Origin: Planctomycetota bacterium
Lineage (GTDB): Bacteria; Planctomycetota; Phycisphaerae; Tepidisphaerales; Tepidisphaeraceae
NCBI GenBank assembly: GCA_039182125.1
Contig: JBCDCH010000020.1
Location: forward strand, 1-61,643
DNA length: 61,643 bases
Direction: 5' to 3'
How positions within the stretch are numbered: position 1 is the first letter of the stretch; each line of letters begins with the position of its first letter. The notes under the pieces are model-generated. The model was given only the letters and a program-made list of their open reading frames with translations, did no database searches and was not told the origin of the DNA. The position numbers and the translations under genes were made by a program. Below, in pieces: positions 1 to 61,643 of the stretch.

Positions 1-440
1 TCGTCATCGAAGAGGGGGCCGGCGACTTCGACATTCACAGCGACGCTCGGCTGCTCGACCTGATTCTCAAGAACCTCATCGAGAACGCGATCAAGTTCAC
101 GCCCGAGGGTGGCGAGGTGCGTGTCGGCATGGAGCTGCGCGACACCGAAGACGCTGCCACCGAGTTGGTTTTGTCGGTCGCGGATACCGGCATCGGCATC
201 TCGCCGGAGCAGCAGGATCGCGTGTTCGAGCGGTTCTACCAGGTCGATCAGGCCCGTACGACCGCTGACGGCCGCGGCACCGGGCTGGGCTTGGCGATTG
301 TCAAGCACGCCGCCGTCGCGCTCGGCGGCAAGGTCCGGCTCGACTCGTTGCTCGGTCGCGGTACCACCGTCACGATCGTCGTCCCACAGCCAGCTCCAAT
401 CCAGGAGGATGGGGCCGCGTTGGAGATGGCCGATGCCTAG
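1..440 (+). CDS. Sensor histidine kinase, C-terminal ATPase part (5' end outside window)
   Basis: The frame is open from base 3 to the TAG at 438-440. The visible 145 residues are the HATPase_c half of a PhoR-like sensor kinase: N box LKNLIENAIKFTPEGG, G1 box DTGIGI, F box FERFYQVDQAR and G2 box GRGTGLGLAIVKH. All ATP-binding boxes look intact, so the kinase is probably active. The phospho-accepting His, any membrane segments and the sensor domain lie upstream of the window, so the signal cannot be named. folD follows after 28 bases with its own -10 element. A PhoB-type regulator lies 8.4 kb away on the other strand; nothing in the sequence links the two. Confidence 0.9.
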   Translation, partial: VIEEGAGDFDIHSDARLLDLILKNLIENAIKFTPEGGEVRVGMELRDTEDAATELVLSVADTGIGISPEQQDRVFERFYQVDQARTTADGRGTGLGLAIVKHAAVALGGKVRLDSLLGRGTTVTIVVPQPAPIQEDGAALEMADA

Positions 441-456
441 TCCAGGCTTCGGCGAC

Positions 457-462
457 TAAGCT
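457..462 (+). promoter_or_regulatory. -10 element TAAGCT for leaderless folD
   Basis: TAAGCT ends 6 bases before the folD ATG, so transcription would begin on or next to the start codon. The same hexamer with the same 6-base gap precedes the protease gene at 11947. No clear -35 box is seen. Confidence 0.5.
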
Positions 463-468
463 CCGACC

Positions 469-1380
469 ATGCCCGACCCGGCGCACATCATCGACGGCAC
501 CGCGATCGCGGCCGAGGCTCGCCGCGAGGTCAAGGGACGTGTCGCCCATCTCCGTTCGCTCGGCAAGCCGGTTCGCCTCGTCGCGATGCTTTTTGGCAGC
601 CCGCCCGGTGCGCAGATTTATGCCCAACGTCAAGGAGAAGCGTGCGCCGAAGTCGGCATCGACTACGAACTGAAGCAACTCCCGGCCGACATCACGCAAG
701 CCGACGCTGAAGCCGAGCTGTTCACGCTCAACGATGACCCGGACGTCACCGGCATCATGGTGCATTTGCCGTTGCCGCCGGCGCTGGATCACTACGCGTT
801 GCAGGGGCATATCCGCGTGACCAAGGATGTCGAAGGTGTGACGCCGGCCAACATTGGGCACGTCGTATACGGCCGGACGCTGATCGCACCGTGCACCGCG
901 TTGGCTGCCTACGAGTTGGTCCGGAGCACGGGCATCGACCTGCGTGGTGCGGAGGCGACGGTGGTCGGCGCGAGCGAGATTGCCGGCAAGCCGGTGTCGC
1001 TCCTGCTCACCCAGGCCGAGGCGACGGTCACGATCTGCCACAAGCTCACGCGGGACCTGATCGCCCACACAAGCAAGGCAGACATCCTGATCGTCGCGGC
1101 CGGGTATCCGAATCTCATCGGCCCCGACCACGTTCGCGAAGGGGCCGTTGTGATCGACATCGGCATCAACCGCGTCATGACGTTCGATGGCAAAAAGAAG
1201 ACCGTCGGCGATGTCGACTTCGATCGCGTTCAACACAAGGCCGGCCGGATCACCCCCGTCCCCGGCGGCGTCGGACCCATGACCGTCGCGATGCTTTTGC
1301 GTAACACCGTCCGCGCCGCCGAGTTGGCGGCGGGTATCGAAAAGCCGTGGTTTTCTAACGCGGATGTGGGTGCGACTTAA
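469..1380 (+). CDS. folD: FolD-like methylenetetrahydrofolate dehydrogenase/cyclohydrolase with altered catalytic residues
   Basis: The protein (303 aa) aligns over its full length with FolD, the cytosolic enzyme that interconverts methylene-, methenyl- and formyl-tetrahydrofolate. The NADP domain (GIDLRGAEATVVGASEIAGKP) and the signature PVPGGVGPMTVAMLL are intact. The catalytic site is not. In the segment matching E. coli ASQIYVASKRKAC this protein reads GAQIYAQRQGEAC, so the essential Lys54 is Gln55. The VQLPLP Gln98 is His99 (VHLPLP). The KDVDG Asp121 is Glu122 (KDVEG). Family knowledge says loss of this Lys abolishes cyclohydrolase activity while dehydrogenase activity can remain, so a monofunctional dehydrogenase is one reading. 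The ATG is supported by a -10 box 6 bases upstream. Confidence 0.88.
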   Translation: MPDPAHIIDGTAIAAEARREVKGRVAHLRSLGKPVRLVAMLFGSPPGAQIYAQRQGEACAEVGIDYELKQLPADITQADAEAELFTLNDDPDVTGIMVHLPLPPALDHYALQGHIRVTKDVEGVTPANIGHVVYGRTLIAPCTALAAYELVRSTGIDLRGAEATVVGASEIAGKPVSLLLTQAEATVTICHKLTRDLIAHTSKADILIVAAGYPNLIGPDHVREGAVVIDIGINRVMTFDGKKKTVGDVDFDRVQHKAGRITPVPGGVGPMTVAMLLRNTVRAAELAAGIEKPWFSNADVGAT

Positions 1381-1406
1381 CGGCGTTTGCGGCATGATGG
1401 TGAGCG

Positions 1407-2051
1407 ATGACGCAAGACACCAACGAACCTCATGGCTTCGACCCGACCCAAGGCGGGGGCTACTCCGAATCGTCGATCAGCGCCCCGAAGAACAGCGTTG
1501 CCGCAATCGTCGGCCTCATCACAGGGGCGACCTCGCTGATCCCGTGTCTCGGATTTGTCACCGGACCGGTCGGGTTGGTTTCATCGGTTATTGGTTTCTT
1601 CACGACCGGCAAGCCCAATGTGAAAGGCCGCTGGATGGCCGTGCTGGGGTTTGTTCTTGCGATCGTCGGCTTCATCGGCGTCAACATCGCGCTGATCGGT
1701 GGCGGCGGGTTCTTCTTCTTCAAGAAGGGCATGGAAGCGGTGTCGGTACCGACCGAGACTTTCGTGCAAGCGCTGATCGACAACGACATCTCCGCCGCGA
1801 GAGAGATCAGTTCGGGCTTCTCCGATGCTGAACTGAACGAGCTGGCGTTACAGTTCGATGCCGTGGGCGATGCCGCGACCGTCGATGTCACGATGAACGG
1901 CTTCAACTTGCAGATTGTCAACGCGGAGGCCATTGGAACCATTTCCGGGACTGCCAGCGGTGACGGGAAGACACTTTCGTTTACATCGGAAGTCGAAGGC
2001 TCTTCCGACCTTTCCGACATGAACGTCACGGATTTACAAGTTCGCGATTAG
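1407..2051 (+). CDS. DUF4190-like membrane protein, paralog 1
   Basis: This 214 aa protein has a short polar N-terminus, then about 80 residues with two or three membrane segments (SVAAIVGLITGATSLIPCLG and the stretch after VKGRWMAVLGF), and a soluble C-terminal domain of about 110 residues. The membrane part, with its motif FFTTGKPNVKGRWMAVLG, resembles the DUF4190 type of small bacterial membrane proteins. Its closest visible relative is the next gene, which shares the membrane part almost residue for residue but has a different C-terminal domain. CATGAT lies 8 bases before the ATG. The function is unknown; an envelope role is only a guess. Confidence 0.75.
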   Translation: MTQDTNEPHGFDPTQGGGYSESSISAPKNSVAAIVGLITGATSLIPCLGFVTGPVGLVSSVIGFFTTGKPNVKGRWMAVLGFVLAIVGFIGVNIALIGGGGFFFFKKGMEAVSVPTETFVQALIDNDISAAREISSGFSDAELNELALQFDAVGDAATVDVTMNGFNLQIVNAEAIGTISGTASGDGKTLSFTSEVEGSSDLSDMNVTDLQVRD

Positions 2052-2121
2052 GATCGCTTCGACGTCGGTTTCGAAGCACCATCTCGCGACATTTTTCTCT
2101 GCTCCAACTGACACAAAGACC

Positions 2122-2760
2122 ATGACCCAAGACCCCAACTACGACCCACGACATCCCGGCGGCTTCGAGCCCTACGCGAACACCAACTACGGCGACCAGA
2201 CCATGGCCGCTCCCAAGAACAGCATCGCGGGGATCATCGCACTCATCACCGGAGCGGTGTCGCTGATTCCGTGCCTCGGCTTGTTGACCGCGCCGATCGC
2301 GTTGATCAGTGGCCTGATCGGCTTCTTCACTGCCGGCAAGCCGAGCGTCAAGGGTCGTTGGATGGCGGTTGTTGGCGTGCTTCTCGCACTCGTCGGCGGC
2401 GGGTACCAGGTCGCCATCGGTGGCTGGCTCGGCAACAAGGGTGTTGCCGCGGTCAACGCCATCACCGAGGTGGAGCAAGGCATTCGCAACGGGGATCTCT
2501 CGACGCTCGCCGAATACTCCGATCTCTCCGCTGCTGAAATCGATGCCATCCAGGCCGAGATCGACGAGATCGCGCCGATCAACGGCGTGGTCGTTTCCGA
2601 AGGTCAGCAGACACAATCGCCCGATGGTCAAACGGCTTACTTGCCGTTTGTTCTGACGATCAACGGTGCCAATGGCACCAAGACCGTCGAGGTGGTCGTC
2701 GAGATGCAGGTTTTCACGCTCGGTAGCGGCGTGAAAATCGGCGAGATCAATGTCGAGTAA
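2122..2760 (+). CDS. DUF4190-like membrane protein, paralog 2
   Basis: This 212 aa protein is the tandem duplicate of the gene 70 bases upstream. The two share APKNS, LITGA, SLIPCLG, IGFFT, GKP and VKGRWMAV at the same spacing, covering the membrane half. The C-terminal half is diverged and predicted soluble, with a segment rich in Gly, Thr and Val before the end. The ATG at 2122 gives the same N-terminal layout as the paralog. No TANNNT lies just upstream, so it may be read from the upstream gene. A strong hairpin follows the stop. The function is unknown. Confidence 0.75.
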   Translation: MTQDPNYDPRHPGGFEPYANTNYGDQTMAAPKNSIAGIIALITGAVSLIPCLGLLTAPIALISGLIGFFTAGKPSVKGRWMAVVGVLLALVGGGYQVAIGGWLGNKGVAAVNAITEVEQGIRNGDLSTLAEYSDLSAAEIDAIQAEIDEIAPINGVVVSEGQQTQSPDGQTAYLPFVLTINGANGTKTVEVVVEMQVFTLGSGVKIGEINVE

Positions 2761-2786
2761 CCGCCAACTCCCCGGGCGCGATTGAC

Positions 2787-2821
2787 CGAGCCGACGCCGG
2801 GTTACGACCGGCGTCGGCTCG
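2787..2821. terminator. Hairpin terminator after the DUF4190-like pair
   Basis: A perfect 14-base stem (2787-2800 with 2808-2821) encloses a 7-base loop between the second membrane protein and the GH4 gene. There is no U tract, so an intrinsic or Rho-assisted terminator is inferred from position and stem strength. Confidence 0.6.
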
Positions 2822-2843
2822 TGGTCTGTCCGCGTTCACTCGT

Positions 2844-2849
2844 TACGCT
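2844..2849 (+). promoter_or_regulatory. -10 element TACGCT for leaderless GH4 gene
   Basis: TACGCT ends 6 bases before the GTG start at 2856. It lies just after the terminator hairpin and supports the GTG as both transcription and translation start. Confidence 0.5.
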
Positions 2850-2855
2850 GTCGGC

Positions 2856-4673
2856 GTGTCCCACAAGATCGCATTCATCGGTGCCGGCTCGGTCGTGTTC
2901 AGCCGCAACCTCACTGGAGACCTGCTCCAGTATCCGGCCTTCGCCGATGCGACGTTCACCTACATGGACATCGACGCCGACCGGCTCGATGTTGGTGCGG
3001 CGCTTTGTCGGAAGGTCGCCGATGCGTTGGGCGTGAAGCCGACGATCGAAAAGACGATGAACCAGCGGGAGGCGATCGAGGGTGCCGACTTCGTCGTGTG
3101 CATGGTTCAGATAGGCGGCTTCAGCTCCACGCTCGTCGACTTCGAAATCCCCCGTCGTTACGGGCTCAACTTCACGATCGCCGACACCACCGGCCCTGGC
3201 GGGATCTTCCGCGCGCTACGGACCTATCCGTTCATGGAGCAGCTCGCGCGCGACATCCTCGATTACGCCAAGCCGGACGCCTGGCTGCTTAACTACAGCA
3301 ACCCGATGAGCGCGAACATGCAGTCGCTGCTACGGCCCAACGACCACGCGCTCAACGCCGTCGGGCTCTGTCACAGCGTGCAGGGCACTTACGGCGAACT
3401 GATGGGCGATCTCGGTATTCCCGAGGATCAGGGCCGGTTTAAGGTCGCGGGCATCAACCACATGGCGTTCTTCCTCGAACTTCGGCACAAGGACCGTGAT
3501 CTTTACGATGAGCTCTTCGCCCGGGCTGACGAGTTCATCGCCGCCGGCAAGAACAAGGTTCGCTACGAGTTGATGAAACGGCTGGGCTATTTCATCACCG
3601 AAAGTTCCGAGCACAACGCCGAGTATTCCGCCCACTTCCTGCCTCACGACGGCTACGCGGCCGAGTTCGACGTGCCGATCGACGAGTATCTGAGGCGCTG
3701 CGACGGCATCGTCGACGAGTTCGCGCGGCTCGTGGCATTTTCCAAGAGCGACGAGCCCATGCCACGCGAGAAGATCAAGAAGAGCCACGAGTACGGAAGT
3801 GTGATCGCCAACAGCATCGTGACCGGCGAGCCGAAGGTGGTGTACGGCAACCTGCCCAACTTCGGCGCGATCCCGAACCTGCCCGACACGGCGATCGTCG
3901 AGACGCCGACGCTCGTTGATGCCAACGGGTGCCACCCCACGCGGGTGGACCCGCTGCCGCCACAGTTGGTCAACTACGTGACGCCGCACCTCATGCAGCA
4001 CGAACTGTTCATCACCGCCGCGATGGAGGGCCGACGCGACGCGGTGTACCAGGCATGCTTCGCCGATCCGCTGACCGCGGCGACGTTGCCGATGGACAAG
4101 ATCGTCGACATGTGCGACGAACTGATCACCGCGCACGGCGATCTGTTGCCCGACCTTGATCGCACGCCAAGCCGCACGCCCGGCAGTGGCAAGACGTTCA
4201 TGCCTCCCACGCCCGAGGAACTGCGCGCGAGTTGGGACCAAGCCAAGCAGCACACGAGTGACGAGGACGTGCTCAGCCGCTGGCATTTGCTCGGCCCGGT
4301 CGAGGACGTCGAAGCAGTGCGAGACACTTATGCGGGAAATGGCAGGCTCGACGTGTCCGGCTGGGCGGCGGGCGAGGTTGCCGCGGGGAAAGAGCAGGTC
4401 ATGGTTGGCGACACGCTGAAACTGCAGTGGAAGAGCAGGCCGGCTTTTGCTTACACCGAGTTCGACAGCGTTCATGCCCGGTCGGCCCGCATCCGAACCG
4501 CCGCCGGCGAGAACTGCGTGATCTGGATCAACGGCACGCAGGTTCACGACGAAGGCGGCCGGGCCCAGATCGAGGCGGAACTCAGGCAGGGCACCAACTC
4601 GATGCTCATCCTGCTGCGGAACCCTGACCATTCGACCAAGCTCGCGGCGTTTCTCGAAAAGCCGAACTTCTGA
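2856..4673 (+). CDS. Family 4 glycosidase (alpha-galactosidase/glucosidase-like) with extra C-terminal domain
   Basis: Residues 1-435 are a GH4 glycoside hydrolase, an NAD- and metal-dependent enzyme that cleaves glycosides by an oxidation-elimination route. The Rossmann start KIAFIGAGSVVFSRNL, the NYSNPMSANM loop and the metal ligands C172-H173 (GLCHSVQGT) and H202 (GINHMAF) are present; AglA of Thermotoga uses C174 and H203. Usual GH4 length is about 430-480 residues. Here 605 residues are found, and 440-605 form an added domain with WHLLGPV (476-482) and VIWINGTQVHDEGG (555-568), typical of jelly-roll or accessory domains of planctomycete sugar enzymes. No signal peptide is seen, so it is probably cytosolic. 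The exact sugar is unknown. Confidence 0.85.
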   Translation: MSHKIAFIGAGSVVFSRNLTGDLLQYPAFADATFTYMDIDADRLDVGAALCRKVADALGVKPTIEKTMNQREAIEGADFVVCMVQIGGFSSTLVDFEIPRRYGLNFTIADTTGPGGIFRALRTYPFMEQLARDILDYAKPDAWLLNYSNPMSANMQSLLRPNDHALNAVGLCHSVQGTYGELMGDLGIPEDQGRFKVAGINHMAFFLELRHKDRDLYDELFARADEFIAAGKNKVRYELMKRLGYFITESSEHNAEYSAHFLPHDGYAAEFDVPIDEYLRRCDGIVDEFARLVAFSKSDEPMPREKIKKSHEYGSVIANSIVTGEPKVVYGNLPNFGAIPNLPDTAIVETPTLVDANGCHPTRVDPLPPQLVNYVTPHLMQHELFITAAMEGRRDAVYQACFADPLTAATLPMDKIVDMCDELITAHGDLLPDLDRTPSRTPGSGKTFMPPTPEELRASWDQAKQHTSDEDVLSRWHLLGPVEDVEAVRDTYAGNGRLDVSGWAAGEVAAGKEQVMVGDTLKLQWKSRPAFAYTEFDSVHARSARIRTAAGENCVIWINGTQVHDEGGRAQIEAELRQGTNSMLILLRNPDHSTKLAAFLEKPNF

Positions 4674-4722
4674 GCCCAACGCGGGGTTCGTTTGCTGTGT
4701 CCACCATGCTGGAGCTTGTCCC

Positions 4723-6069
4723 ATGCGCCGATTCGCTTTCGTTGTCACCATATTGGTTGCCGTTGTAGCTCATGCCGAGCCGCGGCGGACTGGCAACATC
4801 GTCTACGAACTGCCCGCCGGATGGGAAACGCGCGACAGGGACGGGCTGTTTCACAACGTCCGTCCCGAAGACTGGCTTGACCGTGACACCTACCCCGATC
4901 TGTACATCGTTTCCGGCGAACACATCGGTCCGGACCCTGCCGACCTGCAGCGTTGGGCCCTACAGCGAATGGATGCCGTCGTGAAAGACGACGACGAGGA
5001 TGATGTCTTGACGTGGAAACAGTGGCAGGGCGTCGACGACCCGGCGTTCGCTGCCAAGGGCTTTGTGAACATGATGTTCGGCATGGGCGTGGTCCACCGC
5101 GAGAGCGGCCGGTTCGATCGCGGCATGGCGGGCTTTGCGTTCACGGTCGACGGTCACGCCGGCCTGATCTTCATCGAGTTCGACGAGCCCGACGCGGCGA
5201 CGGCGTCGGTCGAAGCCATGCTCGAACTCGTGCAGAGCTTTCGTTTCATCAACCGCTGCACCACGCCCCTTGAGGGTCAATCCCGGCCCGGTCCGTTCAA
5301 CGGCATTTATTGGGGCACATGGTTGGGCCACACCCTCGGCCTCGATGGCATGCTCCAGATGCAACTCCGGCACCACACTTACGTCTTCTTTCCCGACGGT
5401 CGATTCTGCGAGGACATCCCACCCGGCGGCGTGACCGGTTTCGATTACGACAAGCTCGCCGATTCCCACACGCACTTTGTCGGCAACTACTTCGTCGATG
5501 GCAACGCCGTCATCCTCCGCTATGCCTCGGGCGAGATCGAGACGCTCGACTACGAAGACGGCATCATGAAAGACGGGATGGCCATGTTGCAGCCGGTCAA
5601 CATCCCGCCGGACGGTTGGCGGTTCGAGGGCGAACGGTCGGTGTCGTTTTACGCCTCCATGTCGGCAGGCATTGATCCGGGGTCGACCACGACCGTCTCC
5701 GGGGGAGCGACTTACGTTTTCAAGCTCGATGGCACCGTCACATCCGATCGCTGGTCCGGTGCGAGCGGGAGCTTTGATTCCGGCGTCTCCTTCGGCAGCT
5801 TCCGCGACAACGAGCCGGAGATCGGCACGTACGACGTCAACGGCGGTGTCCTCACCATCACGCGTCCCGACGGCAGCACGCGGGCTTGGGACATCTTTAT
5901 CACCGAGCACACCGACCGGGACACCGGCAAGCTTGAGCGCACGCTCTGGATTGGTGGCGATCCGGCCGACGGGATCAAAAATGTCCCTGCCGGCGTCCGG
6001 CCCGACCTCCGGTCCAAGCCGATCAATCCTCTGAGCCCGCCGGTGAATCCGCTCGACCCACCGCGGTAG
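4723..6069 (+). CDS. Secreted protein of unknown function
   Basis: This 448 aa protein begins with a signal peptide (MRRFAFVVTILVAVVAHA, cleavage likely after HA). The next 150 residues resemble the small secreted domains that start with an amphipathic ELPAGWE-type strand and end with a conserved LVQSFRF segment. The middle contains GIYWGTWLG and YVFFPDGRF. A later YVFKLDGTVTSDRWSG and GTYDVNGGVLTITRPDG repeat this theme, suggesting two small lipocalin- or META-like barrels. The tail is Pro-rich (NPLSPPVNPLDPP). Export to the periplasm or cell surface is likely. No catalytic motif was recognised. Confidence 0.75.
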   Translation: MRRFAFVVTILVAVVAHAEPRRTGNIVYELPAGWETRDRDGLFHNVRPEDWLDRDTYPDLYIVSGEHIGPDPADLQRWALQRMDAVVKDDDEDDVLTWKQWQGVDDPAFAAKGFVNMMFGMGVVHRESGRFDRGMAGFAFTVDGHAGLIFIEFDEPDAATASVEAMLELVQSFRFINRCTTPLEGQSRPGPFNGIYWGTWLGHTLGLDGMLQMQLRHHTYVFFPDGRFCEDIPPGGVTGFDYDKLADSHTHFVGNYFVDGNAVILRYASGEIETLDYEDGIMKDGMAMLQPVNIPPDGWRFEGERSVSFYASMSAGIDPGSTTTVSGGATYVFKLDGTVTSDRWSGASGSFDSGVSFGSFRDNEPEIGTYDVNGGVLTITRPDGSTRAWDIFITEHTDRDTGKLERTLWIGGDPADGIKNVPAGVRPDLRSKPINPLSPPVNPLDPPR

Positions 6070-6087
6070 TAGCAGGGCCGTGGACCG

Positions 6088-6810
6088 TCAGTTCACGGCG
6101 TCTGAAAGCTGATGCACGGCGTCGAAGCAACGGTCGGCGACGTGTTGCCAACCGTCCCGTTTGTTCGGCGTCTCGGCGAAGTCGAGCGTGGGGCCGAATC
6201 GGACCTCCAGTTTTGCCGGTCGTGGGCAACGCTTGCCCGGCGGTAGAGCCCGGTGTGCTCCGTCGATCCACGCCGGCACGATTGGCACCGACAGCCCGGC
6301 GACGAGCATGCCGACCCCGCACTTGAACTCCGCCAGCGTTCCGGTCCGGCTACGCGTGCCTTCGGGAAAAACGATCAGCAGGCAGTGGCCGTTTTCCATT
6401 CGACGACGCAGGTCGGCCAGTGCCTGCCGAACGGCCTTGCCACGGCGCATCGGCAGGGCGTTGATCGCGATCGCGGCGCAGGCCGAGCGGAAGGTGGTAC
6501 GAAAGAAATAGTCGTCCGCCGCAAGCGAAAACGCCTCGCGCCGCAGGCATCGCGGCAGCGCCGCCGTGATCGCCGCAGCGTCGAGGTGGCTGGTGTGGTT
6601 GGCCACGATGATCGCCGGCGGGTCGTCGGGCAGGTGCTCGGAGCCCCGGACGGTCAGGCGGTGGTAAAGCCGCATGTAACCGGCCGCGGCCGAGGCGGTG
6701 AGTGCGTGAACCGCCCAGCCGAACAGCCCCGGCTCACGCCTCACGCTGCCGAGCCGGCGGGTCACCGATTCGTCCAGATCGCTCGCGGGTTGGAAGGTCC
6801 ACTGGTCCAT
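6088..6810 (-). CDS. plsC: 1-acyl-sn-glycerol-3-phosphate acyltransferase (PlsC family)
   Basis: This 240 aa PlsC-type acyltransferase makes phosphatidic acid at the inner membrane. The HX4D box is NHTSHLDAAAI and the acceptor-binding box is FPEGTRSRTG; both are intact. A hydrophobic stretch near residue 40 would anchor it. The start is the ATG that overlaps the stop of cdsA as TGATG. Longer versions beginning upstream would run into cdsA code and are unlikely. Translational coupling to cdsA fits the pathway, since CdsA uses the product of PlsC. Confidence 0.88.
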   Translation of the reverse strand: MDQWTFQPASDLDESVTRRLGSVRREPGLFGWAVHALTASAAAGYMRLYHRLTVRGSEHLPDDPPAIIVANHTSHLDAAAITAALPRCLRREAFSLAADDYFFRTTFRSACAAIAINALPMRRGKAVRQALADLRRRMENGHCLLIVFPEGTRSRTGTLAEFKCGVGMLVAGLSVPIVPAWIDGAHRALPPGKRCPRPAKLEVRFGPTLDFAETPNKRDGWQHVADRCFDAVHQLSDAVN

Positions 6811-7802
6811 CAGAAGAGCCCGGCCGAGAAGAGTCGTTGCGTTTCGTCGCCGCCGATACCGTGCAGGTAGCCGATGTAGTGGAACACCGCCGGGGCGACC
6901 AGCACAAGCGAGTCGCAACGGTCCAGCAGTCCTCCGTGGCCCGGGAGCAGGGTACCCAAATCCTTCAATCCCAGGTCACGCTTTACGCTGCTGAGTAGCA
7001 GGTCGCCGCACTGCCCGAGCACCGAGATCATCACCGCGAGCACCAGCGCGTGATACCACTGCCCGGCGACGGTACCGGCGAAAACCCACATGGCGAGCGG
7101 CATTGCGGTCGCGCTCGTTAGTACCACGGCCCCGACCGCACCGCCGAGCGTTTTGTTCGGGCTTGTCCGCGGTACGAACTTACGGCCGCCGATGACCTTC
7201 CCGGCGGTGAATGCGAAGATGTCGTTGAGTTCGGTCGCGACGAGTAGCCAGATCAGCAGCGCCCGGTAGTCGTAGTTGTTGGCAAAGAACGCCAGGTGTG
7301 CGAGGCCACTGCCGAACAGGCCGTATGCGAGGGTTGCCAGCGCGGTGCGTTGAATGAATCCGTCGGGCCGATCGGGCAGGACGCCGGCGAGCGCGATCGC
7401 CCCGACGCTCAGCGGAAACAACGCGACGAAGAACGCGTAGTAGTTGTCGATGGCGGCGAAGAAAGTCAGGCCGATCGCGAGGGCGACCGTCGCCGAGGTC
7501 AGGCGGTTGCGGAATAGCCCCGTAGCCCGGGCGAACTCGCGGTAGCAGAGCAAGCCGAGCACGGCCACGCTGAGGATCGTCGCGGCTGCCCCCAGCGCGA
7601 TCGGCCCGAGGGTGACTGCCGCGATGACGAGCCAGGTTCGCCACCGTTGCCACAACTCCGGTTGAAGGGACTTGGGCGCGATCAGGAAAGCCAACGGCGC
7701 GATCGCAAGCAGCGCGACGGCACCGCCCAGAAGCCAAAGCGTCGTCGGCTCGCCGAGCAACACCCGCGGATCGAAGAGTCGGGCCACGTCGCGGTCAGTC
7801 AT
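6810..7802 (-). CDS. cdsA: Phosphatidate cytidylyltransferase
   Basis: This integral membrane enzyme (330 aa, about eight membrane segments) turns phosphatidic acid and CTP into CDP-diacylglycerol. The family signature near the C-terminus is complete: SSVKRD, then KDLGTLLPGHGGLLDRCD, with the two final Asp residues in place. Upstream, GRKFVPRTSPNKTLGG matches the conserved SPNKT(W/L)EG-type loop. The ATG at 7802 overlaps the CDP-alcohol transferase gene by 8 bases. Its own stop overlaps the plsC start. The three genes form one phospholipid unit. Confidence 0.92.
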   Translation of the reverse strand: MTDRDVARLFDPRVLLGEPTTLWLLGGAVALLAIAPLAFLIAPKSLQPELWQRWRTWLVIAAVTLGPIALGAAATILSVAVLGLLCYREFARATGLFRNRLTSATVALAIGLTFFAAIDNYYAFFVALFPLSVGAIALAGVLPDRPDGFIQRTALATLAYGLFGSGLAHLAFFANNYDYRALLIWLLVATELNDIFAFTAGKVIGGRKFVPRTSPNKTLGGAVGAVVLTSATAMPLAMWVFAGTVAGQWYHALVLAVMISVLGQCGDLLLSSVKRDLGLKDLGTLLPGHGGLLDRCDSLVLVAPAVFHYIGYLHGIGGDETQRLFSAGLF

Positions 7803-8463
7803 CGGACGCCTCACTCGCTGCCATGGCCTGCAACCCTTTGGCGATGCCGGCCAAACGCCGGACCGAGGTCGCCGCTGACGCGACCGCGATGAGCAGGCAG
7901 ACCCACCAGGCCAAGGCATACGCCCCCACGAATCCCGGTGCGACGACGGCACTCAGTGCGACGAGCGTCACGAGGAACATGCGTTGCTGCTTGGCCATCG
8001 GGCCGCGAAAGTCCGACGGCAAGCCCGCAGCTTTTCCGAGCGCGCGGATGTACGCCGTCGAGATCGCCGCCAACGCTGCAAGCGCGCCGAGCCAAAGCGC
8101 GCCGGCGGCATATCCGAAACCGACGAGCACGGCCGTGTCGCTGACGCGGTCGGGCACCTCGTTGTAGAGTTCGCCGGTCGCGCTGGCGGTGCCGGACTCG
8201 ACCGCGACCATGCCGTCGAGCAAGTTAGACAGGAGTCGCGCTTGCACGAGTAACGCCGCACCACAGAAGCAGGCCCGCTGCCAGACGGTTTCGACATGGA
8301 CGGTCGTTGCGAGCAGCCCGCCGGCGGCGCAGGCGGCGACCATGCCGAAGATCGAAATCGCGTTCGCCGAAACGCCGGCATTGGCCAGCGTCGTCGCTGC
8401 GGTCTTGAAGACGCCGAGCTTGCGCGAGCGGATCGGCCGACGGTCGTTGACTTGATAGCCCAT
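7795..8463 (-). CDS. CDP-alcohol phosphatidyltransferase-like membrane protein with altered motif
   Basis: This 222 aa membrane protein belongs to the family that joins CDP-diacylglycerol to an alcohol such as glycerol phosphate, inositol phosphate or serine. The canonical motif is DxxDG, AR, G, D and D at fixed spacing. Here it reads N80-L-L-D83-G84, A87-V88, G97, N101 and D105, with a further D109. Two of the four Asp are Asn and the Arg is Val, at exactly the canonical spacing. The acceptor is therefore not predictable and activity needs proof. cdsA follows with an 8-base overlap, so the substrate CDP-diacylglycerol would be made by the neighbour. Confidence 0.8.
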   Translation of the reverse strand: MGYQVNDRRPIRSRKLGVFKTAATTLANAGVSANAISIFGMVAACAAGGLLATTVHVETVWQRACFCGAALLVQARLLSNLLDGMVAVESGTASATGELYNEVPDRVSDTAVLVGFGYAAGALWLGALAALAAISTAYIRALGKAAGLPSDFRGPMAKQQRMFLVTLVALSAVVAPGFVGAYALAWWVCLLIAVASAATSVRRLAGIAKGLQAMAASEASDD

Positions 8464-8476
8464 CGCGTCCCCCGGT

Positions 8477-8833
8477 TCATCGACCCATCAGGAACATGCC
8501 CAGCACCAGCGTTCCCATGCCCGCGACATGGACCGGGCGGATCGGTGTGCCCTCGAGCCACCACGCAAGCACGGCCGCCCAAATGAACGTGCTCGCGTAA
8601 ACCGGGTACACCACAACGGGCTTACCGCCGAGCTTGAACGCGGCGACGAACAAAGCCATCACCGCCGTGTAGCAGACGATGCCGAGAAGAACCTGCCAGT
8701 TGAGGTAGCTTGTCCAACCGCTCACCGCCGCGTCGGCACCGCGCTTGTAAAGCCATTGGCCGATCGCGCCGGCAAAGGCGGCGATGGCGAACAGCGTGAT
8801 CGGTAGCGTCTGTCCCTGCGTCGGCTCGGGCAT
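8477..8833 (-). CDS. Small four-helix membrane protein, SMR/EamA-like
   Basis: This 118 aa protein has four predicted membrane helices and resembles half of an EamA transporter or a small multidrug resistance (SMR) protein: FAIAAFAGAIGQWLYKRG, then GGKPVVVYPVYASTFIWAA, then VHVAGMGTLVLGMFLMG. SMR proteins export cations or metabolites as dimers; in EmrE a Glu in helix 1 is essential, and no such Glu is seen here, so a drug pump is doubtful. It precedes the phospholipid genes on the same strand (13 bases to the next start), which suggests a lipid-linked substrate. That link is inference only. Confidence 0.65.
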   Translation of the reverse strand: MPEPTQGQTLPITLFAIAAFAGAIGQWLYKRGADAAVSGWTSYLNWQVLLGIVCYTAVMALFVAAFKLGGKPVVVYPVYASTFIWAAVLAWWLEGTPIRPVHVAGMGTLVLGMFLMGR

Positions 8834-8841
8834 CGCGGCCG

Positions 8842-8847
8842 AGTGTA
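8842..8847 (-). promoter_or_regulatory. -10 element TACACT for SMR-like/phospholipid unit
   Basis: Read on the minus strand, TACACT ends 8 bases before the ATG at 8833. It would drive the SMR-like gene and the CDP-alcohol transferase, cdsA and plsC behind it. Confidence 0.4.
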
Positions 8848-8856
8848 ACGGATCGC

Positions 8857-9582
8857 TCAGCCCGCGTCTTCGGAGCTGTCCTGCAGACGATAGCCAACGC
8901 CGCGGACGGTGTGGACCAGCCAACTCGCGTCGCCGAGTTTCTTTCGGATCGCGGTGACATGCACGTCGATCGCGCGGTCGGTGACGAAGACGTCGGTGCC
9001 CATGGCCTTGTCCATGAGCCGGTCGCGGCTGAGCACCCGACCGCCGGCTTCGACCAATGCCGCGAGTAGTTTGAACTCTGTGAGCGTGAGCTTGACCTGG
9101 CGTTCGTTGACGAACACCTCGTGCTTGGCGTGGTCGATGAGCAGTGGGCCGGCCTTGAGCTGGCTTTCGTTTTCGGAACCCGCGTCGGTGCCGCCGCGGC
9201 GCAGGACGGACTCCATGCGAGCCATGAGCACCTTCATGCTGAAGGGTTTGGTGACGTAGTCGTCGGCACCGATCTTCAAGCCGACGATCTCGTCGGTTTC
9301 CTCGGCCTTGGCGGTGAGCATGATGATCGGAATGGTCGCCGTGCTGGGTTCGGCCTTGAGCCGGCGGGCGACCTCGTGACCGTCGAGGTTGGGCATCATC
9401 ACGTCGAGCACGATCAGGTCGGGCTGTTCGCTCCGGGCCATGGCCAGCGCTGACCGACCGTCGCTGGCCGCGATCGTCCGGTAACCGTTGCGATTCAGAT
9501 TGTGAGTGACGAGCTCGACGAGATCGCGTTCATCATCGACGATCAGCACGAGCTTACCGTCGGCGGCGGAGGGGGCGGTCAT
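8857..9582 (-). CDS. PhoB/OmpR-family response regulator
   Basis: This 241 aa DNA-binding regulator has a receiver domain (about 10-128) with the acidic pair in VDDERD, the phospho-acceptor Asp in DLIVLDVMMPNLDG, the Thr in IIMLTAKAEE and the Lys in YVTKPFS. A winged-helix domain follows (150-235) with the usual VLSRDRLMDKAMG and DVHVTAIRKKLG segments and the terminal VRGVGYRL. A Ser/Glu-rich linker joins them. All phosphorylation residues are intact. No kinase gene is adjacent. GATACT lies 6 bases before the ATG on the minus strand (9589-9594), a possible -10. Targets are unknown. Confidence 0.93.
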   Translation of the reverse strand: MTAPSAADGKLVLIVDDERDLVELVTHNLNRNGYRTIAASDGRSALAMARSEQPDLIVLDVMMPNLDGHEVARRLKAEPSTATIPIIMLTAKAEETDEIVGLKIGADDYVTKPFSMKVLMARMESVLRRGGTDAGSENESQLKAGPLLIDHAKHEVFVNERQVKLTLTEFKLLAALVEAGGRVLSRDRLMDKAMGTDVFVTDRAIDVHVTAIRKKLGDASWLVHTVRGVGYRLQDSSEDAG

Positions 9583-9673
9583 GGAGCGAGTATCCGACCG
9601 GCGGCGGGTGTCCTCGTCAAGTCTTCCGCAGCACTGGCGGCGACCTTTAGCAGAGGCTTAGCGCAATTGGCCG

Positions 9674-9679
9674 TACGAT
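9674..9679 (+). promoter_or_regulatory. -10 element TACGAT for leaderless DUF971 gene
   Basis: TACGAT ends 6 bases before the GTG at 9686. It supports that GTG as the start and a leaderless mRNA. Confidence 0.5.
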
Positions 9680-9685
9680 CGTCTC

Positions 9686-10009
9686 GTGGCCGAACCGACC
9701 CCGACCAAGCTCAAGCTCCAGAAGGACCAGGCGTTGGAAATCGCCTGGTCTGACGGCTCATCGGACCGGTGGACGATCTCTCAACTTCGCACGCAATGTC
9801 CGTGTGCCCTCTGTCGTGAGCATCGCACGAGTGAATCGGCGAAGCCTGCCAGCCGGTTGGCGATTCTGCCGGGCAACTTTTCGGGCGAGCTGACCGTCGA
9901 ACGGGCCGAGCGGGTCGGGAACTACGCGCTGCGGCTGTATTTCAGCGACGGCCACGCCAGCGGCATCTTCTCATGGTCCTACTTGTTCGGCCTGCGCGGG
10001 CTGGGTTGA
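9686..10009 (+). CDS. DUF971 (GBBH-like N-terminal domain) protein
   Basis: This 107 aa protein is a stand-alone DUF971 domain: LEIAWSDGSSDRW at the N-terminus, the Cys cluster CPCALCREH, and YALRLYFSDGHASGIFSWSYL at the end. The domain is the N-terminal zinc-binding part of gamma-butyrobetaine hydroxylases and also occurs alone or near Fe-S assembly genes (ApbC/Mrp) in many bacteria. The three Cys and the His would bind a metal. No Fe-S gene is next to it here, so its partner is unknown. Confidence 0.85.
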   Translation: MAEPTPTKLKLQKDQALEIAWSDGSSDRWTISQLRTQCPCALCREHRTSESAKPASRLAILPGNFSGELTVERAERVGNYALRLYFSDGHASGIFSWSYLFGLRGLG

Positions 10010-10069
10010 ATCCCCACGTCCGTTAACGCCCGAATCCTGAGAAATAGGCCGTTTTCAGTATCCACCGGG

Positions 10070-11929
10070 GTGGGTCTGCGTCGCGATCGGTCCGAGACAG
10101 TTGAGGTGAGAATTGCCCGCATTGCGGATATCGCGGAATCAGTCGGCCGGTCCGACCTGCTCGAAAATGAGCTTGGCCCGACGGATGTGCTCGACGTCGG
10201 CCCGCTGATCAGTCGTGTGGCGTCGGCCGCACCCTTGGAACAAATCTGGCCGGCCGTAGAGCCTGCTTTGGGCATGGCCGGCATTGTCATCCGCTTGCGT
10301 AGCGGCGACGCTCCCATTGGCGAAGCGCCGATCCGCACCGATCGCCGGTGCATGATCCGGTCTTCCACCGGCGCAGTGCTCGGCCATCTCGAACTGCCGA
10401 TCGACACGCCCCGGCCGACTTCCGAGCAGCGGCGTCGCATCCGCAGTGTTTGCCAACTGCTGGCGATTGCCGTCGAACGCGAGAGCACATCGACCGCGCC
10501 GAAGCCGACCGAGACATGCGACCCACTCACGGGACTACCGAGCCGTCGAGTCATCAACAAAGCGATCCGCGCGGCCGAAGAGCGGACACGCGAGGCCGTC
10601 GGTCGCCGTGACGACGCGATCGCGGTGATGGTGCTCAACATCGATGGTTTCAGCCTGATCAACGATGCGCATGGTCACGAGGTCGGCGACGCATTGCTCG
10701 CCGAAGCAGCCGACCGGATGCGTCGCACGCTTCGCGGGGCCGATTCGATCTTCCGCCTGAGCGGGGATCAGTTCGTTCTGGTCTGCACCAAGATCAAGGG
10801 CCAGCACGACGCCGAGGTGGTCGCGGAGCGATTAATGGAAGTGCTGGCCGAGCCGTTCGATCTGGACGGTGAGAAGAAAGGCGTTCGGCATCGCGTGAGT
10901 GCGGTGACGGCGAGCATCGGCATCGCACTGACCGACAACAAGCCGGCCCGGCCGACCCAGCTTCGTCGCGAGGCCGACGTCGCGTTGCGTCGGGCCAAGT
11001 CCAGCGGCCGAAACACCTATTCCATATACGATACCGCCACCGGTGCCGCCGCCTTGGATCAGCTCAAACTCGAGTCGGAGCTGCGCTGTGCGTTCGAGTC
11101 GACGTGGACTTTCTTCCAAGCCGGGTGCGCGTCGGAAGACGCGCCGTTCGGCCGGTTCGAGTTGCACTGGCAGCCGCAGGTGAACAGCGCGGGCGTCCCG
11201 ATCGGCTTCGAGGCATTGGCCCGTTGGCCACACCCGACGCGGAAGATGGTGCCCCCGATGCAGTTCATTCCCGCGGCCGAAAAGTGCGGGCAGATCGTGG
11301 CGTTCGGGCGGTGGGCGTTGCAGACGGCTTGTCGGCAGGGCGGTTTGTGGTATCGCGCCGGACTGCGTGGACCCAACGACCAGCCACTACGAATCGCCGT
11401 GAACGTCAGCGCGCTGGAGTTCGCGCGGGCGGACCTTCTCGAACATGTTTGCCAATCCCTCGAGGAGTCGGACCTGCCCCCCGATGCCTTGGAACTGGAA
11501 CTGACCGAGTCGGTGCTGATGAACGACACCGCCGTGGCGGTCGACAAGCTCCACGGCTTGCAAGACGCGGGCATCCGCATTGCGATTGACGATTTCGGCA
11601 CCGGCTATTCGTCACTCGCCTACCTGCACCAGATGCCGCTCAACACGCTGAAGATCGACCGCACGTTCGTCATGGAGATCGACGATCAGACGGTCGATGA
11701 GGCACGGAACGAGAAATCCAAGACCGCCGTCCTCCGCTCGGTCTGTTCGCTCGGCCACACGCTGGGCCTGGAGCTCGTGGCAGAGGGCGTGGAGACGGCG
11801 TTTCAGCGCGACTTCTGCACCGGCCTCGGCGCTCAGGTGCTGCAGGGGTATCACTTCAGCAAGCCGCTACCGCCGTTGCAGGTCGAGCAATATCTCGCGG
11901 ACACGTTGCTGATGCGGTCGGCCGCCTGA
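10070..11929 (+). CDS. GGDEF/EAL protein: degenerate cyclase domain, intact c-di-GMP phosphodiesterase
   Basis: This 619 aa signalling protein has an N-terminal GAF-like part (about 40-140), a GGDEF domain (150-320) and an EAL domain (335-610). The cyclase active site reads SGDQF (231-235) instead of GGDEF, so cyclase activity is unlikely; an RGAD I-site-like motif sits five residues before it. The EAL side looks complete: FEALARW, NVSALEF, ELELTES, IDDFGTGYSS, LKIDRTFV and EGVET. It probably breaks down c-di-GMP, with the GGDEF part as a sensor of GTP or c-di-GMP. No membrane segments are seen. The GTG start is uncertain; CAGTAT lies 8 bases before it. Confidence 0.9.
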   Translation: MGLRRDRSETVEVRIARIADIAESVGRSDLLENELGPTDVLDVGPLISRVASAAPLEQIWPAVEPALGMAGIVIRLRSGDAPIGEAPIRTDRRCMIRSSTGAVLGHLELPIDTPRPTSEQRRRIRSVCQLLAIAVERESTSTAPKPTETCDPLTGLPSRRVINKAIRAAEERTREAVGRRDDAIAVMVLNIDGFSLINDAHGHEVGDALLAEAADRMRRTLRGADSIFRLSGDQFVLVCTKIKGQHDAEVVAERLMEVLAEPFDLDGEKKGVRHRVSAVTASIGIALTDNKPARPTQLRREADVALRRAKSSGRNTYSIYDTATGAAALDQLKLESELRCAFESTWTFFQAGCASEDAPFGRFELHWQPQVNSAGVPIGFEALARWPHPTRKMVPPMQFIPAAEKCGQIVAFGRWALQTACRQGGLWYRAGLRGPNDQPLRIAVNVSALEFARADLLEHVCQSLEESDLPPDALELELTESVLMNDTAVAVDKLHGLQDAGIRIAIDDFGTGYSSLAYLHQMPLNTLKIDRTFVMEIDDQTVDEARNEKSKTAVLRSVCSLGHTLGLELVAEGVETAFQRDFCTGLGAQVLQGYHFSKPLPPLQVEQYLADTLLMRSAA

Positions 11930-11934
11930 ACGCA

Positions 11935-11940
11935 TAAGCT
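11935..11940 (+). promoter_or_regulatory. -10 element TAAGCT for leaderless S41 protease gene
   Basis: TAAGCT ends 6 bases before the GTG at 11947, the same hexamer and gap as at folD. Confidence 0.5.
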
Positions 11941-11946
11941 CTCGTC

Positions 11947-13230
11947 GTGAAGCGGCATCGCGAGCACATGGCGTTCGGCGTGAGTCTATTGGCGGTCACC
12001 GTCGCGGTCCTGCTCAACCCTGGCGCCACAACCCTCACCAGCGACGAACTGGAGTTCGTCGCGCCACTGGTCGAGGTCAAACGTCGGCTCGATGCGGGGT
12101 ATGTCGAACGGATCGCCGCTGAGGAAACGGACCGTTTGCAGTTCGGCGCCGCGATGGGGATGACCGCGACGCTCGACCAGTACACGCAGTACTTTCCGCC
12201 GGCCGATGCGGAAGACTTTCAGAATAGCATCGACGGCGTCATCGTCGGCATCGGCGTTGAGATTGCCGACCGCGATGAGGACGGACCCAGCCCTGTGCAG
12301 GTGATTGCTCCGATCGAGGGTGGGCCGGCCGCGGCGGCCGGTGTTTTACCCGGCGACTTGATCCTCGCCGTCGATGGGGAAGACGTTCGCGACGACGAGA
12401 TCACCGACCTCCAGCGCAAAATCATGGGCCCCGAGGGAACCGAGGTGACCATCACTTTCGAGCACCCCGATGGCTCCACCGTCGACACCACGATCACCCG
12501 TGCCCGTGTGACCTCCCCGACCGTTCGCGGCTATGAACGGACCAACACCGGCGCGTGGAGCGACTGGATCGATCTAGACGCGGGCATCGGCTTCCTCCGC
12601 ATCACCCAGTTCACGCCCGACACGGCCAAGCTCTTCGAGCAACGGCTTGCCACGCTAATCCGAGATGACCTCGACGCGCTGGTCATCGACCTGCGTGGCA
12701 ACGGTGGCGGGCTCGTCGATGCCGCCGAGGATGTGCTCGATGTGCTGCTGCCGCCCGGCGCGATGCTTTACTCCCAGGGCGGAGCATCCTCCCCGAGGCG
12801 CAGCGCCTTCTCGCAGCGGGAGCCGTTGCTGGATGCGAACATTCCGATCGCGGTGCTGATCGACGGCGGCACGGCCAGCGCGAGCGAGATCATGGCCGGG
12901 GCGTTGCGGGATCATCGCCGGGCGTTCCTCGTCGGCACGCGCACCTTCGGCAAGGGCAGCGTGCAGGTCACCTCCGAGCTACCCAACGGCGGCGTCCTGA
13001 AAATGACTCACGCGTACTATTACCTGCCCAGCGGCCGGCTGGTGCATCGCAAGCCCGGCGAGGAGCAGTGGGGCGTTGATCCCGATGTCGAGGTGATCGT
13101 GCCCCAGGAGAAAATCATCGAGTTGCGTCGCTCGTTCGCCCCGGGGGATCCGCAAACCGAGGCGGCGGCGAACGCGCTACGGGCGTTGCTGGCGTTGCCG
13201 AAGCCAACGCCGGCCGGGTTGACGGATTGA
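11947..13230 (+). CDS. S41-family C-terminal processing protease (CtpA/Prc-like)
   Basis: This 427 aa periplasmic serine protease begins with one N-terminal hydrophobic segment (signal anchor). A PDZ domain follows (about 95-180, GGPAAAAGVLPGDLILAVDG), then the S41 core. The nucleophile is the Ser in GGTASASEIMAG and the general base is the Lys in GTRTFGKGSVQ, the Ser-Lys dyad of the family. Such proteases trim or degrade envelope proteins from the C-terminus. Its neighbours OmpA and hisH give no firm hint of a substrate. The GTG start is supported by a -10 box 6 bases upstream. Confidence 0.92.
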   Translation: MKRHREHMAFGVSLLAVTVAVLLNPGATTLTSDELEFVAPLVEVKRRLDAGYVERIAAEETDRLQFGAAMGMTATLDQYTQYFPPADAEDFQNSIDGVIVGIGVEIADRDEDGPSPVQVIAPIEGGPAAAAGVLPGDLILAVDGEDVRDDEITDLQRKIMGPEGTEVTITFEHPDGSTVDTTITRARVTSPTVRGYERTNTGAWSDWIDLDAGIGFLRITQFTPDTAKLFEQRLATLIRDDLDALVIDLRGNGGGLVDAAEDVLDVLLPPGAMLYSQGGASSPRRSAFSQREPLLDANIPIAVLIDGGTASASEIMAGALRDHRRAFLVGTRTFGKGSVQVTSELPNGGVLKMTHAYYYLPSGRLVHRKPGEEQWGVDPDVEVIVPQEKIIELRRSFAPGDPQTEAAANALRALLALPKPTPAGLTD

Positions 13231-13248
13231 GAACGCGGGCATCCTTGC

Positions 13249-13254
13249 TAGCAT
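13249..13254 (+). promoter_or_regulatory. -10 element TAGCAT for leaderless OmpA gene
   Basis: TAGCAT ends 7 bases before the ATG at 13262, between the protease stop and the OmpA start. Confidence 0.5.
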
Positions 13255-13261
13255 CGCGCCC

Positions 13262-13918
13262 ATGCGAAAGACCCCCGCCCTCATCGCCGCCGTCGCGCTC
13301 ATCGCCACCGCCGCCGGCTGCCAGAACCGTCTGCACGACGAGAACCTAGCACTGTTCGAAGAGAACAAAGCCCTGCGCGAGCGCCTCTCCCAGCAACAAG
13401 CCGGCACCGTGGACGGCCAGACCGTCATCGACCTTCAGGATCAACTTGCCCTGAAGGATGCCGAGATCGGCTCGTTGCGTGCCCAACTCGACGGTGCCCA
13501 GATGGCGTCGACGCCGATGGACAACATCGCCGGGCTCGAGACCGAAATGGACACGGTGACTGGCGAGATGACCGTCCGCGTGCCGGGCGACGTGCTCTTC
13601 GCCTCGGGCGTCGCCGAGATCAAGGACGACGCAAAGGCGACCCTCGACGAGGTGGCCCGCGTCCTTGAATCCGAGTACGCCGGCATGCCGGTGCGCGTCG
13701 AGGGGCACACCGACTCCGACCCGGTGACCAAAACCAAGGCGCAGTTCACCGACAACTTCGGTTTGTCGTCCGCTCGTGCCCTGACGGTGATGCGTTACCT
13801 GCAAAGCCAGGGCGTCGATCCGGCACGGCTCAGCGCCGTCGGCCACGGCATGAACGTCTCTCGTGGCGGCGACAAGGCCGGCGATCGGCGCGTTGAAATC
13901 ATCGTCGTGACGCGATGA
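13262..13918 (+). CDS. OmpA-family peptidoglycan-binding lipoprotein
   Basis: This 218 aa lipoprotein has the lipobox ATAAGC (Cys20). A coiled coil follows (about 25-85, heptad-like ENLALFEENKALRERLSQQ). The C-terminal OmpA domain (105-215) has VEGHTDSDPV, LSSARALTVMRYLQSQGV and DRRVEIIVV, the set that grips diaminopimelate of peptidoglycan. It would tether a membrane to the cell wall, as Pal does. The last 4 bases overlap hisH (ATGA), which couples two genes of unrelated function. Confidence 0.92.
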   Translation: MRKTPALIAAVALIATAAGCQNRLHDENLALFEENKALRERLSQQQAGTVDGQTVIDLQDQLALKDAEIGSLRAQLDGAQMASTPMDNIAGLETEMDTVTGEMTVRVPGDVLFASGVAEIKDDAKATLDEVARVLESEYAGMPVRVEGHTDSDPVTKTKAQFTDNFGLSSARALTVMRYLQSQGVDPARLSAVGHGMNVSRGGDKAGDRRVEIIVVTR

Positions 13919-14535
13919 GCAAGACGGCGCTCCTCGACTACGGGATGGGCAACCTGCGCAGCGTCGCGCGTGCCGTGGAGCACGCCAGCGGTGACGTGGA
14001 GGTCGTGCGGGATGCGTCGGCGGTTTCGGGTTTCGACCGGGTGATCCTCCCAGGCGTGGGGGCATTCGCCGATGCGGCGATGCATTTGCGTGAGAGCGGC
14101 ATGGGCGCTGCGGTGGCCGCGCACGTCGACGCGGGTCGGCCCATGCTGGGTATCTGCCTCGGGCTGCAACTGCTGTTCGACATCGGCCGGGAGGACGGAG
14201 AACACCCGGGCATGGGTGTTGTCGCGGGTGAGGTCGTTGCTTTCGCGGTCGACCGCACGCACGGGTTGAAGGTGCCGCACATGGGGTGGAACGCCTTGCG
14301 TTTCGACCGGCCGGACTGCCCGTTGCTCGACGGGCTCGAGCCGGGCTGTCACGTGTACTTTGTCCACGGCTACCACGCCGTGCCCGCAGACGACGCCGTG
14401 GTGATGGCCAGCGCCACCCATGGCATCGACTTCACCGCCGCACTCTGGCGCGACAACATCGTCGCCACCCAGTTCCACCCGGAAAAGAGCCAGGCGGTCG
14501 GGCTGACGATGTTGAAGAACTTCCTGCGGATGTGA
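13915..14535 (+). CDS. hisH: Imidazole glycerol phosphate synthase, glutamine amidotransferase subunit
   Basis: This 206 aa class I amidotransferase supplies ammonia to HisF in histidine synthesis. The start is LLDYGMGNLRSVARAVEHA, the oxyanion segment is LPGVGAFADA, the nucleophile Cys lies in MLGICLGLQLLF, and the His-Glu pair is in ATQFHPEKSQ. Length is normal (200-210). No hisF or other his gene is next to it; instead it is coupled to the OmpA gene by a 4-base overlap. Its stop abuts the stop of the convergent SCO-like gene with no gap. Confidence 0.95.
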   Translation: MSKTALLDYGMGNLRSVARAVEHASGDVEVVRDASAVSGFDRVILPGVGAFADAAMHLRESGMGAAVAAHVDAGRPMLGICLGLQLLFDIGREDGEHPGMGVVAGEVVAFAVDRTHGLKVPHMGWNALRFDRPDCPLLDGLEPGCHVYFVHGYHAVPADDAVVMASATHGIDFTAALWRDNIVATQFHPEKSQAVGLTMLKNFLRM

Positions 14536-15105
14536 TTAGTTTACCAACGCCGCCGCGTCGGCTTTGAGTTGGGCCATCTCCTCGTCGTCGCTGCGGTGGT
14601 AGGTGCCGACCGCGCGGTTCTTCTCGTCGAAGAGCAAAAAGCGTTCGTCGTGCGACGGTTCGAGCACGAGGTAGAGCTTCCCCACGGCATCGCGGACCTC
14701 GTCCATGCTGCCGGTCGCGAAGATCCAGCGATCCTTGTCCGCGCCGATCAGCTCGGCGTACTCGGCCAGTTGCTCGGGTGTGTCCTTGACTGGGTCGGCC
14801 GCGATGCTGACCACCTTCACGCGCGGATCCTCGACCGCTTCGAGCAGCGCGTGCATCCGCGAGATCATCATCGGGCACGCCCCGGTCGGGCACTCGGTTA
14901 GGAAGATCATTGCCACCCAAGGATCGCCCTCGAGCTCGGCGGTGTCGAGCGTTTCGCCGGTGTGGGTGGTGAGGGTGAAGTCGTCGAGTTCGAACAACCG
15001 CTCCGGCTCGGCCGGGGTGTCTCGGCTCGCCATGAACGCGAACGCACTAACGACAATCACCAGCGACCACATAACCGCCGCCGCGATTTTCCAGGACTTA
15101 CGCAT
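14536..15105 (-). CDS. SCO1/SenC-like thioredoxin-fold protein with CX4C motif
   Basis: This 189 aa protein has one N-terminal membrane anchor (about 8-26) and a periplasmic thioredoxin-like domain. SCO proteins carry copper to cytochrome oxidase or act as thiol reductases, using a CxxxCP motif and a distant His. Here the motif is C72-P-T-G-A-C77-P, with four residues between the Cys instead of three. The following MM and VVSIAADPVKDTPEQL match the family well, and a His sits at the usual place (LEPSHDERFLL). No oxidase genes are nearby. Copper binding is plausible but the changed spacing makes it uncertain. Confidence 0.78.
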   Translation of the reverse strand: MRKSWKIAAAVMWSLVIVVSAFAFMASRDTPAEPERLFELDDFTLTTHTGETLDTAELEGDPWVAMIFLTECPTGACPMMISRMHALLEAVEDPRVKVVSIAADPVKDTPEQLAEYAELIGADKDRWIFATGSMDEVRDAVGKLYLVLEPSHDERFLLFDEKNRAVGTYHRSDDEEMAQLKADAAALVN

Positions 15106-15178
15106 ACGAGATTGTTACGTCGGTAATCCGGGAAGGTGCGACAGTTCGTCCCCCGTTTCCAGAGCCGTTGGGCCGCCG

Positions 15179-15901
15179 CTACTGGATCAAACGCATCACC
15201 AAGTCGAACACCAACACCAGCACCGGCGCGAGCAGCACGCCCGGGAGGAAGTTGATCACGCGGACCTCCTCCGACCGCTTCAGGCCGAAGAGCACGAGCG
15301 ACAACCCCAGCAGCATCAGCCCGCCGACGCCGACCATTTCCAACTGCATCGCCGGTGTCAGTACGTCACCGGCAAGGAAGCCGAGCAGCGTGAGTGCCCC
15401 TTGAAACACGAGCACGAACAACGCCGACGCAAGCACGCCCATGCCGAACGTCGAGGCCAAAGCGATCGACGCGAAGAAGTCGAGCGCGCTTTTGAGCAGC
15501 AGGTAGCGCAGTCCCTGCGGATTGCCCACACCTTCGAACGTCGCCCCCAGCAGCGTGAGTGGTCCGACGCAGAACAGCAGCGACGCAGTGACGAACCCGG
15601 TGATGAAATCACCGTGTTCGGAGCGGAACTTTTTGCGCAGGTATTCGGCGACCGATTCGAGCCGACCGTGCAGGCGCAGGAGCTCGCCGATCACTACGCC
15701 GAGGATGAGCGCGGCCGGCGTGACCATCAGCTTGCCGTCATTGAACGCCGGGACGGCCTGCGCGACGCCCATGGTCAGCGTGACGAACCCGAGGCCGAGC
15801 ATCACGCTGTCGTTGATGCGCTTCGGCAAGTGCGCACCGACGGCCAGTCCGATGCCGCTGCCCGCGAGGACCGCGGCGGTGTTGATGAGGGTGCCGGTCA
15901 C
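15179..15901 (-). CDS. DUF554 family membrane protein (YdfK-like)
   Basis: This 240 aa membrane protein of about seven helices has the DUF554 hallmarks: GTLINTAAVLAGSGIGLAVG at the N-terminus, then PAALILGVVIGELLRL and GFVTASLLFCVGPLTLLGA. The family may transport small molecules but has no agreed substrate. Its ATG overlaps the stop of the secreted EEP protein by 4 bases, so the two are co-translated. Confidence 0.85.
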   Translation of the reverse strand: MTGTLINTAAVLAGSGIGLAVGAHLPKRINDSVMLGLGFVTLTMGVAQAVPAFNDGKLMVTPAALILGVVIGELLRLHGRLESVAEYLRKKFRSEHGDFITGFVTASLLFCVGPLTLLGATFEGVGNPQGLRYLLLKSALDFFASIALASTFGMGVLASALFVLVFQGALTLLGFLAGDVLTPAMQLEMVGVGGLMLLGLSLVLFGLKRSEEVRVINFLPGVLLAPVLVLVFDLVMRLIQ

Positions 15902-16854
15902 TCGAACTTCACATCCACGACGACCGGAAGGTGGTCGCTGGCCGAGTCGGTCATCCCGCCGGTGAAGACCGACACGTCCACGACGAACGGGAGCATGTTG
16001 TCCGTCGCCAGCGCGTGGTCGATGAAGCCGCCGTAGCGGGCACCGCCGTAACCCTTGAACGTCTCCACGCCGTCGTCGGAAAGCTCGCGGGTCAGCAGGA
16101 TCAGGCCCTGGCTCATGTTGGTCATCACGTCGCCGCCACCTTCGTCCTCGTGTTCGTCGATGCCGAGCGTGTCGTTCATGTCGCCGACGAGCAGGACCGG
16201 ATGCTGCTCGGAGAGTTCGATCGCCTTGTCCCGCGTGGTCGTCGCTTCGAGGTTCCGCCAGCGGGTGGTGCGGACGCTGTTGCCGCCCTTGGATTTCTGG
16301 TGGGTGTTGCCGACCCAGAACTGATCACCATCGGGCGTCTTGATCAGCACGAACCCGGCCCCGCGGGCAAAGAGCCGATCGCCGCGGTCGTTGTAATCGT
16401 TGACGTCGGGCACTTCGTAGAGCGTGACCGTTTCGACGATCTCGAACCCCGGCCGGAGCATGATCGTCAGGTGCTGCTCGCGCGTCGTGTTGGTCGGCAG
16501 GTTCTGGATGGTGCCGAAGTAGTTGTCGAGGAAACTCTCGTTGAAGTACGCGAGATTCTCCAGGCTCGCCGACTCCTGGACCGCGAGGATGTCCGGCTGC
16601 ATCGCCTTGATCGTCTCGGCGACTTCCCAGTTCTCCTCACGGTCCGCCCGGCGCTCGTAACGAATGAAGTCGCGGATGTCCTCGGGCACCGCTTCGTTCT
16701 GACGGTACTTCCGATCGAGCGCGTAGGCCGTGAAGTTCTGCGTGAAGTTTTCGATGTTGTACGAGACGACGCGGATGGTGTCGGCTTCAACGGCGACATC
16801 GGCCGGTGCCGTGGTCGGCTGCAACAACGTGAGAGCAAGCAGGGCGGTGTGCAT
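15898..16854 (-). CDS. Secreted endonuclease/exonuclease/phosphatase-fold protein
   Basis: This 318 aa protein has a signal peptide (first about 19 residues) and an EEP fold. The metal-binding Asn-Glu of the first strand is in RVVSYNIENFTQN, with a second acidic site in AVQESASLENL, then WVGNTHQKSKGG, LLVGDMNDTLG and the final SDHLPVVVDVKF, so the Asn, Glu, Asp and His residues of the fold are all present. Substrates of exported members include DNA, phospholipids and phosphoesters; which applies here cannot be told. It is coupled to the DUF554 gene. TACCAT ends 5 bases before the ATG on the minus strand. Confidence 0.88.
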   Translation of the reverse strand: MHTALLALTLLQPTTAPADVAVEADTIRVVSYNIENFTQNFTAYALDRKYRQNEAVPEDIRDFIRYERRADREENWEVAETIKAMQPDILAVQESASLENLAYFNESFLDNYFGTIQNLPTNTTREQHLTIMLRPGFEIVETVTLYEVPDVNDYNDRGDRLFARGAGFVLIKTPDGDQFWVGNTHQKSKGGNSVRTTRWRNLEATTTRDKAIELSEQHPVLLVGDMNDTLGIDEHEDEGGGDVMTNMSQGLILLTRELSDDGVETFKGYGGARYGGFIDHALATDNMLPFVVDVSVFTGGMTDSASDHLPVVVDVKFE

Positions 16855-16859
16855 AGGCC

Positions 16860-16865
16860 ATGGTA
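16860..16865 (-). promoter_or_regulatory. -10 element TACCAT for the secreted EEP gene
   Basis: On the minus strand TACCAT ends 5 bases before the ATG at 16854. It sits directly beside the palindromic repeat that begins at 16869. Confidence 0.4.
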
Positions 16866-16868
16866 GGG

Positions 16869-16943
16869 AACGCCCACGCCTTCAGGCGTGGGTCCGACGG
16901 ATCGCGCGGTCCCCGCCGACCCTCGCCTGAAGGCGTGGGCGTT
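16869..16943. repeat. Palindromic intergenic repeat, family A, copy 1
   Basis: A perfect 20-base inverted repeat (16869-16888 with 16924-16943) encloses 35 bases. Each arm is itself a hairpin, CCCACGCC-TTCA-GGCGTGGG on the left. It lies between two divergent genes (the EEP protein and mutS) and resembles REP/BIME elements. The same arm, with the same TTCA/TGAA loop, recurs at 23399-23474. Confidence 0.75.
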
Positions 16944-16992
16944 GGTGCAATTTCCGATGCAACCCTGCGGCACCTAACCTGCCTCTCCACCC

Positions 16993-19581
16993 ATGCCCCA
17001 GGCGAAAGGCAAAAAGCTCTCTCCCGCGATGGCCCAGTACCAGCGGTTCAAGCAGCAGCACCCCGAGTATGTGCTGTTCTTTCGCATGGGCGACTTCTAT
17101 GAGATGTTCCACGAGGACGCCAAGCTCGCCCACGAGGTGATGGGCGTGACGTTGACGGCGCGGTCCGGCGTGCCGATGGCGGGGGTGCCGCACCACTCGG
17201 TCGAGGGGTACCTGCGGAAGATGATCGCGGCGGGGCATCGGGTGGCGATGTGCGAGCAGGTGCAGGACCCCAAAGAAGCCAAGGGCGTGGTCGAGCGCGA
17301 CGTGACGCGGCTGGTCACGCCCGGCACGCTCACGGACGACGGGCTGATGGAAGGCGCGGCCGAGAACCTGCTCGCGGTCGTCGCCGAGCACACCGGCAAG
17401 AACTCCGGCCACAAATGGGCACTGGCCTACGCGGACCTCTCGACGGGCCAGGTCGGTTGCGTGCAAGGGAGCGAGGCGACGGTCCGTGACGAAGCCGCCC
17501 GGCTCACCGCCGCCGAACTGCTCGTGCCCGAACTCTCCAGCGGCGAGGAGCATCCCGCAGCCGAGCGGTTTCGAATGGCCGGCGTGAAGACCGTCGTGAC
17601 GCGGCCCGGCTGGCAGTTCGCGCCGCACCACGCCGCCGAGCAGTTGCAAAAGCACTATGGCGTCTCGACCGCCGGCGGATTCGGCTTCGACGATGACGAC
17701 GCCGCCGTTGTCGCGCTCGGGGCGTTGCTGGCGTACCTCGAAGAAACGCAGAAGACTTCGCTCACCCACCTGCACACGCCGCGTCGGCACGACCCGTCGG
17801 CGTTCCTGCTCATTGACGCCGACAGTTTTCGGTCGCTGGAGATCGACCGCACCGTCCGTGGCAACGCGGCGGCGGGTTCGCTGCTCCACGCAATCGACCG
17901 CACCCGCAGCCCGATGGGCAAACGCCTCCTGCGTCAGTGGCTGCGCACGCCGCTGGCGACCGTCGAGCCGATCGTCGCAAGGCAGCAGGCCGTCGCCGCG
18001 TTGCTCGATCATCCGACACAACTCGAAACCGTCAGTGATCTGCTTGCCGGCGTTTGTGACATCGAACGGATCGTCACCCGCATCACCGTCAACCGCGTCA
18101 ACCCGCGGGACCTTGCGAGCTTGCGCGACTGCCTGCGTCAGGTACCGATGATCGCGGCCGAGTTAGCGCCGATCGGCGTCGGGGAAAACCTGCAACAGCA
18201 TGTCGAGTTCGCCAAGGACCAGGCCGCACAACTCAAGGCAGCCATCCTCGACGAGCCTGCCCCGCACCTGCGCGAGGGCGGCGTCATCGCGAAGAAGTAT
18301 TCCGCCGACCTCGACGAACTCCGCCGCCTCGGTACCGACGCCAAGACCTGGCTCGCCGAGTACCAACAACACCTCTCGGCCAACAACGACATCGGTAGCC
18401 TGAAGGTCGGCTACAACCGCGTCTTCGGCTACTACATCGAGGTCACCAACGCCCACAAGGACAAGGTCGACCCGTCGTGGGTTCGTAAGCAAACGCTCAA
18501 GGACTGCGAACGCTATATCACCGACGAGCTCAAGCAGTTCGAGGACAAGGCACTAGGGGCTAAGGAAAAGTCGATCGCGCTCGAGGCGGAACTTTTCGAG
18601 CAGGTGCGGCGGGATCTGCTGCCGGCGGTGCGGGAGTTCCAAGCTCTTGCCGCCGCTCTCGCCGAGCTCGACGTCCTCGCGGCCTTGGCAAAGCTCGCGC
18701 GGGAACGTCGCTATTGCCGCCCGGCGATCACCGATGACCGCGTGCTGAAGATCGAAGAGGGCAAGCATCCCGTTCTCGAGCAACAGCTCGGCAGCGAGTT
18801 CGTCGCGAATGACTTGGCCATGACCGACACCGACGCGCTGGGTCTGATCACCGGCCCCAACATGGCCGGCAAGTCGACCTACATCCGCCAGGTGGCGCTC
18901 ATCGTCCTGCTCGCGCAGATCGGCAGCTTCGTCCCGGCCAAGGCTGCGACCGTCGGCGTCGCCGATCGGCTCTTCACCCGCATCGGTGCCAACGACGAGA
19001 TCCATGCCGGCCAGTCGACGTTCATGGTCGAGATGACCGAGACGGCCAACCTGCTCAACAACGCCACCGACCGCAGCGTGATCATCCTCGACGAGATCGG
19101 CCGCGGCACCTCGACGCTCGATGGCCTCTCCCTCGCTTGGGCCATCGCCGAGCACCTGGCCGAGAAGGTCAAGGCCCGCACGCTCTTCGCCACGCACTAC
19201 CACGAGCTGACCGACCTCGCGGACCAACTACCCGGCGTGCGAAACCTCTCGGTCGCCGTGCGTGAGTGGCAGGATGACGTGGTGTTCCTGCACCGCATCG
19301 TCGAGGGCCGGGCCGACAAGAGCTACGGCATCCACGTCGCCCGCCTCGCCGGCGTGCCCAAACCCGTCCTCGGTCGGGCCAAGACGCTGCTGGCCGACCT
19401 CGCGGTGCATCACGCGAAGGAGAAACAGGTCGGCCCGCAGATGTCGCTGTTCACCGACCCAGACGCCGAGCTCGGCCGGGAGATGCGCGCGGCCCTCGCC
19501 GCGATCGATTGCGATGACATGTCGCCCCGCGAGGCGCTCGATCAGCTCGCGCAATGGTGCAATCGGTGGGGCGAGTCGTGA
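16993..19581 (+). CDS. mutS: DNA mismatch repair protein MutS
   Basis: This 862 aa ATPase recognises base mismatches. The mismatch-reading Phe-x-Glu lies in RMGDFYEMFHEDAK near the N-terminus. The connector, core and clamp domains follow, then the ATPase with Walker A GPNMAGKSTYIRQ (from residue 621) and Walker B with the signature DEIGRGTSTLDG. Length is typical (850-880) and the C-terminal PREALDQLAQW tetramer helix is present. mutL is not adjacent. TAACCT ends 12 bases before the ATG, which would give a leader of about five bases. The stop overlaps the next gene as GTGA. Confidence 0.97.
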   Translation: MPQAKGKKLSPAMAQYQRFKQQHPEYVLFFRMGDFYEMFHEDAKLAHEVMGVTLTARSGVPMAGVPHHSVEGYLRKMIAAGHRVAMCEQVQDPKEAKGVVERDVTRLVTPGTLTDDGLMEGAAENLLAVVAEHTGKNSGHKWALAYADLSTGQVGCVQGSEATVRDEAARLTAAELLVPELSSGEEHPAAERFRMAGVKTVVTRPGWQFAPHHAAEQLQKHYGVSTAGGFGFDDDDAAVVALGALLAYLEETQKTSLTHLHTPRRHDPSAFLLIDADSFRSLEIDRTVRGNAAAGSLLHAIDRTRSPMGKRLLRQWLRTPLATVEPIVARQQAVAALLDHPTQLETVSDLLAGVCDIERIVTRITVNRVNPRDLASLRDCLRQVPMIAAELAPIGVGENLQQHVEFAKDQAAQLKAAILDEPAPHLREGGVIAKKYSADLDELRRLGTDAKTWLAEYQQHLSANNDIGSLKVGYNRVFGYYIEVTNAHKDKVDPSWVRKQTLKDCERYITDELKQFEDKALGAKEKSIALEAELFEQVRRDLLPAVREFQALAAALAELDVLAALAKLARERRYCRPAITDDRVLKIEEGKHPVLEQQLGSEFVANDLAMTDTDALGLITGPNMAGKSTYIRQVALIVLLAQIGSFVPAKAATVGVADRLFTRIGANDEIHAGQSTFMVEMTETANLLNNATDRSVIILDEIGRGTSTLDGLSLAWAIAEHLAEKVKARTLFATHYHELTDLADQLPGVRNLSVAVREWQDDVVFLHRIVEGRADKSYGIHVARLAGVPKPVLGRAKTLLADLAVHHAKEKQVGPQMSLFTDPDAELGREMRAALAAIDCDDMSPREALDQLAQWCNRWGES

Positions 19582-20234
19582 CGCCGATTTACGCGAGCAT
19601 GGTCCGTCGCACCGGTGCCACGCCGGTACCGATCGTGAGCGTCCACGGCACCGACGGCGACGCCCGTCACGAGGCCAGCGAGGCCAAACGGTTCGCCCAC
19701 CTGATCCCGTTCGACGCGCTGTTCATCTGCCCGCAGTTTCGCACGCCGTACCAGTTTCTGCTGCCCGATGCGGACCGCAAAGTACTCGACTTCATCGACG
19801 GCGAGCTGGGCGTGAGCAGCCGCATGCTCATCCGTGGCTTCTCCGGCGGCGCACAGTTCGCCCACCGCTTCGCCTTTCGCCATCCGTATCGTGTCGCCGC
19901 GTGTAGCGCACTGGGAGCCGGCTCATACACGCTGCCTGACGGCACGCTCATCGGCATGATGGTCGAGGACGACTACTTCACTCGGCCCGAGTTCGCCGAC
20001 CCCGCCATCCGCGCCGCCGGCGAGCAACCCGCGTGTAACGGTTGGCAACCAATCCGCTGGCAAACCGGCTGTGGCCGACGCGATGTCGAGAGCCGTGTCA
20101 AGAGCGCGAAGGCGTTCGCCGACGCGCTGCGTGTCGACGGGGCGTCGGTCGAGCAGGTGACCTGGGACGCCGAGCACGATCCGGCACCGGTCGCCGAGCG
20201 CGTGTGGCGGTTCCTCGGCAAGGGCGTCGCGTGA
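19578..20234 (+). CDS. Alpha/beta hydrolase, esterase or depolymerase-like
   Basis: This 218 aa protein has the alpha/beta-hydrolase pattern: VSVHGTDGD (oxyanion His-Gly), the nucleophile elbow RGFSGGAQFAHRF, and a late His in TWDAEHDPAPV. It resembles small PHB-depolymerase/esterase-like hydrolases. No signal peptide is seen, so it is cytosolic. The GTG at 19578 overlaps the mutS stop as GTGA and is preferred over a GTG 24 bases earlier. Its own stop overlaps the next gene in the same way. The substrate is unknown. Confidence 0.78.
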   Translation: MTPIYASMVRRTGATPVPIVSVHGTDGDARHEASEAKRFAHLIPFDALFICPQFRTPYQFLLPDADRKVLDFIDGELGVSSRMLIRGFSGGAQFAHRFAFRHPYRVAACSALGAGSYTLPDGTLIGMMVEDDYFTRPEFADPAIRAAGEQPACNGWQPIRWQTGCGRRDVESRVKSAKAFADALRVDGASVEQVTWDAEHDPAPVAERVWRFLGKGVA

Positions 20235-20887
20235 ACCGTCAGCCGCCACAGCCGGAGCTGATGGACGATGCGTCGGCCGATCCCGCCGAGCTGCGTCGAG
20301 CGCTGCGCTTCATCCGGCGAATCAACACCGCCCTCCGATACAATTCCGCCGTCGTTGCGGCATTGCGGGAACTCGGTTGCGGGAGGGGCAGCACCGTGCT
20401 CGACGTCGCGACCGGGTCGGCCGACCTGCCGCAGTTGCTCCGTAACACGCTCGGCTGTCATGCAGTTGGGGTCGACCTGCATGCCGAGACCTTGGCGATT
20501 GCCGATGAGTGGACGGACGTGCCGTTGATCCGTGGCGATGCACTTGCGCTGCCGATGGCCGACGCCTCGGTCGACTTCGTGACCGCCAATCTCTTCCTGC
20601 ACCACCTCGACAACGACACCGCCGTCGCCGTGCTGCGGGAGATGCGCCGCGTCGCCCGGCGTGGCGTGGTCGTCGCCGACCTGCTGCGAAATCGTCGAGC
20701 TCTCGCCTGGATCACGCTCTTTACCGCCGTTGCGTCACCAATGGTGCGCCACGACGCTCGCCTGAGCGTGCGGCAGGGATGGACGTTGGATGAGGCGGAA
20801 ACCCTCGCCGAGCGTGCGGAAATGCCCAATTTTCGCGTTCAGCGGTGCTTTGGACATCGGTACCTCCTGATTTCTCGAAAATCCTGA
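20231..20887 (+). CDS. Class I SAM-dependent methyltransferase
   Basis: This 218 aa protein has the Rossmann methyltransferase motifs: TVLDVATGSADLPQLL (SAM-binding motif I), AVGVDLHAETL (motif II acidic end), DALALPMADASVDFVTANLF (motif III/IV) and LREMRRVARRGVVVADL. It is closest in style to UbiE/type 11 enzymes that act on small molecules or lipids. The GTG start overlaps the hydrolase stop as GTGA, so hydrolase and methyltransferase are translated together after mutS. The substrate is not predictable. Confidence 0.88.
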   Translation: MNRQPPQPELMDDASADPAELRRALRFIRRINTALRYNSAVVAALRELGCGRGSTVLDVATGSADLPQLLRNTLGCHAVGVDLHAETLAIADEWTDVPLIRGDALALPMADASVDFVTANLFLHHLDNDTAVAVLREMRRVARRGVVVADLLRNRRALAWITLFTAVASPMVRHDARLSVRQGWTLDEAETLAERAEMPNFRVQRCFGHRYLLISRKS

Positions 20888-20934
20888 AAGGAAATGAGCG
20901 CTGCCGGCGACCGTTGTCAGAGGTATCTCACGTC

Positions 20935-21696
20935 ATGCTCGCACTCACGCTCGCTGCTGTTTTAATGAATCCCTCGGCTCAATCCATGGTTGACATCACG
21001 GACGCGCCCGAGGTCACCGCCCATGCCCCGGTGAAGGCGATGGCCGTCGGTGTGCTCGCGGCGGGGCTCAACGGGGGCGATCCGATGGCCGCCGCCGAGG
21101 CTGCCGCAGACCTTCTCGGCCCCGAGTGGATCGCTTCCGCCGAACTGCTGTCTGCGGGGTCGATCGCCGACGTACAAGCGGTACACGATCGTCTCGCGTT
21201 CACGCCGATCCTGGAGGCCGAGTTTCCGCCGAACTTCCCCGACTGGACGCCTGTCGGCGAGATCGAGATCAAGCAATACCCGACCTACCGAATGGCCATC
21301 GCCAAGAGCGAAGTGGGGCTGCAAGAGAACGGCTTGTTCTGGCGGTTGTTCAACCACATCTCGACCAACGACATCCCGATGACCGCGCCCGTCGAGATGA
21401 GCCGGGACAACGGCAAGGCGATGATGGGATTCATGTACCCCGACAGTGACACCGGCAGCCTCGGCTCAGCGGCGCTGGATGTTGAGGTGATCGACGTGCC
21501 CCCGACAAAGGTGATTACCGTTGGCATGCGAGGCAATCGTCGGACCAGCGATGTCGACGAGGTCGAGTCGATGCTTCGCAACGCGATCGAGGAGCGCGGC
21601 CTCACGGCCGCAGGACCGATGCGAGTGATGGGTTACAACAGCCCGAGCGTCCGCGGAGACATGCGCTACTACGAAGTGCAAATCCCCGTGGAGTAA
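20935..21696 (+). CDS. Secreted SOUL-type heme-binding protein
   Basis: This 253 aa protein starts with a short signal peptide (MLALTLAAVLMNPSAQS). A helical region of about 75 residues follows, then a SOUL domain (about 100-250): EIEIKQYPTYRMA, NDIPMTAPVEMS, GFMYPD and the end YYEVQIPVE. SOUL proteins bind heme or other tetrapyrroles, or act as structural barrels. The ATG was chosen because it gives the signal peptide; a longer frame upstream has no such start. The stop lies 3 bases from the convergent glycerate kinase gene. Confidence 0.82.
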   Translation: MLALTLAAVLMNPSAQSMVDITDAPEVTAHAPVKAMAVGVLAAGLNGGDPMAAAEAAADLLGPEWIASAELLSAGSIADVQAVHDRLAFTPILEAEFPPNFPDWTPVGEIEIKQYPTYRMAIAKSEVGLQENGLFWRLFNHISTNDIPMTAPVEMSRDNGKAMMGFMYPDSDTGSLGSAALDVEVIDVPPTKVITVGMRGNRRTSDVDEVESMLRNAIEERGLTAAGPMRVMGYNSPSVRGDMRYYEVQIPVE

Positions 21697-21699
21697 CAC

Positions 21700-22791
21700 T
21701 CACGTGTCGGAAGACGCAAGTCGTTCCGCCACCGCATCAGCCAGATGCCGCGCCGGTTCCGCCAGCGCGGCATCTTTGCCAACGCGGCTGGTAAGCGTGA
21801 CGACCTCGCACACGTCTGTTTTGGTCGGTGTTCGACTACCGCAAAATGCGATGACGTCAACGCCGGTCTTGGCGCGTGTCACCAACTCAACGTACCCGAC
21901 GACCTTCCCGTCGCTGCTTGTTGCGTCGTAACAACCTTCGCCGGTAAGTACGAGTTGGGCGCTGCTGACTTCTGCCATGAAATGGCCGTGATTGCCTATG
22001 AGTTCGATGCCCGGCGTAAGTGTCGCGTCGAGCACGAGGCTCAAACCCCAGCCGAGGCCGCCGGCCGCGCCCGTGCCTGCCATATCGCCGTTACCTAAGC
22101 GCTTTGCGAGTTGCCGCAGAGCCGTGTCGAGGTGATCGACCTGATCCGTGGTCGCGCCCTTCTGCGGACCAAAAGTACGAGCAGCGTCGGTTAGACGTGT
22201 GGTCACGTCGCACGCGATCTCCAATGCCAGTCCGTCCGCCAATCCCGGCCGACCAATCGCGATGACTTGGCCGATGTCCCGGCCGCACAGCGGGTCATCG
22301 TCTGCCGTCACGATCTGGCCTTTTTCCAGCGTGATCGGACAGCCCAGCGCCTGCAAACATCCGATCCCCGCGTCGATCGTTGCGCTGCCGCCGAGGCCGA
22401 GGATGACGTGGCGGGCGTCCATGCCGACGGCGAAGCGGATCAGCTCGCCGACGCCGAAGGTCGTGGTGTTCATCGGGTTGCGTTGGTCTTCGCGGAGCAA
22501 CGCCAGCCCTGCGGCGGACGCCATCTCGATCACGGTGGTGCCGTCGGGCAGCAAGCCCATCTCCGCGTCCACGCGCATATCCGGCAGTGGCCCGGTCACC
22601 GTCCGCGTGAGTCGCCGACCATCCAACGCGTCGCACAGAACGTCGACGAACCCTTCGCCGCCGTCGCTCATCGGGCACTGCACGATCTCCGCGTCCGGCC
22701 AGACCCGCCGCACGCCTTCGGCCATCGCGGCCGCCGCTTGTTTCGCTGTCAGCGTGCCCTTGAATTTGTCCGGTGCAATCAGCACACGCAT
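21700..22791 (-). CDS. glxK: Glycerate kinase (GarK/GlxK family)
   Basis: This 363 aa cytosolic kinase phosphorylates D-glycerate, feeding serine or glyoxylate carbon into glycolysis. Family landmarks are APDKFKGTLTAKQAA at the N-terminus, CPMSDGGEGFVDVL, and LGLGGSATIDAGIGCLQALG. Length is slightly below the usual 370-380. Which hydroxyl (2 or 3) is phosphorylated cannot be told from sequence alone. It is divergent from the thioredoxin gene, with only 18 bases between the two start codons and overlapping -10 boxes. Confidence 0.93.
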   Translation of the reverse strand: MRVLIAPDKFKGTLTAKQAAAAMAEGVRRVWPDAEIVQCPMSDGGEGFVDVLCDALDGRRLTRTVTGPLPDMRVDAEMGLLPDGTTVIEMASAAGLALLREDQRNPMNTTTFGVGELIRFAVGMDARHVILGLGGSATIDAGIGCLQALGCPITLEKGQIVTADDDPLCGRDIGQVIAIGRPGLADGLALEIACDVTTRLTDAARTFGPQKGATTDQVDHLDTALRQLAKRLGNGDMAGTGAAGGLGWGLSLVLDATLTPGIELIGNHGHFMAEVSSAQLVLTGEGCYDATSSDGKVVGYVELVTRAKTGVDVIAFCGSRTPTKTDVCEVVTLTSRVGKDAALAEPARHLADAVAERLASSDT

Positions 22792-22809
22792 CCCGTTACG
22801 CTATCGCCC
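22792..22809. promoter_or_regulatory. Minimal divergent promoter with overlapping -10 boxes
   Basis: The whole 18-base space between two divergent start codons is cccgttacgctatcgccc. On the plus strand TACGCT (22797-22802) ends 7 bases before the ATG at 22810. On the minus strand TAGCGT (22803-22798) ends 6 bases before the ATG at 22791. The two boxes share five base pairs, so both mRNAs would be leaderless and polymerase could load in only one direction at a time. Confidence 0.55.
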
Positions 22810-23388
22810 ATGGCATTTACGCTCCAACTCAACGATCCCGCTCCCGCCTTCGACCTGCCCGGTACCGATGGCAAGAACCACACGCTCGCCGACTACGACG
22901 CCGACATCCTCGTCGTCGGCTTCACCTGCAACCACTGCCCGTACGTCATCGAGTCCGAGGATCGCATCAAAGCGTTTCACACGGACTACCGCGACAAGGG
23001 TGTTCAGCTGGTTTGCATCAACAGTAACTCGACGGGCACCTACGCCGAGGACAGCTTCGAGCACATGGTGCAGCGGGTGAAGGACAAGGGCTTCGAGTTC
23101 GACTACCTGCGTGACGAGTCGCAGGAGGTCGCCAAGGCGTACGGGGCACTGCGGACGCCGCACTTTTACGTGTTCGGGAAGGACCGCACGCTGAAGTACA
23201 CCGGCCGGATGGACGACAGCCCGCGTGACCCGAGCAAGCAGACCACGCACGAACTGCGCGACGCCGTCGACGACCTGCTCGCCGGCCGCGAGGTCGCTCA
23301 GCCGCTGACCAATCCGATCGGCTGCAATGTCAAGTGGGACGGTCAGGACGCCCACTGGATGCCGGCGGATGCGTGTGACCTTGTGTGA
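22810..23388 (+). CDS. Thioredoxin-fold AhpC/TSA-type protein
   Basis: This 192 aa protein has a thioredoxin fold with the active-site CNHCPYV (CxxC) after VVGFTC. The conserved GALRTPHFYVF holds the cis-Pro loop. The C-terminal PIGCNVKW block recurs as YGCSVKY in the secreted redoxin at 54030, so the two belong to one planctomycete-type family. No signal peptide is present, so this member is cytosolic and the other exported. Reduction of disulfides or peroxides is likely. The ATG is fixed by a -10 box 7 bases upstream. Confidence 0.87.
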   Translation: MAFTLQLNDPAPAFDLPGTDGKNHTLADYDADILVVGFTCNHCPYVIESEDRIKAFHTDYRDKGVQLVCINSNSTGTYAEDSFEHMVQRVKDKGFEFDYLRDESQEVAKAYGALRTPHFYVFGKDRTLKYTGRMDDSPRDPSKQTTHELRDAVDDLLAGREVAQPLTNPIGCNVKWDGQDAHWMPADACDLV

Positions 23389-23398
23389 GGTGTCCCCC

Positions 23399-23474
23399 AA
23401 CGCCCACGGCTTCAGCCGTGGGGCCGCACCTGCGCTCGGACGTTGCGGCAGACCCACGCCTGAAGGCGTGGGCT
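23399..23474. repeat. Palindromic intergenic repeat, family A, copy 2
   Basis: Two hairpins stand head to head: 23403-23422 (CCCACGGC-TTCA-GCCGTGGG) and 23453-23472 (CCCACGCC-TGAA-GGCGTGGG). The second is the exact arm of copy 1 at 16869-16943 in the other orientation; the first differs by a compensated C-to-G/G-to-C pair that keeps the stem perfect. It starts 10 bases after the thioredoxin stop and may also end that transcript. Confidence 0.75.
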
Positions 23475-23501
23475 TTCGTTGCGACTTCACGTCGAGATTG
23501 G

Positions 23502-23507
23502 TACGTT
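23502..23507 (+). promoter_or_regulatory. Extended -10 element TACGTT for leaderless Gfo/Idh operon
   Basis: TACGTT ends 7 bases before the ATG at 23515 and is preceded by TGG, giving an extended -10 (TGnTAnnnT). It would drive the two oxidoreductase genes and the Rieske gene. Confidence 0.5.
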
Positions 23508-23514
23508 CCGCCCC

Positions 23515-24708
23515 ATGCCGACGCCTCTCAACATCTGCCTCATCGGCACCAAGTTCATGGGCCGAACGCATAGCAACGCGTACAGCCAGGTGAACAAGTT
23601 CTTCGGCGATCTGCCGCGCCAGGCGGTGATGCACACGCTCTGCGGCCGCAACCCGGAAGAGACTGAATCATTCGCCAAAGCCTGGGGCTGGCGGAATGCG
23701 TCGGTCAACTGGAAGGCGGCGATCAGCAATCCCGACATTCAACTCGTCGACATCGGCACGCCCAATCATGTGCATCGCGACATGGCCATCGCCGCACTCG
23801 AAGCCGGCAGAGATTTGGCGTGCGAGAAGCCGCTCGCCGGCAAGCTCGACGAAGCTCGGGAAATGGTCGAAGCCGCGAAGGCCCGACCGAATCAAAAGAC
23901 GTATGTCTGGTACAACTATCGCCGTTGCCCGGCGTTGACGTTCGCGCACCAGCTCGTGCGGCAAGGCCGACTCGGTCGGCTTTACCATGTACGCGGCTTC
24001 TATTTGCAGGACTGGGCCGGGCCGGACACGCCGATGGTCTGGCGGTTCCAAGGCGACATCGCCGGCAGCGGGTCGCTCGGCGACCTGTGTGCCCACTCGA
24101 TCGACGCAGCCCGCTTCGTCACCGGCGAGGAGTTCGAATCCGTCAGCGGGGCGATCCTCGAGACATTTATCAAGGAGCGCAAAGTCATGGAAGGCGGCGG
24201 CGGTGAGATCTCGGGTCACGGTGCGGTCGCATCTGACAAGACCGAGAAGTCCACCGTCGACGATGCCGCGTTGTTCACCGCACGCCTCACCGGCGGGGCC
24301 GTCGCGACCTTCGAAGCCACGCGCCTTTCCACCGGCGACAAGAATGGTAACCGTCTCGAAGTTCACGGCGACAAGGGCGCGATCCGCTGGAACTTTGAGA
24401 AGCTTCACGAGCTGCAGTGGTACGACAACACGCTCCCGCCCAGCGAGCAGGGCTGGTCGACGATCAACGTGTCGGACGCCGGCGCGGGACATCCGTACGC
24501 CGAGGCGTGGTGGCCGACGGCCCACTCGATCGGCTACGAGCACGGCTTCATCAACCAAGCCGCCGACATGCTCCGCGACCTCGGCGGCGTCGAGCCGGTT
24601 TCACCGTTGCCGGACTTCATCGATGCCTACGAAACGCAGAAGGTTCTCGCGGCCGTCCAGCAAAGTGCCGCCGACGGACGTACCGTGCAACTCGCCGAGA
24701 TTTCCTAG
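23515..24708 (+). CDS. Gfo/Idh/MocA-family NAD(P)-dependent oxidoreductase 1
   Basis: This 397 aa cytosolic dehydrogenase probably acts on a sugar or inositol. The N-terminal Rossmann fold (NICLIGTKFMGRTHSNAY) binds NAD(P). The family motif EKPLAGKLDEA carries the catalytic-site Lys, and GDLCAHSIDAARFV holds the His of the active site. An internal loop rich in Gly (KVMEGGGGEISGHG) is typical of inositol dehydrogenase-like members. The start follows the -10 box at 23502; a longer frame 36 bases earlier would lie upstream of the transcript. A second family member follows after 21 bases. Confidence 0.9.
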   Translation: MPTPLNICLIGTKFMGRTHSNAYSQVNKFFGDLPRQAVMHTLCGRNPEETESFAKAWGWRNASVNWKAAISNPDIQLVDIGTPNHVHRDMAIAALEAGRDLACEKPLAGKLDEAREMVEAAKARPNQKTYVWYNYRRCPALTFAHQLVRQGRLGRLYHVRGFYLQDWAGPDTPMVWRFQGDIAGSGSLGDLCAHSIDAARFVTGEEFESVSGAILETFIKERKVMEGGGGEISGHGAVASDKTEKSTVDDAALFTARLTGGAVATFEATRLSTGDKNGNRLEVHGDKGAIRWNFEKLHELQWYDNTLPPSEQGWSTINVSDAGAGHPYAEAWWPTAHSIGYEHGFINQAADMLRDLGGVEPVSPLPDFIDAYETQKVLAAVQQSAADGRTVQLAEIS

Positions 24709-24729
24709 AACCTCAACCAACCGATCACC

Positions 24730-25773
24730 ATGAACCACGTCCGCTACGCCGTCGCCGGCGGCGGGGCCATCGCCCAACGCCGCCACCTGCCCGAGGGTCA
24801 CGCCAACCCGAACTCAAGCATTGTTGCCATTTGCGACCCGCTGGAGGAGCGCGCCAAGGAAGTCGGTGAAAAGTACAACGCCCGTCCGTTCACCGACTTC
24901 GACGCGATGCTCGCCGAGACCGAGTGCGATGCCGTCGTCGTCGCGACGCCCAACGCCGACCACGCCCCGCAGACGATCAAGGCGTTCGAAGCCGGCAAGC
25001 ATGTGCTGGTCGAGAAGCCGATGGCTACGTCGACCGATGAAGCCAAGGCGATGGTCGCCGCAGCCGAGAAGGCCGGGAAGTTCCTGATGATCGGCATGAA
25101 TCAGCGCCTGATGCCGCCGCACGTGAAGGCCAAGGAGATCCTCGACACTGGCAAGCTCGGCAAGGTGCTGACGTTCGAGACGAACTTCAAACACCCCGGC
25201 CCCGACGGCTGGAGTCTCGACGGTGCCCACTCGTGGTTCTTCGTCAAGGAGCGTGCGGTGTTGGGCGTCAACGGCGATCTCGGCATCCATAAGGCCGATC
25301 TCATGCGTTACCTGCTCGGCGAGGAGTTCGCCCGGGTCGGTGGTTTCGTCAAGACGCTGAGCAAAACCACCCCCGACGGCAAGCTCATCCCCGTGGACGA
25401 CAACGCGTTCCTCGAGCTCGAAACCGAGTCCGGCGTGATCGGCTCGATCCATATCTCGTGGACCAACTTTGGCCGAATCGAAGACAACGGCACCACGATC
25501 TTCGCCGAGAACGGTGTCATGCGTATCGGCATGGCCGGCGAGTACGGCGTCATGGTCGACATGAGCAACGGCTGCAAGGAACGCCATGTCGTGGGTGAAA
25601 TGTCGACCAACGAAAAGCAAGTGGCCTCCGGCGTCATCGACGGATTCACCGATTGCATCCTCACGAACACGCCGCCGACCATCAACGGCGACGAAGGGTA
25701 TCGCGCCCTTCAGGTCATCCTCACCGCCGTGCAGGCCGCCGAGCAGGGCAAGATTCTCGACATCGCGTACTGA
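24730..25773 (+). CDS. Gfo/Idh/MocA-family NAD(P)-dependent oxidoreductase 2
   Basis: This 347 aa dehydrogenase has the Rossmann start VRYAVAGGGAIAQRRHLPEG, the Lys motif VEKPMATSTDEAK and the GDLGIHKADLMRYLLGEEF active-site helix. It is only distantly like the upstream member, so the pair is not a recent duplication; such pairs often work in sequence on one sugar. Its stop overlaps the Rieske gene start as TGATG, which links the three genes. The substrate is unknown. Confidence 0.92.
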   Translation: MNHVRYAVAGGGAIAQRRHLPEGHANPNSSIVAICDPLEERAKEVGEKYNARPFTDFDAMLAETECDAVVVATPNADHAPQTIKAFEAGKHVLVEKPMATSTDEAKAMVAAAEKAGKFLMIGMNQRLMPPHVKAKEILDTGKLGKVLTFETNFKHPGPDGWSLDGAHSWFFVKERAVLGVNGDLGIHKADLMRYLLGEEFARVGGFVKTLSKTTPDGKLIPVDDNAFLELETESGVIGSIHISWTNFGRIEDNGTTIFAENGVMRIGMAGEYGVMVDMSNGCKERHVVGEMSTNEKQVASGVIDGFTDCILTNTPPTINGDEGYRALQVILTAVQAAEQGKILDIAY

Positions 25774-26096
25774 TGAGTTGGACCACACTTTGCCAGGTTG
25801 ATGAACTTATCGAAGGCAACGGGAAGTACGTCGACATCGACGGTAAACCGTTGGCGGTGTTCCTGCACAACGGCTCGCCCTTCGTGCTGGACAACCTCTG
25901 CCCGCACGCCGGCGGCGAACTCGCGGACGGTTGGGTCGAGGAAGACGGCGGACATGCGTGCGCGATCTGCCCGTTGCACGCGTGGCCGTTCCGTCTCGAC
26001 ACTGGCGAGATGCCCGACGGCGGGGCGGCCGTGCGGACCTATCCGGCACGCATCGATGGTGCGTTTGTCCAGGCGGATCTGTCGTTGAAGTTGTAG
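25773..26096 (+). CDS. Small Rieske [2Fe-2S] ferredoxin (NirD-like)
   Basis: This 107 aa protein is a single Rieske domain. The cluster ligands are CPHAGGELADGW (Cys-x-His) and CAICPLHAWPF (Cys-x2-His). It resembles NirD and the stand-alone ferredoxins that feed electrons to oxygenases or reductases. It is coupled to the second Gfo/Idh gene by TGATG, an odd pairing because those dehydrogenases use NAD(P) alone. Its TAG stop lies inside the first arm of the palindrome at 26093, so the repeat abuts or supplies the gene end. Confidence 0.92.
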   Translation: MSWTTLCQVDELIEGNGKYVDIDGKPLAVFLHNGSPFVLDNLCPHAGGELADGWVEEDGGHACAICPLHAWPFRLDTGEMPDGGAAVRTYPARIDGAFVQADLSLKL

Positions 26097-26152
26097 GGCA
26101 GGCACTGCCTGCCATTTCGCCGACGCCCGATGGCAGGCAGTACCTGCCCTAC
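26093..26152. repeat. Palindromic intergenic repeat, family B
   Basis: A 23-base inverted repeat (26093-26115 with 26130-26152, one mismatch) encloses a 14-base spacer. Each arm holds a smaller palindrome built on GGCAGGCA/TGCCTGCC. The left arm contains the TAG of the Rieske gene. The right arm touches the TACGCT -10 box of the next gene. Sequence is unlike family A. Confidence 0.72.
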
Positions 26153-26155
26153 GCT
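26150..26155 (+). promoter_or_regulatory. -10 element TACGCT at the repeat edge, for GT2
   Basis: TACGCT begins inside the last three bases of the family B repeat and ends 5 bases before a TTG at 26161. It favours that TTG over the TTG at 26155. Confidence 0.4.
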
Positions 26156-26160
26156 TGCGC

Positions 26161-27234
26161 TTGCCGACCGTCTCGCTCATCATCCCGACGCTCAATGAGG
26201 CGGCGAACTTGCCGGAGTTGGTGGGGCGGATCACCGCCGCGTTGCCGAATGCGGAGATTCTCGTCGTTGACGACGGCTCGACCGATGACACGGCCCGCGT
26301 CGCGGCGGACCTGCCCGTTCGGCTGATCGTGCGGGACGATCCTTCCGACGGGCTCAGCGGGGCGGTGCTGCGTGGCATCTCCGAGGCGAGCGGCGATGTC
26401 GTGTGTGTGATGGACGCCGACCTTCAGCATCCCCCCGAGGTTCTCCCCGCGATCGTCGGTCCGATCGTCGCGGACGAAGCTGACTTCGTCATCGGCAGCC
26501 GCTACGTGTCGGGCGGCACGGTCGGCGAGAAGTGGGGCATGGCCCGCCGGCTCAACAGCAAGCTCGCCACGGTTCTCGCGTTGCCGTTCAGCGGTGGCGT
26601 ACACGACCCGATGAGCGGCTTCTTCGCGCTCCGCAAGTCGGCCGTCGACGAGGCGAGGTTTCTCTCGCCGCTCGGGTACAAGGTCGGCCTGGAACTGCTC
26701 TGCAAAACCAACCCGCGACGCATCCGCGAGGTGCCGATCCACTTCGATATCCGTAAGCACGGCACGAGCAAGCTGACGATCGCCGAACAGTTTCGTTACC
26801 TCGAGCACCTCAGCCGGCTGTACGACTTCACCTACCCCCGGCTTGCACCGATCCTGAAGTTCGCCGTCGTTGTGGCGTTGGCGTGGTTGTTTGGGGCGGC
26901 GGCGTTCGCGCTGACGCACACCGTTGCGCTTGCTTATCCCGTTGCGATCGCGGTGGCGGCATTGTTTCACTTCCGATACGTCCGCGCTCAGCGTCCGTTT
27001 CTCAAACGCAAGCGACCCTGGGTGGATTTTCTTCTCAGCGCCGCTGCCGAATGGGCATGGGCGGTTGCGGCCTCGTTGTACATCGGGACACGTCACGCGG
27101 CACCGCCGTGGGAGACGTTCGGCATCAGCTTCACCGTTGCGACGGTCGTCCGTTATGTGTTGCGGAAGGAGCTGATGCTCGACGTGCGCGGCTTGCGCTT
27201 CGAGCCGCGGGCGGCGGAGGTGGGTCGTGACTGA
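26161..27234 (+). CDS. Family 2 glycosyltransferase with GtrA-like membrane domain (dolichol-P-mannose synthase type)
   Basis: Residues 1-220 are a GT-A glycosyltransferase: PTVSLIIPTLNEAANLPEL, VDDGSTDDT, and VCVMDADLQHPPE with the metal-binding DxD-type Asp. Then comes GTSKLTIAEQFRYLEHL, typical of DPM1-like enzymes that load a sugar onto a polyprenyl phosphate. The last 120 residues have about four membrane helices and resemble a GtrA lipid-sugar flippase domain. Start is TTG; 26161 is preferred because it gives the family's usual N-terminus and fits the -10 box. It overlaps the next gene, a membrane glycosyltransferase, by 8 bases. Together they would load, flip and transfer a sugar outside the membrane. 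Confidence 0.85.
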   Translation: MPTVSLIIPTLNEAANLPELVGRITAALPNAEILVVDDGSTDDTARVAADLPVRLIVRDDPSDGLSGAVLRGISEASGDVVCVMDADLQHPPEVLPAIVGPIVADEADFVIGSRYVSGGTVGEKWGMARRLNSKLATVLALPFSGGVHDPMSGFFALRKSAVDEARFLSPLGYKVGLELLCKTNPRRIREVPIHFDIRKHGTSKLTIAEQFRYLEHLSRLYDFTYPRLAPILKFAVVVALAWLFGAAAFALTHTVALAYPVAIAVAALFHFRYVRAQRPFLKRKRPWVDFLLSAAAEWAWAVAASLYIGTRHAAPPWETFGISFTVATVVRYVLRKELMLDVRGLRFEPRAAEVGRD

Positions 27235-28570
27235 TCCCGGTCTGGACCGACGGTTGGCGTGGTTCGTCGGCGTGATGTTTACCGTGTTGTCGCTGTTGTG
27301 CGCGTTGTGGTCGAAAGGGTTCGTCGAAGCCGACGGTGTGACGCATTACATGTACGCCCGGTTTGCGTTCGAGGATCCGAGATTGTTCGTGGACGTCTGG
27401 GGTCGGCCGGTGGTGACGTTGTTTCACGCGCCGTTCGCCGCTCTGGGCGGGCTATTCGTGACACGGGTGGCGTCGTTGCTGTTGGTGTTGGCTTGCGGGT
27501 GGTGTGCGTGGCGGATTGCGGTGGAGCTGGGACATCGGCGCCCGGTGTTGGCGTTCGCCGCAGTGCTCGCGTCGCCGCTGGCGTTTCTGCACAGCTTCGC
27601 GGTGCTGACCGAAGTGCCGTTCGCGCTGTTGGTCGGCCTGATGGCGTTGTCGTACTTGCGCCGGCGGTGGTGGGTGTTGGCGTTGGTGGTGGGTTTGATG
27701 CCGGCGACCCGGCCGGAGGGCTTTCCGCTTCTGATCGCGGTTGCCGTGGCGTTGACGTTGCATCGGCAGTGGCTGGTGTTGCCCTTGCTCGCGGTGCCGA
27801 CGTTTGCGTGGTGGCTCGCGGCGCGGTGGTTGGGGATGCCGTTGCTCTGGCCGTACGCCGAAACTTCGCTTTACCCGGCCGGGCCGGTCTGGCATTTCGT
27901 GGTGTGTCTTCCGGTGATCGTTGGGCCGGCGATGATCGCGCCGCTGATCTTCGGCTTGCGACCGCAACCGTCGGAAGACACACACCGATCACGTTCGGCG
28001 TGGCTTATCACATTGCTCCCGCTCGGCGTCCTTGTCGGACACAGCGTGCTCTACGCGTTGGGCAAAATGGCAAGCAACGGCGAGTTGCGATACCTGTTGG
28101 TGATGCTGCCGTTGTGGGGTGTGCTGGCAGGGCGTGGTTGGGAGCGGATCGAACAGCGCGCGGCTTGGTTTGGCCGTCCGATGACGGTGGCGGGGGCCAC
28201 GCTGCTCGCGCCGGTGATCATGGTTCAGCCGTTGTATTGGCCGGTCTTGCCGATCGAGGCGTCGACGCAGTTCGTGGCCGCCGAGCGGATCGCGGCGTGG
28301 TACGAGAGTGTTGAGAATCCGCCACCGTTGTTGTTCAGCGATCCGTCGGTGGCGCATTTCCTCGATGTGCCGATTTGGCCACACGCGGCATCGAAGCGTG
28401 CCTGGGCCGCCGCCGAGCCGGGTACGGTGATGGTTGTCGACCCGATCTACAGCAGGTTCAACTCGACCGGGCGGCAAACGATCGGCGAGGCCGAGCTTGA
28501 GCTTGGCGAGGAGCTGCACGCGCCGGTGGCGTTGCCTGAGGGGTATCGCTTCTTCCGCCGACTGCCGTAA
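27227..28570 (+). CDS. Polytopic membrane glycosyltransferase (GT-C fold, mannosyl/ArnT-like)
   Basis: This 447 aa protein has about ten membrane helices and the acidic first loop of GT-C enzymes (KGFVEADGVTHYMYARF), where the Glu-Ala-Asp would be catalytic. A charged loop with RPEGFPLL follows helix six. A soluble C-terminal stretch (about 340-447) faces outside. GT-C enzymes take a sugar from a polyprenyl phosphate donor, which the upstream GT2/GtrA protein could supply. The GTG start overlaps that gene by 8 bases. The acceptor (protein, lipid or polymer) is unknown. Confidence 0.8.
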   Translation: MTDPGLDRRLAWFVGVMFTVLSLLCALWSKGFVEADGVTHYMYARFAFEDPRLFVDVWGRPVVTLFHAPFAALGGLFVTRVASLLLVLACGWCAWRIAVELGHRRPVLAFAAVLASPLAFLHSFAVLTEVPFALLVGLMALSYLRRRWWVLALVVGLMPATRPEGFPLLIAVAVALTLHRQWLVLPLLAVPTFAWWLAARWLGMPLLWPYAETSLYPAGPVWHFVVCLPVIVGPAMIAPLIFGLRPQPSEDTHRSRSAWLITLLPLGVLVGHSVLYALGKMASNGELRYLLVMLPLWGVLAGRGWERIEQRAAWFGRPMTVAGATLLAPVIMVQPLYWPVLPIEASTQFVAAERIAAWYESVENPPPLLFSDPSVAHFLDVPIWPHAASKRAWAAAEPGTVMVVDPIYSRFNSTGRQTIGEAELELGEELHAPVALPEGYRFFRRLP

Positions 28571-28573
28571 CGT
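28568..28573 (+). promoter_or_regulatory. -10 element TAACGT for leaderless nitroreductase gene
   Basis: TAACGT overlaps the stop codon of the upstream glycosyltransferase (TAA) and ends 6 bases before the ATG at 28580. Confidence 0.5.
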
Positions 28574-28579
28574 GATTGC

Positions 28580-29236
28580 ATGAGTGAGACTCAAACGCCG
28601 TTGGACCGGTCCGGCTACCCCGACGTTGATCCCGTTGCGGGCGCTCGGGTTTTCGCCGACACGATGGCAGGGCGGCGTAGCGTGCGGCACTTTTCCGACG
28701 AACCGGTCCCGCGCGAGGCCATCGAGCAGATCATCCGTGCGGCCACGCTCGCGCCCAACGGCGCGAACAAACAGCCTTGGCGTTTCGTTGCCGTGAGCGA
28801 ACCTGCTTTGAAGCGGAAAATTCGCGTCGCCGTGGAAAACGAGGAGCGGGCGTTTTACGAACATCGCGCGTCGGACCGTTGGCTCGACGACCTCGCGCCT
28901 CTCGGCACCGACGCGAGCAAGCCGTACCTCGACGTTGCACCCTGGCTCATCGCTGTGTTCAAGCTTGCCAAAGGCGACGACGGTTCACAGGTGTACTACG
29001 CGAACGAGTCGGTTGGCATCGCGGTCGGGTTGCTGTTGGCGGCGGCACATCACGCCGGTCTCGCGACGCTGACCCACACGCCAAGCCCGATGGGGTTTCT
29101 CGCCGACGTGTTGGAACGCCCAAAAAATGAACGTGCGTTTTTGCTCATCCCGGTCGGCTACCCGGCGTCCGACGCCCGGGTACCGGTTAAGGCTTTGGCG
29201 CGGCGGGATCTTTCGGAAGTGCTGGACGTCCGATAA
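28580..29236 (+). CDS. Nitroreductase-family FMN oxidoreductase
   Basis: This 218 aa flavoprotein has the FMN-binding start GRRSVRHFSDEPVPREAIEQ, then ATLAPNGANKQPWRFV with the phosphate-binding Asn. VGLLLAAAHHAGLATLTHTP and the final VPVKALARRDLSEV are typical of the nitroreductase/BluB/NfnB fold. It would reduce quinones, nitro compounds or a specific metabolite with NAD(P)H in the cytosol. No neighbour points to a special role. Confidence 0.92.
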   Translation: MSETQTPLDRSGYPDVDPVAGARVFADTMAGRRSVRHFSDEPVPREAIEQIIRAATLAPNGANKQPWRFVAVSEPALKRKIRVAVENEERAFYEHRASDRWLDDLAPLGTDASKPYLDVAPWLIAVFKLAKGDDGSQVYYANESVGIAVGLLLAAAHHAGLATLTHTPSPMGFLADVLERPKNERAFLLIPVGYPASDARVPVKALARRDLSEVLDVR

Positions 29237-29268
29237 TCGATCGGCCTGTTCCGCGTCCGTGGACGTGG

Positions 29269-29274
29269 TATGCT
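29269..29274 (+). promoter_or_regulatory. Extended -10 TGGTATGCT for PEP-CTERM gene
   Basis: TATGCT at 29269-29274, preceded by TGG, forms an extended -10. It lies 40 bases before the ATG, so a normal leader follows, with AGGAAG as a ribosome binding site. The same ten bases TGGTATGCTG recur at 30092-30101 before pilT. Confidence 0.5.
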
Positions 29275-29314
29275 GCGGGCTCTTGCAGGGGCTGGCACAA
29301 TCCAGGAAGCAGTT

Positions 29315-30043
29315 ATGCGTCTGAGCAGAGTCTTGGCGGTGGGGTTCGTTTCGTCTTTGGGTTTGATCACAGCGGCATCGGCAGCGCCGACGACCTTCGT
29401 CGCCGACGACGGTCGGGGCTCGATCAACACCGGGCCCGGCGCGTTCGAGAGCGTCGATGTCGTCTGGGGCAACTACTTCACGACCGACACGCCGACGCGG
29501 ATCGCGTCGATCTCGGTCGCCTTCGGCCGAATCGCCGAGGATGAATCGGTCACCGTGTTCGTGTTGAACGATCCGGACAACGACGGTGACCCGACCAACG
29601 GCGTCGTCACCGGGACGGGCGTGGGGCTTGTCACAACGACCAACGCCAACAACGCCGATGAGTTCGACACGTTCGTGGACTACGACATCACCGGCGGTCC
29701 AGAGGGCACGTCGCTCGGATTTGTTGAAGGCGGTTTCTTCGTCGGCGTGCTGGTCAATGACCTCGACGCGCTCAATCCGCGACCCGGGCAAAATGGTTTG
29801 CGCGACGCGCCGGCCCGGCGTGATGATGACACGGCCGACGGTGCGGGTTGGTTCTTCTTCGGCGGTGGGAACGAGACGGACTTGAACGATTTGGCCGCCT
29901 TGCCGGTCGGGATCAACGTCGGCGATCCGGCGGTCTTCGGCGGGTTGGCGGGTAACAACCTGGTCCGTGCCGTGAGTGTGCCGGAGCCGGCCGTGATGGC
30001 TTGGGTTGGATTTGTGCTTGCCGCTTTTCGGCGGCGTCGCTGA
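29315..30043 (+). CDS. Secreted protein with PEP-CTERM sorting tail
   Basis: This 242 aa exported protein has a signal peptide (MRLSRVLAVGFVSSLGLITAASA) and a beta-rich body with Asp-rich segments (LNDPDNDGDPTNG) that could bind calcium. The C-terminus reads SVPEPAVMAWVGFVLAAFRRRR: a VPEP motif, one membrane helix and an Arg cluster, the PEP-CTERM signal cut by exosortase. It probably ends up on the surface or in the matrix. No exosortase is in the window. The ATG is chosen for the signal peptide and the AGGAAG site 7-12 bases upstream. Confidence 0.88.
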   Translation: MRLSRVLAVGFVSSLGLITAASAAPTTFVADDGRGSINTGPGAFESVDVVWGNYFTTDTPTRIASISVAFGRIAEDESVTVFVLNDPDNDGDPTNGVVTGTGVGLVTTTNANNADEFDTFVDYDITGGPEGTSLGFVEGGFFVGVLVNDLDALNPRPGQNGLRDAPARRDDDTADGAGWFFFGGGNETDLNDLAALPVGINVGDPAVFGGLAGNNLVRAVSVPEPAVMAWVGFVLAAFRRRR

Positions 30044-30094
30044 TTGTCGCACCGGGCAAGACGTCACCACGCCTGCGTTACGGCATGAACTTGG

Positions 30095-30100
30095 TATGCT
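30095..30100 (+). promoter_or_regulatory. Extended -10 TGGTATGCT for pilT
   Basis: TATGCT preceded by TGG, identical over ten bases to the element upstream of the PEP-CTERM gene. The pilT ATG follows 30 bases downstream. Confidence 0.45.
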
Positions 30101-30130
30101 GTCACCGGCATTCAACCGGGGCAGTCTTCC

Positions 30131-31219
30131 ATGAATCTTCAGCAGTTACTCGAGGCGGTCATTCACCACAAGGCGAGCGACCTGCACTTGCAATCCAACG
30201 CCGTGCCGACGGTGCGGATCGACGGCAAGCTCCACCCGCTCAACACGCCGGCCAACTCGCCCGAGGAAATGGATGTGCTTGCGGGTGAGCTTTGCGACGA
30301 GCGACAACTCGCGCACCTCGCCGAACACCGCGCGGTGGACTTTGCGATCACGCGGGAAGGCTTGGGGCGTTTTCGTGTCGCCATGTTCCACGAGCGTGGA
30401 CACAAGGCGGCCGCGCTGCGTGCCATCCCGCACGAGATCCCGACGATCGATAAGCTTCAACTGCCGCCGGTGATCAAGGACATTGCCGAGACGCCGCGCG
30501 GATTGGTGCTCGTGACAGGCACGACCGGTTCGGGCAAGACGTCGACCCTCGCGTCGATGATCCGCCATCAGAACGAGAAGTACGCCTATCGCATCATCAC
30601 GATCGAGGATCCGATCGAGTTCGTGCAGGAGAACAAGCAGTCGCTCATCGCACAGCGAGAAGTTGGGCATGACGCGGAGTCGTTCCTCGCCTCGCTCCGT
30701 GAGGCCGTTCGGCAAGACCCGGACGTGATTCTGGTGGGCGAACTGCGCGATCCCGAGACGCTCGCGACGGCTCTTCAGGCGGCCGACACCGGGCACCTCG
30801 TCTTCAGCACGGTCCACACCACCAGCGCGAGCCAAACACTCCAACGTTTGGTCGCGCTGTTCCCGTTGGACCGTAAGGAGATGTTGTTGGGTCAGTTGGC
30901 CAACAACCTCGTCGCGATCATCAGCCAGCGCCTCGCCCGCAGCGCCGACGGACATGGCAGACTGCCGGCCGTCGAGATCCTTCGGCAGTCACCCATCACG
31001 CGCAAACTCATCCTCGAAAACAAGCCGGCCGGACTGAACCAACTCATCGCCAACCGTGAGAACGGGATGCAGTTGTTCGATCAGCACTTGGCCGATCTGA
31101 TGCAGCAGAAGAAGATCACGCTCGCCGAAGCGCAGCACTTGGCGACGAGTCCCGAAGCCGTCAGCATGAGCAGCCGCGGCCTACGCGGCGGCGACCTCGC
31201 GGGCGGCTTGGTGTCGTAA
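30131..31219 (+). CDS. pilT: Type IV pilus retraction ATPase PilT
   Basis: This 362 aa cytosolic ATPase pulls back type IV pili. It starts with LEAVIHHKASDLHLQ, then AALRAIPHEIPTIDKL (the AIRxIP element), Walker A GTTGSGKTS (130-138) and the Asp box TIEDPIEFVQ. Walker B is PDVILVGELRDPET, the His box is FSTVHTTSASQTLQRLV, and a C-terminal PilT tail follows. Length is usual (about 350-380). No pilB, pilC or pilin gene is next to it; the convergent neighbour is a bactofilin. Confidence 0.95.
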   Translation: MNLQQLLEAVIHHKASDLHLQSNAVPTVRIDGKLHPLNTPANSPEEMDVLAGELCDERQLAHLAEHRAVDFAITREGLGRFRVAMFHERGHKAAALRAIPHEIPTIDKLQLPPVIKDIAETPRGLVLVTGTTGSGKTSTLASMIRHQNEKYAYRIITIEDPIEFVQENKQSLIAQREVGHDAESFLASLREAVRQDPDVILVGELRDPETLATALQAADTGHLVFSTVHTTSASQTLQRLVALFPLDRKEMLLGQLANNLVAIISQRLARSADGHGRLPAVEILRQSPITRKLILENKPAGLNQLIANRENGMQLFDQHLADLMQQKKITLAEAQHLATSPEAVSMSSRGLRGGDLAGGLVS

Positions 31220-31226
31220 CCAGATG

Positions 31227-31694
31227 TTACCGATCATGAACCGACTTACCGTCCTGACCGGGTTTTTTGACCGGCTTCCAGTCGCGGACGCTTCCGCTGT
31301 TGTTGGGTAGATCGTCTTCGCCGAAGGTGAGATTGTCCTTCTTGACCGTGTCGCCACGCTTGGTGGTGATTTTGCCGAGGATGCGTCCGTCAGGCTCGAT
31401 GAAAAGGCGCCCGCCATCGTTGGTCGCCGGCCCGTGGATCAGGCCGGAGACGATGACTTTGGCCCCGCGTGCGACGAACAGGCTGCCGCTGACTTGGCCG
31501 AAGACATGGACGCGCCCGCCGTACTCGACGATCAGATCGCCCTGGACATTGCCGCGCATCCAGAACTTACCTCCGTCGAGGACGCGGACGTCGCCGACGA
31601 TCGTGCCCCAGAGTACGTAGCGTTCGGCGATGACGGCGTCGCCTTGAATCCGTCCGCGCTCTTCCTTGGTCGATTGATTCTCTTGATCTGCCAT
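31227..31694 (-). CDS. Bactofilin-family protein
   Basis: This 155 aa protein carries the bactofilin beta-helix, with repeating six-residue turns: YVLWGTIVGDVRVLDGG, FWMRGNVQGDLIVEYGGRV and VFGQVSGSLFVARGAKVIV. Bactofilins polymerise on the membrane without nucleotide and organise cell shape or polar machinery. The N- and C-terminal tails are charged and short. The ATG at 31694 is preferred because GGAAGG lies about 10 bases upstream and a TAGACT -10 further up, inside the longer frame. It is convergent with pilT (7 bases) and on the same strand as the membrane protein behind it. Confidence 0.82.
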   Translation of the reverse strand: MADQENQSTKEERGRIQGDAVIAERYVLWGTIVGDVRVLDGGKFWMRGNVQGDLIVEYGGRVHVFGQVSGSLFVARGAKVIVSGLIHGPATNDGGRLFIEPDGRILGKITTKRGDTVKKDNLTFGEDDLPNNSGSVRDWKPVKKPGQDGKSVHDR

Positions 31695-31741
31695 CTTTTC
31701 TCGGCCTTCCGCGAAGTGTTCGCGAAGTCTAGCCATTCCGT

Positions 31742-32407
31742 TTACGCGACGGTGTCCGAAGGCTCGGTGTGAATGCGGTCTGCGGTTCCGAGCTCGCCCA
31801 ACGCGAGCTTAAACCCACGCCCGCTTTTGAGCAGCACCAGTACCACCACCAGCAAGGTCGCCAGCGGAGCTACGACGAACCGCAGCCAGTTGAGATAGGT
31901 CGATGTCGATCCCCAATCGTCGGAGGCCACGCCGAACATTCGCAACTCGCCGAACGTGTACAGGACGCCGGGCAGGGCGAACACGCTTCGCGTGAGCGCC
32001 GCTTCGGTAAGAAACAACTGCGTCGGGAAGGTGAGCACCAGCAGTGCCAGCGACCAACCCAGTGCCGCTACCGCCGGTGCGACGCCAAGGCGCCGGTCGG
32101 CGGTGATCAGCAGTGCCTGGGCGAGAATCGCCACGACGAGAACGATCGACACCAGGACGCCGAGCGATGTGGTCGCTCCCAACAAGTAGTGCAACACCTG
32201 TTCGCCGCCGGAAAGTTCGGCCGTGGTGTAACCGATGGCATCGCTCTGGATGACTTCGATCGTCGCATAGTGCGCAAGAAAGAAGATCACCAACTGCATC
32301 AAAAGCACAACGGCAAGCAGCAGCAACGCAAGCGATCGCAATCGACGTACTTTGCGAAGGGCAAGTTCATAGTCCGGGCTTCCCGCAGCGGGTGGGACGA
32401 AAGTCAT
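31742..32407 (-). CDS. Five-to-six-helix membrane protein of unknown function
   Basis: This 221 aa protein has a short cytosolic N-terminus, then about five membrane helices (LRSLALLLLAVVLLMQLVIF, SLGVLVSIVLVVAILAQALL, VAALGWSLALLVLTFP, a weak one, and VVAPLATLLVVVLVLLKSG). The loop after helix 1 contains VIQSDAIGYTTAELSGGEQV and probably faces the periplasm. No family was recognised. It is divergent from the AAA ATPase gene (63 bases apart) and lies upstream of the bactofilin, so it may share a function with either. TACAAA lies 6 bases before the ATG on the minus strand. Confidence 0.65.
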   Translation of the reverse strand: MTFVPPAAGSPDYELALRKVRRLRSLALLLLAVVLLMQLVIFFLAHYATIEVIQSDAIGYTTAELSGGEQVLHYLLGATTSLGVLVSIVLVVAILAQALLITADRRLGVAPAVAALGWSLALLVLTFPTQLFLTEAALTRSVFALPGVLYTFGELRMFGVASDDWGSTSTYLNWLRFVVAPLATLLVVVLVLLKSGRGFKLALGELGTADRIHTEPSDTVA

Positions 32408-32458
32408 GCCCGATTTGTAACCCCAACATCGCGGTGCGGGCAACTTCGACGGACGGTG

Positions 32459-32464
32459 TAGGAT
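32459..32464 (+). promoter_or_regulatory. -10 element TAGGAT for leaderless AAA ATPase gene
   Basis: TAGGAT ends 6 bases before the ATG at 32471. No ribosome binding site is seen. Confidence 0.5.
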
Positions 32465-32470
32465 CGGATC

Positions 32471-33610
32471 ATGGCAGTCAGCTGGGCGAGTTTCGAGCGG
32501 TACAAGCAGCGGGGTCTAGACGCGCGGCGGGCCGGGCAGTGGGAATCAGCGCGGACGTACTTGCTCGAAGCCAGCCGGGCGATGGTGGAGCTTGCGCGTC
32601 AGTCTGACAGTGACGCGATCGCGGCGGCCCGTCGTGACACTGCGGCGAAGCTGCTCGAACTCGCCAAGGATTGTGCCGACGCCAAGGAATCGGGCCGAAA
32701 GGCGCCCGGCGTGGACCGCGGCAGCGGCAAGCAGGCAGCCAGCGCCGAAGGCGAAGAGGACATCGACGGAGACAAGTTTCTCGTCAAGGAAAAGCCGGGC
32801 ATCACCTTCGCCGACGTCGCCGGGCTCGAAGACGTGAAGGAAGACATCCGGCTCAAGATGCTTTATCCGTTCCAGCATCCTGAGCTCGCCGAGCGGTTCG
32901 GCATCCGCGCCGGCGGGGGCGTGTTGCTGTTCGGGCCGCCGGGCACAGGCAAGACGATGCTCGCCAAGGCAACCGCCGGCGAGTTGGACGCGGCGTTCTT
33001 CAAGGTCAGTCCCGCCGAGGTGCTGAGCAAGTGGGTCGGCGAGGCCGAGCAGAATGTGAAAGCGCTGTTCGACGCAGCCGCCGATGAGCCGCGTGCGGTG
33101 ATCTTCATCGACGAGATCGAAGCGTTGGTTCCCGCTCGACGCGATGACGGCGGGACGAGTGTGATGCAGCGCGTGGTGCCGCAGATACTTCAGGGCATGG
33201 AAGGGTTCGAGAAGAAGGCCGGGCATCCCGTGTTGTTCATGGGGGCGACGAACGTGCCGTGGCAGCTCGACAGCGCGGTGCTGCGGCCCGGGCGGTTTGA
33301 TGAGAAGGTCTACGTGCCGCTGCCCGACGACGCGGCCCGGGTGAAAATGCTGGAGATCTACCTCGGCAACCGCCCGCTTGCCGACGACGTGGACCTGGAT
33401 CGTCTCGCGTCGAAGCTCGCCGGCTACAGCGGGGCTGACATCAAGTACATCGCCGACCGCAGCGCGGTGATTCCGTTCATGCGCAGCGTCGCCAGTGGCG
33501 AGCCGGGGGAGATCACGGCCGAGGTGGTCGAGGAAGTCATCGCCGCGACCCCGCCGTCGGTTCGTCGCGATTCACTGGCCCGTTTCGACGAATGGGCCGC
33601 GGCACACTGA
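32471..33610 (+). CDS. MIT-like + AAA ATPase with Vps4/katanin layout
   Basis: This 379 aa soluble protein has two parts. Residues 5-72 form an MIT-like bundle (YKQRGLDARRAGQWESARTY, then LLEASRAMVELA and LLELAKDCADA), followed by a 35-residue charged linker. Residues 110-345 are an AAA module: Walker A GPPGTGKT (155-162), pore loop SKWVGEAE (186-193), Walker B IFIDEIE, and sensor/Arg-finger region with R272 and R275. After YSGADIKYIADR and a PFMR segment comes TPPSV and a final helix. KWxGE and the TPPSV tail are hallmarks of the meiotic clade (Vps4, katanin, spastin). There is no membrane helix or protease domain, so it is not FtsH. It may pull apart a filament or protein complex. Confidence 0.82.
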   Translation: MAVSWASFERYKQRGLDARRAGQWESARTYLLEASRAMVELARQSDSDAIAAARRDTAAKLLELAKDCADAKESGRKAPGVDRGSGKQAASAEGEEDIDGDKFLVKEKPGITFADVAGLEDVKEDIRLKMLYPFQHPELAERFGIRAGGGVLLFGPPGTGKTMLAKATAGELDAAFFKVSPAEVLSKWVGEAEQNVKALFDAAADEPRAVIFIDEIEALVPARRDDGGTSVMQRVVPQILQGMEGFEKKAGHPVLFMGATNVPWQLDSAVLRPGRFDEKVYVPLPDDAARVKMLEIYLGNRPLADDVDLDRLASKLAGYSGADIKYIADRSAVIPFMRSVASGEPGEITAEVVEEVIAATPPSVRRDSLARFDEWAAAH

Positions 33611-33616
33611 CTTTGG

Positions 33617-33622
33617 TATATT
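33617..33622 (+). promoter_or_regulatory. Extended -10 TGGTATATT for leaderless propeller glycosidase gene
   Basis: TATATT, preceded by TGG, ends 7 bases before the ATG at 33630. It is the closest match to the -10 consensus in the window. Confidence 0.55.
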
Positions 33623-33629
33623 GAGCGGC

Positions 33630-34652
33630 ATGACTTTTGTCTTTATCGCACTCTTGTCCTTTGCCATGCAGAGCACCGCACCCGCGACGAACCCTGGCAC
33701 CGCTCGCGTGGCGGACAAGCCGTTGTTCGAGGATCCGGTTTTCGATGGGGCCGCCGATCCTTCGATCATCTGGAATCGCGAGACCGAGACGTGGTTCATG
33801 TTCTACACCAATCGTCGGGCAAACATGGAGGAACCGGACGGTGTCGAATGGGTGCATGGCACGCGCATCGGGATCGCCGAATCGGCCGACGGTGGCGCGA
33901 CGTGGGAGTACGTCGGCGAGGCCAACATTGATCTTGCAGACGGCGGCCCACAGACGCACTGGGCGCCTGCGGTCGTTCACCGCCAAGGCCGCTACCACAT
34001 GTTTCTCACGCACGTTCCGGGCATTTTCACGAATTGGAAGCATTCCCGTTCGATCGTGCATCTGACGAGCGAGAACTTGCGCGACTGGACGTTCCACTCG
34101 ACGCTCGACCTCGACTCGACACGCGTGATCGATGCGGGCGTGTTTCCCCTGGCTGATGGGACGTGGCGGCTGTGGTACAAGGACGAAATGCAAAAGGCGG
34201 CGACGTTCTACGCCGACAGCCGCGACCTCGAAACTTGGCAAGTGGTTGGGCGGGCCACCGAGGGCCCGCCTTCGGAAGCGCCGGTCGTGTTCCGATGGAA
34301 GGACCGGTACTGGCTGATTGTGGATGAGTGGTCCGGACTTGGTGTTTATCACAGCGATGACGCAGCCACGTGGACGCGCCAGGAAGGGCCGCGCCTTCTG
34401 AGCCAGCCCGGGACCGGGCCACAGGACAAGGTCAAAGGCAGCCACCCCGATGTCTTGGTCAGCGATGATCGTGCCTACCTTTTCTATTTCACGCACCCCG
34501 GTCGACGCGGCGGCGTCGGTTTCGTCAGCCCCGCCCAGCGCCGCAGCGTCATGCATGTCACTGAGCTAAGCCTCGAAGACGGACGTTTGACGACCGACCG
34601 AAACGCACCGACTTACATCGATCTGAAACCGGGCGAATCACCCGGCCGCTGA
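33630..34652 (+). CDS. Secreted five-bladed beta-propeller glycoside hydrolase-like protein (GH43/GH32 superfamily)
   Basis: This 340 aa protein has a signal peptide (FVFIALLSFAMQSTAPA) and repeated propeller blades: AADPSIIWNRETETWFMFYT, HWAPAVVHRQGRYHMFLTH, VIDAGVFPLADGTWRLWYKD and EAPVVFRWKDRYWLIVDEW. The first-blade Asp (ADPSI) and the Glu in the fourth blade (SEAPV) sit where GH43/GH32 enzymes have their nucleophile or base and acid. It would cut a plant- or algal-type polysaccharide outside the cell, but could also be a non-catalytic propeller. The ATG is fixed by the -10 box and the signal peptide. Confidence 0.78.
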   Translation: MTFVFIALLSFAMQSTAPATNPGTARVADKPLFEDPVFDGAADPSIIWNRETETWFMFYTNRRANMEEPDGVEWVHGTRIGIAESADGGATWEYVGEANIDLADGGPQTHWAPAVVHRQGRYHMFLTHVPGIFTNWKHSRSIVHLTSENLRDWTFHSTLDLDSTRVIDAGVFPLADGTWRLWYKDEMQKAATFYADSRDLETWQVVGRATEGPPSEAPVVFRWKDRYWLIVDEWSGLGVYHSDDAATWTRQEGPRLLSQPGTGPQDKVKGSHPDVLVSDDRAYLFYFTHPGRRGGVGFVSPAQRRSVMHVTELSLEDGRLTTDRNAPTYIDLKPGESPGR

Positions 34653-34699
34653 TGTTTGGAGCACCTTGCAGCCCGACAGACGTCGGCCGAGTTGGTCCG

Positions 34700-34705
34700 T
34701 AAGGT
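34700..34705 (+). promoter_or_regulatory. -10 element TAAGGT for recQ
   Basis: TAAGGT ends 8 bases before the ATG at 34714. Confidence 0.4.
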
Positions 34706-34713
34706 AACGGTGC

Positions 34714-36594
34714 ATGACGGATCTCGATGCGGTACTGAAGGAGCAGTTCGGCCTGGAAGAGTTCCGGCCGGGCCAGCGCAAGGTCATCGAGGCGACGATT
34801 GCGGGGCGGGACGTGCTGTGCGTCATGCCGACCGGAGCGGGGAAGTCACTCTGCTATCAGTTGCCGGCGTTGGTCAAGGGTGGGCTGACGCTCGTGGTTT
34901 CGCCGTTGGTTTCCCTGATGGCGGATCAGGTGCGGCAGTTGGAAGAACGCGGGCAAAACGCGCTGCTGTTCAACTCGACGCTTACCGCTGGTGAGCGACG
35001 TGACGTGATCAGCCGGATTCGTGACGGCTTCGAGGGCCTGCTCTATGTCGCGCCCGAACGGTTTAACGACGACAACTTCGTCGACCTGCTCGCCGGTTGC
35101 GACCTCCGACTTTTCGCCGTGGATGAGGCGCACTGCATCAGCCAGTGGGGTCACGACTTTCGGCCCGAGTACCAGCAGCTCGGCCCGGTCGTGGATCGGC
35201 TGGGTCGTCCGACGTGCATCGCGCTCACGGCCACCGCCACCGCCGATGTCCGCAACGACATCCGCAACTCGCTCGGCCTCGACGATCCGCTCGTGCAGGT
35301 CTCCGGCTTCGACCGCACCAACCTCGGCTACCACACCGTCACCGCACAGAAGGTCGCCGAGAAACAGACGCTGCTCATGCGGCTCGTGCGGGAGCAGAAA
35401 GGCAGCGGCATCGTCTACTGCTCGACACGCAAGAACGTCGACGAGGTCACGTCGCTGCTGGCCGGGACGTGTCCGGGGCGGACGGTCGTCGCCTACCACG
35501 CCGGCATGGACGATGCCGCGCGTAAGTCGAATCAGGAGACGTTCATGGACTCCCCGGACGCGGTCGCGGTGGCGACCAACGCGTTCGGCATGGGCATCAA
35601 CAAGCCGGACATCCGGTTCGTCATTCACTACAACCTGCCCGGCACGTTGGAGGCGTACTACCAGGAAGCCGGCCGGGCCGGCCGCGATGGTCGGGCGGCA
35701 GTTTGCACACTGCTTTACAGCTTCGCCGACAAACGCACGCAGGACTTTTTCATCAGCAAGATCGGCGACCGCGGCGAGGTTGAGCCCGAACGCATCGCCG
35801 AACTGCAGGAGCGTGCGAACGCCAAGCTCGAGAGCGTCATCCGCTTCGCACGCCAACGTCGCTGTCGCCGGCAGATGATCCTTGATTACTTCGGCGACGA
35901 CGCGGAGATCGAGTGCCACAACTGCGACGTCTGCGGCGGCGGGGCACCGGTGGCCGAGGACGTCGTGGAAGTGCCCGAGCACGTTACGCTTGCGATCCGT
36001 CAAATGCTCAGCGCCATCGCACGGCTGCACCGTCGGTTCGGACTCGGCAGCGTCGCGGAAGTGCTCGCCGGTAGCGAGAACGAGAAGATGCGCCGCTGGG
36101 GCTTGAATGAACTGCCGACCTTCGGGCTCATGCGGGATCGGCAGATCAAGCAGATCATCGCGATGCTGCATCGGGTGATGGAGTCCGGGCTCGCCCGGCA
36201 GGTGGACCCGGAGAACGCGCGGCGGCCGGTGGTTGAGCTGAGCAACGCCGGGCTCGCGGTGATGAAGGGCCAGACGCCGCCGCCGGTGTCGTTGGCGGAT
36301 CTGATCCCGCGTCAGCGAAAGCTCGCGGTCGCCCCAGTTCGGCGGTCGGTCGAGAACGAGTTCGATGTCGACTACACGCCCGAAGCGCGGGAGCGGTTCG
36401 AACGGCTGCGCGAGATGCGAACACGCCTGGCGTCGGAGGCGGCGGTGCCGCCTTACGTCATCGCCAGCAACCGAACGCTCGAGGCCATCGCGACCGCCGA
36501 GCCGACCACGCCCGAGGAGTTGGAGTCCGTCCCTGGCATGGGCCCGAAGAAAGTCGCCCAGTACGGCGATGCGATTCTCGACGCGTTGGGCTGA
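34714..36594 (+). CDS. recQ: ATP-dependent DNA helicase RecQ
   Basis: This 626 aa helicase unwinds forked and recombining DNA. Motif I is MPTGAGKSLCYQLPAL, motif II is DEAHCISQWGHDFRPEY, and motif III is ALTATATADV. Later motifs read VATNAFGMGINKPDIRFVIH and YYQEAGRAGRDG. The RecQ-C zinc site is present as CRRQMILDYFG plus CHNCDVC. The winged helix follows, and the last 80 residues form an HRDC domain ending GMGPKKVAQYGDAILDAL. Length is typical for bacterial RecQ. The stop abuts the convergent DUF192 gene. Confidence 0.97.
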   Translation: MTDLDAVLKEQFGLEEFRPGQRKVIEATIAGRDVLCVMPTGAGKSLCYQLPALVKGGLTLVVSPLVSLMADQVRQLEERGQNALLFNSTLTAGERRDVISRIRDGFEGLLYVAPERFNDDNFVDLLAGCDLRLFAVDEAHCISQWGHDFRPEYQQLGPVVDRLGRPTCIALTATATADVRNDIRNSLGLDDPLVQVSGFDRTNLGYHTVTAQKVAEKQTLLMRLVREQKGSGIVYCSTRKNVDEVTSLLAGTCPGRTVVAYHAGMDDAARKSNQETFMDSPDAVAVATNAFGMGINKPDIRFVIHYNLPGTLEAYYQEAGRAGRDGRAAVCTLLYSFADKRTQDFFISKIGDRGEVEPERIAELQERANAKLESVIRFARQRRCRRQMILDYFGDDAEIECHNCDVCGGGAPVAEDVVEVPEHVTLAIRQMLSAIARLHRRFGLGSVAEVLAGSENEKMRRWGLNELPTFGLMRDRQIKQIIAMLHRVMESGLARQVDPENARRPVVELSNAGLAVMKGQTPPPVSLADLIPRQRKLAVAPVRRSVENEFDVDYTPEARERFERLREMRTRLASEAAVPPYVIASNRTLEAIATAEPTTPEELESVPGMGPKKVAQYGDAILDALG

Positions 36595-37098
36595 TCACTC
36601 GGCAGTGTCCGGGCGAACTTCAGCGGGCATGAGCAGCACGTCACCGACCTTGATTCCCGCTTCGCCGGCCATACCCGCGTTGAGTTCGATCACCCACTGA
36701 CAACGCCCGTCGCTATCGGTCAGGTCTCGAGAGAGTGGCGTCATCTGAGCGATTTTGGTCACCGTGCCGGTCGCATCGACGAAGATAATGTCCAACGGGA
36801 TCAACGTGTCTTCCATCCAGAAGCTGAGTTGGCCCGGCTTGGGGAAAACGAAGATCATGCCGTCCTTCTTGCCCATCTCCGTCACATGCATGAGGCCGAT
36901 CTCGCGCTCGGTCGGATCGTTGGCGATCTGCAAGTTGAACCGCAGGTTGCCGAGCCGCATCTGGGTCGTCGGCAGGTCTTGCGGTTCACCGGCGGGGGCG
37001 CGGGTCTCGGGTTCCGCCGCGACCGTCTCGACCGCCGGTGCCTGATCACAGGCGACGGACAACGCGAGCAACAGCGCGGGAATGGTGAGCCACTTCAT
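36595..37098 (-). CDS. DUF192 lipoprotein
   Basis: This 167 aa protein has a signal peptide with a lipobox-like LALSVAC (Cys17) and a Pro/Glu-rich linker. A DUF192 domain follows: NDPTEREIGLMHVTEM, DGMIFVFPKPGQLSFWM and TLIPLDIIFVDATGTV. DUF192 proteins are small beta folds of unsure role, often exported. The ATG overlaps the stop of the small membrane protein by 4 bases, so the two are coupled. Confidence 0.85.
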   Translation of the reverse strand: MKWLTIPALLLALSVACDQAPAVETVAAEPETRAPAGEPQDLPTTQMRLGNLRFNLQIANDPTEREIGLMHVTEMGKKDGMIFVFPKPGQLSFWMEDTLIPLDIIFVDATGTVTKIAQMTPLSRDLTDSDGRCQWVIELNAGMAGEAGIKVGDVLLMPAEVRPDTAE

Positions 37099-37463
37099 GG
37101 TGCTTGGTCCGGGGTCTGGTGGGGCGTTTGCGCGAGGCGCTTGCGTTGGCTGTCGCGCAGCTTTTGGGTGAGCCGGATGTCGATCAGTGCGAGGATCATC
37201 AGGGTCATCAGCAGAATAAAGACCGCTGCAAGCGCGATCAGCATGGTCCATCGGCTCTTGCTGTTGTACCCGAAATCAATGGCGAAGATGCTCGCACTGA
37301 TGAGGATCATCGTGATCCCGCCCGCTTGTCGAAGGCGAACACGCAAGCGGTTGGTGCGGGCGTCCTCGAACTCGGCGAGCCGGCTCGCGGCGGGGCTGAC
37401 AAACACGTAGTACCCGCCGATCGTGGCGAGCAGCACCGCGAAAATGCCGGGAATCATGGACAC
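37095..37463 (-). CDS. Small two-to-three-helix membrane protein
   Basis: This 122 aa protein has one helix at the N-terminus, a charged middle (SRLAEFEDARTNRLRVRLRQ), then two helices (GGITMILISASIFAIDFGY and MLIALAAVFILLMTLMILAL). A basic tail follows. No family was recognised. The GTG at 37463 is chosen because TAACAT on the minus strand (37471-37476) ends 7 bases before it; an ATG two codons later is the alternative. It is coupled to the DUF192 gene. Confidence 0.65.
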   Translation of the reverse strand: MSMIPGIFAVLLATIGGYYVFVSPAASRLAEFEDARTNRLRVRLRQAGGITMILISASIFAIDFGYNSKSRWTMLIALAAVFILLMTLMILALIDIRLTQKLRDSQRKRLAQTPHQTPDQAP

Positions 37464-37470
37464 CGGCCCG

Positions 37471-37476
37471 ATGTTA
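37471..37476 (-). promoter_or_regulatory. -10 element TAACAT inside the end of maf
   Basis: On the minus strand TAACAT overlaps the maf stop codon (37474-37476) and ends 7 bases before the GTG at 37463. Confidence 0.4.
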
Positions 37477-38049
37477 CGGTCCGACCGGTGTGACGCCGAG
37501 TTGCTCCAGGAGCATTTGCGTTTTGTTCATGGGCAAGCCCATCACCGTATCGCGTCGGCCGTCCAGGTCGGTGACGAACGGATCATCGTTCTGAATGCCG
37601 TACGCGCCGGCCTTTCCATCCCAGGCGTCGCTGTCGAGGTAGCGTTCGAGTTCCTCGTCGGAGAGCGGGCGCATGGTGACGCGGGCGACGTCGACGGAGG
37701 TTTCGAGCCGGTCGCCGAAGCCGACGGCGACGCCGGTAGCGACCAGGTGTGGCGGGCCGGTGAGTTTGCGGATGATCCGGGCGGCATCGGCGCGGTCGGT
37801 CGGTTTGCCAAGAAGCGTTCCGTCCGCTGCGGCCACGGTCGTGTCGGCACCAATGACGACGGCCTCCGGGAAGTGTGCGGAGATCGCCGCACACTTCTCA
37901 CGGGCCAGCACCTGTGCCAACTGTTCGGCCCCGTCCGCCTGGAAGGACGCCTCATCGAGGTCGGCCGGGACGACATCGAAGTTGTAGCCGGCGTTGGTCA
38001 GGAACTGACGGCGACGCGGCGATGCGCTGGCAAGGATCAATCTCGGCAT
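37474..38049 (-). CDS. maf: Maf-family nucleoside triphosphate pyrophosphatase
   Basis: This 191 aa cytosolic house-cleaning enzyme hydrolyses non-canonical or modified NTPs such as dTTP/UTP or m7GTP. The N-terminal phosphate loop is LILASASPRRRQFLTNAGY. The catalytic Asp-Thr lies in VIGADTTVAA, and KAGAYGIQ matches the conserved KAGAYGIQG of the family. Length is normal. Which Maf subfamily it belongs to was not decided. It sits in a minus-strand group of small envelope genes. Confidence 0.95.
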   Translation of the reverse strand: MPRLILASASPRRRQFLTNAGYNFDVVPADLDEASFQADGAEQLAQVLAREKCAAISAHFPEAVVIGADTTVAAADGTLLGKPTDRADAARIIRKLTGPPHLVATGVAVGFGDRLETSVDVARVTMRPLSDEELERYLDSDAWDGKAGAYGIQNDDPFVTDLDGRRDTVMGLPMNKTQMLLEQLGVTPVGP

Positions 38050-38069
38050 CGGTGCGTGTCCGCTCGTAC

Positions 38070-38528
38070 TTACGTGCTGGGGCCGTCGACGGGACGCAAC
38101 TCAACGGCGGTACCCTCGGGGAAACGGACGACGAAGTCGCCGGGCGCGATCGGCCGGTTCGAGTCGAGCACCTCGAAGAAAGTCTGTCCGCCGGCTCCGT
38201 TGAACGCCTTGACCAGCCCGACCTGTTGCTCGTTGCCGTCGATGATGAGGGCGAGGGCGCCGTTGGGGATGCCGGTGATCTCGGCGGCGATGAAGACGCC
38301 GCCGTCGATCGTTTTGACCTCGGTGATGGCCCCGACCTTCGCCCCGGACACGTCGCGGCCGTAGACCGCCTGGAGTTGCGTGGCACGGTCGATCGCTGAG
38401 GCCCGCATTTCGGTCGGCATCTCCGTGGAGACCGGCGGTTCGGCTTTGGGTTTGCAGCCGACAACGGCCACGGACAGGACAGCGGCGGTCAGGACAACGG
38501 GGCCGGCGGCAACCAAAGAGCTTCGCAT
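38070..38528 (-). CDS. Small lipoprotein of unknown function
   Basis: This 152 aa protein has a hydrophobic N-terminus with the lipobox VAVVGC (Cys25). A beta-rich domain follows with repeated short strands (DVSGAKVGAITEVKTIDGG, IPNGALALIIDGNEQQVGLV and PGDFVVRFPEGTAVELRPV), perhaps an OB-like or FlgA/SAF-like fold. The ATG giving the signal peptide was chosen over a GTG-type start 36 bases upstream. It lies 20 bases before maf on the same strand. The function is unknown. Confidence 0.68.
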   Translation of the reverse strand: MRSSLVAAGPVVLTAAVLSVAVVGCKPKAEPPVSTEMPTEMRASAIDRATQLQAVYGRDVSGAKVGAITEVKTIDGGVFIAAEITGIPNGALALIIDGNEQQVGLVKAFNGAGGQTFFEVLDSNRPIAPGDFVVRFPEGTAVELRPVDGPST

Positions 38529-38782
38529 CCCGCTAGTAGACACCGAACCGCCCCCGCTTGGCAAGTACCAACGCGCCGCACGGCAACGGGCCGTTCATCA
38601 CGAGACATGCGGCAAAAAATGTCCATTCCCTGCGGTGATACGCCGCATGCGGCGAATTGGTCTGACGACTTTGCACCTTGCGCGACGATCCGAACAATGG
38701 GACGGGGAGCCGACAGCGTGTCGACATCATCGTTTCCGGGACCAGGTCCCATCGAGGTTGCAATTAAGGGCAGGACAGAACC
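38529..38782. promoter_or_regulatory. Control region between lipoprotein gene and pckG, with two perfect palindromes
   Basis: This 254-base stretch is the longest without a gene. It contains the 14-base palindrome cgccgcatgcggcg (38641-38654) and gggacc-a-ggtccc (38738-38750), both possible operator sites. The pckG ATG follows GGGCAGGA-type purines, so this gene has a leader and a ribosome binding site, unlike many others here. No RNA gene was recognised. Confidence 0.4.
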
Positions 38783-40612
38783 ATGACGCAGATGACGAAC
38801 GATCCGGCAGTCGAAGACCACTTGGCGGATTGCCCGACCGACAACCCGCATGTGTTGGCGTTCCTTCGGAGCGCGGTCAGCAAGTGCCGACCCGACAAGG
38901 TTCATTTCTGCGACGGCACGGAGTCCGAGCGTGATGCGCTCTACGAGAAGGGGATCGAAGAAGGCATTTTCATTCGGCTGAATCAGGAGAAGCTCCCCGG
39001 TTGTTACTTGCATCGTTCGGACCCAAGCGATGTGGCCCGGGTCGAGAAGCTCACGTTCATCTGCACGCCCAGCGAGGACGACGCCGGCCCGACCAACAAC
39101 TGGTGGCAGGATCGTGAGGCCTACGCGAAGCTCAACGAGGAGTTCGAGGGCAGCTTCGAGGGCCGGACGATGTACGTCATCCCGTTTATCATGGGGCCGC
39201 CCGGTTCGCCGCTGGCCAAAGTCGGCGTGCAGATCACCGACAGCATCTACGTCGTGCAATCAATGGGCATCATGACACGCATGGGCCTTCTGGCGTGGAA
39301 GCAGCTCGGACAGTCCGACGAGTTCACCCGTTGCTGGCACAACACCGGCGAACTCGATCCGAACGATCGCTACATCGCCCACTTCCCTTACGACAACGTG
39401 ATCATGTCGTACGGCTCCGGTTACGGCGGTAATGCGCTGCTCGGCAAGAAATGCCTCGCGCTGCGTATCGCCAGCTTCCTCGGCAAGCAACAAGGCTGGA
39501 TGGCGGAGCACATGCTCATTCTCGGGGTCACCGATCCCAATGGCGAAAAGACGTACGTCACCGGTGCGTTCCCCAGTGCCTGCGGTAAGACCAACTTCGC
39601 GATGTTACAGCCGCCCCAGAAGTACGTCGATGAGGGCTGGAAGGTCACCACGGTCGGCGACGATATTGCGTGGATGTGGGCGGATCAGGTCACTTGCAAG
39701 ATGCGGGCGATCAACCCCGAGAACGGTTACTTCGGGGTGTTGCCGGGTACGAACTACGAGTCCAATGCCAGCGCGATGGAGTCGATGAGCCGGGACACGA
39801 TCTACACGAACGTCGCCATGACCGAGGATGGCGATGTGTGGTGGGAAGGTAAGACCAAAGAGCCGCCGTCGGGCAAGATCATCAACTGGCTCGGTAATGA
39901 ATGGACGCCCGACTCTGATGAAAAGGCAGCCCATCCCAACAGCCGATTTACCGCGCCGATGCGTAACAACCCGGTCCTCGATGAAGCCGCCGACGACCCG
40001 GCGGGTGTGCCGGTGAGTGCGATCATTTTCGGTGGCCGACGCTCCAACACAATCCCGCTTGTGTTCCAGTCATTCAACTGGATCCACGGCGTTTATGTCG
40101 GTGCGACACTTGGGTCCGAGGGGACGGCCGCCGCCGAAGGCAAAATCGGCAGCGTCCGCCGTGATCCGATGGCGATGCTTCCGTTCATCGGCTACAACGT
40201 TCGCGACTACCTGATCCACTGGTTCCGCATGCGTAAGGAGATGACCGATTGTCCGCGTATCTTCCACGTAAACTGGTTCCGAAGGGACCCCGAGACGGGT
40301 AAGTTTCTCTGGCCAGGGTTCGGAGAAAACATGCGTGTTCTGAAGTGGATCATCGCCCGCTGCCACGGCGGTGCAGGTGCGATTGAGACGCCGCTTGGCT
40401 GGATGCCCCGGCCCATGGACATCGACCTGGAAGGTCTCCGGGACGTCGACGGCAGTGACTTCGATGCCAAGGACTTTCAGGCCCTCGAACGTGTCGATGG
40501 CGATGCGTTCAAGCAGGAGATGCTCAGCCAGGAAGAGTTGCTTTTGCGGCTCGCCGGTGATCTGCCCAAGGAAATGGTTTTCCAACGGGAGTTGCTCATC
40601 AGCCGCCTTTAA
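38783..40612 (+). CDS. pckG: GTP-dependent phosphoenolpyruvate carboxykinase
   Basis: This 609 aa enzyme interconverts oxaloacetate and phosphoenolpyruvate with GTP/GDP. The kinase P-loop is FPSACGKTNFAM (about residue 260), with VGDDIAWMW as a second metal site. GGRRSNTIPLVFQSFNWIHG and VHVNWFRRDPETGKFLWPGF-like segments are typical of the GTP class. Length is normal (about 600-620). It is followed by a dicarboxylate-type transporter, which fits C4-acid metabolism. Two palindromes upstream suggest regulation. Confidence 0.97.
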   Translation: MTQMTNDPAVEDHLADCPTDNPHVLAFLRSAVSKCRPDKVHFCDGTESERDALYEKGIEEGIFIRLNQEKLPGCYLHRSDPSDVARVEKLTFICTPSEDDAGPTNNWWQDREAYAKLNEEFEGSFEGRTMYVIPFIMGPPGSPLAKVGVQITDSIYVVQSMGIMTRMGLLAWKQLGQSDEFTRCWHNTGELDPNDRYIAHFPYDNVIMSYGSGYGGNALLGKKCLALRIASFLGKQQGWMAEHMLILGVTDPNGEKTYVTGAFPSACGKTNFAMLQPPQKYVDEGWKVTTVGDDIAWMWADQVTCKMRAINPENGYFGVLPGTNYESNASAMESMSRDTIYTNVAMTEDGDVWWEGKTKEPPSGKIINWLGNEWTPDSDEKAAHPNSRFTAPMRNNPVLDEAADDPAGVPVSAIIFGGRRSNTIPLVFQSFNWIHGVYVGATLGSEGTAAAEGKIGSVRRDPMAMLPFIGYNVRDYLIHWFRMRKEMTDCPRIFHVNWFRRDPETGKFLWPGFGENMRVLKWIIARCHGGAGAIETPLGWMPRPMDIDLEGLRDVDGSDFDAKDFQALERVDGDAFKQEMLSQEELLLRLAGDLPKEMVFQRELLISRL

Positions 40613-40714
40613 GTCAGGTGACGCCGGACGTGGAGGCGTTCGCTGCCGACACCTGTTTTACCCATTCGCGGAGGCTTCAAACTCACCCGCGCGACACGCG
40701 CATCGAGGTGTGGC

Positions 40715-42310
40715 ATGCACCGTCCCAACGAGGACGCCGGCCCCGTCAAGCCGGCATCGGTTTCCCCGTCCGAATCCGTTCCTGACAACCAAGCCCGATC
40801 TGAAAGGGCTCCCATGGATCTTGAGTCGGCCGAACGCCATCCGACGGATCTGGCCGTCATTTACGAGCCGGGCGTCTCGGACAGGACCGAGTTCGCCGTC
40901 CGCGAGATCGCGGCCGGCATGTTCCGAAACGCAGCGCCGGCGCTGGCATGTCTGGTCTTTAGCGGCCTTGTCGTGTCCATGATGTTTTCGTTCACCGACG
41001 TGCCTCGGGAAGGCGTGTGGATGAGTGGCATCTTCACGCTCGCCGCGGCGTTGTGGTGTACCCAGTCGATCCCGCTATTCGCCACGAGCATTTCCGTTTT
41101 CGCGCTGATGGTGATCTTCCTGGCCAATCCGGGTGATTGGCCCTGGCTCGGGTTCGAAAACTCGGACAATGCGCCGCGCTATCAGGACATCCTCGCGGTG
41201 GCGGCCAACCCGGTCATCTTCCTGTTCTTCGGTGGATTCTTGTTAGCGCATGCGATCACGCGGCAGGGTGTCGACCGCGTCGTGGCCGGCAAGGTGCTTC
41301 GACCGTTCACCAACAAACCACGCATCGCGCTGCTGGCGGTCATGGTCGTCACGGCCGTGATGAGCATGTGGATGAGCAACACCGCCGCGACGGCGCTCAT
41401 GATCGCACTGACCGCGCCGATGATCGCCAAGACCGAGGCGACCGATCCGTTCCGCGTCGCGCTGATCCTCGGTGTCGCGTTCGCGGCCAACGTCGGCGGA
41501 ATGGCCACGCCCATCGGCACGCCGCCCAATGCCGTCGCCGTTGCGGCGCTCGGCAAGGCGGGCGTTCATGTGAGCTTCCTCAACTGGATGGCGATCGGTC
41601 TGCCGTTGATGGTGGCGCTGCTGACGCTGACCTGGCTCATCCTGGCGACGGTGTTCAAGCCCCAAGCGAAGCAACTGGAGATGGAGCCGAAGAAGACGCC
41701 GCTCAACGCGCGCGGCTGGTTCGTCATCGTGATTTTCGCGCTGACGGTGGTCGGCTGGCTCACGACGAGCCTGCACGGCCTGAGCAGCGGTGTCATCGCG
41801 CTGTTGCCCGCACTGGCGTTGACCGCGACCGGTGTCTTGACCCGGCACGACATCGACACACTGGAGTGGGACGTTCTGATCCTCATCGCTGGCGGCATCG
41901 CGCTAGGCACCGGGATGCAGGCTGCCGGACTCGACGGTGTGATCGCCGATCAACTCTCGGCGATTCCGGGCGTGCTGCTGGTCGGCTCGCTGGCCGTGAT
42001 CACGCTGTTGCTCAGCACATTCATGAGTAACACCGCTGCGGCGAACCTTTTCTTACCGATCGCGATCGGTCTGTTTGCCGGAAGTGATAACGCAACGCCG
42101 GCGATCACCGCAGCCGTCTGCGTCGCACTCTCGGCGAGCATCGCAATGGCCATGCCGATGAGCACCCCGCCCAACGCGATCGCGTTCAGTACCGGTCATG
42201 TGACGACACGCCAGATGGCCGTCTGGGGCGCGACCATCGGCGGCGTTGGCCTGGCCGCCCTCGTCCTCGGCGGCGGGGCCGTCGTGCGGTTCTGGGCAAA
42301 CGCGTTCTGA
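40715..42310 (+). CDS. Sodium:dicarboxylate transporter of the DASS/SLC13 family
   Basis: This 531 aa membrane protein has about 11-12 helices and the two pseudo-symmetric SNT motifs of DASS carriers, MWMSNTAATALM and FMSNTAAANLF. Each is followed by its Pro-rich partner, PIGTPPNAVAVAA and MSTPPNAIAFS. These form the sodium and carboxylate sites. Likely substrates are succinate, malate or similar acids, which suits the upstream pckG. The N-terminal 70 residues are polar, and an ATG at 40814 behind a GAAAGGG site is a plausible shorter start. Confidence 0.92.
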   Translation: MHRPNEDAGPVKPASVSPSESVPDNQARSERAPMDLESAERHPTDLAVIYEPGVSDRTEFAVREIAAGMFRNAAPALACLVFSGLVVSMMFSFTDVPREGVWMSGIFTLAAALWCTQSIPLFATSISVFALMVIFLANPGDWPWLGFENSDNAPRYQDILAVAANPVIFLFFGGFLLAHAITRQGVDRVVAGKVLRPFTNKPRIALLAVMVVTAVMSMWMSNTAATALMIALTAPMIAKTEATDPFRVALILGVAFAANVGGMATPIGTPPNAVAVAALGKAGVHVSFLNWMAIGLPLMVALLTLTWLILATVFKPQAKQLEMEPKKTPLNARGWFVIVIFALTVVGWLTTSLHGLSSGVIALLPALALTATGVLTRHDIDTLEWDVLILIAGGIALGTGMQAAGLDGVIADQLSAIPGVLLVGSLAVITLLLSTFMSNTAAANLFLPIAIGLFAGSDNATPAITAAVCVALSASIAMAMPMSTPPNAIAFSTGHVTTRQMAVWGATIGGVGLAALVLGGGAVVRFWANAF

Positions 42311-42314
42311 CGTT

Positions 42315-42363
42315 GAGCGGCGACCAAAGGGAGTTTGGACAAGGCTCCCGCCGGTCGCTGCTC
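42315..42363. terminator. Hairpin between convergent transporter and PLPA-tail genes
   Basis: An 11-base stem with one G-U type mismatch (42315-42325 with 42353-42363) encloses a smaller GGGAG/CTCCC hairpin. It lies 4 bases after the transporter stop and 16 before the end of the convergent gene, so it could serve both. Confidence 0.5.
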
Positions 42364-42378
42364 AAGGGGGGAAAACGA

Positions 42379-43242
42379 TCACTTCTTCAACCGACGCCAC
42401 GCGAACGCGCCGACGAACATGCCAAGCCCGCCCCACGCCGTCGCGGGCAGCGGTATCACCGCCGGGTCGCCGTCCCCGCCCGGTCCACCGCCGACGCCGC
42501 CGTCATCACCGTCGTCGTTCATGCCGTGAAGGTCGTCATCGTCCGGTTCACTGAAGCTCAGCGTGAAGTCCAGATTCCGAAGGATCGCTAGCGCGACGTT
42601 GTCGCCCGCGTCGAAGCCTTCTTCGACGAGAAAGTACTCCGTCGAATACTCATACTCGCCAGGTTGAAGTTGGCCGCTCAACGTCTGTGCATCCTCGTCG
42701 AACGTGACACCTGACCCCAGTCGTGAAATCGTGAGCGGAATGTCCAGGTCGTTCGCAGCCATCCCCAGACTCGCGTCGTTCAGAACGTCGAAGACGGACA
42801 CCGAGTCCGATGTGGAAAAGAGCGACGTGATGATCGCACTGCTGTCAGCTCCGCCGAGGGAGCTGTAACTGCTGTCGGTCGGTAGCTGAAGCATGAAGTC
42901 GATCGCGCTATCGACGGCAAACGCAACTCGAACGCTGCTCGAGATGGAACCAAACCCCTCGACCACGGTGTAGCTGCCGTCGAAAGAGGTGGCGATTTGC
43001 TCGTCGCTGATGCTCGATTCGAACGACAGGTTGCCCGAGCCAGTGTCCAAGCCTTCCAAGTCGCGGTCGAGATCGACGATCTCGTCCACGATAAAGCTTT
43101 CGGTGAAACCACCCACTTGAAGTTGGGCAGACTGCCGGGCCGAGAGCAGGGTAATGCCGGCGTAAGCGGTTGAGCTGAGTGCGGTAGTGATCGCAAGAGC
43201 GAGTAACGTGGATCGGGCTGGGCACTTCATCGTGGTAAGCAT
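42379..43242 (-). CDS. Secreted protein with PLPA-type C-terminal sorting tail
   Basis: This 287 aa exported protein has a signal peptide (KCPARSTLLALAITTALSSTAYA) and a Ser/Asp-rich beta body. An acidic stretch (EPDDDDLHGMNDDGDD) is followed by a Gly-rich linker. The tail is VIPLPATAWGGLGMFVGAF plus WRRLKK: a PLPA motif, one helix and basic residues. This matches the VPLPA-CTERM variant of the exosortase signals, unlike the VPEP tail of the protein at 29315. A surface or matrix location is likely. The body was not recognised. Confidence 0.82.
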   Translation of the reverse strand: MLTTMKCPARSTLLALAITTALSSTAYAGITLLSARQSAQLQVGGFTESFIVDEIVDLDRDLEGLDTGSGNLSFESSISDEQIATSFDGSYTVVEGFGSISSSVRVAFAVDSAIDFMLQLPTDSSYSSLGGADSSAIITSLFSTSDSVSVFDVLNDASLGMAANDLDIPLTISRLGSGVTFDEDAQTLSGQLQPGEYEYSTEYFLVEEGFDAGDNVALAILRNLDFTLSFSEPDDDDLHGMNDDGDDGGVGGGPGGDGDPAVIPLPATAWGGLGMFVGAFAWRRLKK

Positions 43243-43277
43243 GGCCCGATAACGACGTCACGCAACAGAAAATCGTT

Positions 43278-44651
43278 TCACCCCGCAAACGGTCCGGTGG
43301 ATCTACGCGGCTTCTGCTGCTGCGGTGGCGGTGGGACCGCGACTTTCGGTACAACCGGTCTTGGCCGGGCGGCTTCGAGGCCGGTGGTGGTCTTGGTCGC
43401 CTCGTCGTAGAGCGTGAGCATCTGCGGTAGAACCGCGTCGAGGCTGTAGCGGTCGATGATCATCTGCTCGGCGGCTTGGCCGAGGTGGCGGTGGCCGGGG
43501 ATGTCTGCGAGCACTTCCAACGCCTTGTCGGCGAACTCGTCGGGGTTGAAGAAGTCGGCGACCAGTCCGTTCACGCCCGGCTCGATCATCTCGAGCACCG
43601 GCGGCGTGTCACTCCCGAGAACGATCGCCCCGCAGCTCATCGCGTTCATGCTCGACCAACTGAGCACGAACGGCACGGTGAGGTAGATGTGCAGGTCCGT
43701 CGCCGCGAGGAGCTCGCTCAACTGCATCGGCTCCATGCGGCCGACGAAGTGCAGACGCGAGAGGTCGGCGTTCTTGAACTCGTCTTGATCGAGCACCCAC
43801 TGCTTGAATGTCTTGCCCGAGGTGTGTGATTCGTCGCCGCCGTAGGCGATGCGTTCGGTGCCGACGACGAGAATGCGGACCTTCGGATCCCGGTCGAGGA
43901 TGCGTCGTGCGGCCTTGGCGAAGATGTCGAAGCCACGCATGGACTCGAAGCCGCGCGAAACGTAAGTCACCAGCTTGTCGTCGGACGCGACTTCGACGTT
44001 GGCGAAGGTGCGGGTGGTCCGCGATCCCGGCTCGGGGCGGAGTTCGTCGTTGCGTGAGTGCCAGACGCCGCGATCGATGCCGTCGAAGATCACGCGCAGC
44101 TTCTTCGTGTACTCGTCGGGAAAGCGCGAGCGCTGGAAAGCGGTGGGGCAGTAGCCGTGCTGGCAGTTCTGCAGGTCCAGCAGGATCATCGCGTTGCGGC
44201 ACCGGCTGCGCTGGTACTTCCACACGCCCGCCTCCCAGCCGAGCTGGCGCAGGTCATGGCGGAAGTCCATGTCGCTGTTGGCGTCGTGCGGGAGGTAGTA
44301 GTACTCGAAGAAGTTGATCACCGGCACGTCCGGGAACAGCTCCCGCAGGAACAGCGTCGACCCGAAGCCCGAGTGCCCGACGATCAGGTCCGGCTTCACG
44401 TCCGGCCGATCGGCGAGTGCGCGAAACACGCCGTCGCAGTGCCAGACGGTGTTCTCGAAGGTCCGAGAACAGAAGTGGTTCTTGGGCGTCGCACCGCCGA
44501 GGCGTTTGTACTGGATCTTCTCGATGTTGCCGTCCTTGCCGGCGGGCGTCTCGGAGACGAAGGTGCATTTCCAGCCGAGCTTGTCGGAGAGGTGGTGGGC
44601 GATGTGGCCGAACTGGGCCGGGTAGTTCTGGTGGACGTAGAGGACGTGCAT
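43278..44651 (-). CDS. Family 4 glycosyltransferase (GT-B fold)
   Basis: This 457 aa glycosyltransferase starts with HVLYVHQNYPAQFGHIAHHL, a GT-B N-terminal domain, and has a C-terminal donor domain with KLVTYVSRGFESMRGFDIFA, VRILVVGTERIAYGG and AMSCGAIVLGSDTPPVLEMI, then GVNGLVADFFNPDEFADKAL. The Glu in PPVLEMIEPG is the usual nucleotide-sugar ligand. A Pro-rich tail (VPPPPQQQKPRR) is unusual. It probably builds a surface polysaccharide. TAGACT ends 11 bases before the ATG on the minus strand, giving a very short leader. It is divergent from the HTH-receiver gene. Confidence 0.92.
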   Translation of the reverse strand: MHVLYVHQNYPAQFGHIAHHLSDKLGWKCTFVSETPAGKDGNIEKIQYKRLGGATPKNHFCSRTFENTVWHCDGVFRALADRPDVKPDLIVGHSGFGSTLFLRELFPDVPVINFFEYYYLPHDANSDMDFRHDLRQLGWEAGVWKYQRSRCRNAMILLDLQNCQHGYCPTAFQRSRFPDEYTKKLRVIFDGIDRGVWHSRNDELRPEPGSRTTRTFANVEVASDDKLVTYVSRGFESMRGFDIFAKAARRILDRDPKVRILVVGTERIAYGGDESHTSGKTFKQWVLDQDEFKNADLSRLHFVGRMEPMQLSELLAATDLHIYLTVPFVLSWSSMNAMSCGAIVLGSDTPPVLEMIEPGVNGLVADFFNPDEFADKALEVLADIPGHRHLGQAAEQMIIDRYSLDAVLPQMLTLYDEATKTTTGLEAARPRPVVPKVAVPPPPQQQKPRRSTGPFAG

Positions 44652-44870
44652 GTGGAGGGGGGAGTCTAACGGCGAATTTGGTTTTGCCGAGCCTGATAAC
44701 CGGTGTCATACTGCGTGTGCCGGGTCTGACGGCGGGCGTGGTGGTGCTGGGACGTCGGGTTTTACCGGCATTCCCAAACACGCCACCAAAGCCGACCGTT
44801 CTCTTCGCCGATGTCATTACGGGGAACATTTCGGCAGCCGGTCGTCGGCGTCCGAAGGAGACAATGCATC

Positions 44871-45476
44871 ATGAGTGTGACAACCAAAACCTCGAAAGAA
44901 TTCCGACACAACGACGTCCTGACCACCGGCGAGGTCGCCAAGATCTGCAACGTGGCCCCGCGCACCGTCAGCAAGTGGTTCGACTCCGGCCAGCTCACCG
45001 GCTACCGCATTCCGGGCTCCAAGGACCGCCGCATCCCGCTGAACCAACTGATCCGCTTCATGAAGCAGCACGGCATTCCGCTCAACGGGCTGATGACCGG
45101 TGCGACGCGGGTGCTCATCGTCGATGACGAGCACGACATTGTCGAGGTGCTGGAGAAGATTCTCGAGGACGAGGCGAAGTTCGAGGTCGAGGTCGCCCGC
45201 AGCGGCTTCCAGGCCGGCGTGCTCGCCGACCGCTTCCGGCCCAACGTCATGCTCGTCGACATGCACCTCAAGGACGTCGACGGCTCCGAGATCGCCAAGG
45301 CCGTCAAGAACAACCCCGACCTCCAGCTCACCAAGGTCATTGCCATGAGCGGCAAGCTCAGCGACGACGAGGGCGGCAAGCTCGTCGGCAACGGCTTCGA
45401 CGGCTACCTCAAGAAGCCGTTCCATGTCCGCCAGGTCATCGAGGCCATCGAGAAAGCCAGCGAAGTCTTGTACTGA
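44871..45476 (+). CDS. Response regulator with N-terminal excisionase-type HTH and C-terminal receiver
   Basis: In this 201 aa protein the usual domain order is reversed. Residues 12-60 form a MerR/excisionase-like helix-turn-helix (LTTGEVAKICNVAPRTVSKW, then IPGSKDRRIPLNQLIRFM). Residues 75-200 form a receiver with VLIVDDEHDIVEVLEKIL, the phospho-acceptor in NVMLVDMHLKDVDG, KVIAMSGKLSDDEGG and the Lys in YLKKPFHV. All receiver residues look intact. Such HTH-receiver proteins could switch a promoter from a phosphorylated state. AAGGAG lies upstream of the ATG, so this gene has a leader. A 22-base inverted repeat follows it. Confidence 0.88.
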   Translation: MSVTTKTSKEFRHNDVLTTGEVAKICNVAPRTVSKWFDSGQLTGYRIPGSKDRRIPLNQLIRFMKQHGIPLNGLMTGATRVLIVDDEHDIVEVLEKILEDEAKFEVEVARSGFQAGVLADRFRPNVMLVDMHLKDVDGSEIAKAVKNNPDLQLTKVIAMSGKLSDDEGGKLVGNGFDGYLKKPFHVRQVIEAIEKASEVLY

Positions 45477-45512
45477 GCGGTAACACACGGCGGGCAAGTT
45501 GTTCCAAAACGC

Positions 45513-45575
45513 GGCCGAGGGGCCTCTCCGTATCCGTGGGCGAATCAGTCACAGATACGCAGAGGCCCCTCGGCC
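45513..45575. terminator. Long inverted repeat (probable terminator) after HTH-receiver gene
   Basis: Two 22-base arms (45513-45534 and 45554-45575) pair with one mismatch around a 19-base loop. It starts 36 bases after the stop. There is no clear U tract, so a Rho-assisted terminator or mobile palindrome are both possible. Confidence 0.5.
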
Positions 45576-45637
45576 ACTTCGGTTGATTCGGTATGTCGGG
45601 CGTCCGTGAGAAATGAACGGTCGCGACACCCCCGACG

Positions 45638-45643
45638 TATCAT
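45638..45643 (+). promoter_or_regulatory. -10 element TATCAT for LonN gene
   Basis: TATCAT ends 5 bases before the ATG at 45649 and argues against the in-frame ATG at 45613. Confidence 0.4.
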
Positions 45644-45648
45644 CCGGC

Positions 45649-46332
45649 ATGTCCCAGGCCACAGGTTTGCTTGAGAACATCCCGATGTTTCCGTTGCCGC
45701 GCATGGTGTTGCTGCCCAAGGCAGTTCTGCCATTGCACATCTTCGAGGAGCGGTACCGCCAGATGACCGCCGACGCGCTCGAAGGCGAGCAGCTCATGGT
45801 AATTGGCCATCTCCAGGAAGGGTTTGAATCGGTCCCCGACGGCATCGACCCGCCGGTGTTCGAGCATTGTTGCCTGGGTGCCATCATCGACCATCGCAGG
45901 CTCGATGACGGGCGCTACAACATTCTTGTGCAGGGCACCGAGCGTGTTCGCATCACGCGCGAGTACGAGTCCGACACGAACGGCAAGATGTACCGGCGGG
46001 TCGATCTCAAGGCCGTGGCTCAGAGCAAGGTGTTCGAAATCGACCTTGCGGATCAGCGCGAAAAGCTTCGCGAGATCATTGATCGTGAGCCGATCGCCGG
46101 GACGCCGCTGCAGCAGCAGGTGCTCAAGTTGCTCGACAGCCCGTTGCCGACCGCGGAGGTGGCGGACGTGCTGGCGTTCGAGATGGTGTCCGACGCGGTG
46201 GTCAAGCAGGCGGTGCTCGAGGAGCGGGATGTGGTTCGCCGGGTGAGGCGGGTCGTGCGACACCTGACCCGGATGTTCCCCGACGCCGAGGCGTTGGCAC
46301 TCCGCGAAGGCCGGGCGAATCTTGCAGACTAG
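45649..46332 (+). CDS. Lon-substrate-binding (LonN/LAN) domain protein
   Basis: This 227 aa protein is a stand-alone N-terminal domain of Lon: IPMFPLPRMVLLPKAVLPLH then IFEERYRQM at the start, a CLGAIIDHRRLDDGRYNILVQ-like strand pair (split here by line), and GTERVRI. A helical part with PLQQQVLKLLDSPL follows. It lacks the AAA and protease domains. Such proteins are common and their role (perhaps chaperone or adaptor) is not established. The start at 45649 is chosen from the -10 position; 12 extra residues at 45613 are unlikely. Confidence 0.85.
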   Translation: MSQATGLLENIPMFPLPRMVLLPKAVLPLHIFEERYRQMTADALEGEQLMVIGHLQEGFESVPDGIDPPVFEHCCLGAIIDHRRLDDGRYNILVQGTERVRITREYESDTNGKMYRRVDLKAVAQSKVFEIDLADQREKLREIIDREPIAGTPLQQQVLKLLDSPLPTAEVADVLAFEMVSDAVVKQAVLEERDVVRRVRRVVRHLTRMFPDAEALALREGRANLAD

Positions 46333-46374
46333 CGGTTCCGTTACGCTACGATGCCGCCACCGACTGCCGGCTTC

Positions 46375-46902
46375 ATGAACTATTTCGCGTACGGTTCCAA
46401 CCTCAACCTCGAAGCAGTCGCCGATTGGTGTCGGCACTACGGTCTGCGTTCGCCCGCACTCCGTAACGGCAAGCCGGCGATCCTCGACAACTACCGGATG
46501 GGCTTTCCGATCTACTCCGAGTACTGGGGTGGCGGCATCGCCGACGTGGTGTACGACCCCGGCAAATACGTTTGTGGCGTGCTCTTCGAAGTTCAAGACC
46601 GCGATCTCGAAACGCTTGATCGAAAGGTCGGCAGGCAGGTCGATGCGAGCGGCACGGAGATCGGCATCTACGGCCGGGTCGAAGTTCGTTGTCGGCACAC
46701 GGGCGGTGGTCCCGAGGTTTTGGCATGGACCTATGCCGGCGTTGATCCCGCCAAGTTCGACGTGCCACCCACGGAGAACTATGTCGACTCGCTCGTGAAG
46801 GGTTGCTACGAGAACGGCCTGACGAGCATGTGGATCGAATACCTTCGCAGCTTCCGCACCCAGCCGGGCAAGAAGCCGCGGCCACCGGTCGGTCAGTCGT
46901 AG
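46375..46902 (+). CDS. Gamma-glutamylcyclotransferase/AIG2-like protein
   Basis: This 175 aa protein has the GGCT-like fold start MNYFAYGSNLNLEAVADWC, whose YGSN loop binds the gamma-glutamyl group, and the catalytic-site Glu in FEVQDRDLETLDRK. VLAWTYAGVDPAKF is a further family strand. It may cut gamma-glutamyl amino acids or act on a related amide. An ATG 24 bases earlier (46351) lies only 3 bases after TACGCT (46342-46347), so it would not be in an mRNA started from that box; 46375 is preferred. Confidence 0.83.
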   Translation: MNYFAYGSNLNLEAVADWCRHYGLRSPALRNGKPAILDNYRMGFPIYSEYWGGGIADVVYDPGKYVCGVLFEVQDRDLETLDRKVGRQVDASGTEIGIYGRVEVRCRHTGGGPEVLAWTYAGVDPAKFDVPPTENYVDSLVKGCYENGLTSMWIEYLRSFRTQPGKKPRPPVGQS

Positions 46903-46912
46903 AACGTGGCCG

Positions 46913-46918
46913 TAGAGT
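46913..46918 (+). promoter_or_regulatory. -10 element TAGAGT for GT2
   Basis: TAGAGT ends 5 bases before the ATG at 46924 and favours it over a GTG at 46906. Confidence 0.35.
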
Positions 46919-46923
46919 CCGAC

Positions 46924-47685
46924 ATGGTTGCCCCGGTGATCTCGATCGTTGTGCCCGCGCTCAACGAGCAGGACAACGTCGGGCCGCTCGTCGAAGAGAT
47001 CGCGGCGGCGTTCGGCGACACCGCGGAAGTCATCATCGTTGACGACGGCTCGACCGACGCGACGCCGGACAACCTCGAGCAGATGCTCGAAGCATGTCGT
47101 TGGCTGCAAAACTGGCCGCGGCTCCGCGTGCTCCGTCATGAGATGCCGCTTGGACAGAGTGCGGCCATGGGTGCGGGCGTGTCGGTGGCGACGGCGCCGT
47201 TGGTGGCTTTCCTCGACGCCGATCTTCAGAACGACCCGGCCGAGTTGATGGGCATGATGAACCTACTAAACGAACGCAGCGTCGATCTGGTGCAAGGCGA
47301 TCGCAGCGCGACGCGGGCCGACAGCGGGCCACGGAAACTTGCCAGCAGTATCGGCCGGCTTGCCCGGCGCGCGGTCATCGGCGATGCCGTCCGCGACACC
47401 GGCTGCTCCGCTCGCGTGCTCAAGGCCGAGTTTGCCCGAAAACTACCTTTGCATCTCAAAGGGATGCACCGGTTCATCCCCGCCATGGTCGCCATGCACG
47501 GCGGGGTCATCGCCGAGTATCCGGTGCGTCACCGCGTTCGTCACACGGGTCAAACCAAGTACGGCGTCGGTGTTCTTCAACGCGGGCTCGGTGGGTTGCG
47601 GGACCTGCTCGCCGTGCGCTGGATGAAGAAGCGCATCCGACGAAGCGATGCACAAGAGATCACGGTGGAGCATCGGCCGCAATGA
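46924..47685 (+). CDS. Family 2 glycosyltransferase
   Basis: This 253 aa GT-A enzyme starts PVISIVVPALNEQDNVGPLV, then VIIVDDGSTDATPD and VAFLDADLQNDPAEL with the metal-binding Asp. A basic stretch follows (RADSGPRKLASSIGRLARRA), then FIPAMVAMHGGVIAEYPV and HTGQTKYGVGVLQRG, the closing motif of DPM1/DPG-type transferases. It would load a sugar onto a polyprenyl phosphate. Unlike the enzyme at 26161 it has no C-terminal GtrA membrane domain. Confidence 0.9.
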   Translation: MVAPVISIVVPALNEQDNVGPLVEEIAAAFGDTAEVIIVDDGSTDATPDNLEQMLEACRWLQNWPRLRVLRHEMPLGQSAAMGAGVSVATAPLVAFLDADLQNDPAELMGMMNLLNERSVDLVQGDRSATRADSGPRKLASSIGRLARRAVIGDAVRDTGCSARVLKAEFARKLPLHLKGMHRFIPAMVAMHGGVIAEYPVRHRVRHTGQTKYGVGVLQRGLGGLRDLLAVRWMKKRIRRSDAQEITVEHRPQ

Positions 47686-47687
47686 CC

Positions 47688-47693
47688 TACCGT
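47688..47693 (+). promoter_or_regulatory. -10 element TACCGT for leaderless dapL
   Basis: TACCGT ends 7 bases before the dapL ATG, right after the stop of the GT2 gene. Confidence 0.5.
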
Positions 47694-47700
47694 CTTGCCC

Positions 47701-48915
47701 ATGGCACGGATCAACGATCACTACCTGAACCTCTCGGCGGGCTATCTGTTCCCCGAGATCGCCCGACGCGTCGGCGAGTTCACCGAAGCAAACCCCGACG
47801 CACCGATCATCAAGATGGGCATCGGCGACGTCACCGAGCCATTGCCGCCGGCGGTGGTCGAAGCCCTGCACAAGGCGGTCGACGAGATGGCCGTGCGGGA
47901 CACGTTCCAGGGTTACGGCCCGGGTCCCGGCTACGACTTCCTCCGCGAAGCGATCGCGGATAACAGTTACGCCAACTGCCCGATCGATGCGGACGAGATT
48001 TTCATCTCCGACGGCTCCAAGTGCGACAGTGCCAACATCCTTGATATCTTCGGTCCGTCGAAAGTCGCCGTGTGCGATCCGGTCTACCCGGTTTACGTCG
48101 ACACGAACGTGATGGCCGGCAACGCATCGGCTGCGGGTGAGGACGGGCGCTACGGCGGGCTTGTTTACCTACCGGCCACCGCGGAGAACGGTTTCCAGCC
48201 GCCGATGCCGAGCGAGCCGGTCGACCTGGTCTACCTTTGCTTCCCGAACAATCCGACCGGCACCGTCGCCGACCGCGCGACGCTCCAGGCGTGGGTCGAT
48301 TGGTGCCGGGCGAACAAGGCTGTTCTGCTGTTCGATGCCGCTTACGAGGCGTTCATTCAGACGCCCGACATTCCCCACAGCATTTACGAGTTCGACGGCG
48401 CGACCGACTGTGCGATCGAGTTTCGCAGCTTCAGCAAGACCGCCGGCTTCACCGGCGTGCGTGCGGCGTGGACGGTCGTGCCCAAGGGGCTGACCGCCAA
48501 ATCCGCCGACGGTAACGATGTCGCGCTACGCGATCTCTGGAGCAGGCGTCAGAGCACGAAGTTCAACGGCATCAGTTACATCGTCAGCCGTGGCTGCGAA
48601 GCGGTGTACTCCGACGCCGGCAAACAGCAGGTCGCCGACCTCGTCACGCATTACATGGACAACGCCAAGCTCCTACGCGAAGCACTCACCGCGCAAGGCA
48701 TGACCGTCTACGGCGGCGTCGACGCGCCGTACGTTTGGGTTCGTTGTCCCGACGGCGAGACGAGTTGGCAGATGTTCGATCGCCTGCTCAACGATCATCA
48801 CTTGGTCTGTACCCCCGGCAGCGGTTTCGGCCAGGCCGGCGAGGGGTACGTTCGCCTCAGCGCGTTCAACAGCCGGGAGAACGTGGAAGAAGCGGTGCGT
48901 CGGTTGCGGGCCTGA
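47701..48915 (+). CDS. dapL: LL-diaminopimelate aminotransferase
   Basis: This 404 aa PLP enzyme makes LL-diaminopimelate directly from tetrahydrodipicolinate, for lysine and peptidoglycan. The PLP Lys is K246 in [14 protein letters not shown]. Other landmarks are [48 protein letters not shown] and [10 protein letters not shown]. Length is typical (about 400-410). DapL replaces the succinylase route and is known from plants, chlamydiae and planctomycetes. The ATG follows a -10 box by 7 bases. Confidence 0.95.
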
Positions 48916-48923
48916 GGCAACGG

Positions 48924-49961
48924 ATGAACGACCTACACGACAAAGTCGCGGGCGCCCTCGCCTTGTCGGCCCTCGGGGATGTCCTCGGTCTTCCCTGCGA
49001 GGCGGCGGGGCTGCGCGGAGAAGTGTCGCCATTGGTCGATTGGGAACTGTCCGTGGTCGATGGCTTTCGTGAGCCGGCGGCGAACTGTTGGAACATTTGG
49101 GCACCGCCCGAGGTCACTGCCGGCATGCGGGGCGTGGTCTCCGACGACACGGCCGTTCGTTTGGTGTTGATCGAGCCTTGGCTCGCGGACGCACATCGGC
49201 GTGGCGTGACACCGACCGAATCGGACTGGCGGATATGGCTGCGTGAACGCGCTCCCGAGTCGGTCGCATGGCGTGAAGCGACGGCGGCGGAGTCCGCGTG
49301 GCAATGGCTCGGGTTTTACGACACGGCCGCGGGGAACGGTGGTGGCTGCGACGACACGCCATGCTTCTACCGACCCGGCGTGCCGGTGTGTTTCGGGAAT
49401 TTCCTGTTTCTCGAACTCGGCCTGATCGACGCACCCGTGGCGAGTGTGCTCGACCAAGGCGCGGGCGTGGCGGTATCCGGGTTGCTGGGCCGAGCTGCGA
49501 GTGAGGCCGTTCGCGCACGATCGGTAGACCCAGGATTTGCCGCATGGTGGCCAAGCGATGCGTCGTTTGGCGAGCGGCACCGGTCGTTGTCCCCGGCCGA
49601 GTTCCTCGCCGTGGTCCGCGACGAAATCTACCACGGACCCGACGCGCCGACGCACGATCTCAAGCCGTTTGACCCGACGCTGCAACTACGCCAAATCTCG
49701 GCCTGCGTCGGATATGCCGGCGACGAGCCATTGCTGGCCATCCGGCTGCTCGCGAGTGGGGCGGGTGACACGGACACGCTGGCCGCGACGCTGGGGATGA
49801 TCCTGGGAGCTCGGCTCGGTCACGCGGCACTGCGCGGTGGTCCAGCCGGTGAGGCGTTGCGTTTGGTCGAGGCGAGCACCGAAACGCTCTTCGGCCGATC
49901 CACCGGCGACCGCGTCCGGGCCGTCCTGGGGCCGGCCGATTCCATCCGTTCATCCGGCTGA
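48924..49961 (+). CDS. ADP-ribosylglycohydrolase family protein (DraG-like)
   Basis: This 345 aa protein has the DraG fold: VAGALALSALGDVLGLP at the N-terminus, the first metal site in GVVSDDTAVRLVLIE, and the second in SGAGDTDTLAATLGMILGA. These Asp residues bind the two metals that cleave ADP-ribose from proteins or other targets. Residues 100-230 are less typical (Trp- and Cys-rich). It starts 8 bases after dapL behind a GAGG site, so the two may be read together, though the link is unexplained. No toxin or ADP-ribosyltransferase gene is adjacent. Confidence 0.85.
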   Translation: MNDLHDKVAGALALSALGDVLGLPCEAAGLRGEVSPLVDWELSVVDGFREPAANCWNIWAPPEVTAGMRGVVSDDTAVRLVLIEPWLADAHRRGVTPTESDWRIWLRERAPESVAWREATAAESAWQWLGFYDTAAGNGGGCDDTPCFYRPGVPVCFGNFLFLELGLIDAPVASVLDQGAGVAVSGLLGRAASEAVRARSVDPGFAAWWPSDASFGERHRSLSPAEFLAVVRDEIYHGPDAPTHDLKPFDPTLQLRQISACVGYAGDEPLLAIRLLASGAGDTDTLAATLGMILGARLGHAALRGGPAGEALRLVEASTETLFGRSTGDRVRAVLGPADSIRSSG

Positions 49962-50050
49962 AACGATGGACGCGACTTGCCACTATCCCGGCACGGGTCT
50001 ACGTTCTTCCTCCCAAATCTACGTCCACCCTCCCCTGAATCACACTCCCC

Positions 50051-51259
50051 ATGGCCGACCGCCCGTACCTGTTCACGTCCGAATCCGTATCCATGGGACA
50101 CCCCGATAAGGTGTCCGACCAGATCTCCGACGCCATCGTGGATGCGATCCTGCGGGAGGATTCCAACCCCGCCAATGCCCGCGTTGCCGTCGAGACGCTC
50201 GTGACCACGGGACAGGTCGTGCTTGCCGGCGAGGTGCGGACCGAGAGCTACATCGACGTGCAGGAACTGGCCCGCGAGACCATTCGCAAGATCGGCTACA
50301 CCGACCCGCGCATGCGGTTCGACGCCGACTCCTGCGGCGTCCTCTCGGCGATCCACGCTCAGTCCGAGGACATCGCCCGCGGCGTCGACTCCGCGGCGGA
50401 CAAGGTTGACGAAGACCTACAGGGTGCCGGCGACCAGGGCCTGATGTTCGGCTACGCATGCCGCGACACCGACGTGTTGATGCCGTTGCCGATCCACCTC
50501 TCGCACCTGATCGTCGCCAAACTCGCCGAACTTCGCGCGAGTGGCGAGATGAAATGGCTGCGTCCCGACAGCAAAAGCCAGGTCACCGTCGAGTACGAAG
50601 GCCGTACGCCCAAGCGGGTTCACACGGTCGTGGTCTCGACGCAGCACGACGAGTCGGTCCTCGATGGCGACACGATCAGCGATGCGGCCAAGGCCGAGGT
50701 CATCGAGAAGGCGATCAAGCCGTGCATCCCCGCCGGGTACATGACCGACGAGGTCATCTACCACATCAACCCGACGGGCAAGTTCGTCATCGGCGGTCCG
50801 CACGGCGATGCGGGACTGACCGGCCGGAAGATCATCGTCGATACCTACGGGGGTCGTGGTCGCCATGGCGGTGGGGCGTTTAGCGGCAAGGACCCGTCCA
50901 AGGTCGACCGCAGCGCCGCTTACATGGCCCGCTACGTCGCGAAGAACGTTGTCGAAGCCGGGCTCGCCGATGAGGTCGAGATCCAACTCGCCTACGCCAT
51001 CGGTGTCGCCAAGCCGGTGAGCGTCCACGTCGACACATTCGGCTCCGGCAAGCTGCCCGAGGACAAGATCAGCGACCTGATCCGCGAGCACTTCCGCCTG
51101 ACGCCCAACGGCATCATCAGCACGCTCGACCTACTGCGTCCGATCTACAGCCCCACGGCCCGCCACGGGCACTTCGGCCGCACGCCGGGTGAGGAAGGCG
51201 AGAACACGTTTACCTGGGAAAAGACGGACAAGGCCGAAGCACTTTCGAAAGCTTTGTAG
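50051..51259 (+). CDS. metK: S-adenosylmethionine synthetase
   Basis: This 402 aa enzyme makes SAM from methionine and ATP. Signatures are [32 protein letters not shown], and [20 protein letters not shown], the P-loop-like metal site. Length is a little above E. coli MetK (384). Upstream sequence (49962-50050) was searched by eye for a SAM riboswitch and none was seen. A clear terminator follows. Confidence 0.97.
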
Positions 51260-51283
51260 TTTTTCGCAAATCACGGAACAAAC

Positions 51284-51317
51284 AAGGACGGACGAGCGAT
51301 TTCGCTCGTTCGTCCTT
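51284..51317 (+). terminator. Terminator hairpin after metK
   Basis: A 15-base stem with one G-T pair (51284-51298 with 51303-51317) and a 4-base loop, followed by ATTCTT. It lies between metK and the convergent secreted protein gene. Confidence 0.75.
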
Positions 51318-51338
51318 ATTCTTGCATGGCTCGAGTTG

Positions 51339-52136
51339 TCACTCTGCGGCCGGTTGTGTGGCGGGTGCTTCACCAGCGTTGTCGACCTCGGTCTCCGATT
51401 CCGCCGCGCGGGCTTGCCGAATCATCGCCATCTCGTCCTTGAGCCGTTCGGCCAACTCGCCTTCCAGCACCTGCGCGCCCTCACCGAGTCGGGCGAACTC
51501 GGCATCGCCGGTCATCGGCAAACTCATCAGGCCGGCGTAGGTGATCACGACCTTTTCCGAATCGGTGTTCTCCGCCGCGACGGCGTTGAGCGAGTCAATC
51601 GCAGCCAGGCGGGCCGCTTCGTCTTCGGACTTGAGGTAGTCAACCTCGATGATGGTGGTCTTGGCAGCGAGTGCTTCCTCACCGTCTCCGGCGGCCGTGG
51701 CATCAAGATCGGCCCGGACGGCTTCGTCGCCATACAGCAACAGCAAAGCGTCCATCTGCGACGGGTCGACCTGACCAGCCACCATCGGGAATCCCAACGC
51801 CTCGATCATCAACGCTTTCATCTTGCGCGCCAGCGGAAGCACCTGCTCGGCATCCGCCTTGCGGGCGTCGGCATCGAAAACGCGCTCTGGGCCGCCGATG
51901 ACGTCACCCAGTTCGGTCGACGTGATCTGCAAGTCGGCCATGACCTCGGCCAGCGGACGTTGTTCGGCGGCCGCTGGTTCGGTCGTCGGGTTGGTGGCAG
52001 GACCGGTGCTCGGCTGTGTCGACGGGTTGGTTGTGGGCGCGGTGGTGGGAGTGTCGGCGAGCACGGCATGCCCGGCCAGCAACGCGGAAGATACGGCGGC
52101 CGCGATCGCGGCGGACATGATGGCTTGTTTGGTCAT
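51339..52136 (-). CDS. Secreted protein of unknown function with Thr/Pro-rich linker
   Basis: This 265 aa protein has a signal peptide (MTKQAIMSAAIAAAVSSALL), a low-complexity stretch of Thr, Pro and Asn (about 28-57), then an all-helical acidic domain of about 200 residues (PLAEVMADLQITSTELGDVI and KMKALMIEALGFPM). The tail is Ala/Thr/Pro-rich again. The body resembles the helical secreted proteins of planctomycetes that scan like a tetratricopeptide set, but no family was recognised. Its gene has a 175-base upstream space shared with the HNH gene end. The function is unknown. Confidence 0.7.
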   Translation of the reverse strand: MTKQAIMSAAIAAAVSSALLAGHAVLADTPTTAPTTNPSTQPSTGPATNPTTEPAAAEQRPLAEVMADLQITSTELGDVIGGPERVFDADARKADAEQVLPLARKMKALMIEALGFPMVAGQVDPSQMDALLLLYGDEAVRADLDATAAGDGEEALAAKTTIIEVDYLKSEDEAARLAAIDSLNAVAAENTDSEKVVITYAGLMSLPMTGDAEFARLGEGAQVLEGELAERLKDEMAMIRQARAAESETEVDNAGEAPATQPAAE

Positions 52137-52311
52137 CGAATGCTTTCAAATCAGAGTGCGACGTTCCGGCGTCGATCCGACGACGCCCGTGCATGTTCTA
52201 TTCGCATGGCGGACGATTGTCGCGATAGAAAAGCTGGCCGTGTTTTGAACGCGGTCAGCACTCCACGCGGAGTTTTGTATACACGTGTTGGGGCCAGTTG
52301 CGGCAGAAGGG

Positions 52312-52986
52312 CTACTTCAACTCAACGGTCCAATACGCTTCGTCGAGGAACTGCTTCCAAGACTTGTAACGGTGGTCGGCGAGGCGGATATTGATGACCG
52401 GCGAACGCTTCGGCTTGACCGGCTCGGTGATGAGCTTCATATGCGCCTGCTTCGGCGTGCGGCCGCCCTTGCGGACGTTGCAGTCGATGCAGCAGGTCAC
52501 GATGTTGTCCCACGTCGTCGGCCCGTCCTGGCTGCGCGGCACGACGTGGTCAAGCGACAACTCGCTCGTGGGGAACCGATCGCCGCAATACTGGCAACGG
52601 TTGTGGTCCCGGGCGAAGATGTTGCGGCGGTTGAACTTCACATCCTGCCGAGGAAGCTTGTCATAGGTGAGCAAGCGGATGATCCGCGGCACAGCGATGG
52701 GGTAACGCACCGTGTGGACGAAATCGAAACCGTCCGGCTCGAACTCGGCCTTGAGCTGCGAAAGCTCGGCCCAGCTGCCGAAGGTCATGTTCTCCCATTG
52801 CGCGACCTTGCCGCCCGAATCGGTCTCGATGTGGATGACTTCCGCGAGGTCCTTGGCCAGCAGGCAGAAGGCGCGGCGTACGTTCACCACGCGCAAGGCT
52901 TGGTAGAACTTGTTCAACACCAACACGTTGGCGTTGAGCGCGGGGCAGTCAGAAGTCGGCTGCGAAGCTGGAAAAACGACGGACAT
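52312..52986 (-). CDS. HNH endonuclease
   Basis: This 224 aa protein carries an HNH domain in its C-terminal half (about 125-185): the zinc Cys pair CQYCG, the catalytic LSLDHVVPRSQDGPT, the Asn in TWDNIVTCC and a second zinc pair CIDCN. The N-terminal half (VLVLNKFYQALRVVNVRRA) is the usual companion of this bacterial HNH subfamily found alone in many genomes. It could be a DNA-repair or restriction-type nuclease. No methylase, phage or defence gene is adjacent, so no defence role is claimed. Confidence 0.88.
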   Translation of the reverse strand: MSVVFPASQPTSDCPALNANVLVLNKFYQALRVVNVRRAFCLLAKDLAEVIHIETDSGGKVAQWENMTFGSWAELSQLKAEFEPDGFDFVHTVRYPIAVPRIIRLLTYDKLPRQDVKFNRRNIFARDHNRCQYCGDRFPTSELSLDHVVPRSQDGPTTWDNIVTCCIDCNVRKGGRTPKQAHMKLITEPVKPKRSPVINIRLADHRYKSWKQFLDEAYWTVELK

Positions 52987-53154
52987 GGCGATCTATCTGC
53001 GAAGTGTGTTGGCGAAATGGTAGTAGATTGTTCGCACCGGGCCACCGAAATCATCCGTGGGCAGGTTCGGTTCGGGTGAAAGTTTCGTAAGGAACGATCC
53101 GGATTTTGCGACTTCCGACGGTTCTCGGGTGTCTCGTACTATCCGGCGCAAACG

Positions 53155-53991
53155 ATGAGCTTACTCACCGCCATGATGATCTCGATGCTGGCATACGCCA
53201 TGCCGCCTGACGCTGCGCCCAAGGCGGAGGTGACATTGGTTGCCGATGCGGACGCTTTTGTCGCGGGTGAGCCGATGATCGTCGGGTTGCGTTTCGAGTT
53301 GCGGCCGACCTGGCACGTCTACTGGAAGAACCCCGGCGATGCTGGCCTGCCGCCGCGGGTGGAGTGGCATCTGCCCGAGGGGTTTACCGCCGGTGAGTTG
53401 CAGTTCCCCGTGCCCAAAACCTTCGAGAGTGCGGGCTCGCTCGGCTACGGGTACTCCAATGCGGTGACATTCCTCGCGACGATCACGCCGCCCAGTGAAC
53501 TGCCCGACGATCCGGTGACGATCGGTGCGACGGTGAAGTACTTGGTATGTGATCCGAACGTGTGTCTTCCCGAGCAAGCGGAGGCCACCGCGACACTGCG
53601 TACCGACGAGCCAACGGAGCGCAACCGCCTTGCCGACGCCAAGTCGAAGCTCCCGGAGGACGCGGGCTCGGCCGGCTTCTCGATCGACGGCAAACCTGGC
53701 AGCGGTGTGGCGGAGCTGAGCTGGGTCGACCGACAGCGCGGCGTCGCCAGCGAGATTGATGTCCAGATTTTGCCCGCCCCCGAGAACAATCTGCTGGTCA
53801 CTTCGATCGAGACCGGCGAACTCAAACGCAATCTGATGAACGGCGAGCACACGCTGCCGATCGTCGTGGTAGCCAGTAAGATCGGCCCGCTCTCGGGATC
53901 GTCGCTCGAAGTGCTGCTGGTCTGGACCGACGCCGATGGCGTGACGAAACACTACGAACTCGACCTTCCCTACCGTCTGATTCTGGAATAG
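53155..53991 (+). CDS. Secreted DsbD-alpha-like thiol-disulfide domain protein
   Basis: This 278 aa exported protein has a short signal peptide and the N-terminal fold of DsbD: PTWHVYWKNPGDAGLPPRVE, then GYGYSNAVTFLATITPP, and the redox Cys pair in YLVCDPNVCLPEQA. In DsbD this domain passes electrons to periplasmic targets, but the membrane and thioredoxin domains are missing here. A secreted redoxin follows after 38 bases and could be its partner. TACTAT ends 12 bases before the ATG, which suggests a leader of about five bases. Confidence 0.83.
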   Translation: MSLLTAMMISMLAYAMPPDAAPKAEVTLVADADAFVAGEPMIVGLRFELRPTWHVYWKNPGDAGLPPRVEWHLPEGFTAGELQFPVPKTFESAGSLGYGYSNAVTFLATITPPSELPDDPVTIGATVKYLVCDPNVCLPEQAEATATLRTDEPTERNRLADAKSKLPEDAGSAGFSIDGKPGSGVAELSWVDRQRGVASEIDVQILPAPENNLLVTSIETGELKRNLMNGEHTLPIVVVASKIGPLSGSSLEVLLVWTDADGVTKHYELDLPYRLILE

Positions 53992-54029
53992 ACTACCCAC
54001 ACGTAAACCCCTTACTTGGAGCACCATCC

Positions 54030-54758
54030 ATGCGAAATATCACGAAAATCGTCAGCGGCGTTGCCGCCCTTGCACTCGGTACCACCGTCGCTCTGGGCGT
54101 ACTCGCTGGCCCGGGAGACAAAGGCTACGCCCAACAAAAGGGCGCCGAGAAGTCCGGTGAAGCCTGTGCCGTCGCTGATTCCTGCAACTTCTGCAGCACC
54201 AGCTTGGTCATGGCTCACCCCGGTGGTCATGCCGAGACGGCGACATTGGGCGAGGTCGTTCCGGAGTTCGAGTTGATGGATCAGAGTGGCCAGCCTGTTT
54301 CGATCAACGACTTCGAAGGCAAGATCGTCGTCCTCGAATGGTTCAACGACCAGTGCCCGTTCGTCAAGAAGTTCTACGTCAACGGCGACATGAACAAGCT
54401 TGCCGACAAGTACGAAGAGCAGGGCGTGGTTTGGCTCGCGATCGACAGCAGCAACTTCAGCAATGTCGAGCAGAATGCCGAGATCGCCAAGGAGTGGAAC
54501 ATCGACCGGCCCATTCTCAATGATGCGTCGGGCGAGATCGGCAAGGCTTACAAGGCCAAGACCACCCCGCACATGTACGTCATCGCCGCCGATGGATCCC
54601 TCGCCTACATGGGCGCGATCGACAGCAAGCCCAGCACCGACCAGGGTGACATCGCGGGTGCCGAAAACTTCGTGGCCCGCGCGCTTGACGAGTTGCTCGC
54701 CGGCGAGTCGGTCAGCCTCCCGCAGACCAAGGCCTACGGTTGCTCGGTGAAGTACTAA
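54030..54758 (+). CDS. Secreted redoxin (AhpC/TSA-type) with displaced CxxC
   Basis: This 242 aa exported protein has a signal peptide (first about 25 residues). A Cys cluster follows (C46, C52 and C55 in SCNFC), then a thioredoxin fold (70-230). At the usual active site only one Cys remains (WFNDQCPFVKKFY, C109), while the CxxC lies in the N-terminal extension. GEIGKAYKAKTTPHMYV is the cis-Pro loop. The C-terminal YGCSVKY matches the cytosolic family member at 22810. A GGAG site precedes the ATG. It probably exchanges thiols with the DsbD-alpha protein upstream. Confidence 0.83.
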   Translation: MRNITKIVSGVAALALGTTVALGVLAGPGDKGYAQQKGAEKSGEACAVADSCNFCSTSLVMAHPGGHAETATLGEVVPEFELMDQSGQPVSINDFEGKIVVLEWFNDQCPFVKKFYVNGDMNKLADKYEEQGVVWLAIDSSNFSNVEQNAEIAKEWNIDRPILNDASGEIGKAYKAKTTPHMYVIAADGSLAYMGAIDSKPSTDQGDIAGAENFVARALDELLAGESVSLPQTKAYGCSVKY

Positions 54759-54777
54759 TCCGTTTACCAAGACCAAA

Positions 54778-54816
54778 CAACGAGGCGTTGGGACGCGATG
54801 TCCCGACGCCTCGTTG
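54778..54816 (+). terminator. Terminator hairpin after the redoxin gene
   Basis: A 17-base stem with one G-T pair (54778-54794 with 54800-54816) and a 5-base loop. It ends directly at the stop of the convergent HAD gene. Confidence 0.75.
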
Positions 54817-55731
54817 TCATTTGCGCCCGACCACCGCGAGCGTGAGTGTCAGGACTTGCACGAACACCGCGGTGATCAAAAGGTTCGCCCGACTGCCGCC
54901 ATCGTCGGTCAGCAGGTACGCGAAGATCAGCAACGCCAAGGCGAGGATCTGCGTAACACCTGCCAGCAGCAACGGCGCGGAGAACGCATCCTGGCTCGCG
55001 AGGCTTCGTGTTTGACAGCGAAGCTCGGCGAGGATGTCGTCGAGCTTCGACGTGTCCGGCGGGGGCGTTGCCGCAACAGCCGGTGTTTGATCCGGCGCTG
55101 GAACAGGCTCGGGGGCGACAATCTCGGCCGGCGTTGGTTCACGGACCTCTTCCGCGTGATCGGCGATGTAATCGACGGCTTCGGCAAGAGACGCCGCCAC
55201 GAAGTCGGCACCGCCGTCGCCACATTCGGCGTGGGGCGATGGTTCCACGTCGGGCAGTCGCAGGAGGATCGTCCGGCAACCGGCCGTCTGGCCCGCTTCC
55301 ACGTCCCGCGTCGCGTCGCCGATGATCCAACTGTTGGCAAGGTCCAGATCATGCTCTCGTGCCGCGAGCAGCAGCATGCCCGGCCTGGGCTTTCGCAGGT
55401 CGCTATCGACGCAGTACCGCCGCACCGACGCGACGGCCGGGTCCGGGTGGTACGGGCAAAAGTAATGTTCGTCGAAAATCGCCTCGCGATTGTCGTCGAG
55501 CAGCAGCTCGTCCATGCGTGCATTGACCGCGCGGACGTCGGCTTCGCTCATCATCGCACGGGCCACGCCGGACTGGTTGCTGACGGTGATCGTGGCGAAG
55601 CCGAGCCGACGCACGTCGGCCACCGCATCGGCCGCGCCGGGTAACAGCACGACTTCGCGGTGATTGCGGAGGTAGCCGCTGTTGCGGATGAGGGTGTTAT
55701 CGCGGTCAAAGAAAATCGCCGGCCGTGGCAT
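54817..55731 (-). CDS. HAD-IIIA phosphatase (HisB-N/GmhB-like) with membrane tail
   Basis: Residues 1-180 are a HAD phosphatase of the GmhB/HisB-N group: IFFDRDNTLIRNSGYL with nucleophile D9 and D11, TITVSNQSGVARAM, and DLRKPRPGMLLLAA then SWIIGDATRDVEAG. Of the zinc loop CxH...CxC only the first half (CPYHP) plus one Cys is left. GmhB removes the 7-phosphate of heptose bisphosphate. Residues 195-235 are Pro/Ala/Glu-rich, and 250-304 hold two membrane helices, which such enzymes normally lack. CACGAT lies 6 bases before the ATG on the minus strand. Confidence 0.83.
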   Translation of the reverse strand: MPRPAIFFDRDNTLIRNSGYLRNHREVVLLPGAADAVADVRRLGFATITVSNQSGVARAMMSEADVRAVNARMDELLLDDNREAIFDEHYFCPYHPDPAVASVRRYCVDSDLRKPRPGMLLLAAREHDLDLANSWIIGDATRDVEAGQTAGCRTILLRLPDVEPSPHAECGDGGADFVAASLAEAVDYIADHAEEVREPTPAEIVAPEPVPAPDQTPAVAATPPPDTSKLDDILAELRCQTRSLASQDAFSAPLLLAGVTQILALALLIFAYLLTDDGGSRANLLITAVFVQVLTLTLAVVGRK

Positions 55732-55827
55732 GGGGGCATCGTGACGAACCGCGGCGGGCGGGGCAAATCCGCGTGCCGCTCAACGTCGCCGATGAAACAT
55801 TCAGCAGGCTGCGGCATCATCCGTGGT

Positions 55828-56721
55828 GTGCGTGAGAAACTCGCCATCGCCCTCGTGGCCTTGATGCTCCTGCTCGCGGTGCTGCCGTACTTCGGCACGT
55901 GGGCGTGGTGGCTCGACATGCTGAATCATTTTCGCTTGCAACTGGCGGTGGTGTCGCTGGTCGTGGCGGTGATCGTGTTGGCGGTCGTGCGAAAGCGCTG
56001 GGCGTCGGTCGGGTTGCTTGCGGTCGCGGCACATGCTGCACCGGTCGGGTGGACGGCGTTTCAGCCTGACGGGCCGGGTAGTGGGGCGTCGTTCGCTCAT
56101 GCCAACGTTGGCGGATGTGATCCGGCGGCAGTACGGGCATGGGTCTCCGATCTCGACGCGGCTGCGGTGTTTCTTCTAGAAGTCCGGCCCGAGGACGAAC
56201 TGGCACGGACGCCGCCGGAAGGTTGGCGGTTCTTGCTGCAGCGGCCGAGCGATGACACGCGTGGTTTGATCGTGCTGGTGCCGAAGTGGTCGGTGATCAA
56301 CAAGGCGCACGTCGAGTCATTCAGCGTGCCCGGCACAATCCGTGACATGGCCGTGGTCGATCTCGGTGGGGTGGAGGTGATGCAAGCTCATCTGGCCCGT
56401 CCCGGCACTGCGTGTGGTTTCGCCGAGCAGGTCGCGATGTCGGAGGCGATAGCCGATTGGGTTGTGTCGCGATCGGAGTGGACGGACGTGCTTGTGGTCG
56501 GTGATTTCAACGCTGCGCCATGGTCGGCGGCCGTTAAACCACTACGTGATGCAGGGCTTTCGCCGGCTCGCGGCGGATTGTCCGGCACCTGGCCCGCACA
56601 GTTGCCGCCGGGGCTGCGCGTGCCGATCGATCACGCGTTTTCAAATCGACGCTGCAAAGTAACGGTCGGCCCCGATCTCGGTGGAGATCATCGCCCGATT
56701 GTCGTTCGTATGACCGAGTGA
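55828..56721 (+). CDS. Membrane-anchored EEP-fold protein (YafD-like)
   Basis: This 297 aa protein has three N-terminal hydrophobic segments (LAIALVALMLLLAVLPYFG and the two that follow), then an EEP domain outside the membrane: FAHANVGG at the first strand, VFLLEVRPEDEL with the Glu, VLVVGDFNAAPWSAAV, PIDHAFSN and GGDHRPIVV. It could cleave nucleic acid or phospholipid. The GTG at 55828 is preferred because CATCAT ends 7 bases before it; an ATG at 55792 is the alternative. The secreted EEP protein at 15898 is a different branch. Confidence 0.83.
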   Translation: MREKLAIALVALMLLLAVLPYFGTWAWWLDMLNHFRLQLAVVSLVVAVIVLAVVRKRWASVGLLAVAAHAAPVGWTAFQPDGPGSGASFAHANVGGCDPAAVRAWVSDLDAAAVFLLEVRPEDELARTPPEGWRFLLQRPSDDTRGLIVLVPKWSVINKAHVESFSVPGTIRDMAVVDLGGVEVMQAHLARPGTACGFAEQVAMSEAIADWVVSRSEWTDVLVVGDFNAAPWSAAVKPLRDAGLSPARGGLSGTWPAQLPPGLRVPIDHAFSNRRCKVTVGPDLGGDHRPIVVRMTE

Positions 56722-56991
56722 CTAAGAGCAGCCCGCGATCGTCGCCGCTCGGCCGATGACGGCTTTGGTCAACCCGTGCGCGACCTCCGGCGTCAGCTCC
56801 TTGCCGCCGTCTTCCCAGAACTCTTCGGGAATCACCGCCTTGGCGATCCGCAGCAGCTCTTCGCGCACGGTTTCCTCACGCTTGGCGAGTTGCTCGTTGT
56901 CGTCGCGGTCGAGGGGGTCGGCGACGTCGTAGGCGAGCATCAGCGTGCTGACCTGCCAGTCGTAGAGCGAGTGGGCGGATTCATCGGCCAT
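56722..56991 (-). CDS. Small acidic protein of unknown function
   Basis: This 89 aa soluble protein is helical and acidic, with no Cys pair except a final Cys. It contains SLYDWQVSTLMLAYDVADPL and REELLRIAKAVIPEEFW. The ATG overlaps the end of trmL by 11 bases. No family was recognised. Confidence 0.6.
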   Translation of the reverse strand: MADESAHSLYDWQVSTLMLAYDVADPLDRDDNEQLAKREETVREELLRIAKAVIPEEFWEDGGKELTPEVAHGLTKAVIGRAATIAGCS

Positions 56992-57454
56992 GGCTGTCGC
57001 AGTGTACGCGGTGAATGGCGTGGTAGAGGGCCGCCGCCGCCGCGCTGGCGAGGTTGAGGCAGCGTTCGCCCGGCATCTGCGGCAGTCGGACGGTCCGCTG
57101 CTCACGCATAACTCCCAGCGGAAAGCCACGCGTCTCGCTGCCGAAAACCAACGTGTCGCCGGCGGCGATGGGCGCTTCCCAGAGTGACGTTTCACCCTCC
57201 GAATCGAACCACCATGTCGTCCCGGCGGTCGTCATGAATGTGTCGAGATCGTCGTGCATGGTCAGCTTCAGCCGTGGCCAGTAGTCGAGGCCGGCCCGTT
57301 TGAGTCGCGTGTCGTCGAGGACGAATCCCATGGGCCTGACGATGTTCAACGCCGTACCGGTCGCGACGCAGGTGCGGCCGATGTTGCCGACGTTCTGCGG
57401 GATTTGTGGATGTACCAACGCGAGTTTCAGGCCATGGTCGGGCAAGTCATTCAT
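56981..57454 (-). CDS. trmL: tRNA (cytidine/uridine-2'-O-)-methyltransferase TrmL (SPOUT)
   Basis: This 157 aa SPOUT enzyme methylates the ribose of the wobble base 34 in some leucine tRNAs. It matches TrmL in length and in the knot motifs: LALVHPQIPQNVGNIGRTCV, LNIVRPMGFVLDD, TLVFGSETRGFP, and MPGERCLNLASAAAAALYHA. The usual LSLNVSN-type Asn-Ser pair is replaced by NLAS. The ATG at 57454 overlaps the phosphatase gene by 8 bases, so the two are coupled. Longer frames upstream belong to the phosphatase. Confidence 0.9.
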   Translation of the reverse strand: MNDLPDHGLKLALVHPQIPQNVGNIGRTCVATGTALNIVRPMGFVLDDTRLKRAGLDYWPRLKLTMHDDLDTFMTTAGTTWWFDSEGETSLWEAPIAAGDTLVFGSETRGFPLGVMREQRTVRLPQMPGERCLNLASAAAAALYHAIHRVHCDSHGR

Positions 57455-58211
57455 CGACGACCTCGCCGATGCGATGGACCTGCACGACCTGTCCGGTCTC
57501 GTGGCAGACGGCCGAGAGCCGACCGTCGGGCATGCAGCAACCGGTGTCGAGCAGCACGATGTCGGTGCCCTGGATGGGGAGGTTTTCTTCAAGGTCGTAA
57601 CTGAGGATGGGCGTGTGACCGAAGTAGCCGGTCCGGCTTTCCCAGTTCTTCGGTTTGGAAAGCTCGGTGATCTCGAACCGTTGCCAAAGCATGCGCTGCA
57701 GTCGGCTCGCCGGGGTTGGTGGGGCGGACTTCGGTGACCAATACGCATGCACCACGAACAGATCGTCCTCGACATGGCAGCTCGGCAGGTTTCTCAGGAA
57801 CTCCCGGTGCTCGGCCGGCACGAACTCGACCAGTTTCCGCAAGCCGTCGGCCGTCGGACTTTGCAGCACATGCGCCGCGACCACCCGGGGCACGCCGTAG
57901 CTCACCCATGTCGTCAGTACGCCGAACGGCGCAAAGCCGCCGAGTGTCGCGACGGGGTCCGGGAACTTCGGTTCCGGTCCCCACATCTCGCCTGTGACGA
58001 AGAGCTGGAAAATGTCATCGTGATTGCCGCGGATGCAGGTGATGTCGTCGGCATGGATGAGCAAGTCGATGACGCCGCGGCTGTCGGGGCCGCGGTTGAC
58101 GTAATCGCCGCAGCAAATGAAACGGGCTTGCGGATCGGCATTACGCACAACATCGAGGAGTGTCTCGAGCGCGGTGAGCATGCCGTGAATATCGCCGATG
58201 ACCCAACGCAT
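57447..58211 (-). CDS. PPP-family metallophosphoesterase (serine/threonine phosphatase-like)
   Basis: This 254 aa protein has the dinuclear metal motifs of PPP/ApaH-type phosphatases: WVIGDIHGMLTAL (GDxHG), FICCGDYVNRGPDS, and CIRGNHDDIFQL (GNHD), with later His residues in VVHAYWS and YFGHTPIL. The second motif is normally GDxVDRG; Asn replaces the second Asp. The fold suits protein phosphatases and Ap4A hydrolases; the true substrate is unknown. It shares its upstream space of 24 bases with phhB, with overlapping -10 boxes. Confidence 0.88.
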   Translation of the reverse strand: MRWVIGDIHGMLTALETLLDVVRNADPQARFICCGDYVNRGPDSRGVIDLLIHADDITCIRGNHDDIFQLFVTGEMWGPEPKFPDPVATLGGFAPFGVLTTWVSYGVPRVVAAHVLQSPTADGLRKLVEFVPAEHREFLRNLPSCHVEDDLFVVHAYWSPKSAPPTPASRLQRMLWQRFEITELSKPKNWESRTGYFGHTPILSYDLEENLPIQGTDIVLLDTGCCMPDGRLSAVCHETGQVVQVHRIGEVVDE

Positions 58212-58220
58212 GTTTCTCTT

Positions 58221-58227
58221 TACCTTA
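58221..58227. promoter_or_regulatory. Overlapping divergent -10 boxes for PPP phosphatase and phhB
   Basis: TACCTT (plus, 58221-58226) and TAAGGT (minus, 58227-58222) share five base pairs in a 24-base intergenic space. Gaps to the starts are 9 and 10 bases, giving very short leaders; phhB also has CGGAGG just before its ATG. Confidence 0.4.
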
Positions 58228-58235
58228 CGGAGGCA

Positions 58236-58526
58236 ATGCCCGACACCACTGCACTCAACGACGCGGACGTCCGAAAGTTACACGCCGATTTGCCCGCCGG
58301 CTGGGAGATCGAGCAGAACGAACTCGCCAAGACGTTCAAGTTCGCCGAGTTCGAGGCGACGATGACGTTCGTGAACGCGGTGGCCGACATCGCTCGTGTC
58401 GCCGATCACCATCCCGACATGCGGGTCGGCTACAACACGGCCCGGATCGCGTGGACCACCCACGACGCGGGCGGGCTGACGGAGAAGGACTTCGCGTGTG
58501 CCGCCAAGACCGACGCCAAAGCGTGA
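58236..58526 (+). CDS. phhB: Pterin-4a-carbinolamine dehydratase
   Basis: This 96 aa enzyme regenerates pterin cofactor by dehydrating 4a-hydroxy-tetrahydropterin. The signature is VADHHPDMRVGYNTARI with the two catalytic His, and ending HDAGGLTEKDFACAA. Length is typical. CGGAGG precedes the ATG at the right distance. No aromatic amino acid hydroxylase gene is adjacent. It ends 6 bases before the convergent HEAT gene. Confidence 0.95.
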   Translation: MPDTTALNDADVRKLHADLPAGWEIEQNELAKTFKFAEFEATMTFVNAVADIARVADHHPDMRVGYNTARIAWTTHDAGGLTEKDFACAAKTDAKA

Positions 58527-58532
58527 GTTCCG

Positions 58533-59591
58533 TTACTGCGTGAGTTTGAGCACCGCGCTGGCGGCGGCGAGGCGGACGTTCGGGTCGGCGTCGGTCATGA
58601 GTTGGCCGAGGTACGGTTGCGCGTCGAGCCGGCCGATGTCGCCGAACGCGAATGCGGCGAGCGAACGGTCCTGCGGGTCTTCGCTCTTGGCACCTTGCAG
58701 CGCGACGCCGTAGCCCTCGTCGCTGCCGAGTTGTCCCATCGCACGGGACGCGGCCAACGCGATGTAGCTGTACTCGCTGGTAAGCTTCGGCCGGATGTGC
58801 ACGATGACACGCCGGTCCCCGTTGGCCGCGAGGGCGAGCGTGCAGAAAAGTTCTTCGTCGGGATAGAGGCTGAACATGCCGCTAATCAGTGAGTCCCGGG
58901 CTTCGACATCACCGAGTCGCCAGAGTGCCTCGTACGTCTGCAGGCGGACGGCGGGGGACGGATCGCCGCGTCGGCCGTTGAGCACCTCGATGGCGCTAGG
59001 CGCGTCGGTCAGACCGAGTGCCAGAACGGCGCTGCCGCGGACGGTCTCGCTGGTGTGACGGGTGAGGGCTGCCAGTTCGTCCGTCAAACGTGTGTCGCCG
59101 AGAACGGTTGTCGCATAGATCGCACCGACACGGACTTGCGCGTCTTCCCTCGGGTTGGCCAGGCGCAGCAATGGGTCGGGATAAGCGCTACGCAGATCGA
59201 GCGCCCCGACGGCCATTGCGGCGGCGAACCGGACGATCGGCTCCTCGTCACGCAGGCCGCGCAGGATCGTCGCGTCCGCATCCCGACCCGCACCGAGTTG
59301 CAACGCCTCGATCGCCTGGGCACGGAAGCTGGGCCGGTCGCTCCGGGCGGCGGCGCGCACTAGTTGCAGCGCTTCGCCGCGTAGTTGCATATCACGGGGA
59401 ACTCTCTGCTCGGCGGGCACCACCGGCGGGGCGGGCGGTTGGCTCGGCGTGACGCCTTTTTCGCCGCCGCCCATCGGCTCGGGTTGCACCAACTCGCCGG
59501 TCTCCCCGGGCAAGACCTGGGCGAGCGCGTGTCCGCTACCGAGTGCGAGGCCGAGTGTTGCGATCAGAGCCTTCGTCTTGGGATGGGTCAT
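58533..59591 (-). CDS. Secreted HEAT-repeat protein
   Basis: This 352 aa exported protein has a signal peptide (KTKALIATLGLALGSGHALA), a Pro/Gly-rich linker, and then about seven HEAT-like helical repeats rich in Ala, Leu and Arg (EALQLVRAAARSDRPSFRAQ, EEPIVRFAAAMAVGALDL, and so on). Such scaffolds bind other proteins or lyase substrates. The first 56 bases overlap the end of the DUF4105 gene in another frame. The ATG is kept because it gives the signal peptide. Confidence 0.82.
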   Translation of the reverse strand: MTHPKTKALIATLGLALGSGHALAQVLPGETGELVQPEPMGGGEKGVTPSQPPAPPVVPAEQRVPRDMQLRGEALQLVRAAARSDRPSFRAQAIEALQLGAGRDADATILRGLRDEEPIVRFAAAMAVGALDLRSAYPDPLLRLANPREDAQVRVGAIYATTVLGDTRLTDELAALTRHTSETVRGSAVLALGLTDAPSAIEVLNGRRGDPSPAVRLQTYEALWRLGDVEARDSLISGMFSLYPDEELFCTLALAANGDRRVIVHIRPKLTSEYSYIALAASRAMGQLGSDEGYGVALQGAKSEDPQDRSLAAFAFGDIGRLDAQPYLGQLMTDADPNVRLAAASAVLKLTQ

Positions 59592-60723
59592 GGTCGTCCG
59601 TGGTGTTCAGGGTTTTTGGGGGAGGGGTGCGGGTTGCGATCCAGAGGCCGGCCAGTTGCGGCGGAACGGCTGCGGCGGCGACGGGCCAGGCATGCTGCCC
59701 GGCGATCACCATGAACGCCAAGCCGCCCATGATGCAGAGCAGGACGCCGCCGGCGAGCACCTGTTTCAGTGTCGGTCGCCGCATCGGCATTGCAATACCC
59801 AACAGCAGCGAAACCGGCGCGAGCAGCAGCCCCGACGCATTGGGCCCGGCGTGGTCGTGACCGGTGAAAAGCCAGAGGTACAGCACGATACACCCGCCGA
59901 GTCCGAAGAAGGCGAACGTGCATCCGGTCAGGAACCGGCCGATCACCCACCGGCTTGTCGCCACGAGGGTAACCGCGCCGATCACACCGATCAGGCCCAT
60001 CAATGGGAGCCGGTTCGGCGGCGTGGCGGCGGCCAGCACCGTGGGCGTCCCGACCATCCGGCGCCATGTCACGATCGGCCGGCCGTCGATGGTGATCTGG
60101 TCGAGGTGGCGGTCGAGTTCGCCGGGGATGAAGCTCTGCTCCCATGCCGTGATCGGCTCGTCGCAGCGTGTGCCCATCCCCGCCGCCAGTGCCGGCCAGA
60201 GCCACCAGCTTCCCTCGGTGTGGCGGTCCACTTCCGTGCGGTAGGTGCTGGTTCGCTCGGTCATGCCCTCGGCGAGTGCGCCGTCTGTCGATTGGTCGAG
60301 CAGGTCGCGGAGTTTCGTAGAGCAGTTGTCGGTGAAGTAGTCGTACTGGTATGTCGCCGGCTCCGCAGTGAGGAGGGAACGGAGGGCGTTCTTTTGCGCC
60401 GGCGTCAACGCGAGTGCGGTGACGGTCACTTCGCGTCCGAGTTCATTGACGTAGAAGTCGGTGAGCAGTTCCGCATCGGCGGCGCCGAAGCCGTACTCCA
60501 TATCGCCCTGGATGAAACGCCCGACAAATGCCGCGACTTCACCGGTCGAGTTGCCGAAATCGAACCGACCCCAGTCGTATGCGACGCCGTCGACAACCAA
60601 CGCGTTATGTCCGAACCGCTCCCAGGCCAACTCGCCCGGCGAGATCGTCAATAACAGTACCGGAGCATCGTCCCTCGGCGATGCCGGTTGGAGTAGCGAG
60701 AGCAGCAGTGCGAGGACCAGCAC
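59536..60723 (-). CDS. DUF4105/Lnb-like membrane protein
   Basis: This 395 aa protein has a signal peptide and a periplasmic DUF4105 domain (20-230): ISPGELAWERFGHNALVVDG with H39, YDWGRFDFGNS, and TDNCSTKLRDLLD with C134, which look like a papain-type His-Cys site. Four or five membrane helices follow (240-360). The Bacteroides member Lnb, as I recall the literature, N-acylates lipoproteins. The GTG start has TACCAT 6 bases upstream. The C-terminal 18 residues overlap the next gene. Confidence 0.83.
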   Translation of the reverse strand: MLVLALLLSLLQPASPRDDAPVLLLTISPGELAWERFGHNALVVDGVAYDWGRFDFGNSTGEVAAFVGRFIQGDMEYGFGAADAELLTDFYVNELGREVTVTALALTPAQKNALRSLLTAEPATYQYDYFTDNCSTKLRDLLDQSTDGALAEGMTERTSTYRTEVDRHTEGSWWLWPALAAGMGTRCDEPITAWEQSFIPGELDRHLDQITIDGRPIVTWRRMVGTPTVLAAATPPNRLPLMGLIGVIGAVTLVATSRWVIGRFLTGCTFAFFGLGGCIVLYLWLFTGHDHAGPNASGLLLAPVSLLLGIAMPMRRPTLKQVLAGGVLLCIMGGLAFMVIAGQHAWPVAAAAVPPQLAGLWIATRTPPPKTLNTTDDHDPSQDEGSDRNTRPRTR

Positions 60724-60729
60724 GCGGCC

Positions 60730-60735
60730 ATGGTA
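60730..60735 (-). promoter_or_regulatory. -10 element TACCAT for DUF4105/Lnb-like gene
   Basis: On the minus strand TACCAT ends 6 bases before the GTG at 60723. Confidence 0.45.
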
Positions 60736-60757
60736 CGGATCAGCAACGCCGGTGTGG

Positions 60758-61621
60758 TCAGCCGGGCCGAACGAAACTCACCTCGTCGATGCTGCCGATG
60801 TAGCCTTTGTCGCTGCCTTCCTTGAGGAAGAGTTCGATGGCGCGCTGGCCCTTTTCGCCGTAGTCGAGGGTCCAGTCGTTGACGTACATGCCGACGAACT
60901 CGTCCGCGAGGTCGTGGTCGAGCCCTCGGCCGAACTGCAGGCTGTACTTCACCGCTTCGTCGCGGTGTTTGAGGGAGTACTCGATGGACCGTTGGAGGAC
61001 GCCGGTGACTTCCCGCATGGCTTGTTCGCCGAGGTCGCAGCGGATGCAGTTGCCACCCAGGGGTAGCGGCAGGCCGTCGGTGCGGTCCTTCCACCACTTG
61101 CCCAAATCTTCGATCAGGTGCAGGCCGAAGTCGGCGTAAGTGAGTTGGCCCTCGTGGATGAGCAGGCCTGCGTCGGCCTTGCCATCGGCGACGTGTTGGG
61201 GGATCTCGTCGAATTCGACGACCTGGAATTGGAAAGCCTCGCCGGCCTTGCCGAGTCGCAGTTGCAGGGCGAGAAAGCTACTGGTGAGCGTGCCGGGGAT
61301 GGCGATGGTCTTGCCGGCCAGATCGTCGGTGCTCATCGCTTCGCGTGCGACGAGGCGGGGTCCGTAGCCATCGCCCATGCTCGCGCCACAGCTGGTCAAC
61401 GCATACTTTTCGGCCACCTGCGGGAATGACGCGATCGAGATCGCGGTGATCTCCAGATCGCCCTTGATGGCCCTGTCCGAGAGCGTGTTGATGTCCTGCA
61501 AGACGTGGTTAAACGACCACCCGTTGGTTTCGACGAGGGTGGGGTCCTGCGCGAGCGCGTAGAACATGAAAGCGTCGTCAGGGTCGGGGCTGTGGCCGAG
61601 TTGCAGGGTGTGCGGTTCCAT
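60758..61621 (-). CDS. mqnD: 1,4-dihydroxy-6-naphthoate synthase (MqnD, futalosine menaquinone pathway)
   Basis: This 287 aa enzyme belongs to the MqnA/MqnD family of periplasmic-binding-protein-like folds. LGHSPDPDDAFMFYALAQD is the MqnD N-terminal signature. TAISIASFPQVAEKYAL, then GDGYGPRLVA and GLLIHEGQLTY (with the catalytic-site His and Glu) agree. MqnD splits cyclic dehypoxanthine futalosine to give the naphthoate precursor of menaquinone in the cytosol. No other mqn gene is in the window. TAACGT on the minus strand (61629-61634) ends 7 bases before the ATG. Confidence 0.93.
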   Translation of the reverse strand: MEPHTLQLGHSPDPDDAFMFYALAQDPTLVETNGWSFNHVLQDINTLSDRAIKGDLEITAISIASFPQVAEKYALTSCGASMGDGYGPRLVAREAMSTDDLAGKTIAIPGTLTSSFLALQLRLGKAGEAFQFQVVEFDEIPQHVADGKADAGLLIHEGQLTYADFGLHLIEDLGKWWKDRTDGLPLPLGGNCIRCDLGEQAMREVTGVLQRSIEYSLKHRDEAVKYSLQFGRGLDHDLADEFVGMYVNDWTLDYGEKGQRAIELFLKEGSDKGYIGSIDEVSFVRPG

Positions 61622-61628
61622 TTAGGGC

Positions 61629-61634
61629 ACGTTA
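61629..61634 (-). promoter_or_regulatory. -10 element TAACGT for leaderless mqnD
   Basis: On the minus strand TAACGT ends 7 bases before the mqnD ATG. The window ends 9 bases further, so no -35 can be judged. Confidence 0.45.
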
Positions 61635-61643
61635 GCCCTCGAA

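Follow-up and report, generated by a model that had tools for sequence, protein, structure and literature searches.

The window analyzed here is a stretch of 61,643 nucleotides from a planctomycete genome (contig JBCDCH010000020.1). It encodes an AAA ATPase, whose features are collected in Table 1 together with the membrane protein and bactofilin genes near it. The reading frame of the ATPase is only three codons shorter than the open frame that encloses it. Full-length orthologues were found in relatives (64–70% identity) and at 80 further loci (47–70%), so the frame is not coding by chance, and the protein represents a conserved planctomycete family. All of the classical AAA features were present, namely Walker A and B, sensor 1 (GATN), the Arg fingers, and the lid. 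The alignment also contained every motif named in the first-pass annotation, including GYSGADI (residues 318–324), and most of the motifs were invariant across 18 orthologues (54–69% identity).

Table 1. Coordinates of the ATPase gene, its features, and the nearby genes in the window
Feature	Position	Strand	Basis or remark
MIT-AAA ATPase gene (P0001)	32471..33610	+	ATG start, 379 aa
Predicted three-helix MIT-type domain, residues 5–74 (H5–21, H24–44, H48–74)	32483..32692	+	AlphaFold2, Foldseek, VIA, hhalign
Linker, residues 75–101, charged, poorly conserved	32693..32773	+	Orthologue alignment
AAA core and lid, residues 102–341	32774..33493	+	PF00004 E 1.8e-38, PF17862 E 6.3e-8
Walker A GPPGTGKT (155–162)	32933..32956	+	Orthologue alignment
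Pore loop 1 SKWVGEAE (186–193)	33026..33049	+	K187, W188, V189, G190 invariant in 28 diverse members
Walker B FIDE (212–215)	33104..33115	+	D214, E215 invariant in 28 diverse members
Arg-finger loop LRPGRFD (271–277), CDC48-style	33281..33301	+	R272, P273, G274, R275, D277 invariant
TPPSV (360–364) and C-terminal Vps4-like helix, residues 360–379	33548..33607	+	S363, V364 invariant
Membrane protein (c8)	31742..32407	-	Divergent; 63 bp between start codons
Bactofilin (c11)	31227..31736	-	PF04519 E 2.2e-6

In Pfam, only the AAA domain and its lid scored clearly above the cut-offs. The C-terminus gave a weak match to Vps4_C (PF09336, E 0.089), and the alignment of the CdvC model extended through residue 376. 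The NCBIfam scores were 234 bits for CDC48, about 228–229 for CdvC, and 223 for PAN, all far below the cut-offs and so nearly equal that family models alone cannot place the protein. With eukaryotic Vps4, katanin, and spastin (the yeast Vps4 and human spastin and katanin queries were checked against PDB records), it shares the order of MIT domain, linker, AAA core, and C-terminal helix, the KWVGEAE pore loop, and the PWQLD and PLPD motifs. The Vps4-like layout proposed on first reading was thus borne out in its pore loop, its C-terminal helix, and the position of an MIT-type N-domain. Unlike these proteins, the ATPase has no beta domain, lies outside their clade in the tree, and, in comparison with reference sequences, lacks the two-residue deletion (RRF) in the Arg-finger loop of Vps4, katanin, and CdvC.

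The N-terminus, first read as an MIT-like bundle, was examined by structure prediction. The AlphaFold model, built from a 36-row alignment (mean pLDDT 90), was an antiparallel bundle of three helices and about 75 residues, as in MIT domains. Foldseek matched it at a probability of 1.00 to the MIT domains of NRBF2, Vps4, MITD1, katanin, and chitin synthase, with no E-value below 0.07. With VIA-align 2, 70–74 residues were superposed on the MIT domains of MITD1, katanin p60, and VPS4A (Z 11.8–12.0, rmsd 1.3–1.7 Å); because some TPR structures reached Z values of up to 11.5, at larger rmsd, the fold alone is not decisive for MIT. The Pfam MIT model did not match the domain, and Pfam matches to TPR were weak. 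Against the PDB, the profile of the domain matched 2mpk, the MIT domain of an oomycete chitin synthase (E 0.01), and the VPS4B MIT domain (E 2–3). A direct comparison by hhalign gave E 4e-4 over 60 columns (probability 35%) for the Vps4/CdvC MIT profile, against E 0.05 over 24 columns for the planctomycete TPR of the sister AAA family described below. That MIT profile included human VPS4 rows and one Sulfolobus acidocaldarius CdvC row. Both the profiles and the predicted fold favour an MIT-type domain rather than a TPR.

The surroundings of the gene were evaluated by clustering the genes around 80 homologous ATPase loci (clusters c0, c1, and so on). The neighbours had been described as a divergent membrane protein and a bactofilin. 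The membrane protein is indeed divergent and adjacent, whereas the bactofilin comes second, beyond it, and is not an immediate neighbour. Within the window's family, they occurred near the ATPase at 10 and 7 of 15 loci, respectively, and only there was the pair conserved beside the ATPase. An aminopeptidase-like gene (c21) often lies between the two. Farther off in the window (29270–30043, +), a secreted-looking protein ends in VPEPAVMAWVGFVLAAFRRRR, a PEP-CTERM-like sorting tail. That the ATPase remodels the neighbouring bactofilin polymer, as the proximity within the family might suggest, is highly improbable, since both genes are divergently transcribed and both are absent beside the ATPase outside the family, where another gene, c1, adjoins it. 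Bactofilin was rejected as a partner on the grounds of this restricted linkage, and the membrane protein is probably not part of the mechanism. The conserved partner, outside the window's family, was c1.

In loci outside the window's family, the genes follow one another on the same strand in the order kinase with zinc ribbons (c4), c2, c3, c1, AAA, and c0. In 53 such loci the sequence extends 5 kb or more upstream of the ATPase gene; c1 precedes it in 42 of these, and wherever c1 was present it was on the strand of the ATPase (49 of 49). Two of the c1-linked loci are on chromosome records (CP070718 and CP030884), which argues against contamination. In the product of c2, a coiled coil comes after a segment that was judged by eye to resemble a winged helix, for which Pfam gave a single HTH_11 match (E 0.06). 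Its coiled coil is related to c3, which matched the c2 C-terminus in a profile comparison (E 1.2e-6). As an ESCRT-III protein by sequence, c3 was rejected: neither Pfam nor the PDB gave a match, and no profile link to c1 was observed. The c4 product is a Ser/Thr protein kinase with a C-terminal double zinc ribbon, encoded within the c1 operon, and is possibly a regulator. In most cases the next gene downstream of the ATPase is c0 (52 loci; for example, L051:9117–10880), whose product of about 590 aa is propeller-like by a weak Pfam match. It was not found in the window's genome by a single-query search.

The c1 proteins have about 200 aa, begin with M-x-LFKS, and continue with a long basic helix 1 and an acidic tail. 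Pfam Snf7 (PF03357) matched 21 of 38 members, the best at E 1.6e-5; the matches are below the gathering score (25.1 against 27.3 bits). The copy in the window's genome matched at E 6.3e-4 over profile positions 4–149 of 171. In the PDB, the c1 profile found only CHMP3 and CHMP2A, both weakly (E 0.09 and 0.5). The AlphaFold model, which is moderately confident (mean pLDDT 72; H7–49, H52–110, H115–151, and H161–200), has the helical hairpin of the ESCRT-III type plus further helices. In a Foldseek search of the PDB, ranks 1 to 21 were all of the ESCRT-III superfamily, among them CHMP2A, CHMP1B/IST1, Asgard CHMP4-7, Snf7, CdvB, and Vipp1; the VIA Z-score of about 9.9 (Snf7) was barely above those of unrelated helical hairpins. 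A MIM1-like pattern, L..[RKE]L..[LM][KR], was present in 25 of 38 c1 tails and in 0.2% of shuffled ones, the pattern having been chosen after the tails were seen. The strict form, L..RL..L[KR], occurred in none of the 38 tails, and the copy in the window's genome has another register. Taken together, these results identify c1 as a protein of the ESCRT-III type, on good though not conclusive grounds. An identity as PspA was ruled out, as the PspA/Vipp1 model (PF04012) matched nothing in the window's genome and was positive in nine control genomes. With bacterial PspA and Vipp1, c1 shares a coiled-coil fold of the ESCRT-III superfamily and an N-terminal amphipathic segment, but it matches Snf7, below the curated cut-off, and not PspA_IM30, and it would have a dedicated MIT-AAA partner.

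The genome of the window carries c1 (E 1e-79) next to c3 (E 1e-65) on a different contig from the ATPase, in one row with c2, a pair of membrane proteins with zinc ribbons, and the kinase; the ATPase is absent there. The two small zinc-ribbon membrane proteins (L110:5790–6164 and 4952–5797, -) lie between the kinase (L110:6180–7301, -) and c2. In a relative assembled as a single contig, the ATPase and c1 are both present, 4.9 Mb apart, so that the split in the window's family is real and not an assembly artefact.

The two genes also occur together. In a sample of 392 planctomycete genomes, in which the ATPase was called present at E values of at most 1e-90, the ATPase was found in 35 and c1 in 56; 32 of the 35 had both (Fisher 2e-28), and the three others were 54, 66, and 80% complete. 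Of 41 relatives, 17 had both, two the ATPase only, four c1 only, and 18 neither (Fisher 6e-6), while in the window's family alone the counts of 15, 2, 4, and 4 (p 0.06) were only suggestive; none of these Fisher tests takes shared ancestry into account. In 20 of the 24 genomes of the sample that have c1 and lack the ATPase at this cut-off, an AAA protein detected by profile lies on the contig of c1, mostly 0.2–1.5 kb from it. Two that were inspected (L154 and L155) have a helical N-domain and the short Arg-finger loop SRFEKQ. They are of the c26 type, as most of the 20 probably are, a second MIT-AAA adjoining c1, with a Vps4-style short Arg-finger loop, also seen at L094, L103, L105, and L107. 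In some genomes c26 replaces the ATPase type of the window, and in others both flank c1. A profile of its MIT domain, of four rows only, gave no match to that of Vps4 (E 0.13).

Phylogenetic trees of AAA cores were rooted on FtsH. The CdvC rows were taken from PDB alignments, and PAN, E. coli FtsH, and Msp1 were among the references. The ATPase family formed one clade, sister to a planctomycete TPR-AAA family (support 97/95 and 99/96). This pair stood next to the meiotic group and c26, and all of these together excluded CDC48-D2 (95/89 and 98/92). AU tests rejected grouping the family with CDC48-D2 (p 0.015) or FtsH (p 0.037), whereas a grouping with the meiotic group and c26, excluding the TPR-AAA, was not rejected (p 0.08 and 0.28). 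The reference set was small, and the exact place of the family is thus provisional. Provisionally, then, the AAA core would belong to a sister lineage shared with the planctomycete TPR-AAA and not to Vps4/CdvC proper. The suggestion in the first-pass annotation of an early-branching or mixed form agrees with a core outside the Vps4 clade that carries LRPGRFD. Of the FtsH/p97 likeness seen there, the CDC48 style of the loop itself stood, and a grouping of the whole core with either did not.

The TPR-AAA (L025, L026, L027, and L149) share with the ATPase the sister AAA core, a PW motif, and RPGRFD, and differ in their N-terminal TPR repeats and C-terminal tail. That tail, ALYSNQGGxYDDI, is conserved among them. 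Given this sister group, the weak TPR matches in Pfam, and the TPR superpositions by VIA, the protein could be an adaptor-bearing AAA unfoldase with a TPR-like N-domain that has no relation to ESCRT-III and acts on proteins in general or on membrane proteins, with the linkage to c1 reflecting a shared regulon only. We consider this unlikely, since MIT fits better than TPR in both profile and fold, linkage and co-occurrence with the ESCRT-III-like c1 are tight, and a second MIT-AAA occupies the same place beside c1 in other genomes.

The MIT domain, the Trp pore loop, PWQLD, the C-terminal helix, and a CdvC model score about equal to that of CDC48 would also be expected of a Vps4/CdvC orthologue acquired from archaea along with ESCRT-III, and archaeal VPS4-like ATPases are on record from several bacteria (PMC11237479). 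Such an origin is nevertheless quite unlikely for this gene, as the tree places it with the planctomycete TPR-AAA, beside and not inside Vps4/katanin/CdvC, and the AU test rejected uniting the family with Vps4 and CdvC (p 0.005) or with the meiotic group (p 0.03). The Arg-finger deletion is also missing, and c26, which grouped with Vps4/katanin/CdvC in the tree (87/82), is the better candidate for the Vps4 clade.

We conclude that the protein is probably the MIT-AAA disassembly ATPase of a planctomycete, bacterial ESCRT-III-like membrane-remodelling system. The polymer-remodelling role first thought conceivable is thereby supported, with c1, encoded elsewhere in the genome and beside the ATPase in other planctomycetes, and not the bactofilin, as the likely substrate. 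In the proposed mechanism, c1, probably together with c3 and the coiled coil of c2, would bind the membrane by short N-terminal amphipathic segments (M-x-LFKS, MGLFDWL) and polymerise. A hexamer of the ATPase would dock by its MIT domains on the acidic C-terminal tails of c1, and perhaps of c2 and c3, and thread subunits through its Trp/Val (KWV) pore loop, and this extraction would drive turnover or constriction of the membrane-bound polymer. The cellular process served may be division or repair, or it may concern internal membranes or vesicles. Separation of the ATPase gene from the c1 operon would have taken place in the window's family, with both retained.

Systems of this kind are confined to archaea and eukaryotes according to published reviews, and bacteria are described as lacking a clear Vps4 homologue (PMC7615534). 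The archaeal Cdv system (CdvC with the ESCRT-III protein CdvB) is similar in having an MIT-AAA without a beta domain and, probably, in its Snf7-type partner, often in adjacent genes. The proposed planctomycete system differs from it in being bacterial, in its sister-lineage AAA core with a CDC48-style Arg-finger loop, and in its c2, c3, and kinase partners, and no CdvA was seen. Bacterial operons with Vps4-like or double-AAA genes, some beside PspA/Snf7, have been reported (Ravi et al. 2024; PMC11237479). There, unlike in the planctomycete system, snf7 is displaced where the archaeal VPS4-like ATPases are present, or the AAA proteins accompanying PspA/Snf7 are of the double-domain type; planctomycetes are not mentioned. 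Nor are they in a 2025 review that discusses bacterial ESCRT-III-like proteins (PMC7618577), and no ESCRT system in planctomycetes was found in the literature searched, whose scope left out bioRxiv and most subscription papers.

On balance, we lean towards a complete planctomycete ESCRT-III/MIT-AAA system with several ESCRT-III-like subunits and one or two MIT-AAA, either of ancient bacterial descent or transferred early, in which the ATPase would be an independent, non-Vps4 lineage with an acquired MIT domain. Linkage of a Snf7-like protein with an MIT-AAA in bacteria rich in membranes would change the view of where ESCRT remodelling takes place. It opens to experiment the question of whether a dedicated ATPase can drive bacterial ESCRT-III polymers, and it adds rows with which the origin of ESCRT may be dated.
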